A stretch of DNA of 64,000 nt from Gammaproteobacteria bacterium Gsub (GTDB lineage: Bacteria; Pseudomonadota; Gammaproteobacteria; PS1; Pseudothioglobaceae). Positions 1 through 64,000 of the stretch are shown here, one piece after another (within the stretch, counting starts at the first letter, position 1; each line of letters starts with the position of its first letter). Where the stretch lies: assembly GCA_002007405.1 (NCBI GenBank), contig JYIN01000012.1:1-64000 (forward strand), written 5' to 3'. The position numbers and the translations under genes are program-made. A model generated the notes under the pieces. The model saw only the letters and a list, made by a program, of their open reading frames with translations, searched no databases and was not told where the DNA came from.

Positions 1-155
1 TCAGGACTTTTTTGATGTTTGCTATATAGCTATGATATAAATAGTGAATTGAAGTGGTCACCCCTTGTAATATTGTTGTTACAATGGATCTGAGGGAATA
101 CTTATGTACATGTATGGTATACAACTGATAGATGCTACAGATTACGCTAATCCAA
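1..155. other. AT-rich region flanking the CRISPR array on its low-coordinate side
   Basis: No coding region is supported here. The stretch holds a TATGATATAA element near 32-41, an inverted pair TTGTAA (65-70) / TTACAA (79-84), and on the plus strand TGTTACAAT at 77-85. That last element is the same extended -10 sequence that ends each CRISPR repeat on the opposite strand. I see no anti-repeat that would mark a tracrRNA. The cas genes, if present, must lie to the left of the window. It could be a leader, a trailer or an intergenic promoter region; the sequence does not decide. Confidence 0.4.
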
Positions 156-849
156 ATTGTAACAGACTATTGCCTAAACGCAAATCACAACAATGGTAGC
201 AATGCTATTAGTTTTACAGATATTGTAACAGACTATTGCCTAATCGCAAATCACAACAAACTCACAAGGGTTAGTGATTATCGTCTTATTGTAACAGACT
301 ATTGCCTAAACGCAAATCACAACTTAACTCCTTAAAGGTGCGAATATGTATAGATTGTAACAGACTATTGCCTAAACGCAAATCACAACGCCTCAATTAA
401 GCACACGGCAGGCCTACTCATTGTAACAGACTATTGCCTAAACGCAAATCACAACACAAAATTAGGCAAAGTATGAAAGAAAAAATTGTAACAGACTATT
501 GCCTAAACGCAAATCACAACCACCTTACGAATTGCTTGTTGCCAAACAAATTGTAACAGACTATTGCCTAAACGCAAATCACAACTGTACAGTGCTTTTT
601 CTGTTTCACGAATGAATTGTAACAGACTATTGCCTAAACGCAAATCACAACCGAATGATTTTCATTTTGTTGTCTCCTTTAATTGTAACAGACTATTGCC
701 TAAACGCAAATCACAACCGAATGATTTTCATTTTGTTGTCTCCTTTAATTGTAACAGACTATTGCCTAAACGCAAATCACAACTAATATACTTAGCTGAA
801 TAGCTCGCTGTTAATTGTAACAGACTATTGCCTAAACGCAAATCACAAC
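156..849 (-). CRISPR. CRISPR array, 11 repeats, probably type II-C
   Basis: Eleven 36-bp direct repeats start at 156, 222, 288, 354, 420, 485, 550, 616, 682, 748 and 814. The plus-strand repeat begins ATTGTAACAGACTATTGCC and ends AAACGCAAATCACAAC. Spacers are 30 bp except two of 29 bp (456-484, 521-549). Repeat 2 differs by one base (TAATCGC for TAAACGC); the others are identical. Spacers 8 (652-681) and 9 (718-747) are the same sequence. Read on the minus strand the repeat starts GTTGTG and ends CTGTTACAAT, the layout of Neisseria type II-C repeats, whose 3' end carries an extended -10 (TGnTACAAT) that starts each crRNA. Type and strand are inferred from that match; no cas gene is in the window. 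Confidence 0.95.
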
Positions 850-858
850 TTTATAGAC

Positions 859-1782
859 TTAATAAGTGTTTTGAATAAAATCTATGGCTTTTTCGGGGTC
901 GGAGGTTTTTAGTAGGAGGGCGTTGGTTTGGTCTTTTAGCCAAGTACTTTGGCGTTTGCATAGTTGCCTTGTGGCAATAATGGATTTTTCGATCATTTGT
1001 TGTTTGTTGATTTCACCGTCTAAATATTGCCACGCTTGGCGGTAGCCTACGCAGCGGATTGCGGGTAAGTTTTTGTGGAGGTTAGGGGTTTGTTTTAAGC
1101 GTTTGACTTCTGCCAAAAAGCCTTTATCTAACATAGTTAAAAAGCGTTTTTCAATGCGTTGGTGCAGCTTGGTGCGGCTGGGGGTGAGGATGATTTTTTT
1201 GATTGTATAATTGGTTTTTAGTTTTTTTCTGCCTTGCAAATCGCTTAGGATTTTTCCACTTAAATCAAATACTTCAAGGGCGCGTATAATTCTTTGAGAG
1301 TCGTTTGGGTGGATTCGTTCGGCGGCTGTTTTGTCAATTTTTGCTAAATCTTGGTGCAGCGCTGGGGCGCCTTTGGTTTCTAATAATTGGTTGAATTTTT
1401 GTTTTGATCTGGGGGTTGATTCTGGTAGATTGGATAGGCCGTATTCAAGTGCATTAAAATAAAACGAGGTACCGCCGACTAAAATCGGAATTTGTTCATT
1501 TTCAAAGGCTTTTTGTATTTGTGCGGTGGCATCTTTGCAAAAATTAAAAGCTGAATAAATCTCACTGGGTTTGCAAATATCAATGAGATGGTGGGGATAG
1601 CGCGCCAAAATGTTGGCATCTGGCTTAGCAGTGCCAATATCCATACCTTTGTAAATCAATGCTGAATCAACACTGATAAGCCGAGTATTAATTATTTGCG
1701 ATAGTTTAATCGCCAAATCAGTCTTACCTGCGGTGGTAGGACCGAGCAAAAATACGACTGTTTTTGGGGTTTTTATTGGCAT
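859..1782 (-). CDS. miaA: tRNA dimethylallyltransferase
   Basis: MiaA transfers a dimethylallyl group to A37 of tRNAs that read codons starting with U. The protein has the P-loop GPTTAGKT near residue 14, then DSALIYKGMDIGTAKP and the HHLID segment typical of the family. From the chosen ATG it is 307 residues, a normal length. An in-frame ATG at 1815 has AGGTG upstream, but a minus-strand TATAAT (1814-1819) would start transcription below it, so 1782 is preferred. The stop lies 9 bp from the last CRISPR repeat. The usual gammaproteobacterial neighbours mutL and hfq are not here. The gene is divergent from the flavin reductase at 1843. Confidence 0.93.
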   Translation of the reverse strand: MPIKTPKTVVFLLGPTTAGKTDLAIKLSQIINTRLISVDSALIYKGMDIGTAKPDANILARYPHHLIDICKPSEIYSAFNFCKDATAQIQKAFENEQIPILVGGTSFYFNALEYGLSNLPESTPRSKQKFNQLLETKGAPALHQDLAKIDKTAAERIHPNDSQRIIRALEVFDLSGKILSDLQGRKKLKTNYTIKKIILTPSRTKLHQRIEKRFLTMLDKGFLAEVKRLKQTPNLHKNLPAIRCVGYRQAWQYLDGEINKQQMIEKSIIATRQLCKRQSTWLKDQTNALLLKTSDPEKAIDFIQNTY

Positions 1783-1842
1783 ACAGAAAATAGGCGCATT
1801 GTCTAAAAGTCTCATTATAATATCAGCACCTAAGTTTATTAG

Positions 1843-2865
1843 ATGAAACCCATGTTTAAAATTGAAAATCAAGCCAGTGGAAAAACTTTTCTTACTGATG
1901 GTGATGACTCTATTTTGAGTGATGCACTACTACATGGGCTGAATTTTCCCTATGGTTGTCAAAAAGGCTTTTGTGGTAAATGCAAAGCCACTATTATTGA
2001 AGGTGAAATCGGTTATGAGAATGGAGTGCCAAATGGCATTACCTCGGAAGAAATAGATGATGGCATGGCACTTCTGTGCCAATGTAGGGCTAAATCTGAT
2101 GTTTTATTAGCGGTGGCTGAGTTGGATAGTGCATTTGATATTGAGGTGAGAAATCTACCTTGCAAAGTGCAAACCATCAACCATCTCAATCATGATGTAG
2201 TGCAAGTATTTTTAAAAATCCCCGGCGCTCAATCACTACAATATTTAGCAGGGCAATACATTGATTTAATTCACCCTGATTTTGACCCGCGTTCTTTTTC
2301 AATAGCCAACGCACCAATCAATTCCGATGTGATAGAGTTGCATGTGCGCTTGGTTGAAGATGGTAAATTTACCCACTTTGTGTTTGTTAAATTAAAAGAG
2401 AAATCACTGCTTAAAATAGAAGGACCGAAAGGGAATTTTTTCTTTCGTGAAGAGAGTAAAAGACCCGTGATTTTAGTTGCTGGCGGCACTGGTTTTGCTC
2501 CGATTAAGTCCATTATTGAGCATGCGATTACAACCCAATTAGAGCGCCAAATTTATCTGTATTGGGGGGTGAGAGACGAGGTTGATTTATATATGGATTT
2601 GCCTTTTAAATGGGCCGATGACCATAATAATATTCATTTTGTACCGGTTTTGTCTGAGCCAAATGCCGCATGGCAAGGTAGGGTTGGTTTTGTGCATGAG
2701 AGCGTATTAGCTGATTTTGATGATTTAACGGGTTATGAGGTGTATGCTTGTGGACCGCCAGTAATGGTAAAGTCTGTTGCCAAAAGTTTTGTAGAACAAG
2801 GCATGATTAGAGACAATTTTTTCTCAGATGCATTTGTATTTGCTTATACTACTAGTCATGAATAA
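1843..2865 (+). CDS. 2Fe-2S ferredoxin-type NAD(P)H flavin reductase
   Basis: This is a two-module electron-transfer protein of 340 residues. The N-terminal plant-type 2Fe-2S domain has Cys39, Cys44, Cys47 (motif CxxxxCGKC) and Cys79. The C-terminal ferredoxin reductase module has the FAD motif RSFSIAN near 150, the NAD(P) motif AGGTGFAP near 207 and CGPP near 305. The layout matches the family annotated as CDP-6-deoxy-delta-3,4-glucoseen reductase or phenol hydroxylase reductase; the true electron acceptor cannot be told from sequence. No sugar-biosynthesis genes are nearby, so a deoxysugar role is unlikely. It overlaps the BolA start by 8 bp, suggesting one transcript. A TATAAT at 1816-1821 is a good -10 for it. 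Confidence 0.85.
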   Translation: MKPMFKIENQASGKTFLTDGDDSILSDALLHGLNFPYGCQKGFCGKCKATIIEGEIGYENGVPNGITSEEIDDGMALLCQCRAKSDVLLAVAELDSAFDIEVRNLPCKVQTINHLNHDVVQVFLKIPGAQSLQYLAGQYIDLIHPDFDPRSFSIANAPINSDVIELHVRLVEDGKFTHFVFVKLKEKSLLKIEGPKGNFFFREESKRPVILVAGGTGFAPIKSIIEHAITTQLERQIYLYWGVRDEVDLYMDLPFKWADDHNNIHFVPVLSEPNAAWQGRVGFVHESVLADFDDLTGYEVYACGPPVMVKSVAKSFVEQGMIRDNFFSDAFVFAYTTSHE

Positions 2866-3157
2866 TATTAAAAAACACCTAACCGAACAACTCAAAAAAG
2901 CGCTTAATCCAACGCATCTTGAGGTAGTTAATGAATCCCACAATCACTCTGGTCCTGCCACCCAATCGCATTTTAAATTAGTGGTGGTGAGTGATTATTT
3001 TATCGGTTTAAAACTTATTGACAGGCACCGTTTTATCAACCAATTATTTAAGACTGAGCTAAAGCACATTCACGCTTTAGCAATGCACACTTATACCCCA
3101 GCTGAATGGCAAAATAAAAATTACGCACCCACCTCCCCCAAATGCGCCAGTTCTTAG
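2858..3157 (+). CDS. BolA family protein
   Basis: The 99-residue protein carries the BolA fold signature: an N-terminal helix (IKKHLTEQLKKAL), the HNHSGPATQSHFKLVVVS segment with conserved histidines, and RHRFINQLF followed by HIHALAMHTYTPAEW. BolA proteins partner with monothiol glutaredoxins in iron-sulfur cluster handling. The ATG at 2858 was chosen over an upstream alternative because it gives the normal BolA N-terminus; it sits inside the stop region of the flavin reductase. The 3' end overlaps mltD by 16 bp. Placement beside an iron-sulfur reductase fits a redox or cluster role, but that is inference. BolA versus IbaG type is not resolved. Confidence 0.85.
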   Translation: MNNIKKHLTEQLKKALNPTHLEVVNESHNHSGPATQSHFKLVVVSDYFIGLKLIDRHRFINQLFKTELKHIHALAMHTYTPAEWQNKNYAPTSPKCASS

Positions 3158-4683
3158 TCTTTTTACTTTTTTGTTGGGCATTATTATTGAGTGCTTGCGG
3201 CAATAATGTAACCATTCCCGTTATTGATTTGCAAATACCAACTGATAACAACCCACCACAATTTAGCGAGCAAAATTTATGGCACTACATTTCTAATCGC
3301 CACAGTTTAAAGGCTAGAAGTAAAAAAGATTTATTTTGGCATCTTGATTGGTTTAAGAAAAATCCCGATTATCTGACCCGGGTAACTAAGCGCGCTAAGC
3401 CGTATTTATATTTGATTACCCAAGAAGTTGAAAAAGCACAGCTACCCATTGAGATTGCCTTATTGCCAATTGTAGAATCGGCTTATTATCCGTTTTCTTT
3501 TTCGCATGGCACCGCATCAGGCTTGTGGCAATTTATTCCTGCGACTGGAAAACTCTATGGTTTGAAACAAAATTATTGGGTTGATGAAAGGCGGAGTGTG
3601 ATTCACTCAACGCGTGCTGCGATTGCGTATTTAAAAAATCTGCACATTTTATTTAAAGGCGATTGGCTGTTGGCAATCGCTGCTTATAATTCTGGACCGG
3701 GGCGGGTGCAAAAGGCGGTACAAAAAAATAAAAATCAAGGCAAAAAGGCTGATTTTTGGCATATTTCTCTACCTGCAGAAACGCGTGGTTATGTGCCTAG
3801 ATTATTGGCAGTGGCTGAGTTAATTAAAAATCCACAACGATACAATCAAACCATTACCCCAGTTGAAAATAAACCCCAATTACAATCAGTCTATCTGTAT
3901 TCGCAGCTTGATTTGGCTTTGATTGCCAAGTGGAGTGGGCTGAGTTTGGAACAAATCTACTCCCTTAACCCAGACCTTAACCGTTGGGCAACCCCAGATA
4001 CTTCGCGTTATGAATTGTTGTTGCCGATTGAGGTGGTGGCTAAGTTTAAAAAAGCGCACATGCAATATCCAAAGGAGAAACAACTCAACTATAAGCGTTA
4101 TAAAGTCAGGGCAGGGGATAGTTTGCACAAATTGGCAAAAAAATTTAATTCCTCAGTGGCTTATATTAAAAATATTAACAGTTTAGATAATTCAAAAATT
4201 ATAACTGGAGAGCAAATTATCATCCCTATTCCAAAACAAGCACAGAATTACTACACCCTGTCGCAACAACAACAAGAGGTGCGCAGGCTTGGCGGGCAAA
4301 AAAACAAGACAAAAATTATTCATCAAGTGGTTGCTGGTGATAGTTTGTGGAAAATTGCCAAAAAATATGCGGTAAAAATAGATGATATTATTCGCTTCAA
4401 TCATTTAACTGGCGCTACCAAGGCTCTACAGGTGGGAAAAGAATTAGTGATTTGGCAAGTGCCAAAAACCAAAGCTGAGGCGCTCAAAGGGCTGGCAAAG
4501 ACAGGGGTAAATATCAATCGAGTGGTGTTTTATAAAATTAAACGCGGTGATAATTTATCAGTTATTGCGGATAAATTTAGTGTGAGTGTTGCTGATATTG
4601 TTAATAGTAACAAGTTAGACAAACAAAAGCCGCTTAAGATTGGCAAAAAACTCAAAATTATTACACCAATTGTGCGACGATGA
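3142..4683 (+). CDS. mltD: Membrane-bound lytic murein transglycosylase D, three LysM repeats
   Basis: MltD cleaves the glycan strand of peptidoglycan to form 1,6-anhydromuropeptides. The 513-residue protein starts with a lipoprotein signal (MRQFLVFLLFCWALLLSAC) whose lipobox LSAC puts the lipidated Cys at residue 19. The SLT domain follows, with catalytic Glu112 in IVESAYYP and the ASGLWQFIPATG and AYNSGPGRV motifs. Three LysM repeats lie near 319-362, 393-437 and 463-506, each starting with a V/IxxGDxL motif. It overlaps the BolA gene at its start and the next membrane protein by 4 bp (ATGA), so translation is probably coupled along the cluster. Confidence 0.93.
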   Translation: MRQFLVFLLFCWALLLSACGNNVTIPVIDLQIPTDNNPPQFSEQNLWHYISNRHSLKARSKKDLFWHLDWFKKNPDYLTRVTKRAKPYLYLITQEVEKAQLPIEIALLPIVESAYYPFSFSHGTASGLWQFIPATGKLYGLKQNYWVDERRSVIHSTRAAIAYLKNLHILFKGDWLLAIAAYNSGPGRVQKAVQKNKNQGKKADFWHISLPAETRGYVPRLLAVAELIKNPQRYNQTITPVENKPQLQSVYLYSQLDLALIAKWSGLSLEQIYSLNPDLNRWATPDTSRYELLLPIEVVAKFKKAHMQYPKEKQLNYKRYKVRAGDSLHKLAKKFNSSVAYIKNINSLDNSKIITGEQIIIPIPKQAQNYYTLSQQQQEVRRLGGQKNKTKIIHQVVAGDSLWKIAKKYAVKIDDIIRFNHLTGATKALQVGKELVIWQVPKTKAEALKGLAKTGVNINRVVFYKIKRGDNLSVIADKFSVSVADIVNSNKLDKQKPLKIGKKLKIITPIVRR

Positions 4684-5372
4684 TGGGACAGTTACCGATT
4701 AACAAAATTCTTCTGGCAGGGTTTGCTTTTACATTGACGCATTGGAGGAAAATAGTGGAAATATCGTTATTGCCTGCATTGCTTTGTGCGCCGTTTTTAC
4801 TGATTGCACCCACATTATTTGCCACTACGGAAAGGATTTTAGGCAGTGGTTCGTTGAACAATATTGAATTGCCTGATAACACGATAATTTATCTGTTGTT
4901 ATTTTTTTATGGGTATTTAACACTGTCAATTAATATGTATCGTTTAGTGCTTTTGGGCGCTGCTTCAGTGCGTGGATTGAGACCGATTTTAAGTTTGAGA
5001 AAAATTGCCCGATTCACCGGTTTAAATTTGTTTATTGGTTTGGTGACTACAATTCCAGCCATTATTACTAAGCAGCCATTGTTGCAGTTAATCATGACCT
5101 TTTTAATTATTCCAATCACCTTAAATTTTGTCAGTATTGCCATTGACCAGCCAATAAAATACAGGTGGTATCTAGGATTTATTACTCAAATTAACTTGTT
5201 TTTCTTACAGGTTGTTTTGCCGATGTTGGTTACCGTATTATTTGTTATGCTATCTTCGGTATTGGGTTTAGGCGCTGGGCTGGGCTGGGCAGTTAAGGTT
5301 TTGATGTTTTATTGGACTCTAATCACCCTAGCGCTGTGTTATCAGTTAATTCAACCAGCAACGCCTCAATAA
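4680..5372 (+). CDS. Uncharacterised multi-pass membrane protein
   Basis: I do not recognise this family with confidence. The 230-residue protein is strongly hydrophobic, with about five or six membrane segments (near 25-48, 68-90, 112-130, 133-152, 170-195 and 200-222) and a short polar N-terminus. No catalytic motif is visible. Its start ATG overlaps the mltD stop in an ATGA junction, so it belongs to the same operon and may serve the cell envelope. The end overlaps the decayed oxidoreductase region on the other strand. It loosely resembles the YciC-like group of inner membrane proteins, but that is only an impression. Confidence 0.7.
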   Translation: MMGQLPINKILLAGFAFTLTHWRKIVEISLLPALLCAPFLLIAPTLFATTERILGSGSLNNIELPDNTIIYLLLFFYGYLTLSINMYRLVLLGAASVRGLRPILSLRKIARFTGLNLFIGLVTTIPAIITKQPLLQLIMTFLIIPITLNFVSIAIDQPIKYRWYLGFITQINLFFLQVVLPMLVTVLFVMLSSVLGLGAGLGWAVKVLMFYWTLITLALCYQLIQPATPQ

Positions 5373-5394
5373 TCAAGGAGAGCCCGTCTCCTAT

Positions 5395-5526
5395 TACATC
5401 CACTGGGTTAATGCTGATTGCTTTTGTTTTAATCAATACTTCGTCTGGTTTAATTTTAGGCTTTTCAATTTTGCTAAGAAGCAAATTCTCAGCACCTCCT
5501 ACTTTATCAATAAATATGCTTTTATA
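5395..5526 (-). pseudogene. Remnant of a quinone oxidoreductase (zinc-type alcohol dehydrogenase family)
   Basis: About 43 codons on the minus strand read KSIFIDKVGGAENLLL... through ...KAISINPVDV. This is the standard N-terminus of MDR-family NADPH:quinone oxidoreductases, normally over 320 residues. The expected start codon before the Lys is replaced (TAT in its place), and after INPVDV the similarity ends abruptly and the frame runs into the neighbouring membrane protein gene. A good Shine-Dalgarno-like AAGGA still sits just upstream. It lies downstream of an SDR gene on the same strand, so the two were probably once an operon. It is a deletion relic, not a functional gene. Confidence 0.7.
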
Positions 5527-5624
5527 GTGATTCCTTGTGGAGCGCTTTGTTAGGTGTATAGCAAGCAATATCAACAATTTGCATTCACATTAACTCCTCT
5601 CTATAAACCCTTTTTTGCATAGAT

Positions 5625-6221
5625 TTACGGCAACCCACCCCAAACTCTAAAAACCTCACCATTGATGTTTTCTTCAACGGCTTTGACATAAATTTGTGCC
5701 GTTGTTTTTGCACTGACCCTGCCTTTGCCTTCTTGCTCAGGCTCAACAATAGGGGCGGGACTAACAACATTTAAGCGAATTTCGCGTGGTAATAGAGGTG
5801 CGGTGTTTTTAACAAAAGTATCAACGGCAGCATTCAATGGACCAGTGGCAATACTTTCAGGATTAGGATAATGACTTAAAAAACCACTGGTAAAAACAAA
5901 CACACCTTTGTCTTTAATGAATTTTTTACCTAAGCGTAGCAACCTAACTTGCCCAAGAAATTTTCTTTCAAAACCGTATCTATAATCCTCTTCTGTTAAT
6001 TTTTGAAAATTTTTAAAGATACTATCACCACCTGCAACAGCAATAAGGGCATTAAATTCACCAATTTGCTCAAACATTTTAGTAACGGATTGAGTGTTTG
6101 TGTAATCACATTGAAAATCACCACTGCGTACACCAACACGAATAATTTTATGATTTGTGGCTAACGCTTTATCAACTTCTTGACCAATACGACCTGATGC
6201 ACCAACGATTATTATTTTCAT
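5625..6221 (-). CDS. Short-chain dehydrogenase/reductase family protein
   Basis: The 198-residue protein has a Rossmann N-terminus with the glycine-rich motif GASGRIGQEV near residue 7, and an AVAGG segment in place of the NNAG motif. The usual Tyr-x-x-x-Lys catalytic pair is not clear: the expected region reads GPLNAAVDTFVKNTAP. Some short atypical SDRs have this form. The substrate is unknown. The ATG is preceded by AAGAGA. Downstream on the same strand is the quinone oxidoreductase remnant. The gene itself has no frameshift, but its operon partner is gone. Confidence 0.75.
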   Translation of the reverse strand: MKIIIVGASGRIGQEVDKALATNHKIIRVGVRSGDFQCDYTNTQSVTKMFEQIGEFNALIAVAGGDSIFKNFQKLTEEDYRYGFERKFLGQVRLLRLGKKFIKDKGVFVFTSGFLSHYPNPESIATGPLNAAVDTFVKNTAPLLPREIRLNVVSPAPIVEPEQEGKGRVSAKTTAQIYVKAVEENINGEVFRVWGGLP

Positions 6222-6259
6222 ATTTTTCTCTTATATTTTTGAACTTATAATTGATACAA

Positions 6260-7750
6260 TCAGCGGGTTAGTTGAATATTTTGAAAAATGCTGTGAATGT
6301 TATGGCCTTGGCTATCAACTGCAACCGTAACAGGCATATCTTTTACTTCTAACTCGTAAATAGCTTCCATGCCCATCTCTGCAAAGGCTAATTTTTTAGC
6401 TTTTTTAATGGATTTAGAAATCAAATAAGCCGCGCCTCCAACTGCAATCAAATATGTGGCTTGGTGTTTTTTGATGCTTTTTATGGTTGCCTCGCCGCGT
6501 TCTGCCTTGCCAATCATGCCCAGAATCTTAGTATTGTCTAATATTATATCGCTAAATTTATCCATGCGTGTGGCAGTGGTTGGTCCAGCAGGTCCAATTA
6601 CCTCATCACCCACCGCATCAACGGGACCAACATAATAGATAAATTTATTATCAAAATTAACCCCTTTGGGCAATCCCTTGCCACCGTCTAACATTTGTTT
6701 TATGCGTTTATGTGCGGCGTCTCTTCCAGTAATAATAGTGCCTGTGAGCAGTAAAGTATCGCCAATGTTCCAAGTGCTCATTTGCTGCCGCGAGAGAGTA
6801 TTTAGATTAACGCGTCTATATTGTGAATAATCCATTTCTAAATTAGGATAAATATTTATATCCACTGTTGGTAAGTGTGCAACACCCGAACCATCAAGTG
6901 AAAAATGTAGATGTCGAGTGGCTGCACAATTTGGAATCATAGCCACAGGTTGAGAGGCCGCATGGGTTGGGTAGTTTTTAATTTTTACATCTAACACTGT
7001 GGTTAAACCGCCTAAACCTTGTGCGCCAATACCTAGATTATTAATCTTTTGTAACAATTCTAAGCGTAATTTTTCAATGTTGCTAGGGTTTTTTTTGTTA
7101 TTAATATCGGTAATATCAATCGGTTCCATCAGGGATTCTTTTGCCATCAGCATAGCTTTTTCAGCCGTGCCACCAACCCCAATGCCGATAATACCAGGCG
7201 GACACCAACCTGCACCCATAGTGGGAAGGGTGTTTAATACCCAATCGCTAAGGTTGTCATCGGGCGTCAATACACTAAATTTAGCCTTATTTTCAGATCC
7301 AGAGCCCTTGGCAGCAACGATAAAATTAAGCCGATTGCCTTTGACAACTTTCATGTGAATTACTGCAGGGGTATTGTCTTTGGTATTGGTTTTAGAAAAT
7401 AATGGGTCTTTAACAATTGAGGCACGCAGCGGATTATCTGGATTTGTATAAGCGCGCCTAACTCCTTCGTTAATCATTTCCTCAAGTGATAAATCTGCCT
7501 CCCATTCAACACCCATACCCACCTCAACAAATACATTAACAATGCCCGTATCTTGGCACAATGGGCGCTGTCCTAAAGCTGCCATTTTTGAATTGATTAA
7601 AATCTGGGCAATGGCATTTTTAGCCGCCTGGTGGGTTTCTTTTTCATACGCATTGTTCATTGCTTGAATAAAATCAGGTGCATGATAATACGAAATATAT
7701 TGGAGTGCATCACAGATGCTTTCAATGACATGTCTTTGCTGGATTTTCAT
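6260..7750 (-). CDS. fumA: Class I fumarate hydratase (iron-sulfur)
   Basis: Fumarase converts fumarate and malate in the TCA cycle. At 496 residues this is the single-chain class I form, combining the alpha and beta parts. Hallmarks include the N-terminal CQDTGIVNVFVEVG, the central GSENKAKFSVL and GIIGIGVGGTAEKAM segments, and the C-terminal GPVDAVGDEVIGPAGPTTATRMD. Cysteines in CQDTG (near 105), AGWCPPGI and PNCAATRH are placed as expected for the 4Fe-4S ligands. The ATG is preceded by AGAGGA, a good ribosome site. It reads away from mreB across a 120-bp AT-rich gap that probably holds both promoters. Confidence 0.94.
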   Translation of the reverse strand: MKIQQRHVIESICDALQYISYYHAPDFIQAMNNAYEKETHQAAKNAIAQILINSKMAALGQRPLCQDTGIVNVFVEVGMGVEWEADLSLEEMINEGVRRAYTNPDNPLRASIVKDPLFSKTNTKDNTPAVIHMKVVKGNRLNFIVAAKGSGSENKAKFSVLTPDDNLSDWVLNTLPTMGAGWCPPGIIGIGVGGTAEKAMLMAKESLMEPIDITDINNKKNPSNIEKLRLELLQKINNLGIGAQGLGGLTTVLDVKIKNYPTHAASQPVAMIPNCAATRHLHFSLDGSGVAHLPTVDINIYPNLEMDYSQYRRVNLNTLSRQQMSTWNIGDTLLLTGTIITGRDAAHKRIKQMLDGGKGLPKGVNFDNKFIYYVGPVDAVGDEVIGPAGPTTATRMDKFSDIILDNTKILGMIGKAERGEATIKSIKKHQATYLIAVGGAAYLISKSIKKAKKLAFAEMGMEAIYELEVKDMPVTVAVDSQGHNIHSIFQNIQLTR

Positions 7751-7870
7751 TTTATTATCCTCTTGTAATTTAAATGGATGTTGCTAAAATATTGCTCTAT
7801 TTTTAATAAACATTTATAGTATGATATGTTTTTCATTTTAATCAATTAAGTTTATTTAATTTATAGTTTC

Positions 7871-8902
7871 ATGTTTAATCTTTTTAGAAGTCAAAGCCTT
7901 TCAATTGATCTAGGTACTGCCAATACACTTATTTACATGAATGGCGAAGTACTGTTAAATGAGCCCTCAGTAGTTGCCATTCGTAATGATCGAAATTCAT
8001 TAGAATCCACTATTATTGCAGTGGGTGCAGATGCTAAAAATATGCTCGGCAGGACACCCGGCTCAATTGAGGCGATTCGTCCGATGAAAGACGGCGTTAT
8101 TGCTGACTTCAAAATCACCGAAAAAATGCTTCAACATTTTATTCGTAAAGTTTTACGCTCTAGTTTTTTCTCACCCAGCCCCAGAGTTTTAATTTGTGTG
8201 CCTTGCGGTGCAACCCAAGTGGAGAGGCGTGCAATTAAAGAAAGTGCAGTCGGTGCTGGTGCGCGTGATGTGTATTTGATTGAAGAGCCAATGGCTGCTG
8301 CCCTCGGTGCTGGTATAGCGATTGAAGAGGCCTCAGGCACAATGGTTATTGATATTGGCGGTGGTACGACCGAGTTGGCAATTATGTCATTAAACGGTAT
8401 TGTCTATTCTGATTCACTACGCATTGGTGGTGATGTATTTGATGATAATATTATTAAATTTATACGCCGTAAACAAGGCATTATTATCGGTGAGGCTACT
8501 GCTGAGAAAATCAAAGAAGAAATAGGCTCGGCTTTTGAAACCAAAGCCATTAAAAAAATGGAATTTAGAGGCCGTGATGTTGCCAAAGGCATCCCCATTA
8601 GTTTTGAAATTACCAACACTGAAGTTAGACAAGCGCTACAAGAGTCCTTAACATCGGTGGTCAGTGCTGTTAAAACTGCTTTAGAACAAACGCCGCCAGA
8701 ACTGTGTGCCGATATTGCCAAAAACGGCTTAGTGCTAACTGGTGGAGGTGCGCTTTTAGAGGGCATGGACAGACTTATCAGTCAAGAAACCAGTCTGCCA
8801 GTGCGTATTGCTGATGAGCCTCTTATCTGTGTTGCTCGTGGTGGTGGTGTTGCACTTGAAATGATCAGCAAACATAACATGGATTTTCTATCCTCAGAAT
8901 GA
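7871..8902 (+). CDS. mreB: Rod-shape actin homologue MreB
   Basis: MreB forms membrane filaments that direct lateral wall synthesis. The 343-residue protein has the phosphate-1 motif [10 protein letters not shown], the [11 protein letters not shown] segment, the phosphate-2 motif [11 protein letters not shown] and the adenosine motif [12 protein letters not shown]. Length and motifs are canonical. It is the first gene of an mreB-mreC-mreD-mrdA cluster on the plus strand. No strong Shine-Dalgarno precedes the ATG; a TATGAT element about 45 bp upstream could be the -10. Nothing looks degraded. Confidence 0.97.
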
Positions 8903-8943
8903 TTAACTAACACGGTAGAGGCATTTTTTAGGATATCTAAGTT

Positions 8944-9759
8944 ATGCGATTTCTTAAATTCTTTATACCCACCCTTATTGCTATTTTTTTAATCCTTTCA
9001 GATTATAAATTTTCATACTTAAATAGTATTAAACAAGCAATTACCAAGATTGTTTCTCCGATTTACCTACTGACAAACTTGCCCTCCCAAATTACTACTT
9101 GGATTAATGAAAAAGGCACTAGTAAGCAAACTTTACTTAATAAAAATAAACAGCTCAGCAATCAACTAGCTCAATTAAAAGTAGCGCTACAAACCCACAA
9201 TGCTTTATTATCAGAAAATCGAAAATTAACCAAATTATTAGGAGTAAGTTATACTTTAAGTGAGCATAAATTCAGCTTAGCACGCGTGAGTGCGATTAGT
9301 CAGTCAAGGCTTAAAAAACAAATTGTTATTGATAAAGGCAGTAATGATGGGATTAAAATTGGGCAAATTGCACTCGGTGTCAAAGGTGTGGTTGGGCAAA
9401 TCACACAGGTCATGCCATTTTACGCAAGCATTTTGATGATTACTGACCCTACGCAACACATACCTGTTAAAAACCAACGCAATGGAATTCGCGGTATCAG
9501 CAAGGGGTTGGCTTCTCAACAGAATAAACTTCAAGTTAATTTTATTGAATCTGAACTTGATATAAAAGTTGGTGATGCTTTTTTAAGCAGTGCAATTGGC
9601 TCTAAATTTCCAGCTGGATATCCAGTTGGCAAAGTTACCCGCGTGAAAAAAAACAATAACGATACTTTTTTATATATTGAATTGACACCGACTCAAACGA
9701 CCGAACAATTAGAGTTTGTATTGATTGGAGATTCTACAAAAAACATAAAAACTCTATGA
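8944..9759 (+). CDS. mreC: Rod-shape-determining protein MreC
   Basis: MreC is the periplasmic scaffold linking MreB to the wall synthases. The 271-residue protein has an N-terminal cytoplasmic tip and one membrane segment (about 5-25), a coiled coil (about 55-95, rich in K, Q, L and N), and a beta-rich C-terminal domain including GSNDGIKIGQIAL and PAGYPVGKV, both typical of MreC. It starts 41 bp after mreB and its TGA overlaps the mreD ATG, so the two are translationally coupled. Confidence 0.94.
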   Translation: MRFLKFFIPTLIAIFLILSDYKFSYLNSIKQAITKIVSPIYLLTNLPSQITTWINEKGTSKQTLLNKNKQLSNQLAQLKVALQTHNALLSENRKLTKLLGVSYTLSEHKFSLARVSAISQSRLKKQIVIDKGSNDGIKIGQIALGVKGVVGQITQVMPFYASILMITDPTQHIPVKNQRNGIRGISKGLASQQNKLQVNFIESELDIKVGDAFLSSAIGSKFPAGYPVGKVTRVKKNNNDTFLYIELTPTQTTEQLEFVLIGDSTKNIKTL

Positions 9760-10214
9760 AACCTTATGTTTTTCTCGCTAAACTTAGCTTATTTGCCTTA
9801 ATAATAAGTGCAATACCTCTGCCACAAATTCTATTGGAAATTTCCCCTTTTTGGATATTGCTTTGCTTTATTTATTGGCTGGTTTATTTTCCTACCCAAG
9901 GCTGTTTTTTTTGGGCGCTGATAATCGGTCTTTTAGTAGATATCCTCCATGGCGATATACTTGGGCAAAATGCTTTAGCATTAATACTAGCCAGTGCTTT
10001 TATTATCAATGTGAGACAATCTTTTTCGGTGTCCAACCGCAGTACACAGCAAGTTTATGTTTTTGTTGCCTCAGGTATTTATCTGGGCTTGTTTTTGCTG
10101 GTTTATATATTAACCCAAGGCTTTCACTTCAGTTACTACCTATTGTTTTCACCGTTATCAAGTGCATTATTTTGGCCAGTTATCAAATTTATATCTTTAA
10201 AAATCAAGCATTAA
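9756..10214 (+). CDS. mreD: Rod-shape-determining protein MreD
   Basis: The 152-residue protein is an integral membrane protein with about five membrane segments, the normal MreD size and layout, including the WALIIGLLVDILHGDILGQNAL segment characteristic of the family (GLxxDxxxGxxLG). MreD works with MreC and PBP2 in the elongasome. It overlaps mreC by 4 bp and is followed 13 bp later by mrdA. A longer reading in another frame of the same region is a shadow. Identity rests on both motif and position. Confidence 0.93.
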   Translation: MKPYVFLAKLSLFALIISAIPLPQILLEISPFWILLCFIYWLVYFPTQGCFFWALIIGLLVDILHGDILGQNALALILASAFIINVRQSFSVSNRSTQQVYVFVASGIYLGLFLLVYILTQGFHFSYYLLFSPLSSALFWPVIKFISLKIKH

Positions 10215-10227
10215 TACTTAGACTCTT

Positions 10228-12043
10228 ATGGAAAAAATCAACAACATTGCGTTGGAAAATAATATTTTTTCAAAAAGAGTAGTGCTGGCATCTATTTTTA
10301 TCTCTATCCTAATACTCATCCTAATTTTTAGGCTTTACAACTTACAGATTCTTGACCACAAGTATTATCTTGAAGAAGCATTGGGTAATCAAATGCGCCT
10401 GTTGCCAATCACCCCAACTCGGGGCAAAATATTTGACAGAAACGGCAAGATTCTTGCTACTAATCAGTTATCTTATCGACTCATATTAACTCCTGAAAAA
10501 ACCAAAAATATCAAAAAAACTCTGCTACAACTTAAGCAATTAAATTTTATCAATGATGAAGATATTAAAATATTTAACAAAAATAAATCACACTACAAAA
10601 AATTCCACAGCATTCCCCTAAAACACAAACTTAGCGAATCCAAAGTTGCTCAATTTTTGGTAAGTAATCAGTTTATTGGAGTTGATATAGAGCCATATTT
10701 TCATCGTATTTATCCTAATGATGAGATCAGCACTCATGTGGTTGGTTATATTGGCAGAATGAGTAAAAAAGACAAATTATTGTATAACAAAGATAATTAT
10801 CTTGGCACTTTTTTTGTCGGCAAAACTGGTATAGAAAAGCAATATGAGACACTTCTGCATGGGAAAAGCGGTAAAAAACAGATTGAGCTAAATGTGATTG
10901 GCCGGGTGATTAACACCCAAATTATTCAACCCACTGAAAATGGTAGAGACTTATATCTAAACATTGATCTAGACTTGCAAAAAAAAGCACAATCCCTGCT
11001 CAAAGGTAAGCGTGGTGCGATTGTTGCGGTTAATGTTAAAAATGGTGAAGTGTTAATATTAGTCAGTGCTCCGACTTACAATCCAAATTGGTTTGTGGGC
11101 GGTATTTCCCATAAAAATTTTCAAACCCTACAAACAAGAAAAGACATTCCACAACTCAATCGTGCTATTCAAGGTTTATATCCGCCGGGATCAACCATCA
11201 AACCGATGGTCTCTTTGGCAGGTCTAGAATCGGGCATTATCACTAACCACAGTCAAACTTTTTGTCCTGGTTATTACAAACTGCCGAATGTTAAACGCAA
11301 ATTTAACGACTGGAATCGTAGTGGGCATGGGTTGGTTAATGTTGAGGATGCCATTGCTCAATCTTGTGATGTTTTCTTTTATGATTTGGCAAACAAAATG
11401 GGCATTGAGACTTTGCATGAGAACCTACAATACTTTAATTTTGGGGCAAAAACAGGGATTGATATTCATGGTGAGCTTGGCGGGATATTGCCTTCAAAAG
11501 CATGGAAAAAAATCAATAAAAATGAGCCTTGGTATCATGGAGAGACATTGATTGCTGGTATTGGTCAAGGGTTTATGAGTGCTACTCCCTTACAGCTTGC
11601 ACTTGCCACTGCAGCACTTGCCAACGGGGGGAAAGTTTTTCGACCCAAACTGCTGAAAAATATTCACATCTTAGATCAAATTGAAAAAGATCCAAGCATA
11701 CAAATACCCATCAAAAATATTAAAAATTGGGAACATGTCATCGCTGGTATGAAGCAGGCTGTATATTCCCCTAAAGGCACAGCAAGAAGTCTTAATAAAA
11801 ATTTAAAATACACATTGGCAGGGAAAACAGGCACTGCACAGGTGTTTGGCTTAGATGCCGAAGAACAATATATTGCTGAAAAATTGGATGAGCATTTGCG
11901 AGACCACGCACTTTTTACTGGCTTTGCACCGATTGAAAATCCGCAAATAGCGATTGCGGTTATTGTTGAAAATGCAGGTAGTGGTAGTATCAAAGCAGCG
12001 CCTCTTGCTAAAGAAGTGTTAGATGTCTATTTTCAAAAACAGG

Positions 12044-12054
<11 letters not shown>
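10228..12054 (+). CDS. mrdA: Penicillin-binding protein 2, elongation transpeptidase
   Basis: PBP2 cross-links peptidoglycan during elongation. The 608-residue class B PBP has one N-terminal membrane anchor (about 17-37), the pedestal with TRGKIFDRNGKILATN near 64, and the transpeptidase domain: SxxK at Ser322 (GSTIK), an SxN-equivalent SCD near 379, and KTGT near 532. The final genes of the mre cluster commonly encode this enzyme and then RodA; here rodA does not follow, and the next gene is convergent. The 3' end overlaps that convergent gene by 11 bp. Confidence 0.95.
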
Positions 12055-13913
<1,859 letters not shown>

Positions 13914-13939
<26 letters not shown>

Positions 13940-14927
13940 CACTCATGAGTTTTTGGCGAATTTTGGCCTCAATTTGCTCCCCCAATTCAGGGTTATCTTT
14001 TAGATAATCTCTAGCGTTGTCCCTACCTTGCCCAATCCGTTTTCCCTCAACACTATACCAGGCGCCAGCTTTTTCAACAAAACCGTGAATGACGCCTAAA
14101 TCAATAATTTCACTTTCACGGGAGATGCCTTGATTATATAGAATTTGAAATTCTGCCTGTTTGAATGGCGGTGCCATTTTATTTTTAAGCACTTTAACGC
14201 GGGTTTCATTACCTAGAGTTTCATCCCCCTTTTTAATCATACCAGTGCGACGAATGTCTAAGCGCACTGAGGCATAAAATTTCAGTGCATTCCCACCTGT
14301 TGTGGTTTCAGGATTACCAAACATTACTCCAATTTTCATGCGTAATTGGTTGATGAAAATCACCATAGTATTAGTTTTTTTAATATTTGAGGCGAGTTTT
14401 CTAAGCGCTTGCGACATCAACCGTGCCTGTAAGCCCATATGTGATGCCCCCATCTCACCTTCAATCTCAGCTTTAGGGGTGAGGGCTGCCACCGAATCCA
14501 CCACCACAATATCTACCCCACCTGAGCGCACCAATACATCGGTAATTTCTAAAGCCTGCTCACCCGTATCTGGCTGAGAAATCAATAGTTCATCGGTATT
14601 TACTCCCAGCCGTTTGGCGTATTGTGGATCTAGTGCGTGTTCGGCATCAATAAAAGCTGCGGTGTGGCCTAATTTTTGCATCTCAGAGATGACATGCAAA
14701 GTAAGTGTGGTTTTTCCCGAAGATTCTGGACCGTAAATTTCAATCACCCGCCCACGCGGCAAACCACCAATACCCAAAGCAATGTCCAGACTTAAACTGC
14801 CCGTAGAAACTACTTCAATATCCGTTTGTGCCTGTTCATCGCCTAGAAACATCACCGAGCCTTTTCCAAATTGTTTGTCAATCTGTGCTAATGCTGCCTT
14901 TAGGGCTTGTTTTTTATTCTCATCCAC
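13914..14927 (-). CDS. recA: Recombinase RecA
   Basis: RecA forms the strand-exchange filament in homologous recombination. The protein has Walker [10 protein letters not shown] near 62, Walker [10 protein letters not shown], the [19 protein letters not shown] segment and the C-terminal acidic tail. The GTG at 14927 is the likely start: it gives [13 protein letters not shown], matching the E. coli N-terminus, and has GGAGAG close upstream; a TTG at 14939 is the only longer start. No LexA box (CTGT-N8-ACAG) is visible upstream, so classical SOS control is not supported. The gene follows gspF after a short gap on the same strand. Confidence 0.97.
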
Positions 14928-14981
14928 TTTTCTCTCCAATCAAATTTAGGTGCTTATTATATAGCAAGTATCAAGCGAATA

Positions 14982-16184
14982 TTATAATGGCAAGGCGTTG
15001 ATTTCAAAAATAGGTAGCAGAATTGCTAAAACGATGGTAAGCACCATACCCCCAGTTATAATAATCATCAACGGCTCAAAAATACCAACCATTTTTCCGA
15101 CTTGATACTCAATCTCGTATTCTTGATTTTCACAAGCTTTATCTAACATCTCACTCAGCCGAGAGGTACTCTCACCACTGGCCAACATGTATAAAAACAC
15201 CTGCGGTAGTGCATTATATTTATTTAGCGAAGTATAGAGATTTGAGCCTTCATTAACTCTCTGGGTAGCCTTGATAATGGCAGTTTTCATTGGCATAAAG
15301 TTAATTACCATTGAGCTGTGCTTGAGGGCTTGTTCAATCGGGGTACCGCTGGCATATAATAGAGACAAAGTTCTAGAAAAACGCACCGCATTCACATTAA
15401 AAATCAATTTGCCAAAAATTGGCAGTCTAGCAAGAAAAGTATCAATAAAATACTTAACTTTGGCTTTTTTTATCAAAATTTTAAATAATAAAACCAACGA
15501 AAGTAGCACAATACCAACTGTTTGAAAGTGTGCACCCAAAAAATCACTTGCACTAATAACAATCAGTGTTAGGGGGGGTAATTGTTGCCCAGTATCGCTA
15601 AATACAGCCACAATCTCTGGCACCACAAATACTAACAATGCACCCACAATGACCAATGAAATAATAACCACTGTTACTGGGTAAATCAGAGCGTTTTTAA
15701 TTTTGCTACTGAATTGGTGCTGTTTTTCAATGTCGGTTGCCAGTTTATCCAATACCAATGATAGATTAGAGCCAGCCTCACCTGCACTAATCGTTTCTAA
15801 ATGATAGTCTAAAAAATGATGCGAACTGGATTTTAGCCCATGTGCCAAGCTTTGTCCTTGTGAGATTTCATCAAAAATCTCACCCACAATATTTTTAAGT
15901 TTTTTGTTGTCGGCATTTTGCTTGATGGTGGATAAGGCCTCATCAACTGGAATAGAGGCTTCAATCAATGAGCCAAGTTGGCGAAAAAAAATAGCCACTT
16001 CAACAATAGATAATTGTTTTTTAAAGATTTGTCGGCTTGATTTTTGTCTGCCTTTTTCAATCGTCAGAATATGCCAATTTCTATTTTTTATCTGCCTCTT
16101 TGCCTCTTTAAGACTTTCAGCATTTATTTGTTCTTTTTGAGTTTTGCCATTTTCATCAATGGCAGTAAATTTAAAAATTGCCAT
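14982..16184 (-). CDS. gspF: Type II secretion inner membrane platform protein GspF
   Basis: GspF is the polytopic platform of the type II secretion system. The 400-residue protein has two repeated cytoplasmic GspF/PilC domains (about 65-190 and 265-390) with three membrane helices near 168-190, 220-240 and 370-395. Motifs include FFRQLGSLIEASIPVDEAL and its second-half counterpart FSRTLSLLYASGTPIEQAL. It is the last gene of the secretion cluster, 19 bp after gspE. PilC is the close homologue, but clustering with gspC-gspN genes favours GspF. Confidence 0.94.
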   Translation of the reverse strand: MAIFKFTAIDENGKTQKEQINAESLKEAKRQIKNRNWHILTIEKGRQKSSRQIFKKQLSIVEVAIFFRQLGSLIEASIPVDEALSTIKQNADNKKLKNIVGEIFDEISQGQSLAHGLKSSSHHFLDYHLETISAGEAGSNLSLVLDKLATDIEKQHQFSSKIKNALIYPVTVVIISLVIVGALLVFVVPEIVAVFSDTGQQLPPLTLIVISASDFLGAHFQTVGIVLLSLVLLFKILIKKAKVKYFIDTFLARLPIFGKLIFNVNAVRFSRTLSLLYASGTPIEQALKHSSMVINFMPMKTAIIKATQRVNEGSNLYTSLNKYNALPQVFLYMLASGESTSRLSEMLDKACENQEYEIEYQVGKMVGIFEPLMIIITGGMVLTIVLAILLPIFEINALPL

Positions 16185-16203
16185 AATACTTACCCAATTA
16201 AAT

Positions 16204-17676
16204 TTAGGTCAATACCACTCTAAAAGCCTCATCAAGCCCAGTGTCGCCACTTATTACCAATTGAATGGCTTGGTCTTTGAGGGTGGTTAAATTTTTGCTG
16301 GCAATTCTTCTAATCTCCTGTTCATCAGCACTACGAGTAATGGCACTGCGCAATTCTTCATCAACGACTAGCAGTTCATACAAACCAATTCTACCGTAAT
16401 AACCCTGATAACCGCATTTTTCACACCCCTGTGCTTGATGAATTTCAATCGTCTTATCCACCCCCAATAACTGCATTTGTTTGGCATCGTCAAGGCGTAT
16501 TTTGGTTTTACAATGGGGGCAAAGTTTGCGAATCAGGCGCTGAGCCAAAACTGCTTCCAGCGTTGATGCTAGTAAAAATGGCTCAATATCCATGTCAATT
16601 AGACGAGTAACGGTGTTAATAGTGCTATTAGTGTGTAATGTTGATAACACCAAGTGACCTGTCAAACTCGCTTGAATGGCAGTTTTAGCAGTCTCATTAT
16701 CACGAATCTCACCCACCATAACCACATCTGGGTCTTGTCGCAAAATAGCACGCAAACCTTTGGCAAAAGTCATTTGGATTTTACTGTTAATTTGGGTTTG
16801 ATTGATCCCGTCAATATGGTATTCAATCGGGTCTTCAACTGTCATAATATTGCGTTTGGTTTGATTGAGCATACTCAATGCAGCATATAAGGTGGTGGTT
16901 TTGCCAGATCCTGTAGGACCAGTTACCAGAATAATCCCATGTGGTTTGTGAATTAGATTCTCAATTTGCTGATAATGCTTATCCCCCATACCGAGCTGCG
17001 CTAATTCCAAACGCCCGACTTGTTTATCTAAAATGCGCATCACTGCTTTTTCATTATAACCAGAGGGAATGGTGGAAACGCGCATATCGACATCACGCGC
17101 ACCCAGTTGGATAGAAATTCGTCCGTCTTGAGGAATACGGCGCTCAGCAATATCAAGACGCGCCATAACTTTAATTCTGGATATGACCAGTGGGGCAATT
17201 TTGACATCAAGCTCCATCACTTGTTTGAGCATTCCGTGCACACGAAAACGAATGCGCATTCTGTCTTTATAAGGCTCAATGTGGATATCTGAGGCTTGCT
17301 CTAAAATCGCTTGTGCAAATAGTGCGTTCAGCAGGCGAATAATAGGGGCTTCGTCATCGCTGTTAAGTAATTCTAAAGGCTCGTGCAAATTACTGGCAAT
17401 ATTGACTAAAACATCTTCTTGGTCCGCAGTATTTTGAAACTCGGTTAAATCAGTTGATGAGGCATCTTCGTAACTTTGTTGAATGGTTTTTTGTAGTTGG
17501 TTATCTTCAACCTGCCTAAATTCTAAAATACCATATCTTCTTTGAATCTCTCCCAAAATTGCAATATCAGGCAAATCACTGTATTCAAGTTGATACGGCA
17601 GTTGATTGCCACTGAGTAGAATATTAAATTTTTTGGCAATTTCAAAAGGTAACAATACAGACGAATTAGACATCAT
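16204..17676 (-). CDS. gspE: Type II secretion ATPase GspE
   Basis: GspE is the cytoplasmic motor ATPase of the type II secretion system. The 490-residue protein has Walker A GPTGSGKTT at 253-261, the Asp box EDPIEY near 281, Walker B VGEIRD at 321-326, the His box HLVLSTLHTN, and the tetracysteine zinc site (CPHC at 386/389 and CEKC at 418/421). The zinc domain is typical of GspE and PilB. Two consecutive ATGs open the frame. It begins 6 bp after the gspD stop. Confidence 0.96.
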   Translation of the reverse strand: MMSNSSVLLPFEIAKKFNILLSGNQLPYQLEYSDLPDIAILGEIQRRYGILEFRQVEDNQLQKTIQQSYEDASSTDLTEFQNTADQEDVLVNIASNLHEPLELLNSDDEAPIIRLLNALFAQAILEQASDIHIEPYKDRMRIRFRVHGMLKQVMELDVKIAPLVISRIKVMARLDIAERRIPQDGRISIQLGARDVDMRVSTIPSGYNEKAVMRILDKQVGRLELAQLGMGDKHYQQIENLIHKPHGIILVTGPTGSGKTTTLYAALSMLNQTKRNIMTVEDPIEYHIDGINQTQINSKIQMTFAKGLRAILRQDPDVVMVGEIRDNETAKTAIQASLTGHLVLSTLHTNSTINTVTRLIDMDIEPFLLASTLEAVLAQRLIRKLCPHCKTKIRLDDAKQMQLLGVDKTIEIHQAQGCEKCGYQGYYGRIGLYELLVVDEELRSAITRSADEQEIRRIASKNLTTLKDQAIQLVISGDTGLDEAFRVVLT

Positions 17677-17682
17677 TAACCC

Positions 17683-19554
17683 CTATAGTTGAGGTTCTTG
17701 CACATTGGTATTTTCTCTTTTAACTGGGTTATTTATTTGTGTGGAGTTATTGATTGTCTCATCAAAAATATCTTCAGAAAAAAATGCATCTTCTTTTTTC
17801 AATAGTTGTAGTGCTTGAATATATTTGTATTTTTCATCACTGACTTTACTAGCAACTTCAGGATTAGTCAAAATGGTAGGGCGGATAAAAACCACTAAGT
17901 TGCGCTTTTCTTTGGCCTTTGCTGTCTGTGTGAATAATGCCCCCAGAACTGGAATATCGCCTAAAATTGGGAATTTGTTTTCGCTATCACGAAAAGCCTC
18001 ATCGACCAAACCACCCAATACCAATAATTGCCCATCTTCAATCAGTACCGAAGTTTTGATTTCACGATTTGAGGTCACTATGTCTGCATTGACCGCTGAG
18101 GGTAGAATATTTGAAATTTCTTGTTCAATATCAAGCCTAACACTAGATCCGTTGTTAATTTGTGGTTTTACATTTAATACCAATCCTACTTTTTCTCTTG
18201 ATGATGTTTGAAAGGCATTAGAATTATTACTACCTAATACTTGACCTGTGGTGATTGACACCTCTTGACCAACAGAGATTTCTGCCTCTTCATTATCTAG
18301 TGTTACAATTGAAGGGGTGGAGAGAATATTTGCCTTACCAGTGCCTTGTAAGGCGCTAATAATCATGCCAAACCCGGTGCGATCTTCTCTATCGTAATCA
18401 CCCACTCCAAAAAGTGAGGCCCCAGACGCTATGTTAAGGTTTTGCGTATTGCCTGTTAATAATGTGCCAACAACACTACTGGCATTGATAACACCGACTC
18501 CATTACCGCCTTTAGCGATCCATTCAACTCCAAGTTCTTTGGAATCATTTAAACTAATTTCAGCAATAATTGCCTCAATCAGCACCTGTGCTCTGCGAAT
18601 ATCAAGCTTTTCAATAATGTATTTGACTCGGCGCGTAGTTTCATCCGAGCCAATGATAATGATGGCATTGGTTGCCTCATCTGCGGTAACATTTGAGCGT
18701 TTTGAGGCTTGGTTTTTACCAGCACCGGTTTCCTCATCACTTTGTTTGGCAATATTTTGCAGAGTTGGCAAAATATCTTTAGCATTGGCATAGTTGAGAT
18801 AAACCACATTAGTGCCACTGACCTCATGTTGTTGTTTGTCTATCTCAGCGATCAATAAACGCACTTTGAGGCGTTTTTCCTCAGCACCACTGATAATAAT
18901 TTGATTATTGTGTTTATCTACCACCATATTTAATGCACTGCCTAAATTTTTGCTGATGATTAAGGTTTTAATAATTTGTGCCATTTCAGTTGCACCGGTA
19001 TGTTTTAAGGTAATGGTTTCAAAATCACTATCTACGGACTTGTCTAACTCTTTAAGTAGGTTTTTTAGACGCTCAATATTGGTTTGCGAATCAACCACAA
19101 TGAGGCTATTACTCGCCTTATATACGGCTAGATGTCCGTATTGCGACATTAAGGGGCGTATAATTGGCACAATTTGTGAGGCATCAACATTATTGATTGC
19201 AACCACCGTTGAGACAATCTCATCAGATACGCGACTGAGCTGCTTGGCGGATTCGCTTTTGGTTAGGTTTTTAGGCAAAATTCTGGAAAAATCTTCACCA
19301 TCAATGACCACAAAACCATGAATTTTCATCACTGCCAAGAACAGATGGTAGAGTTGATCATCGTCAATATCAGAACTGGTAATAACATTGATAGTGCCTT
19401 TTACCCTTGGGTCAATTAGAAAGTTTTTACCTGTTGCCATTGAGACTGTGCCAATTAGAGTCCTGATATTGGTATCTTTAAGGTTGAGCATCAACGCCTG
19501 AGAATAACCACTGATAATTAGCAATATCAATAGTAGATAATATTTTTTAATCAT
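17683..19554 (-). CDS. gspD: Type II secretion outer membrane secretin GspD
   Basis: GspD makes the outer membrane channel. The 623-residue protein has a Sec signal (MIKKYYLLLILLIISGYSQA), the N0 domain (NLKDTNIRTLIGTVSMATGKNF), N1-N3 repeats, and the secretin core with the IPVLGALF motif near 555 and VFIRPTIL. The ATG at 19554 is chosen; the frame extends to a TTG at 19569 with no signal-peptide support. A 182-bp gap separates it from gspC upstream. It has an extended -10-like TGTTATAAA on the minus strand (19613-19621), so gspDEF may have its own promoter. Confidence 0.96.
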   Translation of the reverse strand: MIKKYYLLLILLIISGYSQALMLNLKDTNIRTLIGTVSMATGKNFLIDPRVKGTINVITSSDIDDDQLYHLFLAVMKIHGFVVIDGEDFSRILPKNLTKSESAKQLSRVSDEIVSTVVAINNVDASQIVPIIRPLMSQYGHLAVYKASNSLIVVDSQTNIERLKNLLKELDKSVDSDFETITLKHTGATEMAQIIKTLIISKNLGSALNMVVDKHNNQIIISGAEEKRLKVRLLIAEIDKQQHEVSGTNVVYLNYANAKDILPTLQNIAKQSDEETGAGKNQASKRSNVTADEATNAIIIIGSDETTRRVKYIIEKLDIRRAQVLIEAIIAEISLNDSKELGVEWIAKGGNGVGVINASSVVGTLLTGNTQNLNIASGASLFGVGDYDREDRTGFGMIISALQGTGKANILSTPSIVTLDNEEAEISVGQEVSITTGQVLGSNNSNAFQTSSREKVGLVLNVKPQINNGSSVRLDIEQEISNILPSAVNADIVTSNREIKTSVLIEDGQLLVLGGLVDEAFRDSENKFPILGDIPVLGALFTQTAKAKEKRNLVVFIRPTILTNPEVASKVSDEKYKYIQALQLLKKEDAFFSEDIFDETINNSTQINNPVKRENTNVQEPQL

Positions 19555-19736
19555 AATCGTAATGAGCAAAACACTTTTATCTAACGCTTTGCCTCTAAGT
19601 CAAACCGTGTATTTTATAACAGATTTATTAAAAAGTCTTTGTATAATTATGATAATTGGCAAAACGGTAAGTTTGCTGAATTGGTGATTTAATTATTGAG
19701 TGGGCAAGAAGTGGCGTTTTGGATGATTATTTATTC

Positions 19737-20543
19737 TTATAATTGTATTGACAAATAAACCGTTTTATTGTCGCGTTCAACCTCTAAATCAAAGAAGTTA
19801 TTGCTGTAAATAATATCGCGTATTTTAGCAAATATATCAAAACTGTTTATTTTTGTATTGTTTACTTTAGTAACGATATCATTCGGTTTAAACCCTAAAT
19901 CATTGAATATTTTTTTGTCTTGATTGGGTTTTACTTTAACGCCCAACATTTTGCCATTTTTAAAAAATGGCACAACATTGACAATAGAGAGTAATTTTTC
20001 TGGGTTACTGATAATCTCTAAACGATAATCATCTAATTTTTTCTTTTGGGCAGTGGATAATTTTGATTTTTTGGTTAGGGATTTTGTGCCAAAAATGTTG
20101 TTCTTTTCACCTTCTTTTTTTGCAAAAAGCAATTTTTCCCATGTTTTTCCGCGTTCTAGAATAACAAAATCTACGCCAATTTTTTTGACTTTTACTCCAG
20201 TTTTAACACTGTCTCCAACAGCGTAGATTTTTGCCAAAGCCCGTACCCCAGAAGGGGCAATAATTGCCAACGACCTATTGTCTTTAAATAAGATGCCAAT
20301 TAAATCCAAATTTAGCTTGGTTTTTTTAACTTTTGTTTTGGGAGGGGCAACTTTAACTATTTTTTTACTGCCAAAGATATGTGCGTCTAATGTTAGATTT
20401 TTTTGCAAAACTTTGGGCGTGACAGTTACTTGTACGGCTTCAGGTTTGAATATAAGCCAAAACACATCAGTTGCAATGTGACTGAGCAGTAAAGTTAGAG
20501 CAGCAATTACAATTAAATTTAATTTATCTACATTGATATTCAT
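19737..20543 (-). CDS. gspC: Type II secretion protein GspC
   Basis: GspC links the inner membrane platform to the secretin. The 268-residue protein has one N-terminal membrane helix (about 10-32), a homology region near 75-135 (LIGILFKDNRSLAIIAPSG and the following VGDSVKTGVKV), and a C-terminal PDZ-like domain (LGFKPNDIVTKVNNTKI) near 215-260. This is the standard GspC layout. It starts 4 bp inside the prepilin peptidase gene. In most type II clusters gspC comes first; here it follows the gspG-N genes. Confidence 0.9.
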   Translation of the reverse strand: MNINVDKLNLIVIAALTLLLSHIATDVFWLIFKPEAVQVTVTPKVLQKNLTLDAHIFGSKKIVKVAPPKTKVKKTKLNLDLIGILFKDNRSLAIIAPSGVRALAKIYAVGDSVKTGVKVKKIGVDFVILERGKTWEKLLFAKKEGEKNNIFGTKSLTKKSKLSTAQKKKLDDYRLEIISNPEKLLSIVNVVPFFKNGKMLGVKVKPNQDKKIFNDLGFKPNDIVTKVNNTKINSFDIFAKIRDIIYSNNFFDLEVERDNKTVYLSIQL

Positions 20544-21277
20544 AAAAGCCTTTGCATAAATAATAAACCAGTGCCAGTGAGCAATAAAAATGGTCCAAAG
20601 CTAAATGTTTGGGATAATTTTACCCTTTTAAACAAGGCAAAAACTAACGCTAAACCAGCACTGATGCTCATCAATATCGGCAGTGCTTGCCAACCGAGCC
20701 AAGCACCTAATGCGGCAGTTAGTTTAAAATCGCCGTAACCAAAGCCTTCTTTACCAGTGATGAGTTTAAAAATCCAGTAAATACTCCAAAGCGACAAATA
20801 GCCAACCACGGCGCCAAGAACACCTGCGTTTAAATTATAATAATTATCCAAATGAAATAGTAAGCCAAGGTACAACAGTACAAGGGTTAAAATATCTGGT
20901 AAATATTGATATTTAAAATCAATCACCAGTAGTGCAGTAGCAATATAGATGAATAATAAATAAAAAACAAGCGTGGTATTAAAACCAAATTGAATCACTA
21001 AAAATAGCGTTATTAACCCAGAAAACAACTCAACAATAGGGTATTGCCAACTGATTTTTTGCTGGCAATGCTGGCATTTTCCGTGTTGAATCAAAAAACT
21101 AAAAACTGGTATTAATTGCAAAAAACCTAGTCGGGTTTGACAATTCGGGCAAATTGAATATTTAGGTTCAATAATACTATAATGCCCACCTTGAATTGCT
21201 AAGGGCAGACGATAAATTACCACATTCAAAAAACTGCCGATAATCAATCCAAATATGAAAGCAATAAATAACATCAA
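20540..21277 (-). CDS. gspO: Prepilin leader peptidase / N-methyltransferase
   Basis: This membrane aspartyl protease cleaves and methylates type IV prepilins and pseudopilins. The 245-residue protein begins with the GSFLNVVIYRLP motif and has the CPNC...CQHC zinc-type site of the methyltransferase loop. The two catalytic aspartates are in VIDFKYQYLPD and GYGDFKL. It overlaps gspN and gspC by 4 bp each. It could be called pilD, but its place inside the secretion cluster supports gspO. It presumably processes GspG, H, I, J and K from the same operon. Confidence 0.93.
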   Translation of the reverse strand: MMLFIAFIFGLIIGSFLNVVIYRLPLAIQGGHYSIIEPKYSICPNCQTRLGFLQLIPVFSFLIQHGKCQHCQQKISWQYPIVELFSGLITLFLVIQFGFNTTLVFYLLFIYIATALLVIDFKYQYLPDILTLVLLYLGLLFHLDNYYNLNAGVLGAVVGYLSLWSIYWIFKLITGKEGFGYGDFKLTAALGAWLGWQALPILMSISAGLALVFALFKRVKLSQTFSFGPFLLLTGTGLLFMQRLL

Positions 21278-21987
21278 TAGCGAATGGTTTTTTTGATATT
21301 GGTCATATTCAATTGTTTTAGAATTTCTTTTGCATTGGCACTATTGCCTGTTATCGTCCCAGAAATACCTAATTGTTTCTTAGCATTTGATAAATTTAAT
21401 TTAATTTTAGTGTTGGTAGCGGCCGATTTTTTATTATTTAAAGTCCCGACAATATTGGAATCTTGAGTATCAACATTAAACTGATAATTGCCAAAATTTT
21501 CTCCCAATGCTTGTAATTTTAATAACTCAATATTGCCGGATAAATACTGCGGTACTTGGTTATTTTTAATATCATCCCAAACGATATTTAAGCCATTGAA
21601 AAACAGGTTGCCTTTTGGATCTACGGTTGACAATACAGGTATATAGTGTTGAAATAGGGCTAAATTTAGGGTGCCAATCAATTGTTCAACCTCAATTTTT
21701 TGAGTGATTAAATTAACTCCAACTTCACCTTTGAGTAGGCTGTTATCTTTTTTCGCTTGAATATCAAAACTCAAATCTGCCAGTAATAACGACCACGGAT
21801 TAAACTGATAAATTAAGCCATCAATTTTGCCAGTGGTTTGCATTTTCCCAGAAAAAATACTACCCATAATGCTTTGAACTTGAAAATAAGGGTTTTTGTT
21901 AATATACGGCACCAATAACGACGCTGGGGCTTTAATCAGCAGAAAAAATATAAAGCTAACAACACTTAGAACAATAATTTTTTTCAT
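21274..21987 (-). CDS. gspN: Type II secretion protein GspN
   Basis: GspN is an accessory inner membrane component of some type II systems. The 237-residue protein has an N-terminal membrane anchor (about 4-24) followed by a periplasmic beta-rich domain, with the GspN-like segments PYFQVQSIMGSIFSGKMQ and LIYQFNPWSLLLADLSFDI. It overlaps the prepilin peptidase gene by 4 bp. Between it and gspM is an 83-bp gap. The family is poorly conserved, so the call rests partly on position between gspM and gspO. Confidence 0.8.
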   Translation of the reverse strand: MKKIIVLSVVSFIFFLLIKAPASLLVPYINKNPYFQVQSIMGSIFSGKMQTTGKIDGLIYQFNPWSLLLADLSFDIQAKKDNSLLKGEVGVNLITQKIEVEQLIGTLNLALFQHYIPVLSTVDPKGNLFFNGLNIVWDDIKNNQVPQYLSGNIELLKLQALGENFGNYQFNVDTQDSNIVGTLNNKKSAATNTKIKLNLSNAKKQLGISGTITGNSANAKEILKQLNMTNIKKTIRY

Positions 21988-22070
21988 AAAAGTGACTCTA
22001 TAAAAGTTATTCTATAACAAATTAGTGGGTTTAAAAACAGCCTATTTTTACTCATTATTTACTCAATTTC

Positions 22071-22529
22071 TTATGGTAAAACTAAAGTCAAATTGGCATT
22101 AACAAAGCCGTCTTTGGTTCTTTTAATGCTAGCTTTATTGGTGATCATTGCATATTCATTACGCATAGATGTTAATAAATTTTTCAAACGCGCAAATTCT
22201 TGGTTTTTGACATTTAGAGTGAGTGTATTTTTGGCAAAATCTAAATCAACTTCCAAGCCTTTTTGTTTAGCAATTTTTGCAACAGTGGCTTTTACTTGTT
22301 TAGGGCTAATGGTGGAAATGTTAAGTGGATTTTTGCCAGCATTGATGAGTTTTTTTTGAACTTCGTATTGTGTTTGTAGCTGTGTATTAAGCACTTGATT
22401 GGTGCTTTTAAGCGGCAAATACAGCGATAAAACCAATATCAGTATTGCCAACAAAGCGGTAGCAGCCAAAGTGTAGAGCTGCTTCTTTTCGTCTAATGTT
22501 TGCCAAAAAGCCTCTATTTTATCCCTCAT
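22071..22529 (-). CDS. gspM: Type II secretion protein GspM
   Basis: GspM is a bitopic inner membrane protein that stabilises GspL. The 152-residue protein has a short cytoplasmic N-terminus, one membrane helix (about 18-40) and a periplasmic ferredoxin-like domain, the normal layout. The segment IEAFWQTLDEKKQLYTLAATALL resembles the GspM start, in which a predicted helix precedes the anchor. Its ATG overlaps the gspL stop. Sequence conservation in this family is low, and cluster position supports the call. Confidence 0.85.
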   Translation of the reverse strand: MRDKIEAFWQTLDEKKQLYTLAATALLAILILVLSLYLPLKSTNQVLNTQLQTQYEVQKKLINAGKNPLNISTISPKQVKATVAKIAKQKGLEVDLDFAKNTLTLNVKNQEFARLKNLLTSMRNEYAMITNKASIKRTKDGFVNANLTLVLP

Positions 22530-23377
22530 TTTCGCACCTGTAATTTGTTATTTTTAAATTCAATACTTTGGGTTTTGTTATCGAATTTATGTTTTGACAT
22601 TGCCAGTAATAAACCCTTATCTAACGAGCGTTGCCATTTATCAACTTTGGTAAGTCTTTGTTCAAGCTGCACTGGTAAATCAACAATCTGGGTAATATCA
22701 GGAAAAATATTCTGAAATAAGGCTTTATTCTGTGCGGTTATGGTTTCAAGTTGTTTGGAAAATTGTTGGTTTTCAAGTGTTAAAGCAACTAAATTCAATG
22801 TAAAAACAGAAGCTAAAAGTGCAATACTGACCTTAAATTGTTTAAGGTATTTGCCGTATTTCTGCCATAAATTAACCTTGAGAAAATCAAACGCGGCATA
22901 ATGCTCACCTAATTCCGATAATTGTAAATCTGCTTCCTGATGATATTGAAAAAATAATTTTTTATTAATTTTTCCACCACTAAATTTTGAGATTCTAAAC
23001 AACACCGAATCATCTTGCTCAATGTAACTGATCTTGTCTTCAACCATAGGCAAACACATAAATTCTGGCACCACAGCCAAACAATTAATTGCGTTTTCGT
23101 TGATTTCTTGCTTGATATTGAGTAGGGTTTCACTCTCAATAACAATCACACTCCAAGTGCCATCATTTTCTTTTTCAGAAAAAATTGATAACTCGTCCAC
23201 AGTTTGTAATAGTTTATCTTCCAAAGCGTAAATAATCGCTTGTTTTGCTTTATTGACACTCATCTTAGGAATGTTAATCGTATGTGTAGAAAGCAATAAA
23301 CAATCCACAATCAAAGTTATTTTTTGTTCGGTTTGGGGGAGGTGCTCAGCAGAAAATGGATAATGGACAAATTGCAT
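22526..23377 (-). CDS. gspL: Type II secretion protein GspL (short form)
   Basis: GspL recruits the GspE motor to the membrane. At 283 residues this is shorter than the usual 380-400, with the reduction mainly in the cytoplasmic actin-like part. The cytoplasmic region runs to about 195, then one membrane helix (KVSIALLASVFTLNLVALTL, about 193-212) and a periplasmic domain. The reading frame is intact and the gene is packed between gspK (1 bp gap) and gspM (4 bp overlap), so it looks functional. The shortening may be lineage-specific. Confidence 0.82.
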   Translation of the reverse strand: MQFVHYPFSAEHLPQTEQKITLIVDCLLLSTHTINIPKMSVNKAKQAIIYALEDKLLQTVDELSIFSEKENDGTWSVIVIESETLLNIKQEINENAINCLAVVPEFMCLPMVEDKISYIEQDDSVLFRISKFSGGKINKKLFFQYHQEADLQLSELGEHYAAFDFLKVNLWQKYGKYLKQFKVSIALLASVFTLNLVALTLENQQFSKQLETITAQNKALFQNIFPDITQIVDLPVQLEQRLTKVDKWQRSLDKGLLLAMSKHKFDNKTQSIEFKNNKLQVRK

Positions 23378-23378
23378 A

Positions 23379-24278
23379 TCAGTTGTTGTTAATATAATAA
23401 CTACGGTGCATTATTTTACTTGAGTCTCGTTGAATAATGCTAATGAAATTAAGGGTTAATTTATCAATGATAATCTGACCATTAAAGACAAAATAATTAC
23501 TTTTAACATCTACAAATTCTTGTTTAATATCTTTCTTTTCTAATGGCGTTAACTCTGCCAATTTGGCTTGAAGTTCTCCAAAATTTTTATAAGGTCTGCC
23601 CCCCACAATATTATCAATTGCATTTTTTGACCCAACAAGACTTGGATGCAAACATTCCAGCATTTGAGGTTCGGCAGTATTGCCATTAATGGGTACATTT
23701 TTATTGTCTAATGTAAATAAAAAATTTCTAATTTTTTTATAATCTGTAAATTCTATATAGGGGATTTTTTTTAGGTCAGACGGATGAGAGACTTTCTGCA
23801 AACGCTCACTGTTGAGGTAATTGATAATATTATCAATCGTAACATTGCTATCAAGTGCCAAATTAAGGCGGTTAAAACAACCAGAAAAATCAGGGCTTAC
23901 TTTTTCTTTTATCTGCCCCCCTCTTTTATCATACTCAAAAGCACTGTTAATATTTAGTCCTGCTTGTAAATCAAGAATTTTTCCTTTAAAAATACCATTA
24001 TCAAGTGGAAACAATATCTCTTTTGACCAGTAATATGGATCATTCGGATCATTTTTTTCACCATACCAATCGGTCTTTTTATTATCGTCATTATTAAGCA
24101 ATTCTTGGGCAAAAACTTCAAATGAAAATAAATATTGTAGAGCCTCGGTCTGATTGTTAATTATTTTAAAGTCTTTTGTGGTGGTGTTTTGACGCTTTAA
24201 CATAAGCCCTACGCTGGTAGTAATCAACGCCACAATAATAAGCACGCTAATCAGTGCCACACCTTGTTGTCTATTCAC
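23379..24278 (-). CDS. gspK: Type II secretion minor pseudopilin GspK
   Basis: GspK caps the pseudopilus tip with GspI and GspJ. The 299-residue protein has a short leader ending in Gly6 and the hydrophobic start VALISVLIIVALITT. As usual for GspK it lacks the Glu5 found in other pseudopilins. It is the largest pseudopilin here, consistent with the inserted alpha domain of GspK. It overlaps gspJ by 8 bp and is followed closely by gspL. No defect is visible. Confidence 0.9.
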   Translation of the reverse strand: MNRQQGVALISVLIIVALITTSVGLMLKRQNTTTKDFKIINNQTEALQYLFSFEVFAQELLNNDDNKKTDWYGEKNDPNDPYYWSKEILFPLDNGIFKGKILDLQAGLNINSAFEYDKRGGQIKEKVSPDFSGCFNRLNLALDSNVTIDNIINYLNSERLQKVSHPSDLKKIPYIEFTDYKKIRNFLFTLDNKNVPINGNTAEPQMLECLHPSLVGSKNAIDNIVGGRPYKNFGELQAKLAELTPLEKKDIKQEFVDVKSNYFVFNGQIIIDKLTLNFISIIQRDSSKIMHRSYYINNN

Positions 24279-24789
24279 CGACCATTACCCATTGTGTAAT
24301 TTCACCCCAATAATCATTTTCAAAAACCATCTCCACCGCTTTAATATAGATATTTTTTTGCTTGTTGTATTTTTTTGTCCATTTACCTTTTGTATTATTA
24401 GGCAATACTTTTAAACTAAACTTATCAATGTTTTTAACCAGTGTAGAAACAACCAAATTATCACTATCAGTGCCGTCTTCACGCACCAAATTATTATCCT
24501 CAAGCCGATAACGAATGTGCAAAATTTCATCGTTTTGTAGAGATTGAATTGTTAAAACATTATTGTGTAATTCAATCTCTTGATTAAAAACCTGGTTGAT
24601 ATCGCGTTTCATAAATAAACTGGTATTTTGCAGGGCGTTAATTTTTTCAAAATGTTCAAAACCCAGCTTTTGATATGTGGAATAAGTTTGCAAGGCATTA
24701 TAGGCAATCAGGGAAATGATGGCAAAAATCAGCATTGAAATAACAATTTCAATTAAAGTAAATCCGCGCTGGTGATTATTTTCGCACAT
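24271..24789 (-). CDS. gspJ: Type II secretion minor pseudopilin GspJ
   Basis: The 172-residue protein has a type IV prepilin leader, MCENNHQRG cut before FTLIEIVISMLIF, giving Phe1 and Glu5 in the mature form. The C-terminal domain ends in AVEMVFENDYWGEITQWVMV, similar to GspJ. It overlaps gspI by 14 bp at its start and gspK by 8 bp at its end, in the standard H-I-J-K order. GspJ forms the tip complex with GspI and GspK. Confidence 0.9.
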   Translation of the reverse strand: MCENNHQRGFTLIEIVISMLIFAIISLIAYNALQTYSTYQKLGFEHFEKINALQNTSLFMKRDINQVFNQEIELHNNVLTIQSLQNDEILHIRYRLEDNNLVREDGTDSDNLVVSTLVKNIDKFSLKVLPNNTKGKWTKKYNKQKNIYIKAVEMVFENDYWGEITQWVMVGE

Positions 24790-25180
24790 AGATTATTTTT
24801 GATTGAATAGGCTGTTCATTGCTTCTATCCGCCCTAGATCTAAATACCTCAATTTGAATTCGTAAAACATCTTCAATATAAGAACCAAATACATCAAACT
24901 TATTTGTAACTATATACCAATACCAAGTTTTTTTGCCTAATTTACGGTCTTTTTTGTTAATTCCTATCTTGTGTTCTGTTTTATCTAATCTACGCTCAAC
25001 AATCAGGTTATTCATCACAATTTGCGATAATACTTTGTCTTTTGCGTAAGTTAGGTAGCGTGTATTTTGCTCATAACTGCCAATGAGTAAACTCAAAGAA
25101 ATACTAACAATTAGCAGTGCAATAATACTCTCAATTAAAGTAAAGCCTTTATTTTGATGCACTTTGCCAACATTGTTCAT
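24776..25180 (-). CDS. gspI: Type II secretion minor pseudopilin GspI
   Basis: The 134-residue protein starts MNNVGKVHQNKG with cleavage before FTLIESIIALLIVSISL (Glu5 present). A longer frame upstream is rejected because it would bury the leader peptide and overlap gspH more deeply. The start at 25180 lies 32 bp inside gspH. The C-terminal LRIQIEVF segment fits GspI. It would be processed by the prepilin peptidase encoded at 20540-21277. Confidence 0.88.
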   Translation of the reverse strand: MNNVGKVHQNKGFTLIESIIALLIVSISLSLLIGSYEQNTRYLTYAKDKVLSQIVMNNLIVERRLDKTEHKIGINKKDRKLGKKTWYWYIVTNKFDVFGSYIEDVLRIQIEVFRSRADRSNEQPIQSKIIYVRK

Positions 25181-25583
25181 TAATACAAATTTCACCATCG
25201 GTAATAAAACCATTTGGATTGATAACAATAAAAGGGGAGGTCATGGTAACCACTTCATCGGTTAGAGGAATCTCACTCTCGGTAACCCATTTTTGTTTAT
25301 CAATGTCAAAATTAAAATTAAAACGCTCGGTAACAATGCGTTGCCTGTCTTCATCTGCTTCATCCTCATACAGGCGAATACGCATCAAAAAGTTAAACAT
25401 TTTGGCTCTGTGTTGCGCGCTTTGGACTTGATTTTGTAGTTGGGTTATCACCGAATTTTGATTGTGTTTATTTAGCAAATTAACGGAAAATACAGAAAAA
25501 CTGAGCAAAATTCCTGCAATAAATAAAACAATGAGTAGCTCAAGTAAGCTAAAACCGTGTTGATTATTGCCTGATATCGGCAT
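25149..25583 (-). CDS. gspH: Type II secretion minor pseudopilin GspH
   Basis: The 144-residue protein starts MPISGNNQHG with cleavage before FSLLELLIVLFIAGILL (Glu5 present). The ATG at 25583 gives a 10-residue leader; the longer frame overlapping gspG is rejected. The beta-rich C-terminal domain ends INPNGFITDGEICINEQCW, with a Cys pair. GspH sits between the GspG shaft and the tip complex. It overlaps gspG by 20 bp and gspI by 32 bp. Confidence 0.88.
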   Translation of the reverse strand: MPISGNNQHGFSLLELLIVLFIAGILLSFSVFSVNLLNKHNQNSVITQLQNQVQSAQHRAKMFNFLMRIRLYEDEADEDRQRIVTERFNFNFDIDKQKWVTESEIPLTDEVVTMTSPFIVINPNGFITDGEICINEQCWQSASK

Positions 25584-25932
25584 TTTCCCCACTTCCGCCA
25601 GCAACACCATCTTTGCCATAACTATACAACTGATAATTATCATCCGAGCTGAGATAAATATAATCTCTACCCCATGGGTCCTTTTGTAATTTTTTTAGAT
25701 ATTTTCCCTCTAACTGTTGCAAGCTACCGGGGTAATCAAAGGTATCCAAGCGGTATAAGTCTAATGCCGAAGAAATGGTTTTTATGTCAAATGCAGCCTT
25801 TGTCGTTCTAGCTTGTCCTGGCTTGTCAAATATTCTAGGGGCAATAACCGATGCCAAAATGCCGATAATGACCACCACAATCATAATCTCAATTAAAGTA
25901 AAGCCGCCTTGTTTAATTTTATTCTTTTTCAT
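25564..25932 (-). CDS. gspG: Type II secretion major pseudopilin GspG
   Basis: GspG builds the pseudopilus shaft. The 122-residue protein starts MKKNKIKQGG with cleavage before FTLIEIMIVVVIIGILAS (Glu5). The C-terminal part has the LDTFDYPGSLQQLEGKYLKKLQKDPWGRDYIY pattern and the Gly-Lys-Asp-Gly tail (YSYGKDGVAGG) typical of GspG. ATG at 25932 has GGAAA nearby upstream. As the first gene of the long minus-strand cluster it should lie just after the promoter, in the 48-bp space shared with the divergent ligase gene. Confidence 0.95.
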   Translation of the reverse strand: MKKNKIKQGGFTLIEIMIVVVIIGILASVIAPRIFDKPGQARTTKAAFDIKTISSALDLYRLDTFDYPGSLQQLEGKYLKKLQKDPWGRDYIYLSSDDNYQLYSYGKDGVAGGSGENADIRQ

Positions 25933-25980
25933 CACTTTTTCCACATTATAATTATCCAAACTCCCGTGATTTTAGCATAA

Positions 25981-28038
25981 ATGAAAAAAATAAACCATCA
26001 GCGAAAAGGCTTAAATGTTCATCTTATTAGTATTTTAGTAATTGCAACTGCCATCGCCTCACCTTGGTTTGACCTAAGCGTCTCAAACCATTCATTTGTT
26101 AAAACTTATGTGGCTGGAATTGGCGCTGGAATTTTAGTGTTGATTACTTTGTGGCTAAAACGCAACGAAACCGATATAAAATTCCACATCAGCTGGATTA
26201 AAACTGGTTTATTAGCTTTATTCGTGTTTGGAACGCTGAGTATTTTTTGGTCGCTCAACCCTGGATTCACCGTTACCAAATGGATGATTTGGTTTACTAT
26301 TTTGTGTAGTTTTGTGGCTGGTTATCATTTTAAATTAGATGATGAATCTTTAATTAAATTGTCTTGGGGTCTGCTACTTGCTACTTTTGTAGTCGCAGGG
26401 ATTGGTATTCTACAATATTTATTTGATCCATTTACGCTGACTCAAGCTGCCAGCCCGTCTTCTACTTTTGGTAACAAAAATATGACCACACAGCCAATTG
26501 TGCTGATTTGGCCATTGGGATTGTTTTTGTTATTTTCTAATCAGATTAAAGGCAAGCAAGTTTGGATAGTGAGTACTTTAATAGCGCTCTTTATGGTGTT
26601 TGTGTTCTATACTAAAACCCGTTCTGGCTGGGTTAGTATTATTAGTGAGAGCATTTTTATTGGCGGTTTTTTATTACTTAAGCACAAGGAGTTAGCGGGT
26701 TGGATAAGTTGGGACAGTAATAAAACCAAAGCCAGTTTATTTGCACTTGGATTATTTTTGATATTGTCTAACTTTAACGCCCAAGGTTGGGGGTCATTTG
26801 TAGATGAGGCAACTGCCAGACTGGGCAGTGTTGCTGATTATGTGAGTGAAGGCAATGCGAGATTTAAAATTTGGGCAGTGGCTATTGAGATGATCAAAGC
26901 CTCACCTTTATTTGGCACTGGATTGGGTACTTGGTTTCATAACGAAGTCCAAGAAGGATTCGGCACTTGGGCAGTCAATAGTTATCAACGCGCGCATAAT
27001 GACACCCTTGAGTTAGGCGTGGAGGTCGGTTTGGTTGGTCTATTATTATTCTTTATCAGTGTTGTTGCGTTGGTGGTTGGTAATTTAAAAATCATCAATC
27101 AAGACAAAAAAGTGCCCGCACTATTTTTCTTTTTTGTATTTGTGGCTTTGATAGGTTCGTTTATCCAAATGCAGTTGTCTTTTCCCTATCAATTAGCCAT
27201 GCCAGCGGTATTATTTGGCTTATATGCTGGGTTCATAGCAAAAAGATCGGAGATATTTATCCAACCTTTAAAATTGATTAAAGTCAAAAATTCAAATATT
27301 TACCAGCAATCGCTGATTGGTTTTTGGTTGGTATTAATGATTGTTGTCAGTGGCATCTATATTGATTGGATCAATACTTATAGCAGTCTTAATAAAATTA
27401 ATGAAAAGCACCAATTCAATCGTATCGAAAAAGTCATCCCAACCATTTATCACTTAGAGTTGCAAAATATATTGGGGTTTTTATCTCAAGCCTATTTTAA
27501 AAATGGCAGACACGACATTGTGATTACGGTTGAGGAAAATATACTAGACCATTGGCCAAATGCTAATAATTCCTTATATCGTTATAGTTATGCACTGATT
27601 CAAAAAAAACGCATAAGTGATGCACTTAAAGTTGCTAAACACCTTAAAAAAGTTGCCAACTTTGGTAACTATAAGGGACATATTTTGGAATTACAAATCT
27701 ATCAAGTCACACAACAATTAGACAAATACCGTAAAGCGTTTAATGAGCTTATCAATATTGATGAAAAACTGCTGGCTTTGTCAAAATCAACTTATCATTT
27801 TTTAGTAAATTTTTCGCTTTACAAACCAGAATTTTCAAAATATACGCTTGATTTCTACAATAAATACAATAAATATCATCCTTATAGTTGCAGGGTAGAA
27901 AACGCCATGGCTATTTTCTTTGGTAAACAAAAAAAATATAAAGAAGCCAAACACCATGTTGATATTATTCAAAATAGTAAAGATTCCAGTTGCCTTAAAC
28001 CAAGCCTTATAAATGAATTAAAAAAACAGGGTTTTTGA
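25981..28038 (+). CDS. O-antigen ligase / Wzy-like membrane protein with C-terminal TPR-like region
   Basis: The 685-residue protein has about 11 membrane segments through residue 465. The Wzy_C/WaaL signature is visible as SSTFGNKNMTTQPI near 158, a long periplasmic loop with LFGTGLGTWFHNEV near 308, and RAHNDTLELGVEVGLVGL near 333. After the last membrane segment (about 445-463) a soluble helical tail with repeated hairpins resembles TPRs. Such proteins ligate or polymerise surface glycans, or O-glycosylate proteins. The exact reaction cannot be told. It is divergent from gspG and followed 1 bp later by ribD. Confidence 0.8.
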   Translation: MKKINHQRKGLNVHLISILVIATAIASPWFDLSVSNHSFVKTYVAGIGAGILVLITLWLKRNETDIKFHISWIKTGLLALFVFGTLSIFWSLNPGFTVTKWMIWFTILCSFVAGYHFKLDDESLIKLSWGLLLATFVVAGIGILQYLFDPFTLTQAASPSSTFGNKNMTTQPIVLIWPLGLFLLFSNQIKGKQVWIVSTLIALFMVFVFYTKTRSGWVSIISESIFIGGFLLLKHKELAGWISWDSNKTKASLFALGLFLILSNFNAQGWGSFVDEATARLGSVADYVSEGNARFKIWAVAIEMIKASPLFGTGLGTWFHNEVQEGFGTWAVNSYQRAHNDTLELGVEVGLVGLLLFFISVVALVVGNLKIINQDKKVPALFFFFVFVALIGSFIQMQLSFPYQLAMPAVLFGLYAGFIAKRSEIFIQPLKLIKVKNSNIYQQSLIGFWLVLMIVVSGIYIDWINTYSSLNKINEKHQFNRIEKVIPTIYHLELQNILGFLSQAYFKNGRHDIVITVEENILDHWPNANNSLYRYSYALIQKKRISDALKVAKHLKKVANFGNYKGHILELQIYQVTQQLDKYRKAFNELINIDEKLLALSKSTYHFLVNFSLYKPEFSKYTLDFYNKYNKYHPYSCRVENAMAIFFGKQKKYKEAKHHVDIIQNSKDSSCLKPSLINELKKQGF

Positions 28039-28039
28039 A

Positions 28040-29035
28040 ATGTGTAGTAAGGGACACCATTTTTACATGGCAAGTGCATTAAAACTTGCTAAAAAAGGGC
28101 GTTTTGGTGTGGGTAGCAATCCAATGGTGGGCTGTGTTATTGTGCATAACGGACAAATTATTGCCAACGGCTATCATCAAAAAATTGGGCAAAACCACGC
28201 CGAAATTAATGCCTTAGAAAAGATTGATTTTCAAGCCCAAAATGCTGATATCTATACCACTCTTGAGCCGTGTTCACATCAAGGAAAAACCCCGCCTTGC
28301 GTGGATATGATTATCAAAGCCAAGCCTCGGCAGGTGATTATTGCATCACTTGATAATAGTCTAAGAGTCAGCTCGGTTAAATTGATGCAAGCCGCCGGAA
28401 TCAAGGTTATTACTGGCATTTTAGAAGAGCAAGCACAGATATTAAACCGTGGTTTTTTTAAACGCATACAAACCCAGATGCCGTTTGTTAGCTGTAAAAT
28501 CGCTACCAGTCTAGATGGCAAAACTGCACTCAATAATGGACAAAGCCAATGGATAACGAGTGAATATGCACGCGCCGATGGGCAACAACTTCGTTCCCAT
28601 AATCAAGCCATTATTACTGGCTCTAATACGGTATTAAATGACAATCCTAGAATGGATGTTCGCAATCCTAAACTGCCCAGTCCGATTAAAATTGTGATGG
28701 ATAGAAGTGGCAAAATTATCAATAAAAATCTTAATATTTTTAAAGGTATGCGAACCACCATAACCAATAAAACACCTCAACAGGTGCTAAAAATGCTCGG
28801 TGATATGGGCATCAATAATACCTTAATTGAAGCTGGTGCTAAACTGAGCGGTGCTTTTTTGCAAGCAGGCTTGATTGATGAATTTGTCATTTACCAAGCC
28901 CCTGTTATTATGGGCTCTAAGACCCGCTCGATGCTGGATTTTAATATTGAAAATATGGATGCCAAAATTAAACTCAATATCCAGGATATTAGAATGATTG
29001 GAACGGATATAAAAATCATCGCCCAACCAAAATGA
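28040..29035 (+). CDS. ribD: Bifunctional riboflavin deaminase/reductase RibD
   Basis: RibD performs the deamination and reduction steps of riboflavin synthesis. The 331-residue protein has the zinc deaminase motif (HAE near 55 and PCSHQGKTPPC near 80) and a C-terminal reductase domain with SLDGKTAL near 156 and EAGAKLSGAF near 275. The N-terminal SNPMVGCVIV is canonical. The frame starts 1 bp after the ligase stop and overlaps coaBC by an ATGA junction. With so little space upstream, an FMN riboswitch is excluded at this gene. Confidence 0.95.
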   Translation: MCSKGHHFYMASALKLAKKGRFGVGSNPMVGCVIVHNGQIIANGYHQKIGQNHAEINALEKIDFQAQNADIYTTLEPCSHQGKTPPCVDMIIKAKPRQVIIASLDNSLRVSSVKLMQAAGIKVITGILEEQAQILNRGFFKRIQTQMPFVSCKIATSLDGKTALNNGQSQWITSEYARADGQQLRSHNQAIITGSNTVLNDNPRMDVRNPKLPSPIKIVMDRSGKIINKNLNIFKGMRTTITNKTPQQVLKMLGDMGINNTLIEAGAKLSGAFLQAGLIDEFVIYQAPVIMGSKTRSMLDFNIENMDAKIKLNIQDIRMIGTDIKIIAQPK

Positions 29036-30225
29036 ATGTGCTAACCAATAAAAATATCATTCTTGGTGTAAGTGGATCAATTGCCGCTTATAAATCCCCC
29101 GATATTGTGCGTAGATTACAAGATTTGGGCGCTGAGGTAAGGGTTATTCTCACTGCATCTGGTGCACAATTCATCACCGAATTATCCCTGCAAACCATCT
29201 CAAAAAATCCAGTGTATCATAATTTATGGGACCAGCAGGCGGAGTTATCTATGGGGCATATTGCGTTAGCAAAATGGGCAGATGTTATTTTAATTGCACC
29301 TGCCAGTGCCAACACCATTGCCAATATAGTCTCTGGAATGGCCGATGATTTGCTTGCCAATACCATATTAGCCAGCAACTGCCCAATATTTATTGCGCCA
29401 GCGATGAACCAGCAAATGTATGCTGCAGACAGCGTTCAGAAAAATCTTAACACATTGAGTGGGCGTGATGTGCATATCATTCCCCCCGAATATGGCACCC
29501 AAGCTTGTGGTGATATTGGTGATGGTCGTTTGCCACAGCCAGATATCATTGCACAACAAGTTGCTAAAGTGTTTAACAGTGGAAAATTAAATGGCAAAAA
29601 AGTACTCATCACCCTAGGTGCTACCATTGAGGCAATCGACCCAGTGCGATATTTGTCCAACCACAGCAGTGGTAAGATGGGTATGGCATTGGCTGACGCT
29701 TGTATTGAGGCTGGGGCAAAAACTACCTTAGTGTATGGCAATATCAATGCTAAATTAAATCCAAAAGCACGAACAATTCCAGCTAATAGTGCTGAGAAAA
29801 TGTATCAAGTTGTGATGGATAATATTGCCGACCAAGATATTTTTATTGCCTGTGGCGCAGTGAGTGATTATGCGGTGAAAAATATCGCAAAAAACAAAAT
29901 TAAAAAGTCTGACCAAACCTTAACACTCACATTTTATCCAACCAAAGATATCTTAAAAAGTGTGTGTCAATTAAAATCAAAACCCTTGTGTATTGGTTTT
30001 GCTGCGGAAACTCAAAATTTAGTCAAAAATGCTAAAAATAAGCTCAAAAATAAAGGCTGTGACGCTATCATTTTAAATGATGTTTCAAGACCAGATTGGG
30101 GCTTTAAAAGTGATACAAATGAGGTGCTTTTTCTAACTCAAAAATCAAGCATAAAAATTACCCAAAATAGTAAGCAAAAATTGGGGCGAGAAATTGTTAA
30201 AATAATAGCTAAAAATTTTTTATAG
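29032..30225 (+). CDS. coaBC: Phosphopantothenoylcysteine decarboxylase / synthetase
   Basis: CoaBC carries out two consecutive steps of coenzyme A synthesis. The 397-residue protein has the CoaC flavodoxin-like part with GVSGSIAAYKSPDIVR, PASANTIANI and PAMNQQMY near residue 120, then the CoaB part with LGATIEAIDPVRYLSNHSSG and NDVSRPDWGF. Both domains are complete. It overlaps ribD by 4 bp, so the ligase, ribD and coaBC are probably one transcript. A terminator-like hairpin lies 85 bp downstream. Confidence 0.96.
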   Translation: MNVLTNKNIILGVSGSIAAYKSPDIVRRLQDLGAEVRVILTASGAQFITELSLQTISKNPVYHNLWDQQAELSMGHIALAKWADVILIAPASANTIANIVSGMADDLLANTILASNCPIFIAPAMNQQMYAADSVQKNLNTLSGRDVHIIPPEYGTQACGDIGDGRLPQPDIIAQQVAKVFNSGKLNGKKVLITLGATIEAIDPVRYLSNHSSGKMGMALADACIEAGAKTTLVYGNINAKLNPKARTIPANSAEKMYQVVMDNIADQDIFIACGAVSDYAVKNIAKNKIKKSDQTLTLTFYPTKDILKSVCQLKSKPLCIGFAAETQNLVKNAKNKLKNKGCDAIILNDVSRPDWGFKSDTNEVLFLTQKSSIKITQNSKQKLGREIVKIIAKNFL

Positions 30226-30568
30226 ACCATAAAAACCTTGTTAAATCAATGTTTAATAAAGTTACTCACAAAACTGTGGATAACTCTGTTAATATCCCTG
30301 TAAAAAACTCAAAAAATGCCTATATATTAGGGGTTTTTTATAGTTTTGAATAAAAACTAATCATTTAATTTTTTTAATAAAAATCAATGAGTTACAACAG
30401 TTAATAACAAACTATGTGGTTATAAAAAGTGTGTGAATCTAATTTGACACCAAACAGAGGAAAACTTTTACTGTTCCACCTATTAAATCAAGTGTTTCAC
30501 GAGATATTAGATGATTATAAAAATTTAATATTTAAAGTTAAAAAATAACAGGACTCTCCCATCATTTT
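30226..30568. other. 343-bp AT-rich gap with a perfect DnaA box and an IHF-like site
   Basis: No gene is visible. The gap contains TGTGGATAA at 30275-30283, a perfect DnaA 9-mer on the minus strand. Beside it is a near match, TTACTCACA, at 30262-30270. AATCAATGAGTTA at 30382-30394 fits the IHF consensus. AT-rich runs fill the rest. The usual origin neighbours (dnaA, dnaN, mnmG, rpmH) are absent in this window. It could be an origin, or a promoter region for comEC with chance matches. Confidence 0.4.
30311..30339. terminator. Probable bidirectional intrinsic terminator after coaBC
   Basis: AAAAAATG CCTA, a five-base loop, then TAGG GG TTTTTT forms a hairpin with A/T arms on both sides, so it can end transcripts in either direction. 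The core has only four strong pairs plus a wobble and a mismatch. It is the first such structure after the coaBC stop. Confidence 0.45.
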
Positions 30569-32857
30569 ATGTTAATTAACGCCCTTAGTTTTCTATCAGG
30601 AATCATGGTATTTTCATCCAAAAATACCCTTGAAATATCAACCTTAGAATGGCTGGTGTTTTGGGGTGTATTTTTAAGTATTTTTACTCTATTTAGACGC
30701 TACCAAATATTGTGGATTAGTTGGGCTATTTTTCTGCTGGGTTTTGCTTGGATGGGATATTCGTCTCTACAAATTATAAATGCCTCCGTTGCTGATATTT
30801 ACCTCAATCGTCCTGTGCTTGTTGAAGGTGTGATTGTTGATTTACCCGAAGTAAAAAAGCAGAAAACAAAATTTATTTTTAATGCCAAACATCCTTTTAA
30901 AGGTAGGTTAAAACTCTCTTGGTATGGTGATAATCTTCCTAGTTTGCAAAGCGGTGATGGTTGGCAATTATTGCTCAAACTAAAATCCAATAACGGCTAT
31001 CAAAATTCAGGTGGGTTTGATTATGAAAAATGGTTGTTTTATCAAAAAATTAACGCCACTGGCTATGTTAAAAAATCGGAATTTAACCAACGAACAAAGA
31101 TTTCTAAATCGCTATCTATTGATAAATTTAGACAAAACATACGCTATAAACTACGCCCATTTTTAGCACCACTAGAGTTTGGTGGTGTTATTAACGCGCT
31201 GATTATTGGCGATCGATCGATGCTAAGTGATGCACATTGGAATTTATTTAAAAATACCAATACCACCCATTTGAGTGTTATTTCTGGTTTGCATATTGGG
31301 CTTATTTCAGGCTTTGTATTTTTGCTTATGCAATGGTTATGGCGACATTGCACGCGGTGTTGTTTAACCTTGCCAGCACAGGTGTTTGGCGCTTACTTTG
31401 GTTTATTGTCGGCCTTTTTATATGCCTTAATTGCTGGGTTTTCGATTCCAACTGGACGCGCCTTTATCATGGCAGGTGTGGTTTTTATTAGCCTAATCAT
31501 CCGTCATCATTACAATGCTTGGCAATTATATGGTTTGGCGCTTATTTTAGTGCTGGTAAATAACCCACTGAGTGTTTTTAGTATCGGTTTTTGGCTGTCA
31601 TTCTATGTTGTGGGGGTGATTATTTATGGGGCAGCACAACACCGAGAAAAATCTTGGTTGTATCGTCTGATTTATATACAACTACTGATTAGTATTGCTA
31701 CTTTGCCTTTGATTGCTTGGTTTTTTGCAAGTGGATCAAGTTTATCACCGATTGCTAATTTAATTGCCATTCCTGTTTTTAGTTTTATTGTTACCCCACT
31801 GTCTTTAATCGGTGCGGTATTTATTTTGGGAGATTTTGTTTATCTTGCTAATCTGAGTTTTGAAATTAGTAACCAAGCTTTAATTGCACTTGCGTATGGG
31901 CTGAAATATTTACAGCAATTTGACTTTAACACATGGCACTATACACAAACTTCAACGCTTGACTTGATAATTTTTGTATTGGCAATTTTTATTGTTATTT
32001 CACCCAAAGGTCTAAAGTTGAGAAAATTATCAATCCCTATATTGGCATCAATATTTTTAATGCCGAATGATGGAATTGAGAAAGATTCAGCCTTGGTTAC
32101 TGTGCTTGATGTTGGTCAAGGCCTTGCTATTGTGGTGCAAACACAAAATCATACCCTACTGTTTGATACTGGGGCTGCTTATCCTTCTGGTTTTAATTTA
32201 GGCGATAGTGTTATCAATCCTTATCTGCGTAGCAAACATATTAAACATCTTGATAAAATCATCATATCACACGGAGATAATGACCATATCGGTGGATTAC
32301 CAAGTGTTATAGAAACTTTTAGTGTTGATGAAATACTCAGTTCGGTTCCGAATAAAATTAAGCAACATAAACATCAGGTATCCGCTTGTCAGACTGGGCA
32401 AAATTGGCAATGGGATGGCGTTAAATTTGAGATCTTAAACCCTACTAAAAACACTAAATTTACCGGCAATAATGCTTCTTGTGTGCTGAAAATTTCTACC
32501 ACGAGACATAGCATTCTACTCACTGCTGATATTGAAAATAAGGCAGAGCAACAGCTGATAAAAATTGCCAAAAATAAACTGAAAAGCACACTTATGATTG
32601 CCCCTCATCATGGCAGTAAAACTTCATCAACTCAGGATTTTATCAACGCCGTATTGCCTTCTATGGTGGTGGTTTCTAACGGTTATAAAAATCGTTTTTC
32701 ACATCCTTCCCAGAAAATAATCAACCGTTATAAGGCGAATAATATCAGCGTAATTAAAACAAGTTGTACTGGTCAAATTGACATCAAACTAACAAGTACA
32801 ATCAGAATTAAAAAATACAGAAAAAATCAGGCTAGCTATTATATGCGTCAATGTTAA
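30569..32857 (+). CDS. comEC: ComEC/Rec2 DNA uptake channel
   Basis: ComEC moves single-stranded DNA across the inner membrane in natural transformation. The 762-residue protein has N-terminal membrane helices, an OB-like domain near 75-175, the competence membrane domain (SVISGLHIGLISGF near 232 through about 490) and a C-terminal metallo-beta-lactamase-like domain (TVLDVGQGLAIVVQ near 508, then SHGDNDHIGG near 567 and APHHGSKTS near 685). All parts look complete. No other competence gene is in the window, but the type II secretion pseudopilus machinery and its peptidase are nearby. Confidence 0.94.
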   Translation: MLINALSFLSGIMVFSSKNTLEISTLEWLVFWGVFLSIFTLFRRYQILWISWAIFLLGFAWMGYSSLQIINASVADIYLNRPVLVEGVIVDLPEVKKQKTKFIFNAKHPFKGRLKLSWYGDNLPSLQSGDGWQLLLKLKSNNGYQNSGGFDYEKWLFYQKINATGYVKKSEFNQRTKISKSLSIDKFRQNIRYKLRPFLAPLEFGGVINALIIGDRSMLSDAHWNLFKNTNTTHLSVISGLHIGLISGFVFLLMQWLWRHCTRCCLTLPAQVFGAYFGLLSAFLYALIAGFSIPTGRAFIMAGVVFISLIIRHHYNAWQLYGLALILVLVNNPLSVFSIGFWLSFYVVGVIIYGAAQHREKSWLYRLIYIQLLISIATLPLIAWFFASGSSLSPIANLIAIPVFSFIVTPLSLIGAVFILGDFVYLANLSFEISNQALIALAYGLKYLQQFDFNTWHYTQTSTLDLIIFVLAIFIVISPKGLKLRKLSIPILASIFLMPNDGIEKDSALVTVLDVGQGLAIVVQTQNHTLLFDTGAAYPSGFNLGDSVINPYLRSKHIKHLDKIIISHGDNDHIGGLPSVIETFSVDEILSSVPNKIKQHKHQVSACQTGQNWQWDGVKFEILNPTKNTKFTGNNASCVLKISTTRHSILLTADIENKAEQQLIKIAKNKLKSTLMIAPHHGSKTSSTQDFINAVLPSMVVVSNGYKNRFSHPSQKIINRYKANNISVIKTSCTGQIDIKLTSTIRIKKYRKNQASYYMRQC

Positions 32858-32956
32858 ATAGCATTATTCTGCCTTGTTATGTCTTGTTTGAGGAGAGTTT
32901 GCTGTGTGGGTTAAATGGGTTAAGTAGGTTACTACACTCGTGGCAACCCCACTTGT

Positions 32957-33220
32957 TTAATTTCTTGATTTGATTTTAATGTCAGTGATTGGTTTAGCAC
33001 GGCACGCTAATATTTCACCTTGAGCAAGTGGCACCAAACAATCTTGGTGAACGACCTCACCTGATAAAAGCTGCAAAATACAGCTGCCACAATGTCCTTG
33101 GCGACAGGAATGGTTGAGGATAATATTGTGTTCTTCTAATTCAGTTAAAATTGATTGTTCACCATATACATACAACGATTCGAATTTTTGGTTAATGTTA
33201 TCAACATCAATTCTAAACAT
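32957..33220 (-). CDS. yfaE: YfaE-type 2Fe-2S ferredoxin
   Basis: YfaE-type ferredoxins help restore the diferric-tyrosyl radical cofactor of class Ia ribonucleotide reductase. The 87-residue protein has the plant-type motif CRQGHCGSC (near 39-47) and a fourth Cys in LACRAK near 73. It lies 27 bp downstream of nrdB on the same strand, the classic nrdA-nrdB-yfaE arrangement. Fold, size and position agree. Confidence 0.92.
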   Translation of the reverse strand: MFRIDVDNINQKFESLYVYGEQSILTELEEHNIILNHSCRQGHCGSCILQLLSGEVVHQDCLVPLAQGEILACRAKPITDIKIKSRN

Positions 33221-33247
33221 AATTTAGTGCATTGGGCTTTTTTAAGG

Positions 33248-34384
33248 TCAGAGTTTAAAATCTCCAAAGTCAGGGTCATTTGCATCTATAGTGCTGTCAA
33301 TTGCACTCACTAGATAAGAAGTAATTTCTGTTTCTTGCGGGGCAACTTGGACATTATCAGAATCCAACCAATGGTTAATCCAAGGGAGTGGGTTAGTGCG
33401 TTCAGGAAAAATGGGATTGAGCCCGAGTGCATTCATTCGCACATTGGTAATATATTCTAAATATTGTTTGAGAATATCCGCATTTAATCCAATCATTGAG
33501 CCATTGTGAAACAAATATTCTGCCCAGTCTTTTTCTTGTTTGCAGGCTTCTTTAAATAGAGTAATTACCTCATTTTCACATTCTTTGGCAATTTTTTGCA
33601 TATCAGGGTCGTCTTTTCCATTACGCATCAAATTTAATATGTGCTGAGTGCCGGTTAAATGCAGGGCTTCATCTCTTGCAATCATTTTGATAATCTTGGC
33701 GTTGCCCTCCATTGTTTTGCGCTCAGCAAAAGCAAATGAACAAGCAAAAGAGACATAAAAACGCACCGCTTCAAGAATATTAACCGATACCAAAGTTAGA
33801 TATAGTTTTTTCTTCAAACAATACAAATTCAAATCAATACTGCTACCATTGATAGATAACTTTCCCGCACCGTGCAGTAAGTAAGCCTGGGTGCATTTAA
33901 TCAACTCATCATAGTGTTTGGAAACACTTTTAGCGCGTTTAATAATTTCTTCAGTTTTCATAATATCGTCAAACACTGCACCCGGATTATTCACAATCGC
34001 ACGAATAATATGGGTATAAGAACGCGAGTGGATAGTCTCAGAAAACGACCAAGTCTCAATCCAATTTTCTAATTCTGGCAGGGATACAATCGGTAAAAAA
34101 GCAATATTGGGACTGCGTCCTTGGACTGAATCCAACAAAATTTGATACTGTAGATTAGAGATAAAAATATGCTTTTCATTCGGTAACAACTTGGCAAAAT
34201 CTATTTTGTCTTTAGAGACATCAATTTCCTCTGGTCGCCAAAAAAAAGAAAGCTGTTTTTCGGTGAGTTTTTCAAATATTTCAAATTTCTGTTTATCAAA
34301 ACGCGCAATATTGACATTGTCGCCAAAAAACATCGGTTGTGATAGCGTATCGCTAATTGTTTTACTAAAAATACTATATGACAT
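33248..34384 (-). CDS. nrdB: Class Ia ribonucleotide reductase beta subunit
   Basis: NrdB houses the diiron-tyrosyl radical site. The 378-residue protein shows the iron-ligand pattern: [12 protein letters not shown] near 48, [15 protein letters not shown] near 115 and [12 protein letters not shown] near 240. It starts 9 bp after the nrdA stop and is followed by the YfaE ferredoxin. GGGGAAAG precedes the ATG. The C-terminal tail ends DPDFGDFKL, which fits the NrdA-binding peptide of the family. Nothing is missing. Confidence 0.96.
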
Positions 34385-34393
34385 CGCTTTCCC

Positions 34394-36670
34394 CTATAAT
34401 TTACAGACGCCATCAATGCAGACATTGTCCTCTTCTTTTTGGCTTATATCATCACTAGCGCCATCACGCGTGGTATGGTAATAAAGCGTCTTTATACCGT
34501 ATTTGTAGGCTTTTAAAATATCCAACAAAAATAATTTCATCGGCACCTTATTGCCCTCAAACAGTGCTGGGTCGTAGTGCGTATTGGTTGAAATGGATTG
34601 GTCAACAAACTTTTGCATAATTGCACAGAGTTGTAAATACCCTTCATTGTCCTTAATATCCCAAAGTAGCTCATATTGATTTTTTAATTTTGTGTAATCT
34701 GGCACAATCTGTTTTAGGATACCGTCTTTAGATTGTTTGATGGAAACAAAACCCCGTGGTGGCTCAATCCCGTTGGTGGAATTAGATATTTGTGATGAAC
34801 TTTCACAAGGCATGAGCGCGGTTAAGGTTGAATTTCTTAAGCCTGTTGCCATAATATCGCTACGCAAAGTATCCCAATCCAAGTGCAAATCACACTTACA
34901 AAAAGTGTCAATATCTTTTTTATAAGTATCAATCGGCATTTTACCTTGTGCGTATTTAGTCTCTTTAAACAAAGGGCAAGCGCCCAATTCATGTGCAAGT
35001 TTGTTTGATGCTTTTAAGGCGTAATATTGTAAGGCTTCAAAAGTTTTATGAATTAAAATATTACCTGAACCATCCGAATATTTAGCCTTATTTTTGGCTA
35101 AATAATATGCTAAATTAGTTACTCCAATACCGAGAGTGCGGCGGCTTTTACTAGCAATCTCAGCCGCTTTAATTGGATAATCTTGATAATCTAGGAGGCT
35201 GTCCAATGCACGCACGATAATCTCAGTGATGTCTTTGAGCTCATCCAAATTCTCAAGTGCACCGAGATTAACTGCTGATAGAGTACATAAAGCCACTTCA
35301 CCATTTTCATCCTGCACTGAGTATAGTGGTTTGGTGGGCAAAGTAATCTCCATACAAAGGTTTGATTGACGCACTGGCGCTTGCTTAGCGTCAAAAGCAC
35401 CATGAGTATTGCAATGGTCAACATTTTGCAAGTAAACTCGCCCAGTGTTAGCGCGTTCTTGCATAAATTTAGCAAATAAATCCCTCGCCTTGATGGTAGT
35501 TTTTTCAATAGATTTGTCTTGTTCATATTGTTCATATAGGCGCTTAAATTCATTTTGGTCGGTAAAAAACGCATCATACAAACCCGGCGTATCATGCGGT
35601 GAAAATAAAGTAATATCAACATCTTTTAAAAAACGCTGATACATCAAACCGTTAAATTGCACCCCATAATCCAGATGACGAATGCGATTTTCATCAGTGC
35701 CAGCATTATTTTTTAGCACCAATAGACTTTCTATTTCTAAATGCCACAATGGGTAGAATAAGGTAGCGGCACCACCTCGAACGCCACCTTGAGAGCAAGA
35801 TTTAACCGCCGTATGAAAATGTTTGTAAAAAGGAATACAACCGGTGTGTGTTGCCTCACCACCACGAATAGGGCTGCCGATTGCACGAATTCTGCCACCA
35901 TTGATACCAATGCCTGCACGCTGGGAAACATATTTAACAATTGCACCTGCAGTCGCACTAATTGAATCCAAATCATCATCAGCCTCAATCAATACACAAG
36001 AGGAAAATTGTCGTGTTGATGTACGCACGCCAGCCATAATCGGGGTGGGTAATGAGATTTTAAATAAAGACACCGCATCATAAAAACGCTTCACAATATC
36101 TAAGCGTTTATTGGTGGCGTATTCTTGAAACAAGCACATACCAACCAGCATATACAGCTGCTGAGGTGATTCGTAAATTTCTCCAGTCACACGGTTTTGG
36201 ACGAGATATTTACCCTCTAATTGTTTAACCGCTGCATAAGAAAATTTCATATCACGCCAATGGTCGGTGTAATTGTCAAGTATTTTTATTTCTGCTTGGG
36301 TATATTTTTTTAAAATATCCTTATCGTAAATCCCTAAATTTATGATTTTTTTAATATGTTCTAAAAGTGGGGGTGGGGTAAAAGATTGAAATGCCTTTTT
36401 ACGCAAATGAAAAATCGCCAAGCGCGCAGCTAGATACTGATAATCAGGGATTTCGGTTGAGATTAAATCAGCGGCTGATTTGATAATGGTTTCGTGAATA
36501 TCTGCGGTTTTAATGCCATCAAAAAACGCCAGTTTTGCATTGATTTCAACTTGTGAGATACTCACCCCTTGTAAATCTTGCGATGCCCAATGCACTACAC
36601 GGTGAATTTTCTCCATATCAATAGGTTCTTTTTCGCCGTTGCGTTTGGTAACTTGAATATATTCGCCCAC
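34394..36670 (-). CDS. nrdA: Class Ia ribonucleotide reductase alpha subunit
   Basis: NrdA reduces ribonucleoside diphosphates. The 758-residue protein has an N-terminal ATP-cone domain (KRNGEKEPIDMEKIHRVVHWA), the catalytic barrel with FSSCVLIEADDDLDSI, NLCMEI and MPCESSSQISNSTNGIEPPRGFVS, and the C-terminal redox pair in CIDGVCKL. The start is GTG at 36670, which aligns with the known NrdA N-terminus. No match to the NrdR box consensus is seen upstream, but a perfect inverted repeat lies 30 bp before the start. Confidence 0.97.
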   Translation of the reverse strand: MGEYIQVTKRNGEKEPIDMEKIHRVVHWASQDLQGVSISQVEINAKLAFFDGIKTADIHETIIKSAADLISTEIPDYQYLAARLAIFHLRKKAFQSFTPPPLLEHIKKIINLGIYDKDILKKYTQAEIKILDNYTDHWRDMKFSYAAVKQLEGKYLVQNRVTGEIYESPQQLYMLVGMCLFQEYATNKRLDIVKRFYDAVSLFKISLPTPIMAGVRTSTRQFSSCVLIEADDDLDSISATAGAIVKYVSQRAGIGINGGRIRAIGSPIRGGEATHTGCIPFYKHFHTAVKSCSQGGVRGGAATLFYPLWHLEIESLLVLKNNAGTDENRIRHLDYGVQFNGLMYQRFLKDVDITLFSPHDTPGLYDAFFTDQNEFKRLYEQYEQDKSIEKTTIKARDLFAKFMQERANTGRVYLQNVDHCNTHGAFDAKQAPVRQSNLCMEITLPTKPLYSVQDENGEVALCTLSAVNLGALENLDELKDITEIIVRALDSLLDYQDYPIKAAEIASKSRRTLGIGVTNLAYYLAKNKAKYSDGSGNILIHKTFEALQYYALKASNKLAHELGACPLFKETKYAQGKMPIDTYKKDIDTFCKCDLHLDWDTLRSDIMATGLRNSTLTALMPCESSSQISNSTNGIEPPRGFVSIKQSKDGILKQIVPDYTKLKNQYELLWDIKDNEGYLQLCAIMQKFVDQSISTNTHYDPALFEGNKVPMKLFLLDILKAYKYGIKTLYYHTTRDGASDDISQKEEDNVCIDGVCKL

Positions 36671-36990
36671 TTTTTTGTTTTAGAATACTTCTGCAAAAAT
36701 AACATAACATTATGTTTTTTACACAGATTAGTATAAATTTAGTTCTAAAAAGTATACTTTAATTTTATTGACCTTTAACTTTTAATTGACTTGATATTAG
36801 TTTTTAAGAAGGCCATATTTGGTGGAATTTAAAATCAAATTATATGTTTGAGCATTTAGTATCCGTATTTCCCTGTTAACAGCTAATTTACAGGGAAATT
36901 TGCAAAATACTGCTATTTTTAGAGAAAAATCAGAGTTTTTCAATATCAAAAAACCTGCTATATCAACAAGTTTTCCCTAAATTCTTTGTT
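36671..36990. other. 320-bp AT-rich gap between nrdA and herA with two inverted repeats
   Basis: No coding sequence is supported. A perfect 7-bp inverted repeat (AACATAA-CA-TTATGTT, 36701-36716) lies in the nrdA upstream region and could be an operator or hairpin. A perfect 10-bp inverted repeat (ATTTCCCTGT 36867-36876, ACAGGGAAAT 36890-36899, 13-base loop) lies between the two operons, and related TTTCCCT and ACAGGGTAATTTT copies occur near 36972 and 37000. It has no T-run, so it is not a classical terminator. Neither tRNA sequence nor an integrase is present. Confidence 0.5.
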
Positions 36991-38790
36991 TTAATTACTA
37001 ACAGGGTAATTTTCTACAGAACTATGCATTTCTATAAATATTGGGGAGCCAGTAAAGGATAGAGGAGATATAGGTCCATAAAACATAAAAGGATATTTTC
37101 CGTTGCTGGCTGGATCTATAAATGAGCGATAAAATTTAGCCCCAGAATCATCATTAATTATATCTTTTATTTTAGAAAATTCTGTTCCACTAGTAAGTCC
37201 ATAACCGAAAGCAAAGATTCTAATTTGCCTTCTAATTTCTTCATGCAATGAGTCAAGTGTTTGAGTTATAAACATGTAACCAATACCATATTTTCTAGTT
37301 GTTCTAACTGCATCAATAATACTAGTTGTTAATTGTTTGATTTCGTTATCATAAGAATAATAGCTGATATAACGGTGAGCTTCATCCAAAACAACTAAGC
37401 AGTTAGACTGTTCACCTCTGGCGTACATTTCTTGCCCTTTTGCCTTAATTGCATCTTCAATGATTTTTACATACAAAGTCTCTAGACCATCCATCCCTTG
37501 TATTGCCCCTCTACCAGAAATATTTAAAACAATGACATTGCCCTGTTTATTGACAATACTGTCTATTATCGTTTTTAAATGTTGTTTTGTTTTTGTTTGA
37601 TTGTCTTCTTTATAATTCCCCTTTGCAAATAAATTACATACTTTATCCCACATTTGTTTTGCTTGGCTGTTATCTTCTTTTGACAAAGTATCTTTTATAT
37701 TCTCTTTTACGCTATCAATATAATTGTTACCGCTATAAACTTTTTTTAGTGGTTCTCTATCTCTTGGATTTTTTTCATTTAAAAAATAATCCATCATGTC
37801 ATGGAATAATTTATCTGGATTTTTACCAATAAGGCTTCCTTTGGCATAGGCAATACGCTCGCCAATATAGCGTTCAATAGCTTCGCGCATTTCTTTTAAT
37901 TTTTCTTCAGACAGAATATCAAAAGCGTCCTTTATAAACCCATAATTTAATAGTAATTCACTAAGTATTTTTGCATTATCTGGCAGTATTACATGGGCAG
38001 GAATTTTGTATTTTTCATAGTTAATGCCCATTTTTTCTATTTCATCTTTAAATTTACCATTAGGTACAACATTGTTATCTTCATAAAATTGTTCTTGAGG
38101 ATCAAGAATCAAAATACTCATATATTTGTGGTTTCTAGCATATCCCAAAATCATATTGGCGGCAGTTGTGGTTTTTCCCGAACCTGTCCTACCAAAGACA
38201 CCAATATGATAAGCATCACCAGCACCATTTATGTCATTTCCTTCGTTGTCTTTACTTTTACCAAAATGTTTAAACCAGAAAGGCATGTCTATGTCTGTGT
38301 CATAGGCTTTCCCTATACATACTAAACCCTGATATTGACTAACCAGTTTTTTCATTATTTCATTCTTAATTTTATGAACTGACACTCCAGTTGATGGGGA
38401 GTTTGCTAATTTGTGTGCCTCGGGTGAGTCTTTATTAATTGATAATTTAAAACTTGATTGAACATTAATTTTTGCAATACGATTATCAGCAATACCACTT
38501 AAGTTAGGTAACTGTCCATGTCTTTTAATAATGCCCTTAAATGATGGCTCTTCATGCCATCTGTTAACTGTTTTTATTGTAGTAATTTGTCCTAATACAA
38601 GTATGTTATCTGTATTTTCTCTGGCTAAGAAATACACAACTTCGCCTAATAGTTTGCTTTCCTCATTTATATCTCGTATATCAGTAATAACCTCAAAAGA
38701 GTCACTTGGAGAACCAATCACCCCTAAAGGACTTTTATCTTGCTTAATTAAATTTATAACTGGATGATCGTTATTTGGCAATTCATTCAT
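36991..38790 (-). CDS. HerA-type hexameric DNA translocase
   Basis: HerA ATPases are hexameric DNA pumps that drive a partner NurA nuclease. The 599-residue protein has an N-terminal HAS-barrel-like region (about 20-115), Walker A GRTGSGKT at 200-207, the DPQEQF segment near 230, Walker B LVVLDEAHRY at 465-474, and the AVRTTRKYGIG and FITQ motifs near 494-509. These match the HerA/VirB4-like branch. It is the last gene of a three-gene operon, 2 bp after the NurA stop. Base composition looks more AT-rich than the neighbouring core genes, suggesting transfer. No C-terminal extra domain is visible. Confidence 0.85.
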   Translation of the reverse strand: MNELPNNDHPVINLIKQDKSPLGVIGSPSDSFEVITDIRDINEESKLLGEVVYFLARENTDNILVLGQITTIKTVNRWHEEPSFKGIIKRHGQLPNLSGIADNRIAKINVQSSFKLSINKDSPEAHKLANSPSTGVSVHKIKNEIMKKLVSQYQGLVCIGKAYDTDIDMPFWFKHFGKSKDNEGNDINGAGDAYHIGVFGRTGSGKTTTAANMILGYARNHKYMSILILDPQEQFYEDNNVVPNGKFKDEIEKMGINYEKYKIPAHVILPDNAKILSELLLNYGFIKDAFDILSEEKLKEMREAIERYIGERIAYAKGSLIGKNPDKLFHDMMDYFLNEKNPRDREPLKKVYSGNNYIDSVKENIKDTLSKEDNSQAKQMWDKVCNLFAKGNYKEDNQTKTKQHLKTIIDSIVNKQGNVIVLNISGRGAIQGMDGLETLYVKIIEDAIKAKGQEMYARGEQSNCLVVLDEAHRYISYYSYDNEIKQLTTSIIDAVRTTRKYGIGYMFITQTLDSLHEEIRRQIRIFAFGYGLTSGTEFSKIKDIINDDSGAKFYRSFIDPASNGKYPFMFYGPISPLSFTGSPIFIEMHSSVENYPVSN

Positions 38791-38792
38791 AA

Positions 38793-39977
38793 TTAACTTG
38801 TACGGTATGGAAATATTAAGTCGAAATTTTTTTCACTATTAAGAATAGGATTAGAGTAAATAGCTTGGTTAACTGCTTGCATCCCAAAAGAAATATTTTT
38901 GGCTACAATATCAGCCAGATACTGTGGATATGGTTCTCTAATTTCAGGCATCACTATTTGCCTTCTAATACTGCTGAGAGTTTTTTCTAATTCACTTTTA
39001 TCTTCCGCCAAACTTTTTTTAATTTCAATTCTGTAAGCTGGAGCATATTCAAAAGGCTTATAGTAACAAAAAAATAAGTTTGGCTTTTGATTGTTGGTAA
39101 TTTTAAAAGGTAAAATTGCTAAACTCAGTTGGTGATTGAATTCTACATTGTTTACACCGTCTATATTTAGATTACATGCAATATGTATTTGCTTCCATAT
39201 TGCTTTGTTTTTTTTAGTTTGACCAACAGGTAATGGTTTTGTATATTCATTTTCTTTTAATAAAGATGACATAAAAACCTTATCATCAGCATGAATGTTT
39301 AAATTTTTTAAAACAGAGTCTATTATTTCCCTGGATGAAGAATATTTAGTAAGTCCTATAATTGAAGGTTCAGAAAAGGCATTGTTTATAATATCAGGTA
39401 TGTCTGGAATAACCTTGTTGTAATTTTCTTTTAGAAAAGATGATAATGCATCTACATAAGGCATATCAGCATTATCATGGTCGTTGGCACTTAGTAAACT
39501 ATTTAATTTAAGTATTGTTGTTAGATGTGAGCCATCCATGATTCTAATTTCTCTGTTGGCTTCTGAAAGAATACTTAATTCCATTAAGAACATAATTCCC
39601 TGAGATAGTCTAGTGTTAGCAACATGATGAGGAAGAGCTGTTTGCCACTGCTGATACTGTTTAGAGGCTATAGGCCATGATTGTGAGTGATTGCCAGACA
39701 ATCCGTCTACACCTACTGCTATAGATAACATTACATCAGCACTGGTTTTGTGGTCTATTATATTGGCGCCATCTACTGCCATGATTGAATCAGTATATTC
39801 ATCATTTAAACAATGACAAATCAACATATTTTTTTCTAGAATTTCTCTAGACTGAGACAATTCGTTCTCATTTAGATTGATAGTATTTGCTAATTTTTCT
39901 GCGGTATTAGAGGCATTACTCAACATTTGAATAATTAGGTCTTCAGGCAAGTATGCATAATTCTTATTCTCAGACAT
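38793..39977 (-). CDS. NurA-domain nuclease
   Basis: NurA is a manganese-dependent DNA nuclease that acts with HerA. The 394-residue protein has the family metal-binding motifs: AVDG with Asp69, IMDGSHL with Asp148, a GLTKYSSS segment near 208 (the GxxKxS position) and a C-terminal EPYPQYLADIVAKNIS near 350, where the last acidic and basic positions lie. The set looks complete, so activity is likely. Its ATG overlaps the upstream DruA-like stop by 8 bp, and HerA follows 2 bp after its own stop. It is larger than many archaeal NurA proteins. Confidence 0.82.
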   Translation of the reverse strand: MSENKNYAYLPEDLIIQMLSNASNTAEKLANTINLNENELSQSREILEKNMLICHCLNDEYTDSIMAVDGANIIDHKTSADVMLSIAVGVDGLSGNHSQSWPIASKQYQQWQTALPHHVANTRLSQGIMFLMELSILSEANREIRIMDGSHLTTILKLNSLLSANDHDNADMPYVDALSSFLKENYNKVIPDIPDIINNAFSEPSIIGLTKYSSSREIIDSVLKNLNIHADDKVFMSSLLKENEYTKPLPVGQTKKNKAIWKQIHIACNLNIDGVNNVEFNHQLSLAILPFKITNNQKPNLFFCYYKPFEYAPAYRIEIKKSLAEDKSELEKTLSSIRRQIVMPEIREPYPQYLADIVAKNISFGMQAVNQAIYSNPILNSEKNFDLIFPYRTS

Positions 39978-41148
39978 TATTTAAATCTTTTATAATGTTC
40001 TGACAATTTAATATATCTGTCTTCAATTCTGTTAAATAGTTATCCCTATCAAAAAACAACTTTTTAGAGGGGTAATCGTTATTTAGTCTTTTAACTAGCC
40101 ATCTATCTTTCCAGAAAGCTGTTACAGATTCTTCATTTCTATCTGATATCCACTCAGGCGCGGCATTTTTATGTATCACATCAGGTAAGTTTTTTACTAG
40201 TTCAAACAGGTAAACTCCTCTTTTTATTCCGTGGTCAGCGCCATTTCTAAAGCCAAGCATATTCATAGATTTGCTAATAATTTTCATTTTTGCTGAGGGA
40301 CCATTACCATAACATCTTCCCACCTGTTGTCCCTCAGATATCAAATAATTTACTAAACTTTCATATAAGGTATTTGGGATGTGAAATGAACCACTTCCAT
40401 TTGAGTAGCCTATAAATTTACACACATTCTCTTCTTTATACTTAAGTCTATTGTAGATGCTGCTTTTTCCAAAGGCTCCAGTTGTAGTAATAAATAGTAA
40501 ATTTGCGGGAATTTTTCTGTTTAATAATAATGTTTTTTGTTTGTTGTATTTATTATGAAAAGTTTCAATTATTTTATTAGTTGTTATTAAGGACGATACC
40601 AATTTTCCACCTAAGAAATTGTTATATGGAGGTAGGGCACCAATTCTTTGAGCACTTAAAGATTGATTTACCCAGAAATCTTTATTCTCTTTTTTGATAC
40701 CAAGATATTTATCTCTTACTTTCCAATTTAAAATGGGGCTTTGTAGTCCTATTAATCCTATTGGAGAGTTGTGATAGTCATCCCATATAATGAAACGCAT
40801 TTGCCTACCATAAGATTTTTCAAATGGTAGGCTCCACCACACTAAGTTCCACCATCTAAAAATATCTGCATATTTAGTGTTTGGTTTGACTTCAATTATT
40901 CTAGGAGATATTTTTAATGGTTCTAATTGATTGCTATCAATCAAATATTCCTTTATAAGTTCGGTTTTTGAATTAATAAAAGATAAACTACTTACTATTC
41001 TTTCAGCTCTAGAGGTTACATGAACTTTTTTTTTGTTGCTTTCGATATGATCTAAGTGAAATTTATTATTCTCAAATAGAAAGCCTTGAAATTCAAGGTA
41101 TTTGATTACTTTATCTTTAAGTTCTGTTTGAGAGATACAATATTCCAC
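39970..41148 (-). CDS. DUF4338 (DruA-like) protein
   Basis: The 392-residue protein matches the DUF4338 pattern known from DruA of type I Druantia phage defence. Hallmarks are GRQMRFIIWD near 114, LIGLQSP and KVRDKYLGI near 150, LPPYNNFLGGKLVSSL near 173, TTGAFGKSSIYNRL near 215, FIGYSNGSGSFHIP near 240 and FWKDRWLVKRL near 350. Its biochemical activity is not established. GTG at 41148 is the start; no longer option exists. It opens the operon with NurA and HerA. A promoter-like TTGAGT/TATAAT pair lies just upstream. Low GC suggests it was acquired. No druB-E genes are nearby, so this is not a standard Druantia locus. Confidence 0.82.
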   Translation of the reverse strand: MEYCISQTELKDKVIKYLEFQGFLFENNKFHLDHIESNKKKVHVTSRAERIVSSLSFINSKTELIKEYLIDSNQLEPLKISPRIIEVKPNTKYADIFRWWNLVWWSLPFEKSYGRQMRFIIWDDYHNSPIGLIGLQSPILNWKVRDKYLGIKKENKDFWVNQSLSAQRIGALPPYNNFLGGKLVSSLITTNKIIETFHNKYNKQKTLLLNRKIPANLLFITTTGAFGKSSIYNRLKYKEENVCKFIGYSNGSGSFHIPNTLYESLVNYLISEGQQVGRCYGNGPSAKMKIISKSMNMLGFRNGADHGIKRGVYLFELVKNLPDVIHKNAAPEWISDRNEESVTAFWKDRWLVKRLNNDYPSKKLFFDRDNYLTELKTDILNCQNIIKDLNNV

Positions 41149-41480
41149 TAAAACGTTAATTTAAGAAAATTATAATCATTCTAACATATTGATACTCAAA
41201 AGTTCTTATTATGCAATGATTGCCAAGGAATGATTTGCCTAAAAACACACGAATCAAATTATTTGTCAAAATGTTCAAAAGTAAAGTTGCCAATTATCAA
41301 AAATATAAATAAACCTAGCATTGTTAGGAGCCGTACTTTTAAAAGTGGGTGGATGATAGGTGCTAAAAATATCCTAAATTTGTAGATTAAAAATCTCATC
41401 TAAAATTTGCACACGACAAACCCCGCACCGTGGGCTATGTTGCCTTGTTAAGTTAGTGTGGTGGGGAGAGTTAAGTTTAA
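41149..41480. other. 332-bp gap between the tRNA-Ser 3' end and the DruA-like gene
   Basis: No gene is supported. Structures seen are a perfect 12-bp palindrome ACTTTTAAAAGT (41335-41346), a CCTA/TAGG hairpin (41314-41328) and AGATT-AAA-AATCT (41384-41396). I looked for a copy of the tRNA 3' end that would mark an attachment site here or in 36671-36990 and found none. The stretch presumably ends the tRNA transcript and holds the defence-operon promoter. Confidence 0.4.
41169..41199 (-). promoter_or_regulatory. Probable promoter of the druA-nurA-herA operon
   Basis: On the minus strand TTGAGT (plus 41194-41199) and TATAAT (plus 41169-41174) are separated by 19 bp. The predicted start lies about 14 bases before the GTG start codon, giving a very short leader with no clear Shine-Dalgarno. 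The spacing is long, so this is a moderate call. Confidence 0.35.
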
Positions 41481-41570
41481 TGGCGGAGAGAGAGGGATTC
41501 GAACCCTCGGTGCCGTTTAAGGCACACCCGCTTTCCAAGCGAGCAAATTAAACCACTCTGACATCTCTCC
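41481..41570 (-). tRNA. tRNA-Ser (anticodon GGA)
   Basis: On the minus strand a 90-base class II tRNA starts GGAGAGATGTCAGAGTGG and ends TCTCTCCGCCA, with encoded CCA. The acceptor stem GGAGAGA pairs with TCTCTCC. The anticodon loop CTTGGAAAG (plus 41531-41539) gives anticodon GGA (plus 41534-41536), the serine UCC/UCU reader. The long variable arm (GTGTGCC...GGCAC) and the GGTTCGAATCC T-loop are clear. A minus-strand TATAAT at plus 41584-41589 is a good -10. Its 3' end faces the druA-nurA-herA operon. Confidence 0.96.
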
Positions 41571-41592
41571 GAAAGGAGGCAATATTATAAAC

Positions 41593-43242
41593 CTATCTCT
41601 GATTTTGTTTTGAGGCGTTCAGCATATTTTCAATTTGACCCTCTTCAATTCGCTCCATTAACGGCTTGAATCTATTAATTTGGTGTTTGGTTAGCGGATG
41701 TTTGATTTCATCCCAGCTGAGGGTATCAACATTTAAAAACATTTGTGCTTGTTGTGCCATCGTTGGTAATATCGGCTTTAGGTAGGTTATTAGCACTCTA
41801 AAGAGATTGATTGCAAGTGATGCAACATCATGGACTTGTGCTGCCTTGTTGGCTTCTTTAATCATTTGCCAAGGTTTTTGTTGGTCAATATATTGGTTGG
41901 CACTGTCAGCGAGTTTCATAATTTCACGCATTGCTAAGTTGTAATTTCGTGCTTCATAAAATGTGGCAATTTCATCGCCTTTATTTACAAATTTATGATA
42001 TAGCCTCCCCCCAACCAAATGAGCAGAAAGAGTTTTGTCAAATCTTTTAACAATAAAACCTGCACTACGAGAGGCGATATTAACCACTTTTCCGACTAAA
42101 TCAGAATTAACCCTTTGCTTAAAATCCTCCAAGTTTAGGTCAATATCATCAATCTTGGCATTGAGTTTATAAGCATAATAATAACGCAAATATTCAGGGT
42201 TTAAGTTTTCTAAATAAGTTCGTGCGGGGATAAAAGTGCCTCGAGATTTACTCATTTTTTGTCCATTAATAGTTAAAAACCCATGTGCAAAAATGGCGTT
42301 AGGGGTACGGTAGTTAGCCCCCATTAAAATCGCTGGCCAAAATAGAGCATGAAAATAGACAATATCCTTGCCGATAAAATGATACAGTTCGGTTTGTGAA
42401 TCTAAGTTGAAATATTCATCAAAATCCAAGTTTTGATCGCTACAGAGCTTTTTAAAACTTGCCATGTAACCAATCGGCGCATCTAACCAAACATAAAAAT
42501 ATTTCCTCTCTACATTGGGAATTTGAAAGCCAAAATACGGAGCATCGCGCGAAATATCCCATTGTTTCAAGCCTTGTTCGAACCACTCTGTTAGTTTATT
42601 TTTGACCTCTGTTTGTAGATGCCCCGCATTTGTCCAAGCTTTGAGTCTGGTCTCAAACTGTGGCAAGTCAAAAAAATAATGCTGAGAATCTTTGCTAATT
42701 GGTGCCACATCCGATAGTGTTGATTTGGCATTTTTTATCTCGGTGGGTGAGTAAGTCGCACCGCAGACTTCGCAATTATCACCATATTGATCAGTAGCCC
42801 CACATTTTGGGCAGTCACCTTTGATAAAACGGTCCGGCAAAAATATTTGTTTTATAGGGTCAAACGCTTGAGAGACGATATGTGATTTAATAAAGCCAGC
42901 AGTGTTGAGTTGGTTATAAATATCTGTTGAAATGGCTTTATTTTCTTTACTATGGGTGGAGTGGTATTGGCTAAAATCAATAGAAAAATCCTTAAAATCA
43001 GCAAGGTGGCGTTTGTGTACATCATCAATCAATACTTCTGGGGTGATGCCTAACTCATCGGCTTTTAGCATAATGGGCGTGCCATGGGCATCATCGGCAC
43101 ATACATAATGGCACTCATGCCCCATCATGCGCATAAAACGCACCCAAATATCGGTTTGGATATATTCCAATAAATGCCCCAAATGAATTTCGCCATTTGC
43201 ATAAGGCAGTGCTGAGGTAACGAGAATTTTTCGCTTTGGCAT
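41593..43242 (-). CDS. metG: Methionyl-tRNA synthetase
   Basis: MetG charges tRNA-Met. The 549-residue enzyme has the HIGH-type motif [13 protein letters not shown] near 12-24, the zinc knuckle [18 protein letters not shown] near 143, KMSKSRG near 330, and the alpha-helical anticodon-binding domain. It lacks the C-terminal tRNA-binding/dimerisation domain found in longer forms, a normal short version. It is divergent from mrp, the usual metG/mrp pairing. The stop lies 22 bp from the tRNA-Ser gene. Confidence 0.96.
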
Positions 43243-43312
43243 GGTAATATTAAGGTTTAGTAATATCGCTTTACGATAAAATGAGTCATTTTACTTAACT
43301 GGACTCAGGACA

Positions 43313-44383
43313 ATGGCAGATTTAACACAGGCTAATATCAAAAAAATCCTATCAACAGTAATTGATATTTATACTGAGCAAGGTATAACAGCAGACAATA
43401 TCAGTATCAACGGCGACAAAGTTACAATTGACATTAAACTTAACTATCCTGCAAAGAGTTATCATCCGATTTTATCAAAAGCAATAACAGCTGCTTTAAA
43501 TACCGCTGGTATCAAGAATATTAGGATTAATATCAGCACTAAAATTGCCAAATATACCACCCAAAAAGGCGTGGATGTATTGCCAGAAGTTAAAAATATT
43601 ATTGCCATTGCTTCAGGCAAGGGTGGGGTAGGCAAATCCACTACTGCGGTTAATCTGGCATTGGCCTTACAAGTAGAAGGGGCAAAAGTAGCCATTTTAG
43701 ATGCAGATATTTATGGTCCCTCACAGCCTAGAATGCTCGGCGTTTCTAAACTAAAACCAGAAACTACAGGTGAAGGCAAGTTATTACCCATTCTAGCTCA
43801 CGGTATGCAAAGCATGTCTATTGGTTATTTGGTCGATGAAAAATCCCCAATGGTTTGGCGTGGTCCTATGGTAACACAGGCTTTAGAACAAATGTTAAGA
43901 GACACCCTTTGGCGTGGGGTTGATTATATGATTATTGATTTACCGCCCGGCACTGGCGATACCCAGCTGACACTGAGTCAAAAAATCCCAGTTAGCGGCT
44001 CAGTTATTGTTACAACGCCACAAGATATTGCCTTAATTGATGCTCAAAAAGGTTTGAAGATGTTTGAAAAAGTCAATATTCCAATTTTGGGTATTGTTGA
44101 GAATATGGCGTTACACATTTGTTCTAAATGTGGTCATAAAGAGGCGATTTTTGGTTCTGGTGGTGGTGAGACTATGGCGAAAGATGCGAATGCCAATTTT
44201 TTAGGTGGATTGCCATTAGACATACAAATTCGCACTGATTTAGATGAAGGCACTCCAACAGTTGTCAAAGATCCTGATGGCAAAATAGCCGAAATCTTTA
44301 AAGAAATTGGCAGAAAAATTACTGCTAGATTAACCCAACAAGAAAAATCTCTTAGCGCGTTCCCAAGTATTACCATTGAATAA
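43313..44383 (+). CDS. mrp: Iron-sulfur cluster carrier ATPase Mrp (ApbC)
   Basis: Mrp-type P-loop ATPases carry and deliver iron-sulfur clusters. The 356-residue protein has an N-terminal MIP18-like domain (about 1-80), the deviant Walker A GKGGVGKST near 103, the ILDADIYGPSQPRMLG segment, DLPPGTGDTQLTL, and the CSKCG cluster motif near 267. AGGA precedes the ATG. The metG/mrp pairing is conserved. A role with the iron-sulfur-rich enzymes of the window is plausible but not shown. Confidence 0.95.
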   Translation: MADLTQANIKKILSTVIDIYTEQGITADNISINGDKVTIDIKLNYPAKSYHPILSKAITAALNTAGIKNIRINISTKIAKYTTQKGVDVLPEVKNIIAIASGKGGVGKSTTAVNLALALQVEGAKVAILDADIYGPSQPRMLGVSKLKPETTGEGKLLPILAHGMQSMSIGYLVDEKSPMVWRGPMVTQALEQMLRDTLWRGVDYMIIDLPPGTGDTQLTLSQKIPVSGSVIVTTPQDIALIDAQKGLKMFEKVNIPILGIVENMALHICSKCGHKEAIFGSGGGETMAKDANANFLGGLPLDIQIRTDLDEGTPTVVKDPDGKIAEIFKEIGRKITARLTQQEKSLSAFPSITIE

Positions 44384-44493
44384 ATAAATGTAAGTGGAGG
44401 GGCATTTTTTCTTTAAAAAAGTTATTCCTATTTGAATGGGTGATAATTTGGGTAAAATAGTTCAGGTTTTATATTAAATACGGAAGTGATACG

Positions 44494-45660
44494 ATGGCTT
44501 GGAATGATGAAAAAAATCAAAACCCTTGGAATGGCAAGGGGCAAACACCACCAGAATTAGATGAAGTGATTAAAGATTTTAAAAATAAATTTAATCGTAT
44601 TTTTGGTGAAAAAAAAACCTCAAACTCTAATACCAGAAAATCTAAAAAAGTGCCCCCAAATAGTCTTAAATATATTTTTGTTCTAATATTATTGGTTTGG
44701 TTATTATCAGGCATTTATATTATTGGTCCTGCTGAAAAAGGGGTGGTATTACGCTTTGGCGCATTCCAAAAAGAAACTTCTGAGGGTCCGCACTGGCATA
44801 TTCCCTATCCAATTGAAACCTTAAACAGAATTAATGTTGAACAAATTAGAACCGCACAAATTGGCTATCGAGATGCCAGTGTTTATCGGCGTGGTGGTAA
44901 TGTTTCGTCTGAATCCTTAATGCTCACCAAGGATGAGAATATGATTGATGCTAAGTTTGCAGTGCAATATAAAATCAACGATGTCCAAGCCTATTTATTT
45001 AATGTTGCCGTCCCTGATGCCACTTTGCGTCATGTGGTTGAAAGTGCCATTCGTCAAGTGGTGGGTAAAAATACGATGGATTATATTTTGACCGAGGGTC
45101 GAGTTGATATTGCTGAGAGTATTAAAGATAAATCCCAAGAATTATTAAACACTTACCAAGCCGGCTTACAAATTACCACTGTTAATATGCAAGATGCACA
45201 ACCACCAGAGCAGGTCCAGGCTGCGTTTAGCGATGCAGTAAAGGCGCGTGAGGACAAACAACGCCTTATTAACGAGGCACAAACTTATGCTAACGATATT
45301 TTGCCAAAATCGCGGGGTAAGGCAGTGCGGGTATTAGAAGAGGCAAAGGCCTATAAATCACAAGTTATATCTAAATCTGAGGGTGAAGCAGCACGCTTTA
45401 GACAGATTTTAATCGAATATGAAAAAGCACCCAATGTTACCAAAGAGCGTCTATATCGCGAAGCTGTAGAAGGCGTATTAGCCAACACCAGTAAAGTGGT
45501 GATGGATTCAAAGACCAATTCAATGATGTATTTGCCGATTGATAAATTGCTTGATGCAAAAAAACCGCGTACTGAAGTTATTATTCAAGAAACACGACCA
45601 GAGCAACCTAATGTAAAAAGTGGTGTTAGAAACATTTTCCGTAATAGAGAGGTCAGATAA
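44494..45660 (+). CDS. hflK: FtsH modulator HflK
   Basis: HflK and HflC form an inner membrane SPFH complex that modulates the FtsH protease. The 388-residue protein has a polar Gly/Pro-rich N-terminus (WNGKGQTPPELDEVIKDF), one membrane helix (about 55-75), the SPFH domain with EKGVVLRFGAFQKE and PIETLNRINVEQIR, and a long helical tail. GGAAGTG precedes the ATG. Its stop overlaps the hflC start in TAATG, so translation is coupled. Confidence 0.96.
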   Translation: MAWNDEKNQNPWNGKGQTPPELDEVIKDFKNKFNRIFGEKKTSNSNTRKSKKVPPNSLKYIFVLILLVWLLSGIYIIGPAEKGVVLRFGAFQKETSEGPHWHIPYPIETLNRINVEQIRTAQIGYRDASVYRRGGNVSSESLMLTKDENMIDAKFAVQYKINDVQAYLFNVAVPDATLRHVVESAIRQVVGKNTMDYILTEGRVDIAESIKDKSQELLNTYQAGLQITTVNMQDAQPPEQVQAAFSDAVKAREDKQRLINEAQTYANDILPKSRGKAVRVLEEAKAYKSQVISKSEGEAARFRQILIEYEKAPNVTKERLYREAVEGVLANTSKVVMDSKTNSMMYLPIDKLLDAKKPRTEVIIQETRPEQPNVKSGVRNIFRNREVR

Positions 45661-46517
45661 TGCAAAAAATATTTTTAATCATCAGTGTTGTTGTTGCCCT
45701 AGTATTGAGTTCTGCACTATATACTGTGAGTGAGATTCAAACTGCTATCAAATTGCGTTTGGGTGAAATTGTTACTGTTGAAGAAACCCCAGGGCTTAAA
45801 TTTAAAACCCCATTTGTTAATAATGTGGTGAAATTCGACAATCGTATTCAAACACTTGACACTCCTGCAGAGCGGTTTTTAACTGGCGAGAAGAAAAATG
45901 TGATTGTAGATTCGTATGTTAAATGGCGGATTACCGATGCCAAGAAATTTTACAAATCAACTGGTGGTGATTTGGATAGAACTAATAACCGTTTGGCACA
46001 AATCATCAAAACCGGTCTTAAAAGTGAGTTTTCTAAACGCACCATTGCTGATGTTGTCTCAGGTGAGCGTAGCGAAATTATGGCGAATATTACCCAATTA
46101 GCCAAGAAAAATATTACCGAGTTTGGGATTGAAATTATTGATGTGCGGATTAAGCGTATTGATTTATCTAAGGAAGTCTCTAATTCTGTGTATCGCCGTA
46201 TGCAAGCAGAGCGTCAGCGGGTTGCCAAAGAGTTTCGTTCAAAAGGTGCTGAGGAAGCTGAGATTATCCGTGCAGCAGCAGACAAACAGCGCACCATTAT
46301 TTTGGCAAATGCCTATCGTGATTCTGAAAAAATTCGTGGCGAGGGAGATGCGGTTTCTGCCAATAACTATGCTAAGGCATATAGTAAAAATGAAAAATTT
46401 TATAGTTTTTACCGTTCATTAGAATCATATAAAAAATCATTTGCCAATCAAAATGATATTTTTGTGCTGAACCCAAATACGGAGTTTTTCCGTCATTTTA
46501 ACCCTCAGATTAAATAG
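45660..46517 (+). CDS. hflC: FtsH modulator HflC
   Basis: The 285-residue protein has an N-terminal membrane helix (about 4-22), the SPFH domain with VKFDNRIQTLDTPAERFLTGEKKNVIVDSYVKWRI, and a helical tail including VYRRMQAERQRVAKEFRSKGAEEAE. It is the partner of HflK and complete. It is followed 45 bp later by hisZ, which in turn sits before purA and rnr. This is the usual hflK-hflC-(hisZ)-purA-rnr order. Confidence 0.95.
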   Translation: MQKIFLIISVVVALVLSSALYTVSEIQTAIKLRLGEIVTVEETPGLKFKTPFVNNVVKFDNRIQTLDTPAERFLTGEKKNVIVDSYVKWRITDAKKFYKSTGGDLDRTNNRLAQIIKTGLKSEFSKRTIADVVSGERSEIMANITQLAKKNITEFGIEIIDVRIKRIDLSKEVSNSVYRRMQAERQRVAKEFRSKGAEEAEIIRAAADKQRTIILANAYRDSEKIRGEGDAVSANNYAKAYSKNEKFYSFYRSLESYKKSFANQNDIFVLNPNTEFFRHFNPQIK

Positions 46518-46562
46518 ATAAAAACCCAATAAATTTTATAGTGTAAGAGACTTTTATATAAG

Positions 46563-47513
46563 ATGAGTGCTTGGCGACTGCCTGATGGAATTGATGAATT
46601 AAGCGGCAAGCGGGCGCAGGAATTTGAGTCCATTAGGCGCAAACTTTTGGATTTATATTCCGATAGAGGCTTTGGTTTGGTTATCCCACCAATGGTAGGC
46701 TATGTTGATTCCTTACTACTGACCAGCGATGTAGTTGATGAAAAAACCTTTAAATTTTTAGACCCTGCCAGTGCCAAAATGCTCGGCATTCATGCTGATA
46801 TCACCCCCCAAATCGCGCGTATTGATGCCAAATACGATAGCGATAAAATAAAAAAATATTGTTATGTGAATGCCATATTACAAACTAAGGCAGATGATTT
46901 TTACGCATCACGCTCGCCCATTCAAGCAGGGGCTGAGCTATATGGTTGTGCCGATATTAGTGCGGATGTTGAGGTTATCCAGTTAATGCTTGAGAGTTTA
47001 AAATTGCTGTCAATCAAACCCATTGTATTGAGTTTAGGCAATATTGCCATTTTTAATGCTTTAGTTGCGCAACAAGACTTAATGGATTCACAGGTGGCAA
47101 ATTTACGCCAAATTTTTATTCGTCGCTCACATCCAGATTTGGCATTATTTTTAACCAAAAATACCTTAGATAATGCTGACAAATTTTCTGCACTGATGCA
47201 ATTAGAAGGCGACGCTCGTGTTTTGGACGATGCCTTAGATATTTTTAATGATTTACCCGAGGCAAAATCTGCTATTGAAGATTTAGCCAAAATTAGTGCC
47301 GTTTTAGATACAAAAGATATTGAGATAAAAATTGACTTTGCAGAATTAAAAGCCTATGAGTATCACACTGGTGTTGTGTTTTGTGCCTATCACCAAAATT
47401 ATTCAAAAGCCTTAGCACAAGGCGGTCGTTACAATGGTATCGGCAAACTTTTTGGTAAATCAAGACCTGCCACTGGTTTTTCATTTGATCTTAAGTTTTT
47501 GTCTCAAAAATAG
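46563..47513 (+). CDS. hisZ: ATP phosphoribosyltransferase regulatory subunit HisZ
   Basis: HisZ is a class II synthetase-like regulatory partner of the short HisG enzyme in histidine biosynthesis. The 316-residue protein has DITPQIARIDA near 79, the motif 2 region and AGAELYG near 120, and the C-terminal YHTGVVFCAYHQNYSKALAQGGRYNGIGKLFG. It lacks the two histidyl-tRNA synthetase motifs needed for charging, as expected. A short-form hisG should be elsewhere in the genome. After this gene the syntenic join to purA is broken by decayed DNA. Confidence 0.9.
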   Translation: MSAWRLPDGIDELSGKRAQEFESIRRKLLDLYSDRGFGLVIPPMVGYVDSLLLTSDVVDEKTFKFLDPASAKMLGIHADITPQIARIDAKYDSDKIKKYCYVNAILQTKADDFYASRSPIQAGAELYGCADISADVEVIQLMLESLKLLSIKPIVLSLGNIAIFNALVAQQDLMDSQVANLRQIFIRRSHPDLALFLTKNTLDNADKFSALMQLEGDARVLDDALDIFNDLPEAKSAIEDLAKISAVLDTKDIEIKIDFAELKAYEYHTGVVFCAYHQNYSKALAQGGRYNGIGKLFGKSRPATGFSFDLKFLSQK

Positions 47514-47584
47514 TGTTTCATTTGAAGGAATAATACAATTGTCAAATTTATGATATTTAATGGTGAAAGTGGCAAAATAATTAA

Positions 47585-47759
47585 GCCATCCAGCCCCTTT
47601 TCCAAAGGTATTATCCTTATCTGGCAATCAAATTATTTAGTTGTAAAAATGATATTGTTTTTGACCCTTTCTCTGGCAGTGGAACAACATTAATAGTGGC
47701 TACAAACTATGGGCGAGGCAGTAGGAATAGATATGGATAAAATTATTGTAAATTGGTAA
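47585..47759 (+). pseudogene. Frameshifted DNA methyltransferase remnant
   Basis: The plus strand reads IKLFSCKNDIVFDPFSGSGTT from about 47627. FDPFSGSGTT is the S-adenosylmethionine motif of N6-adenine/N4-cytosine DNA methyltransferases. The next residues LIVATNYG run into a stop in that frame. Shifting by one base near 47711 continues the family's GEAVGIDMDKIIVNW segment to a stop at 47757. Only the last quarter of the gene remains, and it is frame-broken, so it is a relic of a restriction-modification or solitary methylase gene. Confidence 0.75.
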
Positions 47760-49274
<1,515 letters not shown>

Positions 49275-49454
49275 ATAGAAATGCCGGGCTGGAAAACTTC
49301 AACCACCGGCACCCATGCGTTTGATTCATTGCCAATTGAAGCACAAAACTATATTCGTAAAATTGAAGCATTGTCTGGTTTGCCAGTTGATATTTTATCA
49401 ACCGGTCCTGAGCGTGATGAAACTTTAATCCTTAACCATCCTTTTGATGAATAA
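49275..49454 (+). pseudogene. purA: C-terminal part of purA beyond the amber codon
   Basis: In the same frame as purA, 59 codons read [20 protein letters not shown]... and ...[22 protein letters not shown] to a TAA. The STGPERDE segment is the conserved C-terminal nucleotide-binding loop of adenylosuccinate synthetase. It has no start codon with a ribosome site of its own: an internal ATG at 49281 lacks a Shine-Dalgarno. The end overlaps rnr by 8 bp, as is normal for purA-rnr. Confidence 0.85.
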
Positions 49455-51567
49455 AGACCCTTATCATAAGAAAGAATTGGAGAAATACACCAATCCAGTT
49501 CCGTCTCGAAAATATATTCTCGAGATCTTTAAAGAAAAATCTCTTACTAAATTTGAATTGTATGATTTATTACAAATTGACGACCATCAAAAAAAACCTT
49601 TAATGCACCGCTTAAAAGCCATGGTGCGTGATAAGCAACTCAGTTGTAATCGTAATGGCATATATCGTAAATTCAGCGGCAAATCTGGCATTATGACTGG
49701 CACTGTGATTGCCAATCCTAAAGGATTTGGTTTTATTACTTTAGACAAGGGTGGTAGGGATTTACGCCTTAGTGTTCAACAAATGCAGCAGGTATTTCAT
49801 GGTGATAAAGTCCATGCACGCCTGCTTAATCAACGCGGTGATGCACAGATTGTTAAGGTTATTGAGAGTATTAAAACTGTAGTAGGGCGTTTGCACATAG
49901 AAAAAGGCGGTGCTTTTGTGGTGGTTGATGACAGATATATTAGGCACAATATTAATATTCCAAAAATTGGCAAAGAATACAAAGACGCACAAATTGTGAT
50001 TGTTGAAATTTTAAAATCACCCACGCAAAAAAGCTTGGCACAAGGCAAAATTATTCAAGTATTAGGCACTTATATGGATGAAGGCGTGGAGATAGATTCC
50101 GCCTTGTATCGTAATGCTATCCCTGTTGATTTTTCCAAAGCAGCACTTGCACAAGCTGCTAAATTCCCCAGTAGGGTTACCAACAAAGACAGGCAAAATA
50201 GGGTTGATATTACCAAAATGAAGTTAATTACCATTGATGGCGGAGATTCGCAGGATTTTGATGATGCGGTATATGCTGAATCCACCGAAGGCGGCTGGAA
50301 ATTGGTAGTTGCCATTGCTGATGTATCGCATTATGTTAAAGAGGGGTCGCCTTTAGATAAAGATGCTTTTGAGCGTGGTAATTCGGTTTATTTTCCGCAT
50401 CGTGTTGTGCCTATGTTGCCTGAGGTTTTGTCAAATGGTTTGTGTTCTATCAACCCTAATATTGAGCGTTTGTGTATGACTTGTGAGATGAATATTGACA
50501 CCCAAGGTAATTTAGTAGGGTTTCAATTCTATCCCGCTGTTATGTTTTCGCATGCGCGCCTAACTTACACCAAAGTTGGCAAAATTTTACAACAAAATGA
50601 TACCGCCTTGACTCGACAATATGCGGGCGTGATGGATAATTTACGCACTTTGTATGATTTGTATAAAGTGCTCAAAGATGCCAGAATCAAACGCGGAGTG
50701 ATGGATTTTGACCGTATTGAGAGTCAGATTTTATTTAAAGATAATGGCAAAATTGATAATATTATTCCCTTCCCTCGTAACGATGCACACAAACTGATTG
50801 AAGAATGTATGCTTATGGCAAACCAAGCCACGGCCAAGTTTTTAGCCCATCACGATGAGGATTTTCTCTATCGCATCCACCCCAAGCCAACAGCAGAAAA
50901 AGTTGAAGCAACGCGCCAATTTTTGAATGCACTCAGCTTAACTCTTGAGGGAGGTGCCCAGCCTGAGTCAAAAGACTTTGCCAAAGTTTTAGAAAACGCC
51001 AAGGGCAGAGGTGATGAAAATATCATCAAAACCGTAGTTTTGCGCAGTATGAAACAAGCGGTTTATACCCCTGCTAATGAAGGGCATTTTGGCTTAGCTT
51101 TTGATGACTATACGCATTTTACCTCACCCATTCGGCGTTATCCTGATTTGCTTGTGCATCGTGCTATTAGGCGGGTTTTGAAAAAAAAACCCAGAAAACC
51201 TAGTAAAAAAATGGTTGAAATAGGCACTCACCTATCAATGACTGAGCGCCGGGCAGAGAGTGCCTCACGCGATGTTGAGCAATGGCTAAAATGTGAATAC
51301 ATGCGCGATAAAATTGGGGTGTTGTTTAATGGCATTATCTCAGGTGTTACAGGTTTTGGTATTTTTATTGAACTCAGCGATGTTTTTGTTGAAGGGATGA
51401 TTGCCATGCGTGATATGAACGATGATTACTATATTTTTGATGACATTCACCACCAATTAAAAGGTGAGCGTAGTGGCAAAATCTACCGTCTTGGTGATAG
51501 TATTAAAATCCAAATTGCCTCAGTCAATTTAGATGAGCGCCAAATAATCTTCATCCCCGCTGGATAA
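49447..51567 (+). CDS. rnr: Exoribonuclease R
   Basis: RNase R is a processive 3'-5' exonuclease that degrades structured RNA. The 706-residue protein has an N-terminal helix-turn-helix region, cold-shock domains near 75-220, the RNB catalytic domain with [14 protein letters not shown] near 257, [11 protein letters not shown], and [22 protein letters not shown] near 555, and a C-terminal S1 domain ([15 protein letters not shown]). ATG at 49447 is used; a TTG directly before it is rejected. It overlaps the original purA stop, so translation was coupled to purA. Confidence 0.96.
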
Positions 51568-51733
51568 AATTAAAAGTCTTAACCAATTTAATATCCTAAA
51601 AAAATAGTTGTTACAATTCTGGTTTTTTAATCATTGACTATTATTATGCAAAGGTCTTTATGTATTTTTTGTGTAAAGATTAAATATTTAAAGGTCTAAA
51701 AAGTATAATAATTATTTTTTATAAATCTAGGCT

Positions 51734-53068
51734 ATGGTGAAAAAACAAAATTTTTTGATTGTGGGTAGTGGCGGTAGAGAAAGTGCCTTTGCTCTAAAAT
51801 TATTTGCAGAAACAAAGCTTTACGCTTTTATCGGTCATGAAAATCCCACCATTGTAGATTGTGTTACTAAGTCAGGCGGAAAATATATTGTTGATGATGT
51901 CTGTAACGGACAGGCAGTGGCAGAATTTGCCGTCGATAATGCTATTGATTATGCTTTTGTCAGTGCCGACGACCCATTAGCAAATGGTGTGGTTGATGCC
52001 TTACTTGAGAAAAATATTAAAACCGTTGGAGGGACGAGGGATGCCACAAGAATAGAATGGGATAAAATCTATTCTATTGAGATGATGCAAAAAACATCCC
52101 CCGAATTCACGCCATATTATCAAGTTGTGCAAAATAAAACTCAGTTGCCGGCTATCATCAAAATGTTTGAAGACAAAAATATGCAAATTGTGGTTAAACC
52201 ACAAGGTTTAACAGGTGGAAAAGGGGTTAAGGTGATGCCAGATCACCTGCCAACATATGTTGATTGTGCCGATTATGCCACCCAGTTGTTAGAGAAATCT
52301 CCAAACGAGGAAATTTTATTGGTGGAAAAACTAAACGGCATTGAATTTACCATTATGGGGCTTACCGATGGGCAAAATTTGATTCTGGCACCTGCAAGCT
52401 ATGATTATCCATTTAGGTTTGAAGATGACTTGGGCGCTGGTACTGGTGGGATGGGGTGTTTTACTAATAATGAGGCAAAGTTGCCTTTTATGAGTGATAA
52501 AGATTTGCAAGATTGTAAAATCATCATGCAAAGGATTATCAGGCAAATCCAAAATGAAGGTTTGTTTTTTAACGGTGTACTTAATGGTGGATTTTTTAAA
52601 ACCCAACACGGCATTCAATTTATGGAATTTAACGGGCGTTTTGGGGATCCTGAAGGATTAAATATATTGACCATTTTAAAAAGCTCTTTTGCAGATTTAA
52701 TTAAGCGCATGTGGAATAAAACTTTGTCGGCTGACAAGGTGTATTTTACTAACAAGGCTTGTGTTGTTAAATATCTTGTGGCAAAAGAATATCCGCAAGA
52801 AAGCAAGGCGCCAAGTGTATTCACTTTGGATGAAGAGGCAATTTATGATATGGGGGTTAAAGTATTTTTTGCTGCTGCGGTTAAATTGGGTGATGGTCGG
52901 TATCAAACTTTGAAAAAATCACGAGTCATTGCCTTTGGTGCTGTTGCTGATAAAATAGCCGATGCTGGCAGTCTTGTTAATCAGGCCATTGAAAAATTTG
53001 TGCATGCTGATTTAGATTACCGAGCTGATATAGGCGCTCAAGAAAATTTAGATAAATTGTTGTCCTAA
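51734..53068 (+). CDS. purD: Phosphoribosylamine-glycine ligase (archaeal-like form)
   Basis: PurD makes glycinamide ribonucleotide in purine synthesis. The 444-residue ATP-grasp protein has GSGGRESAFALKL near 10, VVKPQGLTGGKGVKVM near 155, GAGTGGMGCFT near 235 and MEFNGRFGDPEGLNIL near 296. The usual bacterial motifs are GGREHALAW and FGDPExQ. The GRES and FGDPEGLNIL forms here resemble archaeal-type PurD, suggesting an old transfer. The frame looks intact. It is separated from rnr by a 166-bp AT-rich gap with two AAAGGTCT copies. Confidence 0.85.
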   Translation: MVKKQNFLIVGSGGRESAFALKLFAETKLYAFIGHENPTIVDCVTKSGGKYIVDDVCNGQAVAEFAVDNAIDYAFVSADDPLANGVVDALLEKNIKTVGGTRDATRIEWDKIYSIEMMQKTSPEFTPYYQVVQNKTQLPAIIKMFEDKNMQIVVKPQGLTGGKGVKVMPDHLPTYVDCADYATQLLEKSPNEEILLVEKLNGIEFTIMGLTDGQNLILAPASYDYPFRFEDDLGAGTGGMGCFTNNEAKLPFMSDKDLQDCKIIMQRIIRQIQNEGLFFNGVLNGGFFKTQHGIQFMEFNGRFGDPEGLNILTILKSSFADLIKRMWNKTLSADKVYFTNKACVVKYLVAKEYPQESKAPSVFTLDEEAIYDMGVKVFFAAAVKLGDGRYQTLKKSRVIAFGAVADKIADAGSLVNQAIEKFVHADLDYRADIGAQENLDKLLS

Positions 53069-53353
53069 TCCATTTTCGCTTTTTGTGGTATTAGATAAAG
53101 ACCTTTACAAACTATTAGATGTTTGGCTGTGATTTAGTGGTCTTTAAGGTATAAGCCCCAAATTTTATAGTGATAATATGGTTATTTTTTTACCTAATTT
53201 GTATAAAATTGAATTTTGCATTTATTAAGTTTAAAAGGTGGATGCTAATTCTTTATAACAAGTTTTTAAATTTTAAATCTCTTAGGATGCCCCCTCCTTT
53301 GTTTAGTCGTCATTGGATAATAATCAAAAAAATATTTAATACTTTTTATATAA
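53069..53353. other. Gap between purD and uvrC
   Basis: No gene is supported; a 64-codon open frame (53170-53364) is low-complexity and overlaps uvrC. The only structure seen is AAAGACC (53097-53103) facing GGTCTTT (53140-53146), a distant 7-bp inverted pair. Similar AAAGGTCTTT appears near 51651 on the other side of purD. The remainder is AT-rich and probably holds the uvrC promoter. Confidence 0.35.
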
Positions 53354-55138
53354 ATGTTTGTTGAAAATAAACTTAAAAATCTAACCCATTCTCCAGGAGT
53401 CTATCAAATGCTGGATAAACAGGCGCAGGTGATTTATGTTGGCAAGGCAAAAAATCTGAAAAAACGCCTCTCAAGTTATTTTAATAAACAGCATACCGAT
53501 GTTAAAACCAGGGCTTTGGTCTTTAATATTAAAGATTTTGAGGTTATTATTACCGATACTGAAACTCAGGCCCTGCTGTTGGAAAATGAACTGATTAAAC
53601 AGTATAAGCCACGATATAACATTCTATTGAAAGATTCCAAAAGTTACCCCTACATTTATATCAGCAATGACAAACATCCTAGGGTCGGTTTTTATCGTGG
53701 GCAGAAAAATAAAAATGAGCAGTTTTTTGGTCCCTATTCATCTGCTAATGTGGTGCGAGATTCTTTATTGTTGTTAAAAAAAATCTTCAAAGTGCGTCAA
53801 TGTACTAATAGCGTCTATCGGGCGCGTTCAAGACCTTGTTTAGAATATCAAATTGGGCTGTGTAGCGCACCGTGTGTAGGCAAAATAAGTGATAAAAATT
53901 ATGCTCAAGATGTATCAATGATGGCACTATTTTTAAATGGTAAAGGCCGGCAAACCTTAGATAAAATCTCAAACAAAATGCAACGCGCATCAAAGAATTT
54001 GGATTTTGACACGGCTGCACATTATCGTGACCAACTTATTCGTCTGCGCAGTATTCAGGAGCAACATAGCACACAATCAATGAATAATATGGATGTAATT
54101 AGCATTGTTGAGCAACAAGGCATCCATGCAATTGAGGTTTTGTTTGTTCGTTCAGGCAAACAAATTGGACAGGCTTGTTTTTTTCCGAAACATGCCAAAG
54201 GTAAGTCTTCTCAATTGGTTTTATCGGCTTTTTTGCCATTGTATTATTTGGGAAAAAAAATGCCAAAGCAATTACTTGTTAGTGAAAAACTCAAAGATAA
54301 AAATCTAATAGCCTCAGCTTTGTCAGTTAAAATTATTGACACACCACAAAAAAACAAGCGTCATTTTCTAAAAATTGCTACTCTCACTGCCGTGCAAAAT
54401 CTAAAGCAACATCTGAGCGTAAAATTTACTAAACGGGCGCAATTATTGCAATTACAAAAAACCCTTAATTTGGAATCGTTACCTAATTATATGGAATGCT
54501 TTGATATTAGCCATACTATGGGTGAGGCAACTACAGCTTCTTGTGTGGTGTTTGCAAAAGGTCTGCCTAAAGTTCAGCAATATCGTCAATTCAATATCAA
54601 AAATATTACCCCAGGTGATGATTATGCGGCGATGAATCAGGCAGTATATCGGCGTTATTCTCGGCTTTTTCAAGACCATAAACCGCTCCCTAATGTGGTG
54701 TTTATTGACGGTGGCTTAGGGCAACTTAATCAGGCGATTATGGCACTAGATTCGATTGGCGTTGAGGGCATTGTTTTGGTTGGTGTGGCAAAAGGTGAGG
54801 GACATAAAACAGGGTTAGAAACCTTGATTTTGATTGAAGATGGCAAGGTTAAAAAAATCAATCTGTCGCCTTATAACCAAGCATTGATGTTGGTTAATCA
54901 TATTCGTGATGAAGCCCATCGATTTGCAATTAAAAATCATCGTAAAAAACGCAATAAAAAGCGTACAACCTCGCCACTTGAGGCTATTCAAGGTGTGGGG
55001 GAAATGCGTAGAGCGGCATTGCTTAATTATTTTGGCGGATTACAAGAAGTCCAAAAAGCCAATATTGATGAGATTGCTAAAGTCAATGGCATTAGCCAGC
55101 AATTAGCGACTAAAATAGCAAAAAGTTTTAGGCAATAA
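53354..55138 (+). CDS. uvrC: Excinuclease ABC subunit C
   Basis: UvrC makes both incisions in nucleotide excision repair. The 594-residue protein has the GIY-YIG domain (GVYQMLDKQAQVIYVGKAKNLKKR near 15), a Cys-rich segment (CLEYQIGLCSAPCVG near 160), a UvrBC helical pair near 205-235, the endonuclease-V-like domain with ECFDISHTMGEATTASCVVF near 380 and FIDGGLGQLN, and a C-terminal helix-hairpin-helix pair (ALLNYFGGLQEVQKANIDEIAKVNGIS). It is complete. In many gammaproteobacteria pgsA follows; here a small membrane protein gene does. Confidence 0.96.
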   Translation: MFVENKLKNLTHSPGVYQMLDKQAQVIYVGKAKNLKKRLSSYFNKQHTDVKTRALVFNIKDFEVIITDTETQALLLENELIKQYKPRYNILLKDSKSYPYIYISNDKHPRVGFYRGQKNKNEQFFGPYSSANVVRDSLLLLKKIFKVRQCTNSVYRARSRPCLEYQIGLCSAPCVGKISDKNYAQDVSMMALFLNGKGRQTLDKISNKMQRASKNLDFDTAAHYRDQLIRLRSIQEQHSTQSMNNMDVISIVEQQGIHAIEVLFVRSGKQIGQACFFPKHAKGKSSQLVLSAFLPLYYLGKKMPKQLLVSEKLKDKNLIASALSVKIIDTPQKNKRHFLKIATLTAVQNLKQHLSVKFTKRAQLLQLQKTLNLESLPNYMECFDISHTMGEATTASCVVFAKGLPKVQQYRQFNIKNITPGDDYAAMNQAVYRRYSRLFQDHKPLPNVVFIDGGLGQLNQAIMALDSIGVEGIVLVGVAKGEGHKTGLETLILIEDGKVKKINLSPYNQALMLVNHIRDEAHRFAIKNHRKKRNKKRTTSPLEAIQGVGEMRRAALLNYFGGLQEVQKANIDEIAKVNGISQQLATKIAKSFRQ

Positions 55139-55145
55139 AAATACC

Positions 55146-55325
55146 ATGTTTTTAATTAGAATCTTAATCATCGCCCTCGTCATCGGCACTATTGTATGGT
55201 TTGTGAATAATAAAATTTTAGGTAAAAATTTGGTTTTTGCAAGGGTTATCTCAGTCACATTGATTGTTACCGGTATTATTTATCTGTTGCTTGGGGGTTT
55301 ATCCTATTTAATTGAAGGAAATTAG
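55146..55325 (+). CDS. Small two-helix membrane protein
   Basis: An open frame of 59 codons starts 7 bp after uvrC. The product starts MFLIRILIIALVIGTIVWFV, a membrane helix, then a short KILGKN loop and a second helix (about 31-50, VFARVISVTLIVTGIIYLLL), ending LSYLIEGN. Small proteins of this build are common after conserved genes and easily missed. I do not recognise its family. It probably shares the uvrC transcript. It converges on the HAD gene with a 9-bp gap. Confidence 0.6.
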   Translation: MFLIRILIIALVIGTIVWFVNNKILGKNLVFARVISVTLIVTGIIYLLLGGLSYLIEGN

Positions 55326-55334
55326 ATAGAGACT

Positions 55335-55877
55335 CTATGTTTTTTTAGGCAAAATCAGTGTGTTTAAATGTTTGGTTTTTCTGATTATTTTGTTTGATAC
55401 ATTTACCAAAATTGCTAAGTTTGATGCTTCCCACACGGGTAAGTCACGCCTATGGTCGCCCATATAATCAAAGCCTTGTCTGCCAAAACGGGAAATCAAT
55501 TTTGTCGCCTTATTATGAGCGGAAAGATTAAAACGGGCATTGCTTGCCATCACATCATCAAATAACATTAAATGTTTGGCAACAGCAAAGGCATAAAGTT
55601 TGTGTGTGGCAGTAGCAAGAATAATCTTATCATTTTTTTTCTGGCGAATTTTAATATAGTCAATGACGGCTTGATTATAGGGCAGTATGCTAACATCAAT
55701 CGGAAAGCGTTTAACTAACTGGTATTTGAGGTAGCCCTTGCCGCACAGCAACCAAAAAGGGTAGGCAAACGCCAGAAGCGGGTTTTTTTTTAACACGCCA
55801 ACGGACGACTCGTATAATAAATCGGTAGTAATTAGGGTGTGGTCTAAATCTACGATTAGAGGAATATTATGATTCAA
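55335..55877 (-). CDS. HAD-superfamily phosphatase-like protein
   Basis: The 180-residue protein has HAD motif I (VDLDHTL, catalytic Asp10 and Asp12), a Thr-based motif II (LATATH), and motif III/IV GDHRRDLPVW. It resembles the N-terminal HAD domain that in other bacteria is fused to a UbiA prenyltransferase. Here only the HAD domain is present and the frame ends cleanly. The start is TTG at 55877, with GGAG 5 bases upstream; it lies inside the uup stop region, so translation is coupled. The substrate is unknown. Confidence 0.75.
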   Translation of the reverse strand: MNHNIPLIVDLDHTLITTDLLYESSVGVLKKNPLLAFAYPFWLLCGKGYLKYQLVKRFPIDVSILPYNQAVIDYIKIRQKKNDKIILATATHKLYAFAVAKHLMLFDDVMASNARFNLSAHNKATKLISRFGRQGFDYMGDHRRDLPVWEASNLAILVNVSNKIIRKTKHLNTLILPKKT

Positions 55878-57720
55878 GTTTGCTCCATTTTTGATAATAT
55901 TCCTCTAATTCAGACTCTAATCTGGCAAGCTCAATAAGCATCTGTTGCGATTGTGGTTGTTGGAAAAATTCGGGCGCCGACAGTTGCTGTTGAATGGCAT
56001 CAATTTGAATTTCAGTTTTTTCAATTTTTTCAGGTATTTTTTGTAATATCTGCTGTTGTTTATAACTGATTTTTTTATTTTTTAGCCTTGTGTTCGTAGG
56101 TTTGGGTTTTTTTACGCTGGCAGGTTTTGGTGGCTGGGCTTGTTTTTGAAGCAGATAATCGTCATAGCCACCTGCATACTGGTTAATGATTCCGTCTCCG
56201 TCCATGACTATGGTTGTGCTAACGATATTATTAAGAAAAGTTCTATCATGGGAGATTAAAACCAAACTGCCAGTGTAATCAAAGAGCATTTCTTCAAGTA
56301 ACTCTAGCGTTTCCACATCAAGGTCATTGGTTGGTTCATCAAGCACTAATAAATTGGCAGGCTGGGATAGAATTTTGGCTAACATCAGCCGATTTTTTTC
56401 ACCTCCAGAGAACATTTTAATCGGTGTCATGGCTTGTTTTCCAGTAAATAAAAATTGCCGCAGATAGCCGATAATATGCCTGTTTTTTCCACCAATATCA
56501 ATGTGTTCGCGACCTTCTGAGACAAAATCCATAGCCCGCATATTCATATTAGAGTCCAAATTTTGGCGCATTTGGTCAAAATAAGCCAGTTTTATGGTCT
56601 TTGAGCGACGAATAGTGCCACTATCAGGCTGAATGGCACCTAATAAAAGTTTGATAAGGGTGGTTTTACCGCTGCCGTTACCACCAATAATGCCGATTTT
56701 TTCACCTCTTAGAACCAACATAGAAAAATCTACAAGCAATTTTAATCCAGCAATTTGATAGTTGATTTTTTTCACTTCAAACACCAATTTAGATGCGTGT
56801 TTTTCATCATCTAAAGCCTGAATTTTAACCTTACCTGGTTTTTTACGGCGATTGGCAAATGAATTACGCATGGTTTGTAGAGCGCGCACTCTGCCCTCGT
56901 TACGGGTGCGTCTGGCTTTGATTCCTTGACGAATCCACGCTTCTTCTTGGGCTAATTTTTTGTCAAATCGTGCATCTGCTATTTCTTCAGCGTGCTGTTG
57001 TTCGTCTTTGCGTTTTATATAATCTGTGTAGCCACATTCAAACACCGTCAAATGACCACGGTCTAGATCAAATACCCGATTAGCAATGCCGTTAATAAAT
57101 GAACGGTCATGGCTGATTAAAATCAAAGTGCTGCTAAAATCTTTGAGCATTTTTTCAAGGTTAAGAATTGTATTAATATCTAAATGATTGGTTGGCTCAT
57201 CTAAAAGTAATACATCAGGCTCGTTAATCAAGGCACGCGCTAGCATAACCCGCCTGCGCCAGCCACCAGAAAGGGTTGATAATATAGAATTTGGGTCAAG
57301 GGTAAAACGGTTTAGCAACGCCTCAATTTTATGCAAATATTCCCAACCATTGGCTTGGTCAATTTGGGTTTGTAATCTAGCTGCTTGGGTTAATTGATTG
57401 TGCTTGGTTAAGTGCTGATATTTCGCCAGTACCAACCCAATATCACCTAACCCTTCAGCGACAATAGTAAATAAGTTTTTATCACTATTGGCTGGTGGGT
57501 TTTGTGGTAGATAACTGATTTTTGTGCCATTTTTAATTTTTAATTCGCCATCATCAGGGTCAATGATGCCAGCCAACATGCGCATAAAACTGGATTTTCC
57601 CTCTCCATTTCGCCCAATCAAAGCAATTTTATCTCCCTTGTGGATATTGGCACTTACGCCACTTAAAATTGGTTTATCAGAAAATCTAAGGAAAATATCA
57701 TCAAGAGTGATAAGCGGCAT
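55867..57720 (-). CDS. uup: ABC-F ATPase Uup
   Basis: ABC-F proteins act on ribosomes or DNA and have no membrane domain. The 617-residue protein has two ATPase halves: Walker A GRNGEGKSS near 36 with LSGGWRRRVMLARAL near 150, and Walker A GGNGSGKTT near 343 with FSGGEKNRLMLAKIL near 430. The linker is present, and a C-terminal coiled coil follows (about 545-615, YKQQQILQKIPEKIEKTEIQI). That tail marks Uup, which binds branched DNA and the 50S subunit in E. coli. It is complete and followed by the HAD gene. Confidence 0.92.
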   Translation of the reverse strand: MPLITLDDIFLRFSDKPILSGVSANIHKGDKIALIGRNGEGKSSFMRMLAGIIDPDDGELKIKNGTKISYLPQNPPANSDKNLFTIVAEGLGDIGLVLAKYQHLTKHNQLTQAARLQTQIDQANGWEYLHKIEALLNRFTLDPNSILSTLSGGWRRRVMLARALINEPDVLLLDEPTNHLDINTILNLEKMLKDFSSTLILISHDRSFINGIANRVFDLDRGHLTVFECGYTDYIKRKDEQQHAEEIADARFDKKLAQEEAWIRQGIKARRTRNEGRVRALQTMRNSFANRRKKPGKVKIQALDDEKHASKLVFEVKKINYQIAGLKLLVDFSMLVLRGEKIGIIGGNGSGKTTLIKLLLGAIQPDSGTIRRSKTIKLAYFDQMRQNLDSNMNMRAMDFVSEGREHIDIGGKNRHIIGYLRQFLFTGKQAMTPIKMFSGGEKNRLMLAKILSQPANLLVLDEPTNDLDVETLELLEEMLFDYTGSLVLISHDRTFLNNIVSTTIVMDGDGIINQYAGGYDDYLLQKQAQPPKPASVKKPKPTNTRLKNKKISYKQQQILQKIPEKIEKTEIQIDAIQQQLSAPEFFQQPQSQQMLIELARLESELEEYYQKWSKLES

Positions 57721-57755
57721 AAGTTAAAATTAATTCTTTTAAATGGAATTTTTGC

Positions 57756-58196
57756 ATGTCTTATTTTATGCGTTTTATCCTATTAATTGGTTTAATTCAA
57801 CCAATTTTTGCCGTTGATATTGAGGCAAAAATTTTTGCCAATTCCGAACAAGAGCGGCGTTATCGTGCTTTAATTGATGAAATTCGTTGTCCAGTGTGTC
57901 AAGGTCAAAGTATTGGCGGATCGAATGCTGGATTGGCGAAAGATTTACGCCAGCAGGTTCGAGATATGATTATTAAAAACAACAGCAATGATGAAATTCG
58001 CCAATTTATGGTTAATCGCTATGGTAATTTTGTGATATTTAAGCCACCCATTAACAAAAATACTTATCTTTTATGGTTTGCCCCGTTTGTATTTTTAATC
58101 CTAACTGCCCTTTTTTTTGTCAGGTCGATTCTATCTAAAAAGCAAAATACTAATTCAGCAGTAGATACCAGAAAAGCCAAAGCGTTGTTAAAATGA
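57756..58196 (+). CDS. ccmH: Cytochrome c maturation protein CcmH
   Basis: CcmH reduces the apocytochrome c heme-binding cysteines in system I maturation. The 146-residue protein has a signal segment (RFILLIGLIQPIFA), the thioredox motif IRCPVCQGQSIGGSNAGLAKDLR near 43 with the Cys pair, and one C-terminal membrane helix (about 108-128). The rest of the ccm operon is not in the window. It is followed by a decayed TPR gene in the place where ccmI usually sits. Confidence 0.92.
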   Translation: MSYFMRFILLIGLIQPIFAVDIEAKIFANSEQERRYRALIDEIRCPVCQGQSIGGSNAGLAKDLRQQVRDMIIKNNSNDEIRQFMVNRYGNFVIFKPPINKNTYLLWFAPFVFLILTALFFVRSILSKKQNTNSAVDTRKAKALLK

Positions 58197-58799
58197 GCCT
58201 TGAAAATGAGTTGAGCAATTTTTATCTGCCACCCATACCGACAGAAAAAATGGAGTGGTCTTTGGCAATTTAGACTTAGAATAAAGTGTTACATTATCCA
58301 GCCACTAAAGATGATTTAAAAGCCAATGCACACTTAAATTCAGGCAATTTGCACCAGTTACAAGGCAGTGATGATTTGGCATTTGAGAGCATGTTAAATT
58401 CCATTGAAGCCAACAGTGCACAGGCGTATTTTGCCTTGTCCACTGGGCACAAAAGCAGCATTTGAGTTTGTGATTGGCTATTTTAAAAAACATTGACATT
58501 AGAAGACAGCGGTGCTTTTAATAATTTGGGTAATGTTATGATAGATAAATTCAGTGCTGCAATTAACACCTATACCCAAGTCATAACCCTTGATTCAAAC
58601 TATGTTGTTGCCGTGTATAATTGTGCCAGTGTATGGCAAATCGGGCAAAGACGAGTTAAGGTTAGAATATTTAAACAAAGCCATTCAATTGGATGCAAAT
58701 TTTTACCGTTCCTACTATAATCGCAGTATTTTGTCTTTGCGTGTGGGAGAGGCAACAAAAGCCGAGCAAGCGCTCACAAAAGCCAAAACATTAGGCTAA
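58193..58799 (+). pseudogene. Degraded TPR-repeat protein gene
   Basis: An ATG at 58193 overlaps the ccmH stop and reads MSLENELSNFYLPPIP before a TAG. Further frames read LKANAHLNSGNLHQLQGSDDLAF, GAFNNLGNV...AINTYTQVITLDSNYVVAVYNCA and, after a frame change, LEYLNKAIQLDANFYRSYYNRSILSLRVGEATKAEQAL. These are TPR units broken by at least three stops or shifts. Its position after ccmH suggests a ccmI-like gene or another TPR partner. It is clearly not functional as one protein. Confidence 0.75.
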
Positions 58800-58821
58800 C
58801 AACAATTAGAGAAAAACAACA

Positions 58822-60312
58822 ATGAATAACCAAGATGACGACAAACTCATTGCTGAGAGAAAAGCAAAATTAACCGCTTTGAGGCAGCTGGGCAATCCTT
58901 TTGTCAATGATTTTAAACCTAAAAATTTAGCCCAAAAAATCAGCTCTGATTATGGACAATTTTCTAAAGCAGAATTGGCAAAGAAAGATATTAAAGTGTC
59001 GGTGGCAGGGCGACTCATGCTTAAACGGGTAATGGGCAAAGTCAGTTTTGCTCATTTACAAGATTCCAGCGGGCAAATCCAGTTGTTTGCAAGCCGTGAT
59101 GAGTTGCCTGATGGGGTTTATAACGAGCAATTTAAAAAATGGGATATTGGTGATATTATTGGGGCTACTGGGGTATTATTCAAAACTAAGGTGGGCGAGT
59201 TGTCGGTGCGCTTGAGCAAAATTCAATTACTCAGCAAATCTTTGCGTCCGTTGCCAGAGAAATTTCATGGTTTAGCAGACCAAGAAATTCGTTATCGGCA
59301 ACGCTATTTAGATTTAATTATGAATGAAAAATCGCGTAATATTTTTAAACGCCGCGGTGAGATTATAGCTTATATTCGTAATTTTTTTAATAAAAATCAA
59401 TTTGTTGAAGTGGAAACACCGATGTTACAAACCACCCCCGGTGGGGCAGTTGCAAGACCATTTGAGACTCATCATAATGCGTTAGATATGCCTATGTATT
59501 TGCGTATCGCCCCCGAGCTTTATCTAAAAAGATTGGTGATTGGCGGTATGGATAAGGTGTTTGAGATTAACCGCAGTTTTCGTAATGAAGGGCTGTCCAG
59601 AAGACACAATCCAGAGTTCACTATGATTGAGTTTTATCAGGCTTATGCTACTTATCACGAGCTGATGGATTTGACTGAGGCTTTGTTTCGCGGTATTGCA
59701 TTAGATGTGTGTGGTGAATCTACCATTCATTATCAGGGTGATGATTTTGATTTTTCCAAGCCGTTTCAAAGCCTTAGTATGTTTGATTCAATTCTTCAAT
59801 ACAATCCTAATTTATCAATAGCAGATTTGAGTGAGGGAAATGCTAAGAAAACTGCTAAAAAACTCAATATCAAAATCCAAGATAATTGGGGGTTAGGCAA
59901 AATTCAAATGGCGATTTTTGAGACTACTGTGGAACAACAACTCATCCAACCTACTTTTATCACCGCCTATCCCACTGAAGTATCACCACTTGCAAGGCGT
60001 TGTGATGACAACCCATTTATTAGCGATAGATTTGAGTTATTTATCGGTGGACGTGAAATTGCCAACGGATTTTCCGAGCTTAATGATGCCCAAGACCAAG
60101 CCCAACGCTTCAAAGTACAAGTGGCAGAAAAAGAAGCTGGCAATGATGAGGCGATGTTTTATGATAGCGACTACATTCGTGCCTTAGAATATGCCATGCC
60201 ACCCACGGCAGGCGAGGGTATTGGCATTGATCGCTTGGTGATGTTATTTACCAATTCGCCGTCTATCCGTGATGTTTTATTATTTCCCCACATGCGCGTA
60301 AAATCCAAATGA
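58822..60312 (+). CDS. lysS: Lysyl-tRNA synthetase, class II
   Basis: LysS charges tRNA-Lys, and a tRNA-Lys gene is present in the same window. The 496-residue protein has an N-terminal OB-fold anticodon domain (about 60-165), motif 1 ([21 protein letters not shown]), motif 2 ([18 protein letters not shown]) and motif 3 ([15 protein letters not shown]). AGAGAAA lies upstream of the ATG. It overlaps the MazG-like gene by 4 bp (ATGA). Confidence 0.97.
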
Positions 60313-60647
60313 ATAAAAACTCTTATCAATCTATGTTGAATGTGGTGCAGGCGTTTCATGATAAGCACGATTTTAAAAACCGTGGCGGTGAGGATTTGCC
60401 CTATAGAGTGGCATTGATGGCAGAAGAATTAGGGGAAATATCAGCTTGCATTACCAAGGGCCGTGCAGTTGAAGATTTGGCTGAAGAATCAGCGGATTTG
60501 CTGATTTTACTTATCGGCACTGCAATTAGCGCAGGTTTTGACCTCAACCAAGCATTTTGGGACAAAATGGAGAAAATTGGTCAGCGTCAGGCAAAAATGG
60601 TGGCTGGTAAAATTCGCGTCTCAGAGTTTCGCGGCGTGGATAAATAA
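60309..60647 (+). CDS. MazG-like nucleotide pyrophosphohydrolase
   Basis: The 112-residue protein has the MazG-type helical core: [34 protein letters not shown], with the acidic residues EExxE...ExxD that bind magnesium. Such enzymes clean up noncanonical nucleotides or lower ppGpp. It is a single-domain form, unlike the double-domain MazG of E. coli. Its ATG overlaps the lysS stop, and cmk follows 16 bp later. Confidence 0.8.
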
Positions 60648-60663
60648 ACAAATAAATGAGCAG

Positions 60664-61329
60664 ATGATTCCCATTCTAACCATTGATGGTCCCAGCGGCG
60701 TTGGAAAAGGCACAGTTGCAAGGATTGTGGCACAAAAACAGGGTTGGCATTTATTAGATTCTGGGGCAATTTATCGGGCATTTGCACTGGCAGTGCAAAA
60801 TAAAAGAGTTGATATTACTGATACTGATGCTTTAGAGAAAATCGCTCAAAAACTTGATTTAGAATTTAAACCAACAGCGGACGGTGAACTGCTAAATGTA
60901 TATTTAGATGGTAAAGAAGTCTCTAGTATTTTACGCACCGAGCAAATTGGGGAAATAGCATCTAAAATTGCCACTGTCAGTGCAGTGCGCACTTTGCTAT
61001 TAAAGCGCCAACAAGCTTTCGCCAAGCCTCCTGGCTTAGTGGCTGATGGGCGTGATATGGGCACAGTGGTTTTTGTCAATGCGGCATTTAAAGTGTTTTT
61101 AACAGCCAGTGTTACCGAGCGTGCCAATAGGCGACTCAAGCAATTGCAAAAACAAGGGCATCCAGGTATAATGGCGCAAGTCTTGGCGGAGGTGGAGAGG
61201 CGGGATAGGCGTGATTGTTCGCGCCAGCATGCCCCACTCAAGCCAGCCAAAGATTGCCTTATCATTGATACCAGCGAGTTATCAATTGATGAGGTTGTTA
61301 CTCAGGTGATGAAAATAATCAAAGTTTAG
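60664..61329 (+). CDS. cmk: Cytidylate kinase
   Basis: Cmk phosphorylates CMP and dCMP. The 221-residue protein begins MIPILTIDGPSGVGKGTVAR with the P-loop at 9-17, then DSGAIYRAFAL, the DGRDMGTVVF segment near 134 and RRDRRDCSRQHAPLKPA near 178. The ATG at 60664 is selected because it gives the standard N-terminus; a longer frame overlaps the MazG-like gene. The stop codon lies in the stem of a terminator. cmk-rpsA-ihfB is a conserved gammaproteobacterial order. Confidence 0.96.
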   Translation: MIPILTIDGPSGVGKGTVARIVAQKQGWHLLDSGAIYRAFALAVQNKRVDITDTDALEKIAQKLDLEFKPTADGELLNVYLDGKEVSSILRTEQIGEIASKIATVSAVRTLLLKRQQAFAKPPGLVADGRDMGTVVFVNAAFKVFLTASVTERANRRLKQLQKQGHPGIMAQVLAEVERRDRRDCSRQHAPLKPAKDCLIIDTSELSIDEVVTQVMKIIKV

Positions 61330-61345
61330 GCGGCTAAACTTTTTT
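61321..61345 (+). terminator. Intrinsic terminator or attenuator between cmk and rpsA
   Basis: AAAGTTTAG (61321-61329), loop GCGG, CTAAACTTT (61334-61342) and further T bases form a perfect 9-bp stem with a T-run. The cmk stop codon is inside the left arm. It would end the cmk transcript or attenuate reading into rpsA. Confidence 0.6.
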
Positions 61346-61413
61346 ATAAACTAACCCGATAAGTCCCAACTAATACCGTTGTTGGAGGATTTAGCGGTCA
61401 ATATCAAAAAAAT
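61346..61413 (+). promoter_or_regulatory. rpsA leader with a hairpin and a distant Shine-Dalgarno
   Basis: The leader holds CCAAC (61366-61370) / GTTGG (61381-61385) with a 10-base loop, and GGAGGA (61384-61389) overlaps the right arm. That strong ribosome site lies 24 bases from the rpsA ATG, too far for normal use. E. coli rpsA is known to lack a normal Shine-Dalgarno, folds its start region into hairpins and is autoregulated by S1. A similar leader is likely here, by analogy. Confidence 0.4.
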
Positions 61414-63087
61414 ATGTCAGAATCATTCCAAGCATTATTTGAAAATAGCAAAGAACAACAAAATGTACGAGTAGGTGCTTTAATAATGGGTACCGTGGTC
61501 AGTATCAATCGCGAAAAAGCAGTTATCAATGTTGGCTTAAAATCAGAGGGATTTATCCCTTTAGAGCAGTTTAAAGACGCAGAAGGTAAATTAGAAATCA
61601 ATGAAGGGGATATAGTGGAAGTTGCCCTTGAATCAATTGATGATGGATTGGGACACACCTTATTGTCTCGTGAAAAAGCCAAACGCATCAAATTATGGCA
61701 AGCATTAGAAGCGGCAATGAATACTAAAGAAGTGGTTACTGGTGTGGTTACTGGTGCAGTAAAAGGTGGGCTAACCATTGATATTGGCGTGATTAAAGCG
61801 TTTTTGCCCGGTTCATTGACGGATATGCGTCCAGTTAAAGATTTTTCATATTTAATAGGTCAAGAAATTGAGGTCATCGTTATTAAAATGGATGATATTA
61901 GAAATAATATTGTTGTCTCTAGAAAGGCAGTTTTACAAAAAGCCAATTTTGCGGACCGAGAGGCCTTACTTGAAACGCTTGAAGAAGGCAAAGAAGTTGA
62001 AGGCATTGTTAAAAACCTTGCAGATTACGGCGCCTTTATTGACCTCGGTGGTGTTGATGGCTTATTGCATATTACCGATATTTCTTGGCAGCGTGTGAGC
62101 CACCCTAGTGAAAAATTAACAGTTGGTAACAAAATTAAAGTTAAAGTGCTGGGCTATGATAAAGAAAAAATGCGTGTCTCGCTTGGTCTCAAACAACTGA
62201 GTGCAAGTCCTTGGGAGGGTATTTCTGAGCGCCTACCTATTGGCAAAAAAGTTACTGGCGTGGTTTCTAACCTAACCGATTATGGTGCATTTGTGCAGGT
62301 TAAAGAGGGTGTTGAGGGCTTGGTTTATGTTTCTGAAATGGATTGGACAAATGCCAATGTGCGTCCTTCTAAGATTGTCAAACTCGGTCAAGAGGTGGAT
62401 GTGGTGATATTAGATGTACAAGAGTCTAAGCATCGTATTTCACTGTCTATGAAGCAAGCACAAGTCAACCCTTGGGAGTCTTTCGAAGCCATGCATAATA
62501 AAGGCGATAAGATTAGCGTAACCATTAAATCAATTACCGATTTTGGTTTATTTGCTGGTCTTCCGGGCGGTATTGATGGTTTAATTCACTTGGCAGATAT
62601 TTCATGGGACAAGCAACCTGCAGAAGAATTGGTTGCGAATTATTCCAAAGGTCAGGAACTTGAGGTGGTGATTTTAAATATTGACGCTGAAAAAGAGCGC
62701 ATCTCTTTAGGCATTAAACAAATCGTTAGAGACGATTTTACATCATATACAGCCTTAAACAAAAAAGGCACTATTGTTAAAGGGGTGGTTTCTGAGGTAG
62801 ATACACATGGTGCGGTAGTTACTTTGGCAGAAGGTATCACTAGCTACTTAAAAGCAAGTGAGATTTCTAAAGAACGCGTAGAAGATGCTACCACAAAATT
62901 AGCGGTGGGTGATGAGGTAGAAGTGATAATCACCAATATTGGGCGCAGACCACGCAATATTTCTGTTAGTATCAAAGCCAAAGAATCTGCTGAAGAAAAA
63001 GCCGCTATGGCAGATTATAATAAGCAATCTTCCGAAAAAGTTACTGGCTCTACTTTGGGCGATTTATTAAAACAAGCCAAAGAGTAA
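61414..63087 (+). CDS. rpsA: 30S ribosomal protein S1
   Basis: S1 helps mRNAs bind the small subunit. The 557-residue protein has six S1 domains; repeated segments include GFIPLEQF, DIGVIKAFLPGS, DLGGVDGLLHITDISW, KEGVEGLVYVSEMDW, FAGLPGGIDGLIHLADISW and ITSYLKASEI. The length equals that of E. coli S1. It is followed 45 bp later by ihfB. No truncation is seen. Confidence 0.98.
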   Translation: MSESFQALFENSKEQQNVRVGALIMGTVVSINREKAVINVGLKSEGFIPLEQFKDAEGKLEINEGDIVEVALESIDDGLGHTLLSREKAKRIKLWQALEAAMNTKEVVTGVVTGAVKGGLTIDIGVIKAFLPGSLTDMRPVKDFSYLIGQEIEVIVIKMDDIRNNIVVSRKAVLQKANFADREALLETLEEGKEVEGIVKNLADYGAFIDLGGVDGLLHITDISWQRVSHPSEKLTVGNKIKVKVLGYDKEKMRVSLGLKQLSASPWEGISERLPIGKKVTGVVSNLTDYGAFVQVKEGVEGLVYVSEMDWTNANVRPSKIVKLGQEVDVVILDVQESKHRISLSMKQAQVNPWESFEAMHNKGDKISVTIKSITDFGLFAGLPGGIDGLIHLADISWDKQPAEELVANYSKGQELEVVILNIDAEKERISLGIKQIVRDDFTSYTALNKKGTIVKGVVSEVDTHGAVVTLAEGITSYLKASEISKERVEDATTKLAVGDEVEVIITNIGRRPRNISVSIKAKESAEEKAAMADYNKQSSEKVTGSTLGDLLKQAKE

Positions 63088-63132
63088 GTTTTAGAGTCAA
63101 TTGCATGGTGTGTTGTAATTGGTATTTTAATT

Positions 63133-63420
63133 ATGAAAAAAAGCGATTTTATTCTTAATTTATCTGCAGATGCCAAACTCTCAAAAGCCGATGCTAAGAC
63201 CTCTACTGAGATTATTATAGCAACTCTAACAAAGGCTATTGTTTTAGGCGAAAGGGTTGAAATTAGAGGCTTTGGCAGTTTTTATAAAAAATATCGTCCA
63301 ACACGCTTAGGCATTAACCCCAAAACTGGAAAAAAAATACAAATTGAGGAGAAATTTGTGGCGTTTTTTAAGTCAGGGAAATCGCTTAGAGAAATAGTAA
63401 ATACAACAAATAAGAGCTAA
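63133..63420 (+). CDS. ihfB: Integration host factor beta subunit
   Basis: IHF is a heterodimer that bends DNA. The 95-residue protein has the HU/IHF fold with ERVEIRGFGSFYKKYRPTRLGINPKTGKKIQIEEK, in which the Pro at the arm tip intercalates DNA. The RPTRLGINPKTGK arm and position after rpsA identify it as IhfB rather than HU. It is normal in length. An ihfA partner must lie elsewhere. Confidence 0.93.
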   Translation: MKKSDFILNLSADAKLSKADAKTSTEIIIATLTKAIVLGERVEIRGFGSFYKKYRPTRLGINPKTGKKIQIEEKFVAFFKSGKSLREIVNTTNKS

Positions 63421-63427
63421 TTGTTGA

Positions 63428-63457
63428 TTGATTTTTAAAATAGCGCTAAGGTATAAT
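63428..63457 (+). promoter_or_regulatory. Promoter of tRNA-Lys
   Basis: TTGATT (63428-63433) and TATAAT (63452-63457) are spaced by 18 bp. The -10 is perfect and lies 14 bases before the tRNA, so the primary transcript has a very short leader. A GC-rich discriminator as in stringent promoters is only weakly seen (GCCACC). Confidence 0.7.
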
Positions 63458-63471
63458 GCCACCTTTTTTAT

Positions 63472-63547
63472 GGGTCGTTAGCTCAGTTGGTAGAGCATCG
63501 GACTTTTAATCCGCTGGTCGAGCGTTCGAATCGCTCACGACCCACCA
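63472..63547 (+). tRNA. tRNA-Lys (anticodon TTT)
   Basis: A 76-base tRNA starts GGGTCGTTAGCTCAGTTGG and ends CGCTCACGACCCACCA, with CCA encoded. The acceptor stem GGGTCGT pairs with ACGACCC. The D loop is CTCAGTTGGTAGAGC, the anticodon loop CTTTTAA (63503-63509) gives TTT, and the T arm is GAGCG-TTCGAAT-CGCTC. All stems pair. The 3' half is a known integration target for several genomic islands; a ParA gene follows at once. Confidence 0.98.
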
Positions 63548-63598
63548 CTCTTGGCAACCTGTTTCATAAATTCATCCTCATGAATAAAAGGATTGTTT

Positions 63599-64000
63599 AT
63601 GAAAATAATATCAATAGTATCAACCAAAGGCGGTGTAGGTAAGACAACCCTTACTGCTAACCTTGCTGGTAATCTGTATCAACAAGACAAAAAAGTCTTG
63701 ATGATTGATGCGGACCCCCAACCTAGCCTCTCATCCTATTACAAAATAACCAAACAAGCAAATGGTGGTTTAACAGAAGTCTTTGTTGACCCTGCCAAGA
63801 TCAACGACTGTATTAGTGAAACTCAATATGGTGATTTGATTTATTCAAACGATCCTCATAATCAAATACAATCATGGCTCACCAACCAAGGCGATGGACG
63901 ATTTAGATTAAAAATTGCGATCAAAAAGCTCGTAAAAAAATACGACTACATCTTAATCGATACACAAGGCGCCAAAGGTAATTTACAAGATGCGGCCGTT
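63599..64000 (+). CDS. ParA/Soj-family ATPase, cut by the window end
   Basis: Only the first 134 codons are visible; the gene runs past the window. It starts MKIISIVSTKGGVGKTTLTANLAG with the deviant Walker A (KGGVGKTT) near 10, then DADPQPSLSSYY near 40 and ILIDTQGAKGNLQDA near 120. This is a ParA-type DNA segregation ATPase. AAAGGA precedes the ATG. It lies 51 bp after tRNA-Lys, an arrangement seen when integrative elements of the PAPI-1/pKLC102 type, with soj at one edge, sit in tRNA-Lys. A chromosomal ParA is less likely in this position. Confidence 0.85.
   Translation, partial: MKIISIVSTKGGVGKTTLTANLAGNLYQQDKKVLMIDADPQPSLSSYYKITKQANGGLTEVFVDPAKINDCISETQYGDLIYSNDPHNQIQSWLTNQGDGRFRLKIAIKKLVKKYDYILIDTQGAKGNLQDAAV

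What the first reader, a model, noticed from the sequence alone, without database searches (positions are those of the whole stretch)
36991..41148. Candidate new defence module: DruA-like + NurA + HerA operon
Seen: three coupled minus-strand genes (8-bp overlap, then a 2-bp gap) encode a DUF4338/DruA-like protein, a NurA nuclease with its metal residues, and a HerA translocase with intact Walker motifs. Known: HerA-NurA is a DNA-end resection machine in archaea. Bacterial HerA occurs in defence with SIR2 or DUF4297 partners, and DruA is part of type I Druantia. To my knowledge the DruA + NurA + HerA trio is not a characterised named system, and druB-E are absent. Inference: the NurA-HerA pair degrades invading DNA and the DruA-like protein gives recognition or modification. 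The module is AT-rich and lies next to a tRNA.
Basis: partly seen in the sequence, partly recalled or inferred. Interest (0 to 1): 0.85.

Follow-up and report, generated by a model that had tools for sequence, protein, structure and literature searches.

The report
DruA-NurA-HerA candidate phage-defence cassette
Three tightly coupled genes (an acetyltransferase-fold DruA protein, a NurA nuclease and a HerA DNA pump) form a cassette that recurs in the same order in at least ten bacterial phyla, on phage-like contigs and in one transposon, often beside known anti-phage genes; it looks like an undescribed DNA-destroying immune system whose DruA part may mark or recognise DNA.

Summary
In detail: druA (41148-39970), nurA (39977-38793) and herA (38790-36991) are intact, co-directional and coupled (8-bp overlap, 2-bp gap). 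Domains are confirmed (DruA 200 bits, NurA 34, DUF87 47). The trio recurs: of 39 genome loci fetched with a NurA profile whose upstream side is visible, 37 carry druA upstream of nurA-herA, across at least ten phyla; it also occurs on three viral contigs and beside Tni-type transposon genes. It is absent from the 35 other genomes searched in the window's family. In 12 of 36 loci with readable flanks a neighbour is a restriction-modification or other defence gene, including a DruE-type helicase directly upstream. An AlphaFold model of NurA matches solved NurA and HerA-NurA structures; DruA resembles GNAT acetyltransferases, weakly. No description of the trio was found in the paper library. Best reading: a defence cassette in which HerA-NurA degrades foreign DNA and DruA supplies discrimination, most likely by marking self DNA. 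A phage contig with a solitary DruA 87% identical to a cassette DruA fits a protective role, but that step is inference. Defence function is likely but untested; DruA chemistry is open. New variant of a known kind (HerA-nuclease defence).

The parts
39970..41148 (-). druA: DUF4338/DruA protein, 392 aa; GNAT-like core about residues 80-250 (inferred from model and fold matches) plus N- and C-terminal parts; first gene of the cassette
   Evidence: AlphaFold pLDDT 88.8; weak but consistent GNAT fold matches; invariant residues R98, W105, G114-R115, D123, R145-D146, G181-K182, S229-S230, Y232-N233-R234, R310
38793..39977 (-). nurA: NurA-family nuclease, 394 aa, with conserved acidic residues Asp69, Glu133, Asp148
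   Evidence: AlphaFold pLDDT 88.8; Foldseek to HerA-NurA 9x1m E 2.6e-11, Sulfolobus NurA 2ygk E 7e-11; invariant residues
36991..38790 (-). herA: HerA/FtsK-family DNA translocase, 599 aa, Walker A 200-206, Walker B 469-470, conserved R499 and Q510
   Evidence: profile matches to solved HerA, TdpA and HerA-NurA chains; conservation
41481..41570 (-). flanking tRNA-Ser(GGA); part of the family's conserved metG-tRNA-Ser arrangement, not of the cassette
34394..36670 (-). flanking nrdA (ribonucleotide reductase large chain); boundary of the insert, not part of it
41593..43242 (-). flanking metG (methionyl-tRNA synthetase); boundary, not part of the cassette

Best explanation
The trio is a self-contained, horizontally moving anti-invader cassette that works like a restriction-modification system. 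HerA forms a ring that pumps double-stranded DNA and feeds it to a NurA dimer, which degrades it; this is the known biochemistry of HerA-NurA. DruA, a GNAT-like protein, provides self/non-self discrimination, most probably by adding a small protective mark to host DNA that blocks HerA-NurA, less probably by recognising foreign DNA or regulating the nuclease. Shown here: gene identity, intact catalytic motifs, folds, conserved order, mobility, defence neighbours. Inferred: complex formation, DNA degradation in this branch, anti-phage activity, DruA chemistry.
For: Same order and coupling in 37 of 39 informative genome loci from at least 10 phyla and on three viral contigs; gene spacings cluster around zero. 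NurA and HerA distances track each other (Spearman 0.93) and DruA tracks both (0.57; largest of 999 permutations 0.36). Absent from the 35 other same-family genomes searched, so acquired; directly after genes that read as tniA-tniB-tniQ in L108. Defence genes are close neighbours in 12 of 36 loci: type IIG R-M overlapping the herA stop in L008, L019 and L046; type III R-M genes in L013, L014, L047; DruE-type helicase upstream and a HEC-05-type gene downstream in L048; HmaC-, Lamassu- and Mokosh-like genes in L023, L021, L045; methyltransferases in L024, L044, against no R-M hit among 42 control genes of the window. Folds: NurA, GNAT-like DruA, as published for DUF4338 (PMC10853773). DruA is shared with canonical Druantia I loci. 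Phage contig L056 carries a solitary DruA 87% identical to the cassette DruA of L023 with no NurA on its 21.9-kb record, as expected if DruA protects DNA.
Against: No functional data. DruA fold matches to GNATs have E-values of about 0.1-1 and there is no significant sequence link to the GNAT-fold DNA modifier Mom (hhalign probability 0.5%). DruA could acetylate a protein or sense something else. Two thirds of the loci have no recognised defence neighbour, the window's among them. nurA-herA pairs without druA exist (L003, L004, L005, L039), so DruA is not needed by every relative. L056 is an incomplete viral contig, and its call as a virus is IMG/VR's.
Confidence: 0.55

Rival explanations
1. 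Defence cassette as above, but DruA is a sensor, DNA-recognition subunit or protein-acetylating regulator that licenses HerA-NurA on foreign DNA; nothing is written on self DNA.
For: DruA has large conserved N- and C-terminal parts outside the GNAT-like core; no significant link to DNA-modifying Mom; DruA also works with quite different partners in Druantia I.
Against: Solitary DruA on phage-like contigs and a DruA-like gene in the replication region of a cyanophage are easier to explain by a protective enzyme.
Confidence: 0.25
2. HerA-NurA is the disposal arm for a neighbouring nuclease: it loads on ends cut by adjacent R-M or Druantia-type systems and degrades the fragments, so the trio is an accessory rather than a system.
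For: HerA-NurA acts on DNA ends (PMC9960219); R-M or DruE genes are operon neighbours in several loci.
Against: The neighbours differ from locus to locus and are missing in most loci, including the window; druA is the only constant third gene.
Confidence: 0.1
3. DNA-repair module: an end-resection unit like archaeal and Deinococcus HerA-NurA, used by the host for recombination.
For: Same enzyme pair and folds; known role in Deinococcus (PMC9960219).
Against: Sporadic and absent from same-family genomes, found in 3 of 398 Pseudomonadota genomes, on phage contigs and beside transposon genes, next to defence genes, with a DruA gene in front.
Confidence: 0.06
4. Mobile-element function: the translocase, nuclease and DruA serve DNA transfer or replication of an integrative element.
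For: Carriage on phage-like contigs and after tni-like transposon genes; HerA/FtsK pumps serve conjugation and packaging in other elements (own knowledge).
Against: In the window no integrase, relaxase or capsid gene accompanies it, and R-M genes are the commonest recurring neighbours; the transposon in L108 has its own tniABQ.
Confidence: 0.04

Closest known systems
Druantia type I (DruABCDE)
   Same: Shares DruA; full-length DruA of 410-430 aa heads the operon in both (L109, L110, L111)
   Different: No DruB, DruC, DruD or DruE helicase in the window; a NurA-HerA pair stands in their place. Druantia I DruAs form a clade of their own (100/99)
TdpABC (HerA-like TdpA, nuclease TdpB, modifier TdpC; phosphorothioate-gated; description from own knowledge, PDB 8wet)
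   Same: HerA-like ATPase with a nuclease and a modifier gene; TdpA is matched by the HerA profile and TdpB weakly by the NurA model (E 4e-3)
   Different: The third gene is a GNAT-like DruA, not a phosphorothioation enzyme; sequences are only distantly related
HerA-DUF4297 and HerA-SIR2 (Nezha) defence
   Same: HerA-family ATPase paired with an effector enzyme in a defence operon (PMC11291478)
   Different: Effector here is a NurA-fold nuclease and there is a third gene; NCBIfam anti-phage HerA models score far below cut-off
Archaeal/Deinococcus HerA-NurA end-resection complex
   Same: Same enzyme pair; NurA model matches 9x1m, 2ygk, 3tal
   Different: Sporadic, mobile, DruA-coupled; no mre11-rad50 beside it in the window
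Phage Mu Mom (GNAT-fold adenine modification)
   Same: Possible analogue for DruA: a GNAT-like protein that marks DNA; a cyanophage DruA homologue is annotated 'methylcarbamoylase mom'
   Different: No significant profile similarity; different PHROG families

Membership tests
Druantia type I | DruA present | tested here: met
   Pfam PF14236 200 bits, PADLOC DruA1 275 bits
Druantia type I | DruB-DruC-DruD-DruE with the DruE helicase in the operon | tested here: not met
   Only nurA and herA follow; flanks are nrdA and tRNA-Ser/metG
HerA-NurA nuclease-translocase pair | NurA fold with acidic metal site | tested here: met
   Foldseek E 2.6e-11 to NurA of HerA-NurA; D69, E133, D148 invariant
HerA-NurA nuclease-translocase pair | HerA with intact Walker A and B next to nurA | tested here: met
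HerA-NurA nuclease-translocase pair | Physical HerA hexamer-NurA dimer complex and end-resection activity | not testable with these tools
   No complex prediction or biochemistry available
HerA-DUF4297 / HerA-SIR2 defence | DUF4297 or SIR2 partner | tested here: not met
   Pfam scan of all three proteins shows neither
TdpABC phosphorothioate-gated defence | Phosphorothioation enzyme TdpC in the operon | tested here: inconclusive
   No third gene other than druA in the operon; TdpC itself was not used as a query
Anti-phage defence system | Recurrent co-localisation with defence genes | tested here: met
   12 of 36 loci; 0 R-M hits of 42 in control
Anti-phage defence system | Protection against phage or plasmid | not testable with these tools
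   Needs experiment
Mom-type DNA modification enzyme (for DruA) | Detectable homology to Mom | tested here: not met
   hhalign probability 0.5%, E 0.12
GNAT acyltransferase (for DruA) | GNAT fold | tested here: inconclusive
   Most of the top 50 PDB matches are GNAT-fold proteins but at E of about 0.1-1; published assignment of DUF4338 as GNAT

The most novel reading that the evidence does not exclude
DruA is a GNAT-fold enzyme that acylates DNA bases as a self mark, and HerA-NurA destroys DNA lacking it: a restriction-modification system based on DNA acylation rather than methylation or phosphorothioation. Phages carrying a solitary DruA borrow the mark, and DruA would play the same marking role in Druantia I.
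Probability: 0.25. Interest if true: 0.88.

Novelty: new variant of a known kind. Interest (0 to 1): 0.62.

Why it matters
It would add a widespread three-gene immune system to the HerA-nuclease group, give NurA a defence role in bacteria, and place DruA, whose job in Druantia is unknown, in a minimal setting where it can be tested with only two partners. If DruA marks DNA, it would reveal a new kind of self mark.

Tried and rejected
tRNA-directed integration: no repeat of the tRNA 3' end in the window, and metG-tRNA-Ser is the family's arrangement. A homology link of DruA to Mu Mom: single sequence and nine-sequence profile both failed. DruA relatives of known structure by sequence: none. Prevalence in Chloroflexota could not be sampled. 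A clean empty site was not shown: nrdA was not found within 1.5 kb of metG in relatives. Literature on TdpABC and the primary paper on Druad1 is not held. A repair or transfer role was considered and ranked low.
Full report
What is in the window. Three minus-strand genes lie between nrdA and tRNA-Ser/metG: druA 41148-39970, nurA 39977-38793, herA 38790-36991, with an 8-bp overlap and a 2-bp gap. Pfam confirms DruA (200 bits), NurA (34 bits) and the HerA central domain (47 bits), all above curated cut-offs. PADLOC recognises DruA and a HerA-type ATPase but has no hit for NurA; NCBIfam names none of the three above cut-off. The segment is AT-richer (31-33% GC) than its flanks. The source genome is 1.37 Mb in 14 contigs; the families that match the other window genes are those of ordinary chromosomal genes.

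Acquired, not ancestral. The window NurA has no match in the 35 other genomes of the same family that were searched. metG with tRNA-Ser(GGA) close by is found in most of those relatives whose locus reaches far enough, so the tRNA neighbour is old and the cassette is the newcomer. No repeat of the tRNA end marks an integration event. In a 398-genome sample of the phylum the NurA profile hits three genomes, each with an adjacent druA: the window's, a genome whose 11,071-bp contig (L007) has the same length and gene layout as L036, a Mariprofundales MAG, and a single-contig genome of the window's class (L108).

The trio recurs. A scan of 84,980 species genomes with a four-sequence NurA alignment returned 43 loci. 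ORF calling and profiles for the three proteins show druA upstream of nurA in 37 of the 39 loci whose upstream side is on the contig (druA is about 1.5 kb away in L015, and both genes are fragmentary in L051), with herA downstream wherever the contig continues (split into two ORFs in L015). The exceptions are L039 (Methanolobus) and L040. Record titles and lineages cover Pseudomonadota, Chloroflexota, Actinomycetota, Bacteroidota, Armatimonadota, Bacillota, Planctomycetota, Thermodesulfobacteriota, Myxococcota, Deinococcota and Thermomicrobiota. Three viral contigs (L008, L009, L060) carry it too. Distances from druA end to nurA start and nurA end to herA start, estimated from profile alignments, lie within about 40 bp of zero in nearly all loci. 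The closest relatives (62-65% identity in NurA) are in four gammaproteobacterial MAGs and one labelled Rhodobacteraceae; the rest are mostly at 22-32%. NurA-HerA pairs without DruA were found on a haloarchaeal, a rhizobial and an actinobacterial plasmid.

The three proteins evolve together, unequally. Over 36 loci pairwise identities of NurA and HerA correlate at 0.93, DruA with either at 0.57, permutation maximum 0.36. So NurA-HerA is a fixed pair, and DruA is inherited with it but exchanged or diverging differently, as specificity or marking subunits often are (inference).

Company. Neighbours (93 proteins from 35 loci, plus those of L048) were scanned for defence families. They include type IIG restriction-methyltransferases whose start overlaps the herA stop in L008, L019 and L046; type III restriction-modification genes in L013, L014 and L047 (in L047 overlapping druA); a 1703-aa DruE-type helicase ending 17 bp before druA and a HEC-05-type gene after herA in L048; HmaC/DUF499 and an OLD/AriA-like ATPase in L023; a Lamassu LmuB-like protein in L021; a Mokosh-like protein in L045; type II methyltransferases in L024 and L044. 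That is 12 of 36 loci. Among 42 other window genes scanned the same way there was no R-M hit; five models had one match each, one of them strong (mad3, 2.6e-47). The control is small and from one genome, so the enrichment is indicative, not a measured rate. In L108 the trio follows directly after genes that read as tniA, tniB and tniQ (identified by eye from sequence, not by a domain search).

Structure. AlphaFold models built from family alignments have mean pLDDT 88.8 for both DruA and NurA. NurA matches NurA of the Thermococcus HerA-NurA complex (E 2.6e-11), Sulfolobus NurA (E 7e-11) and, weakly, the G chain of the TdpAB defence complex. Invariant NurA residues include D69, E133 and D148. 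DruA has no credible relative of known structure by sequence; by fold most of the leading PDB matches are GNAT acetyltransferases, at E of about 0.1-1, in line with the published reading of DUF4338 as a GNAT domain (PMC10853773). HerA profiles match solved HerA, TdpA and HerA-NurA chains.

DruA links. Canonical Druantia I loci (L109, and plasmids of Nitrosococcus and Pseudomonas putida) start with the same DruA; these DruAs form one clade inside the diversity of trio DruAs in an unrooted tree (sampling was through NurA, so the relative breadth is biased). On phage-like contigs DruA also occurs alone: L056 carries one 87% identical over 381 residues to the trio DruA of L023, with no NurA anywhere on its 21.9-kb record. 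Cyanophages and Pelagibacter phages carry distant DruA homologues, one annotated 'methylcarbamoylase mom' that is a DruA relative by profile (probability 96.9%). The Phold authors also noted DruA-like proteins in Synechococcus phages (PMC12774648). A direct test of DruA against Mom gave nothing significant, so Mom is an analogy only.

How it most likely works. From known HerA-NurA biochemistry (PMC9960219) the pair translocates along and degrades dsDNA from ends. A system with such an unspecific engine needs a discriminator; DruA is the only constant third gene. Solitary phage DruA resembles the way phages carry orphan methyltransferases to escape restriction. I therefore favour DruA as a marking enzyme (inference), with DruA as sensor or regulator the main rival. 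Known systems with the same logic are TdpABC (own knowledge) and, with other effectors, HerA-DUF4297 (PMC11291478).

Literature. Full-text searches for NurA+HerA+DruA, DUF4338 and related terms found no description of this trio. The library lacks most subscription papers, so prior description cannot be excluded.

Verdict. Observation confirmed. Interpretation partly supported: very likely a real and undescribed mobile defence cassette, mechanism of DruA open.

Noticed in passing
L108:4622-12742: A single-contig genome of the window's class carries the trio directly downstream of genes that read as tniA, tniB and tniQ; the last overlaps druA by 7 bp. Suggests Tn5053/Tn7-like elements move it.
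   Followed up: partly
L048:934-11883: DruE-type helicase, DruA, NurA, HerA and a HEC-05-type gene in one co-directional run: a possible Druantia variant with NurA-HerA.
   Followed up: partly
L056:3775-4950: Phage-like contig with a solitary DruA 87% identical to a cassette DruA; candidate anti-restriction gene.
   Followed up: partly
L115:1213-2334: Cyanophage S-SCSM2R protein annotated 'methylcarbamoylase mom' is a DruA homologue, not a Mom homologue by sequence (PHROG 19197 versus 1384).
   Followed up: yes
DruA model mdce64caac528 versus BFVD: Uncharacterised proteins of giant viruses (Faunusvirus, Yasminevirus, Dasosvirus) match the DruA fold at E 1e-15 to 4e-8.
   Followed up: no
L015:10119-11900: Leifsonia sp. 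Root227 copy has herA split into two ORFs and 1.5 kb between druA and nurA; possibly decaying.
   Followed up: no
window, gene not identified: One of 42 other window genes matches PADLOC mad3 at 2.6e-47; ten candidates were checked and none was it. Probably a housekeeping ATPase.
   Followed up: partly
L003:7911-10733, L004:7911-10944, L005:7974-11089: nurA-herA pairs without druA on haloarchaeal, rhizobial and Euzebya plasmids; related two-gene form.
   Followed up: partly
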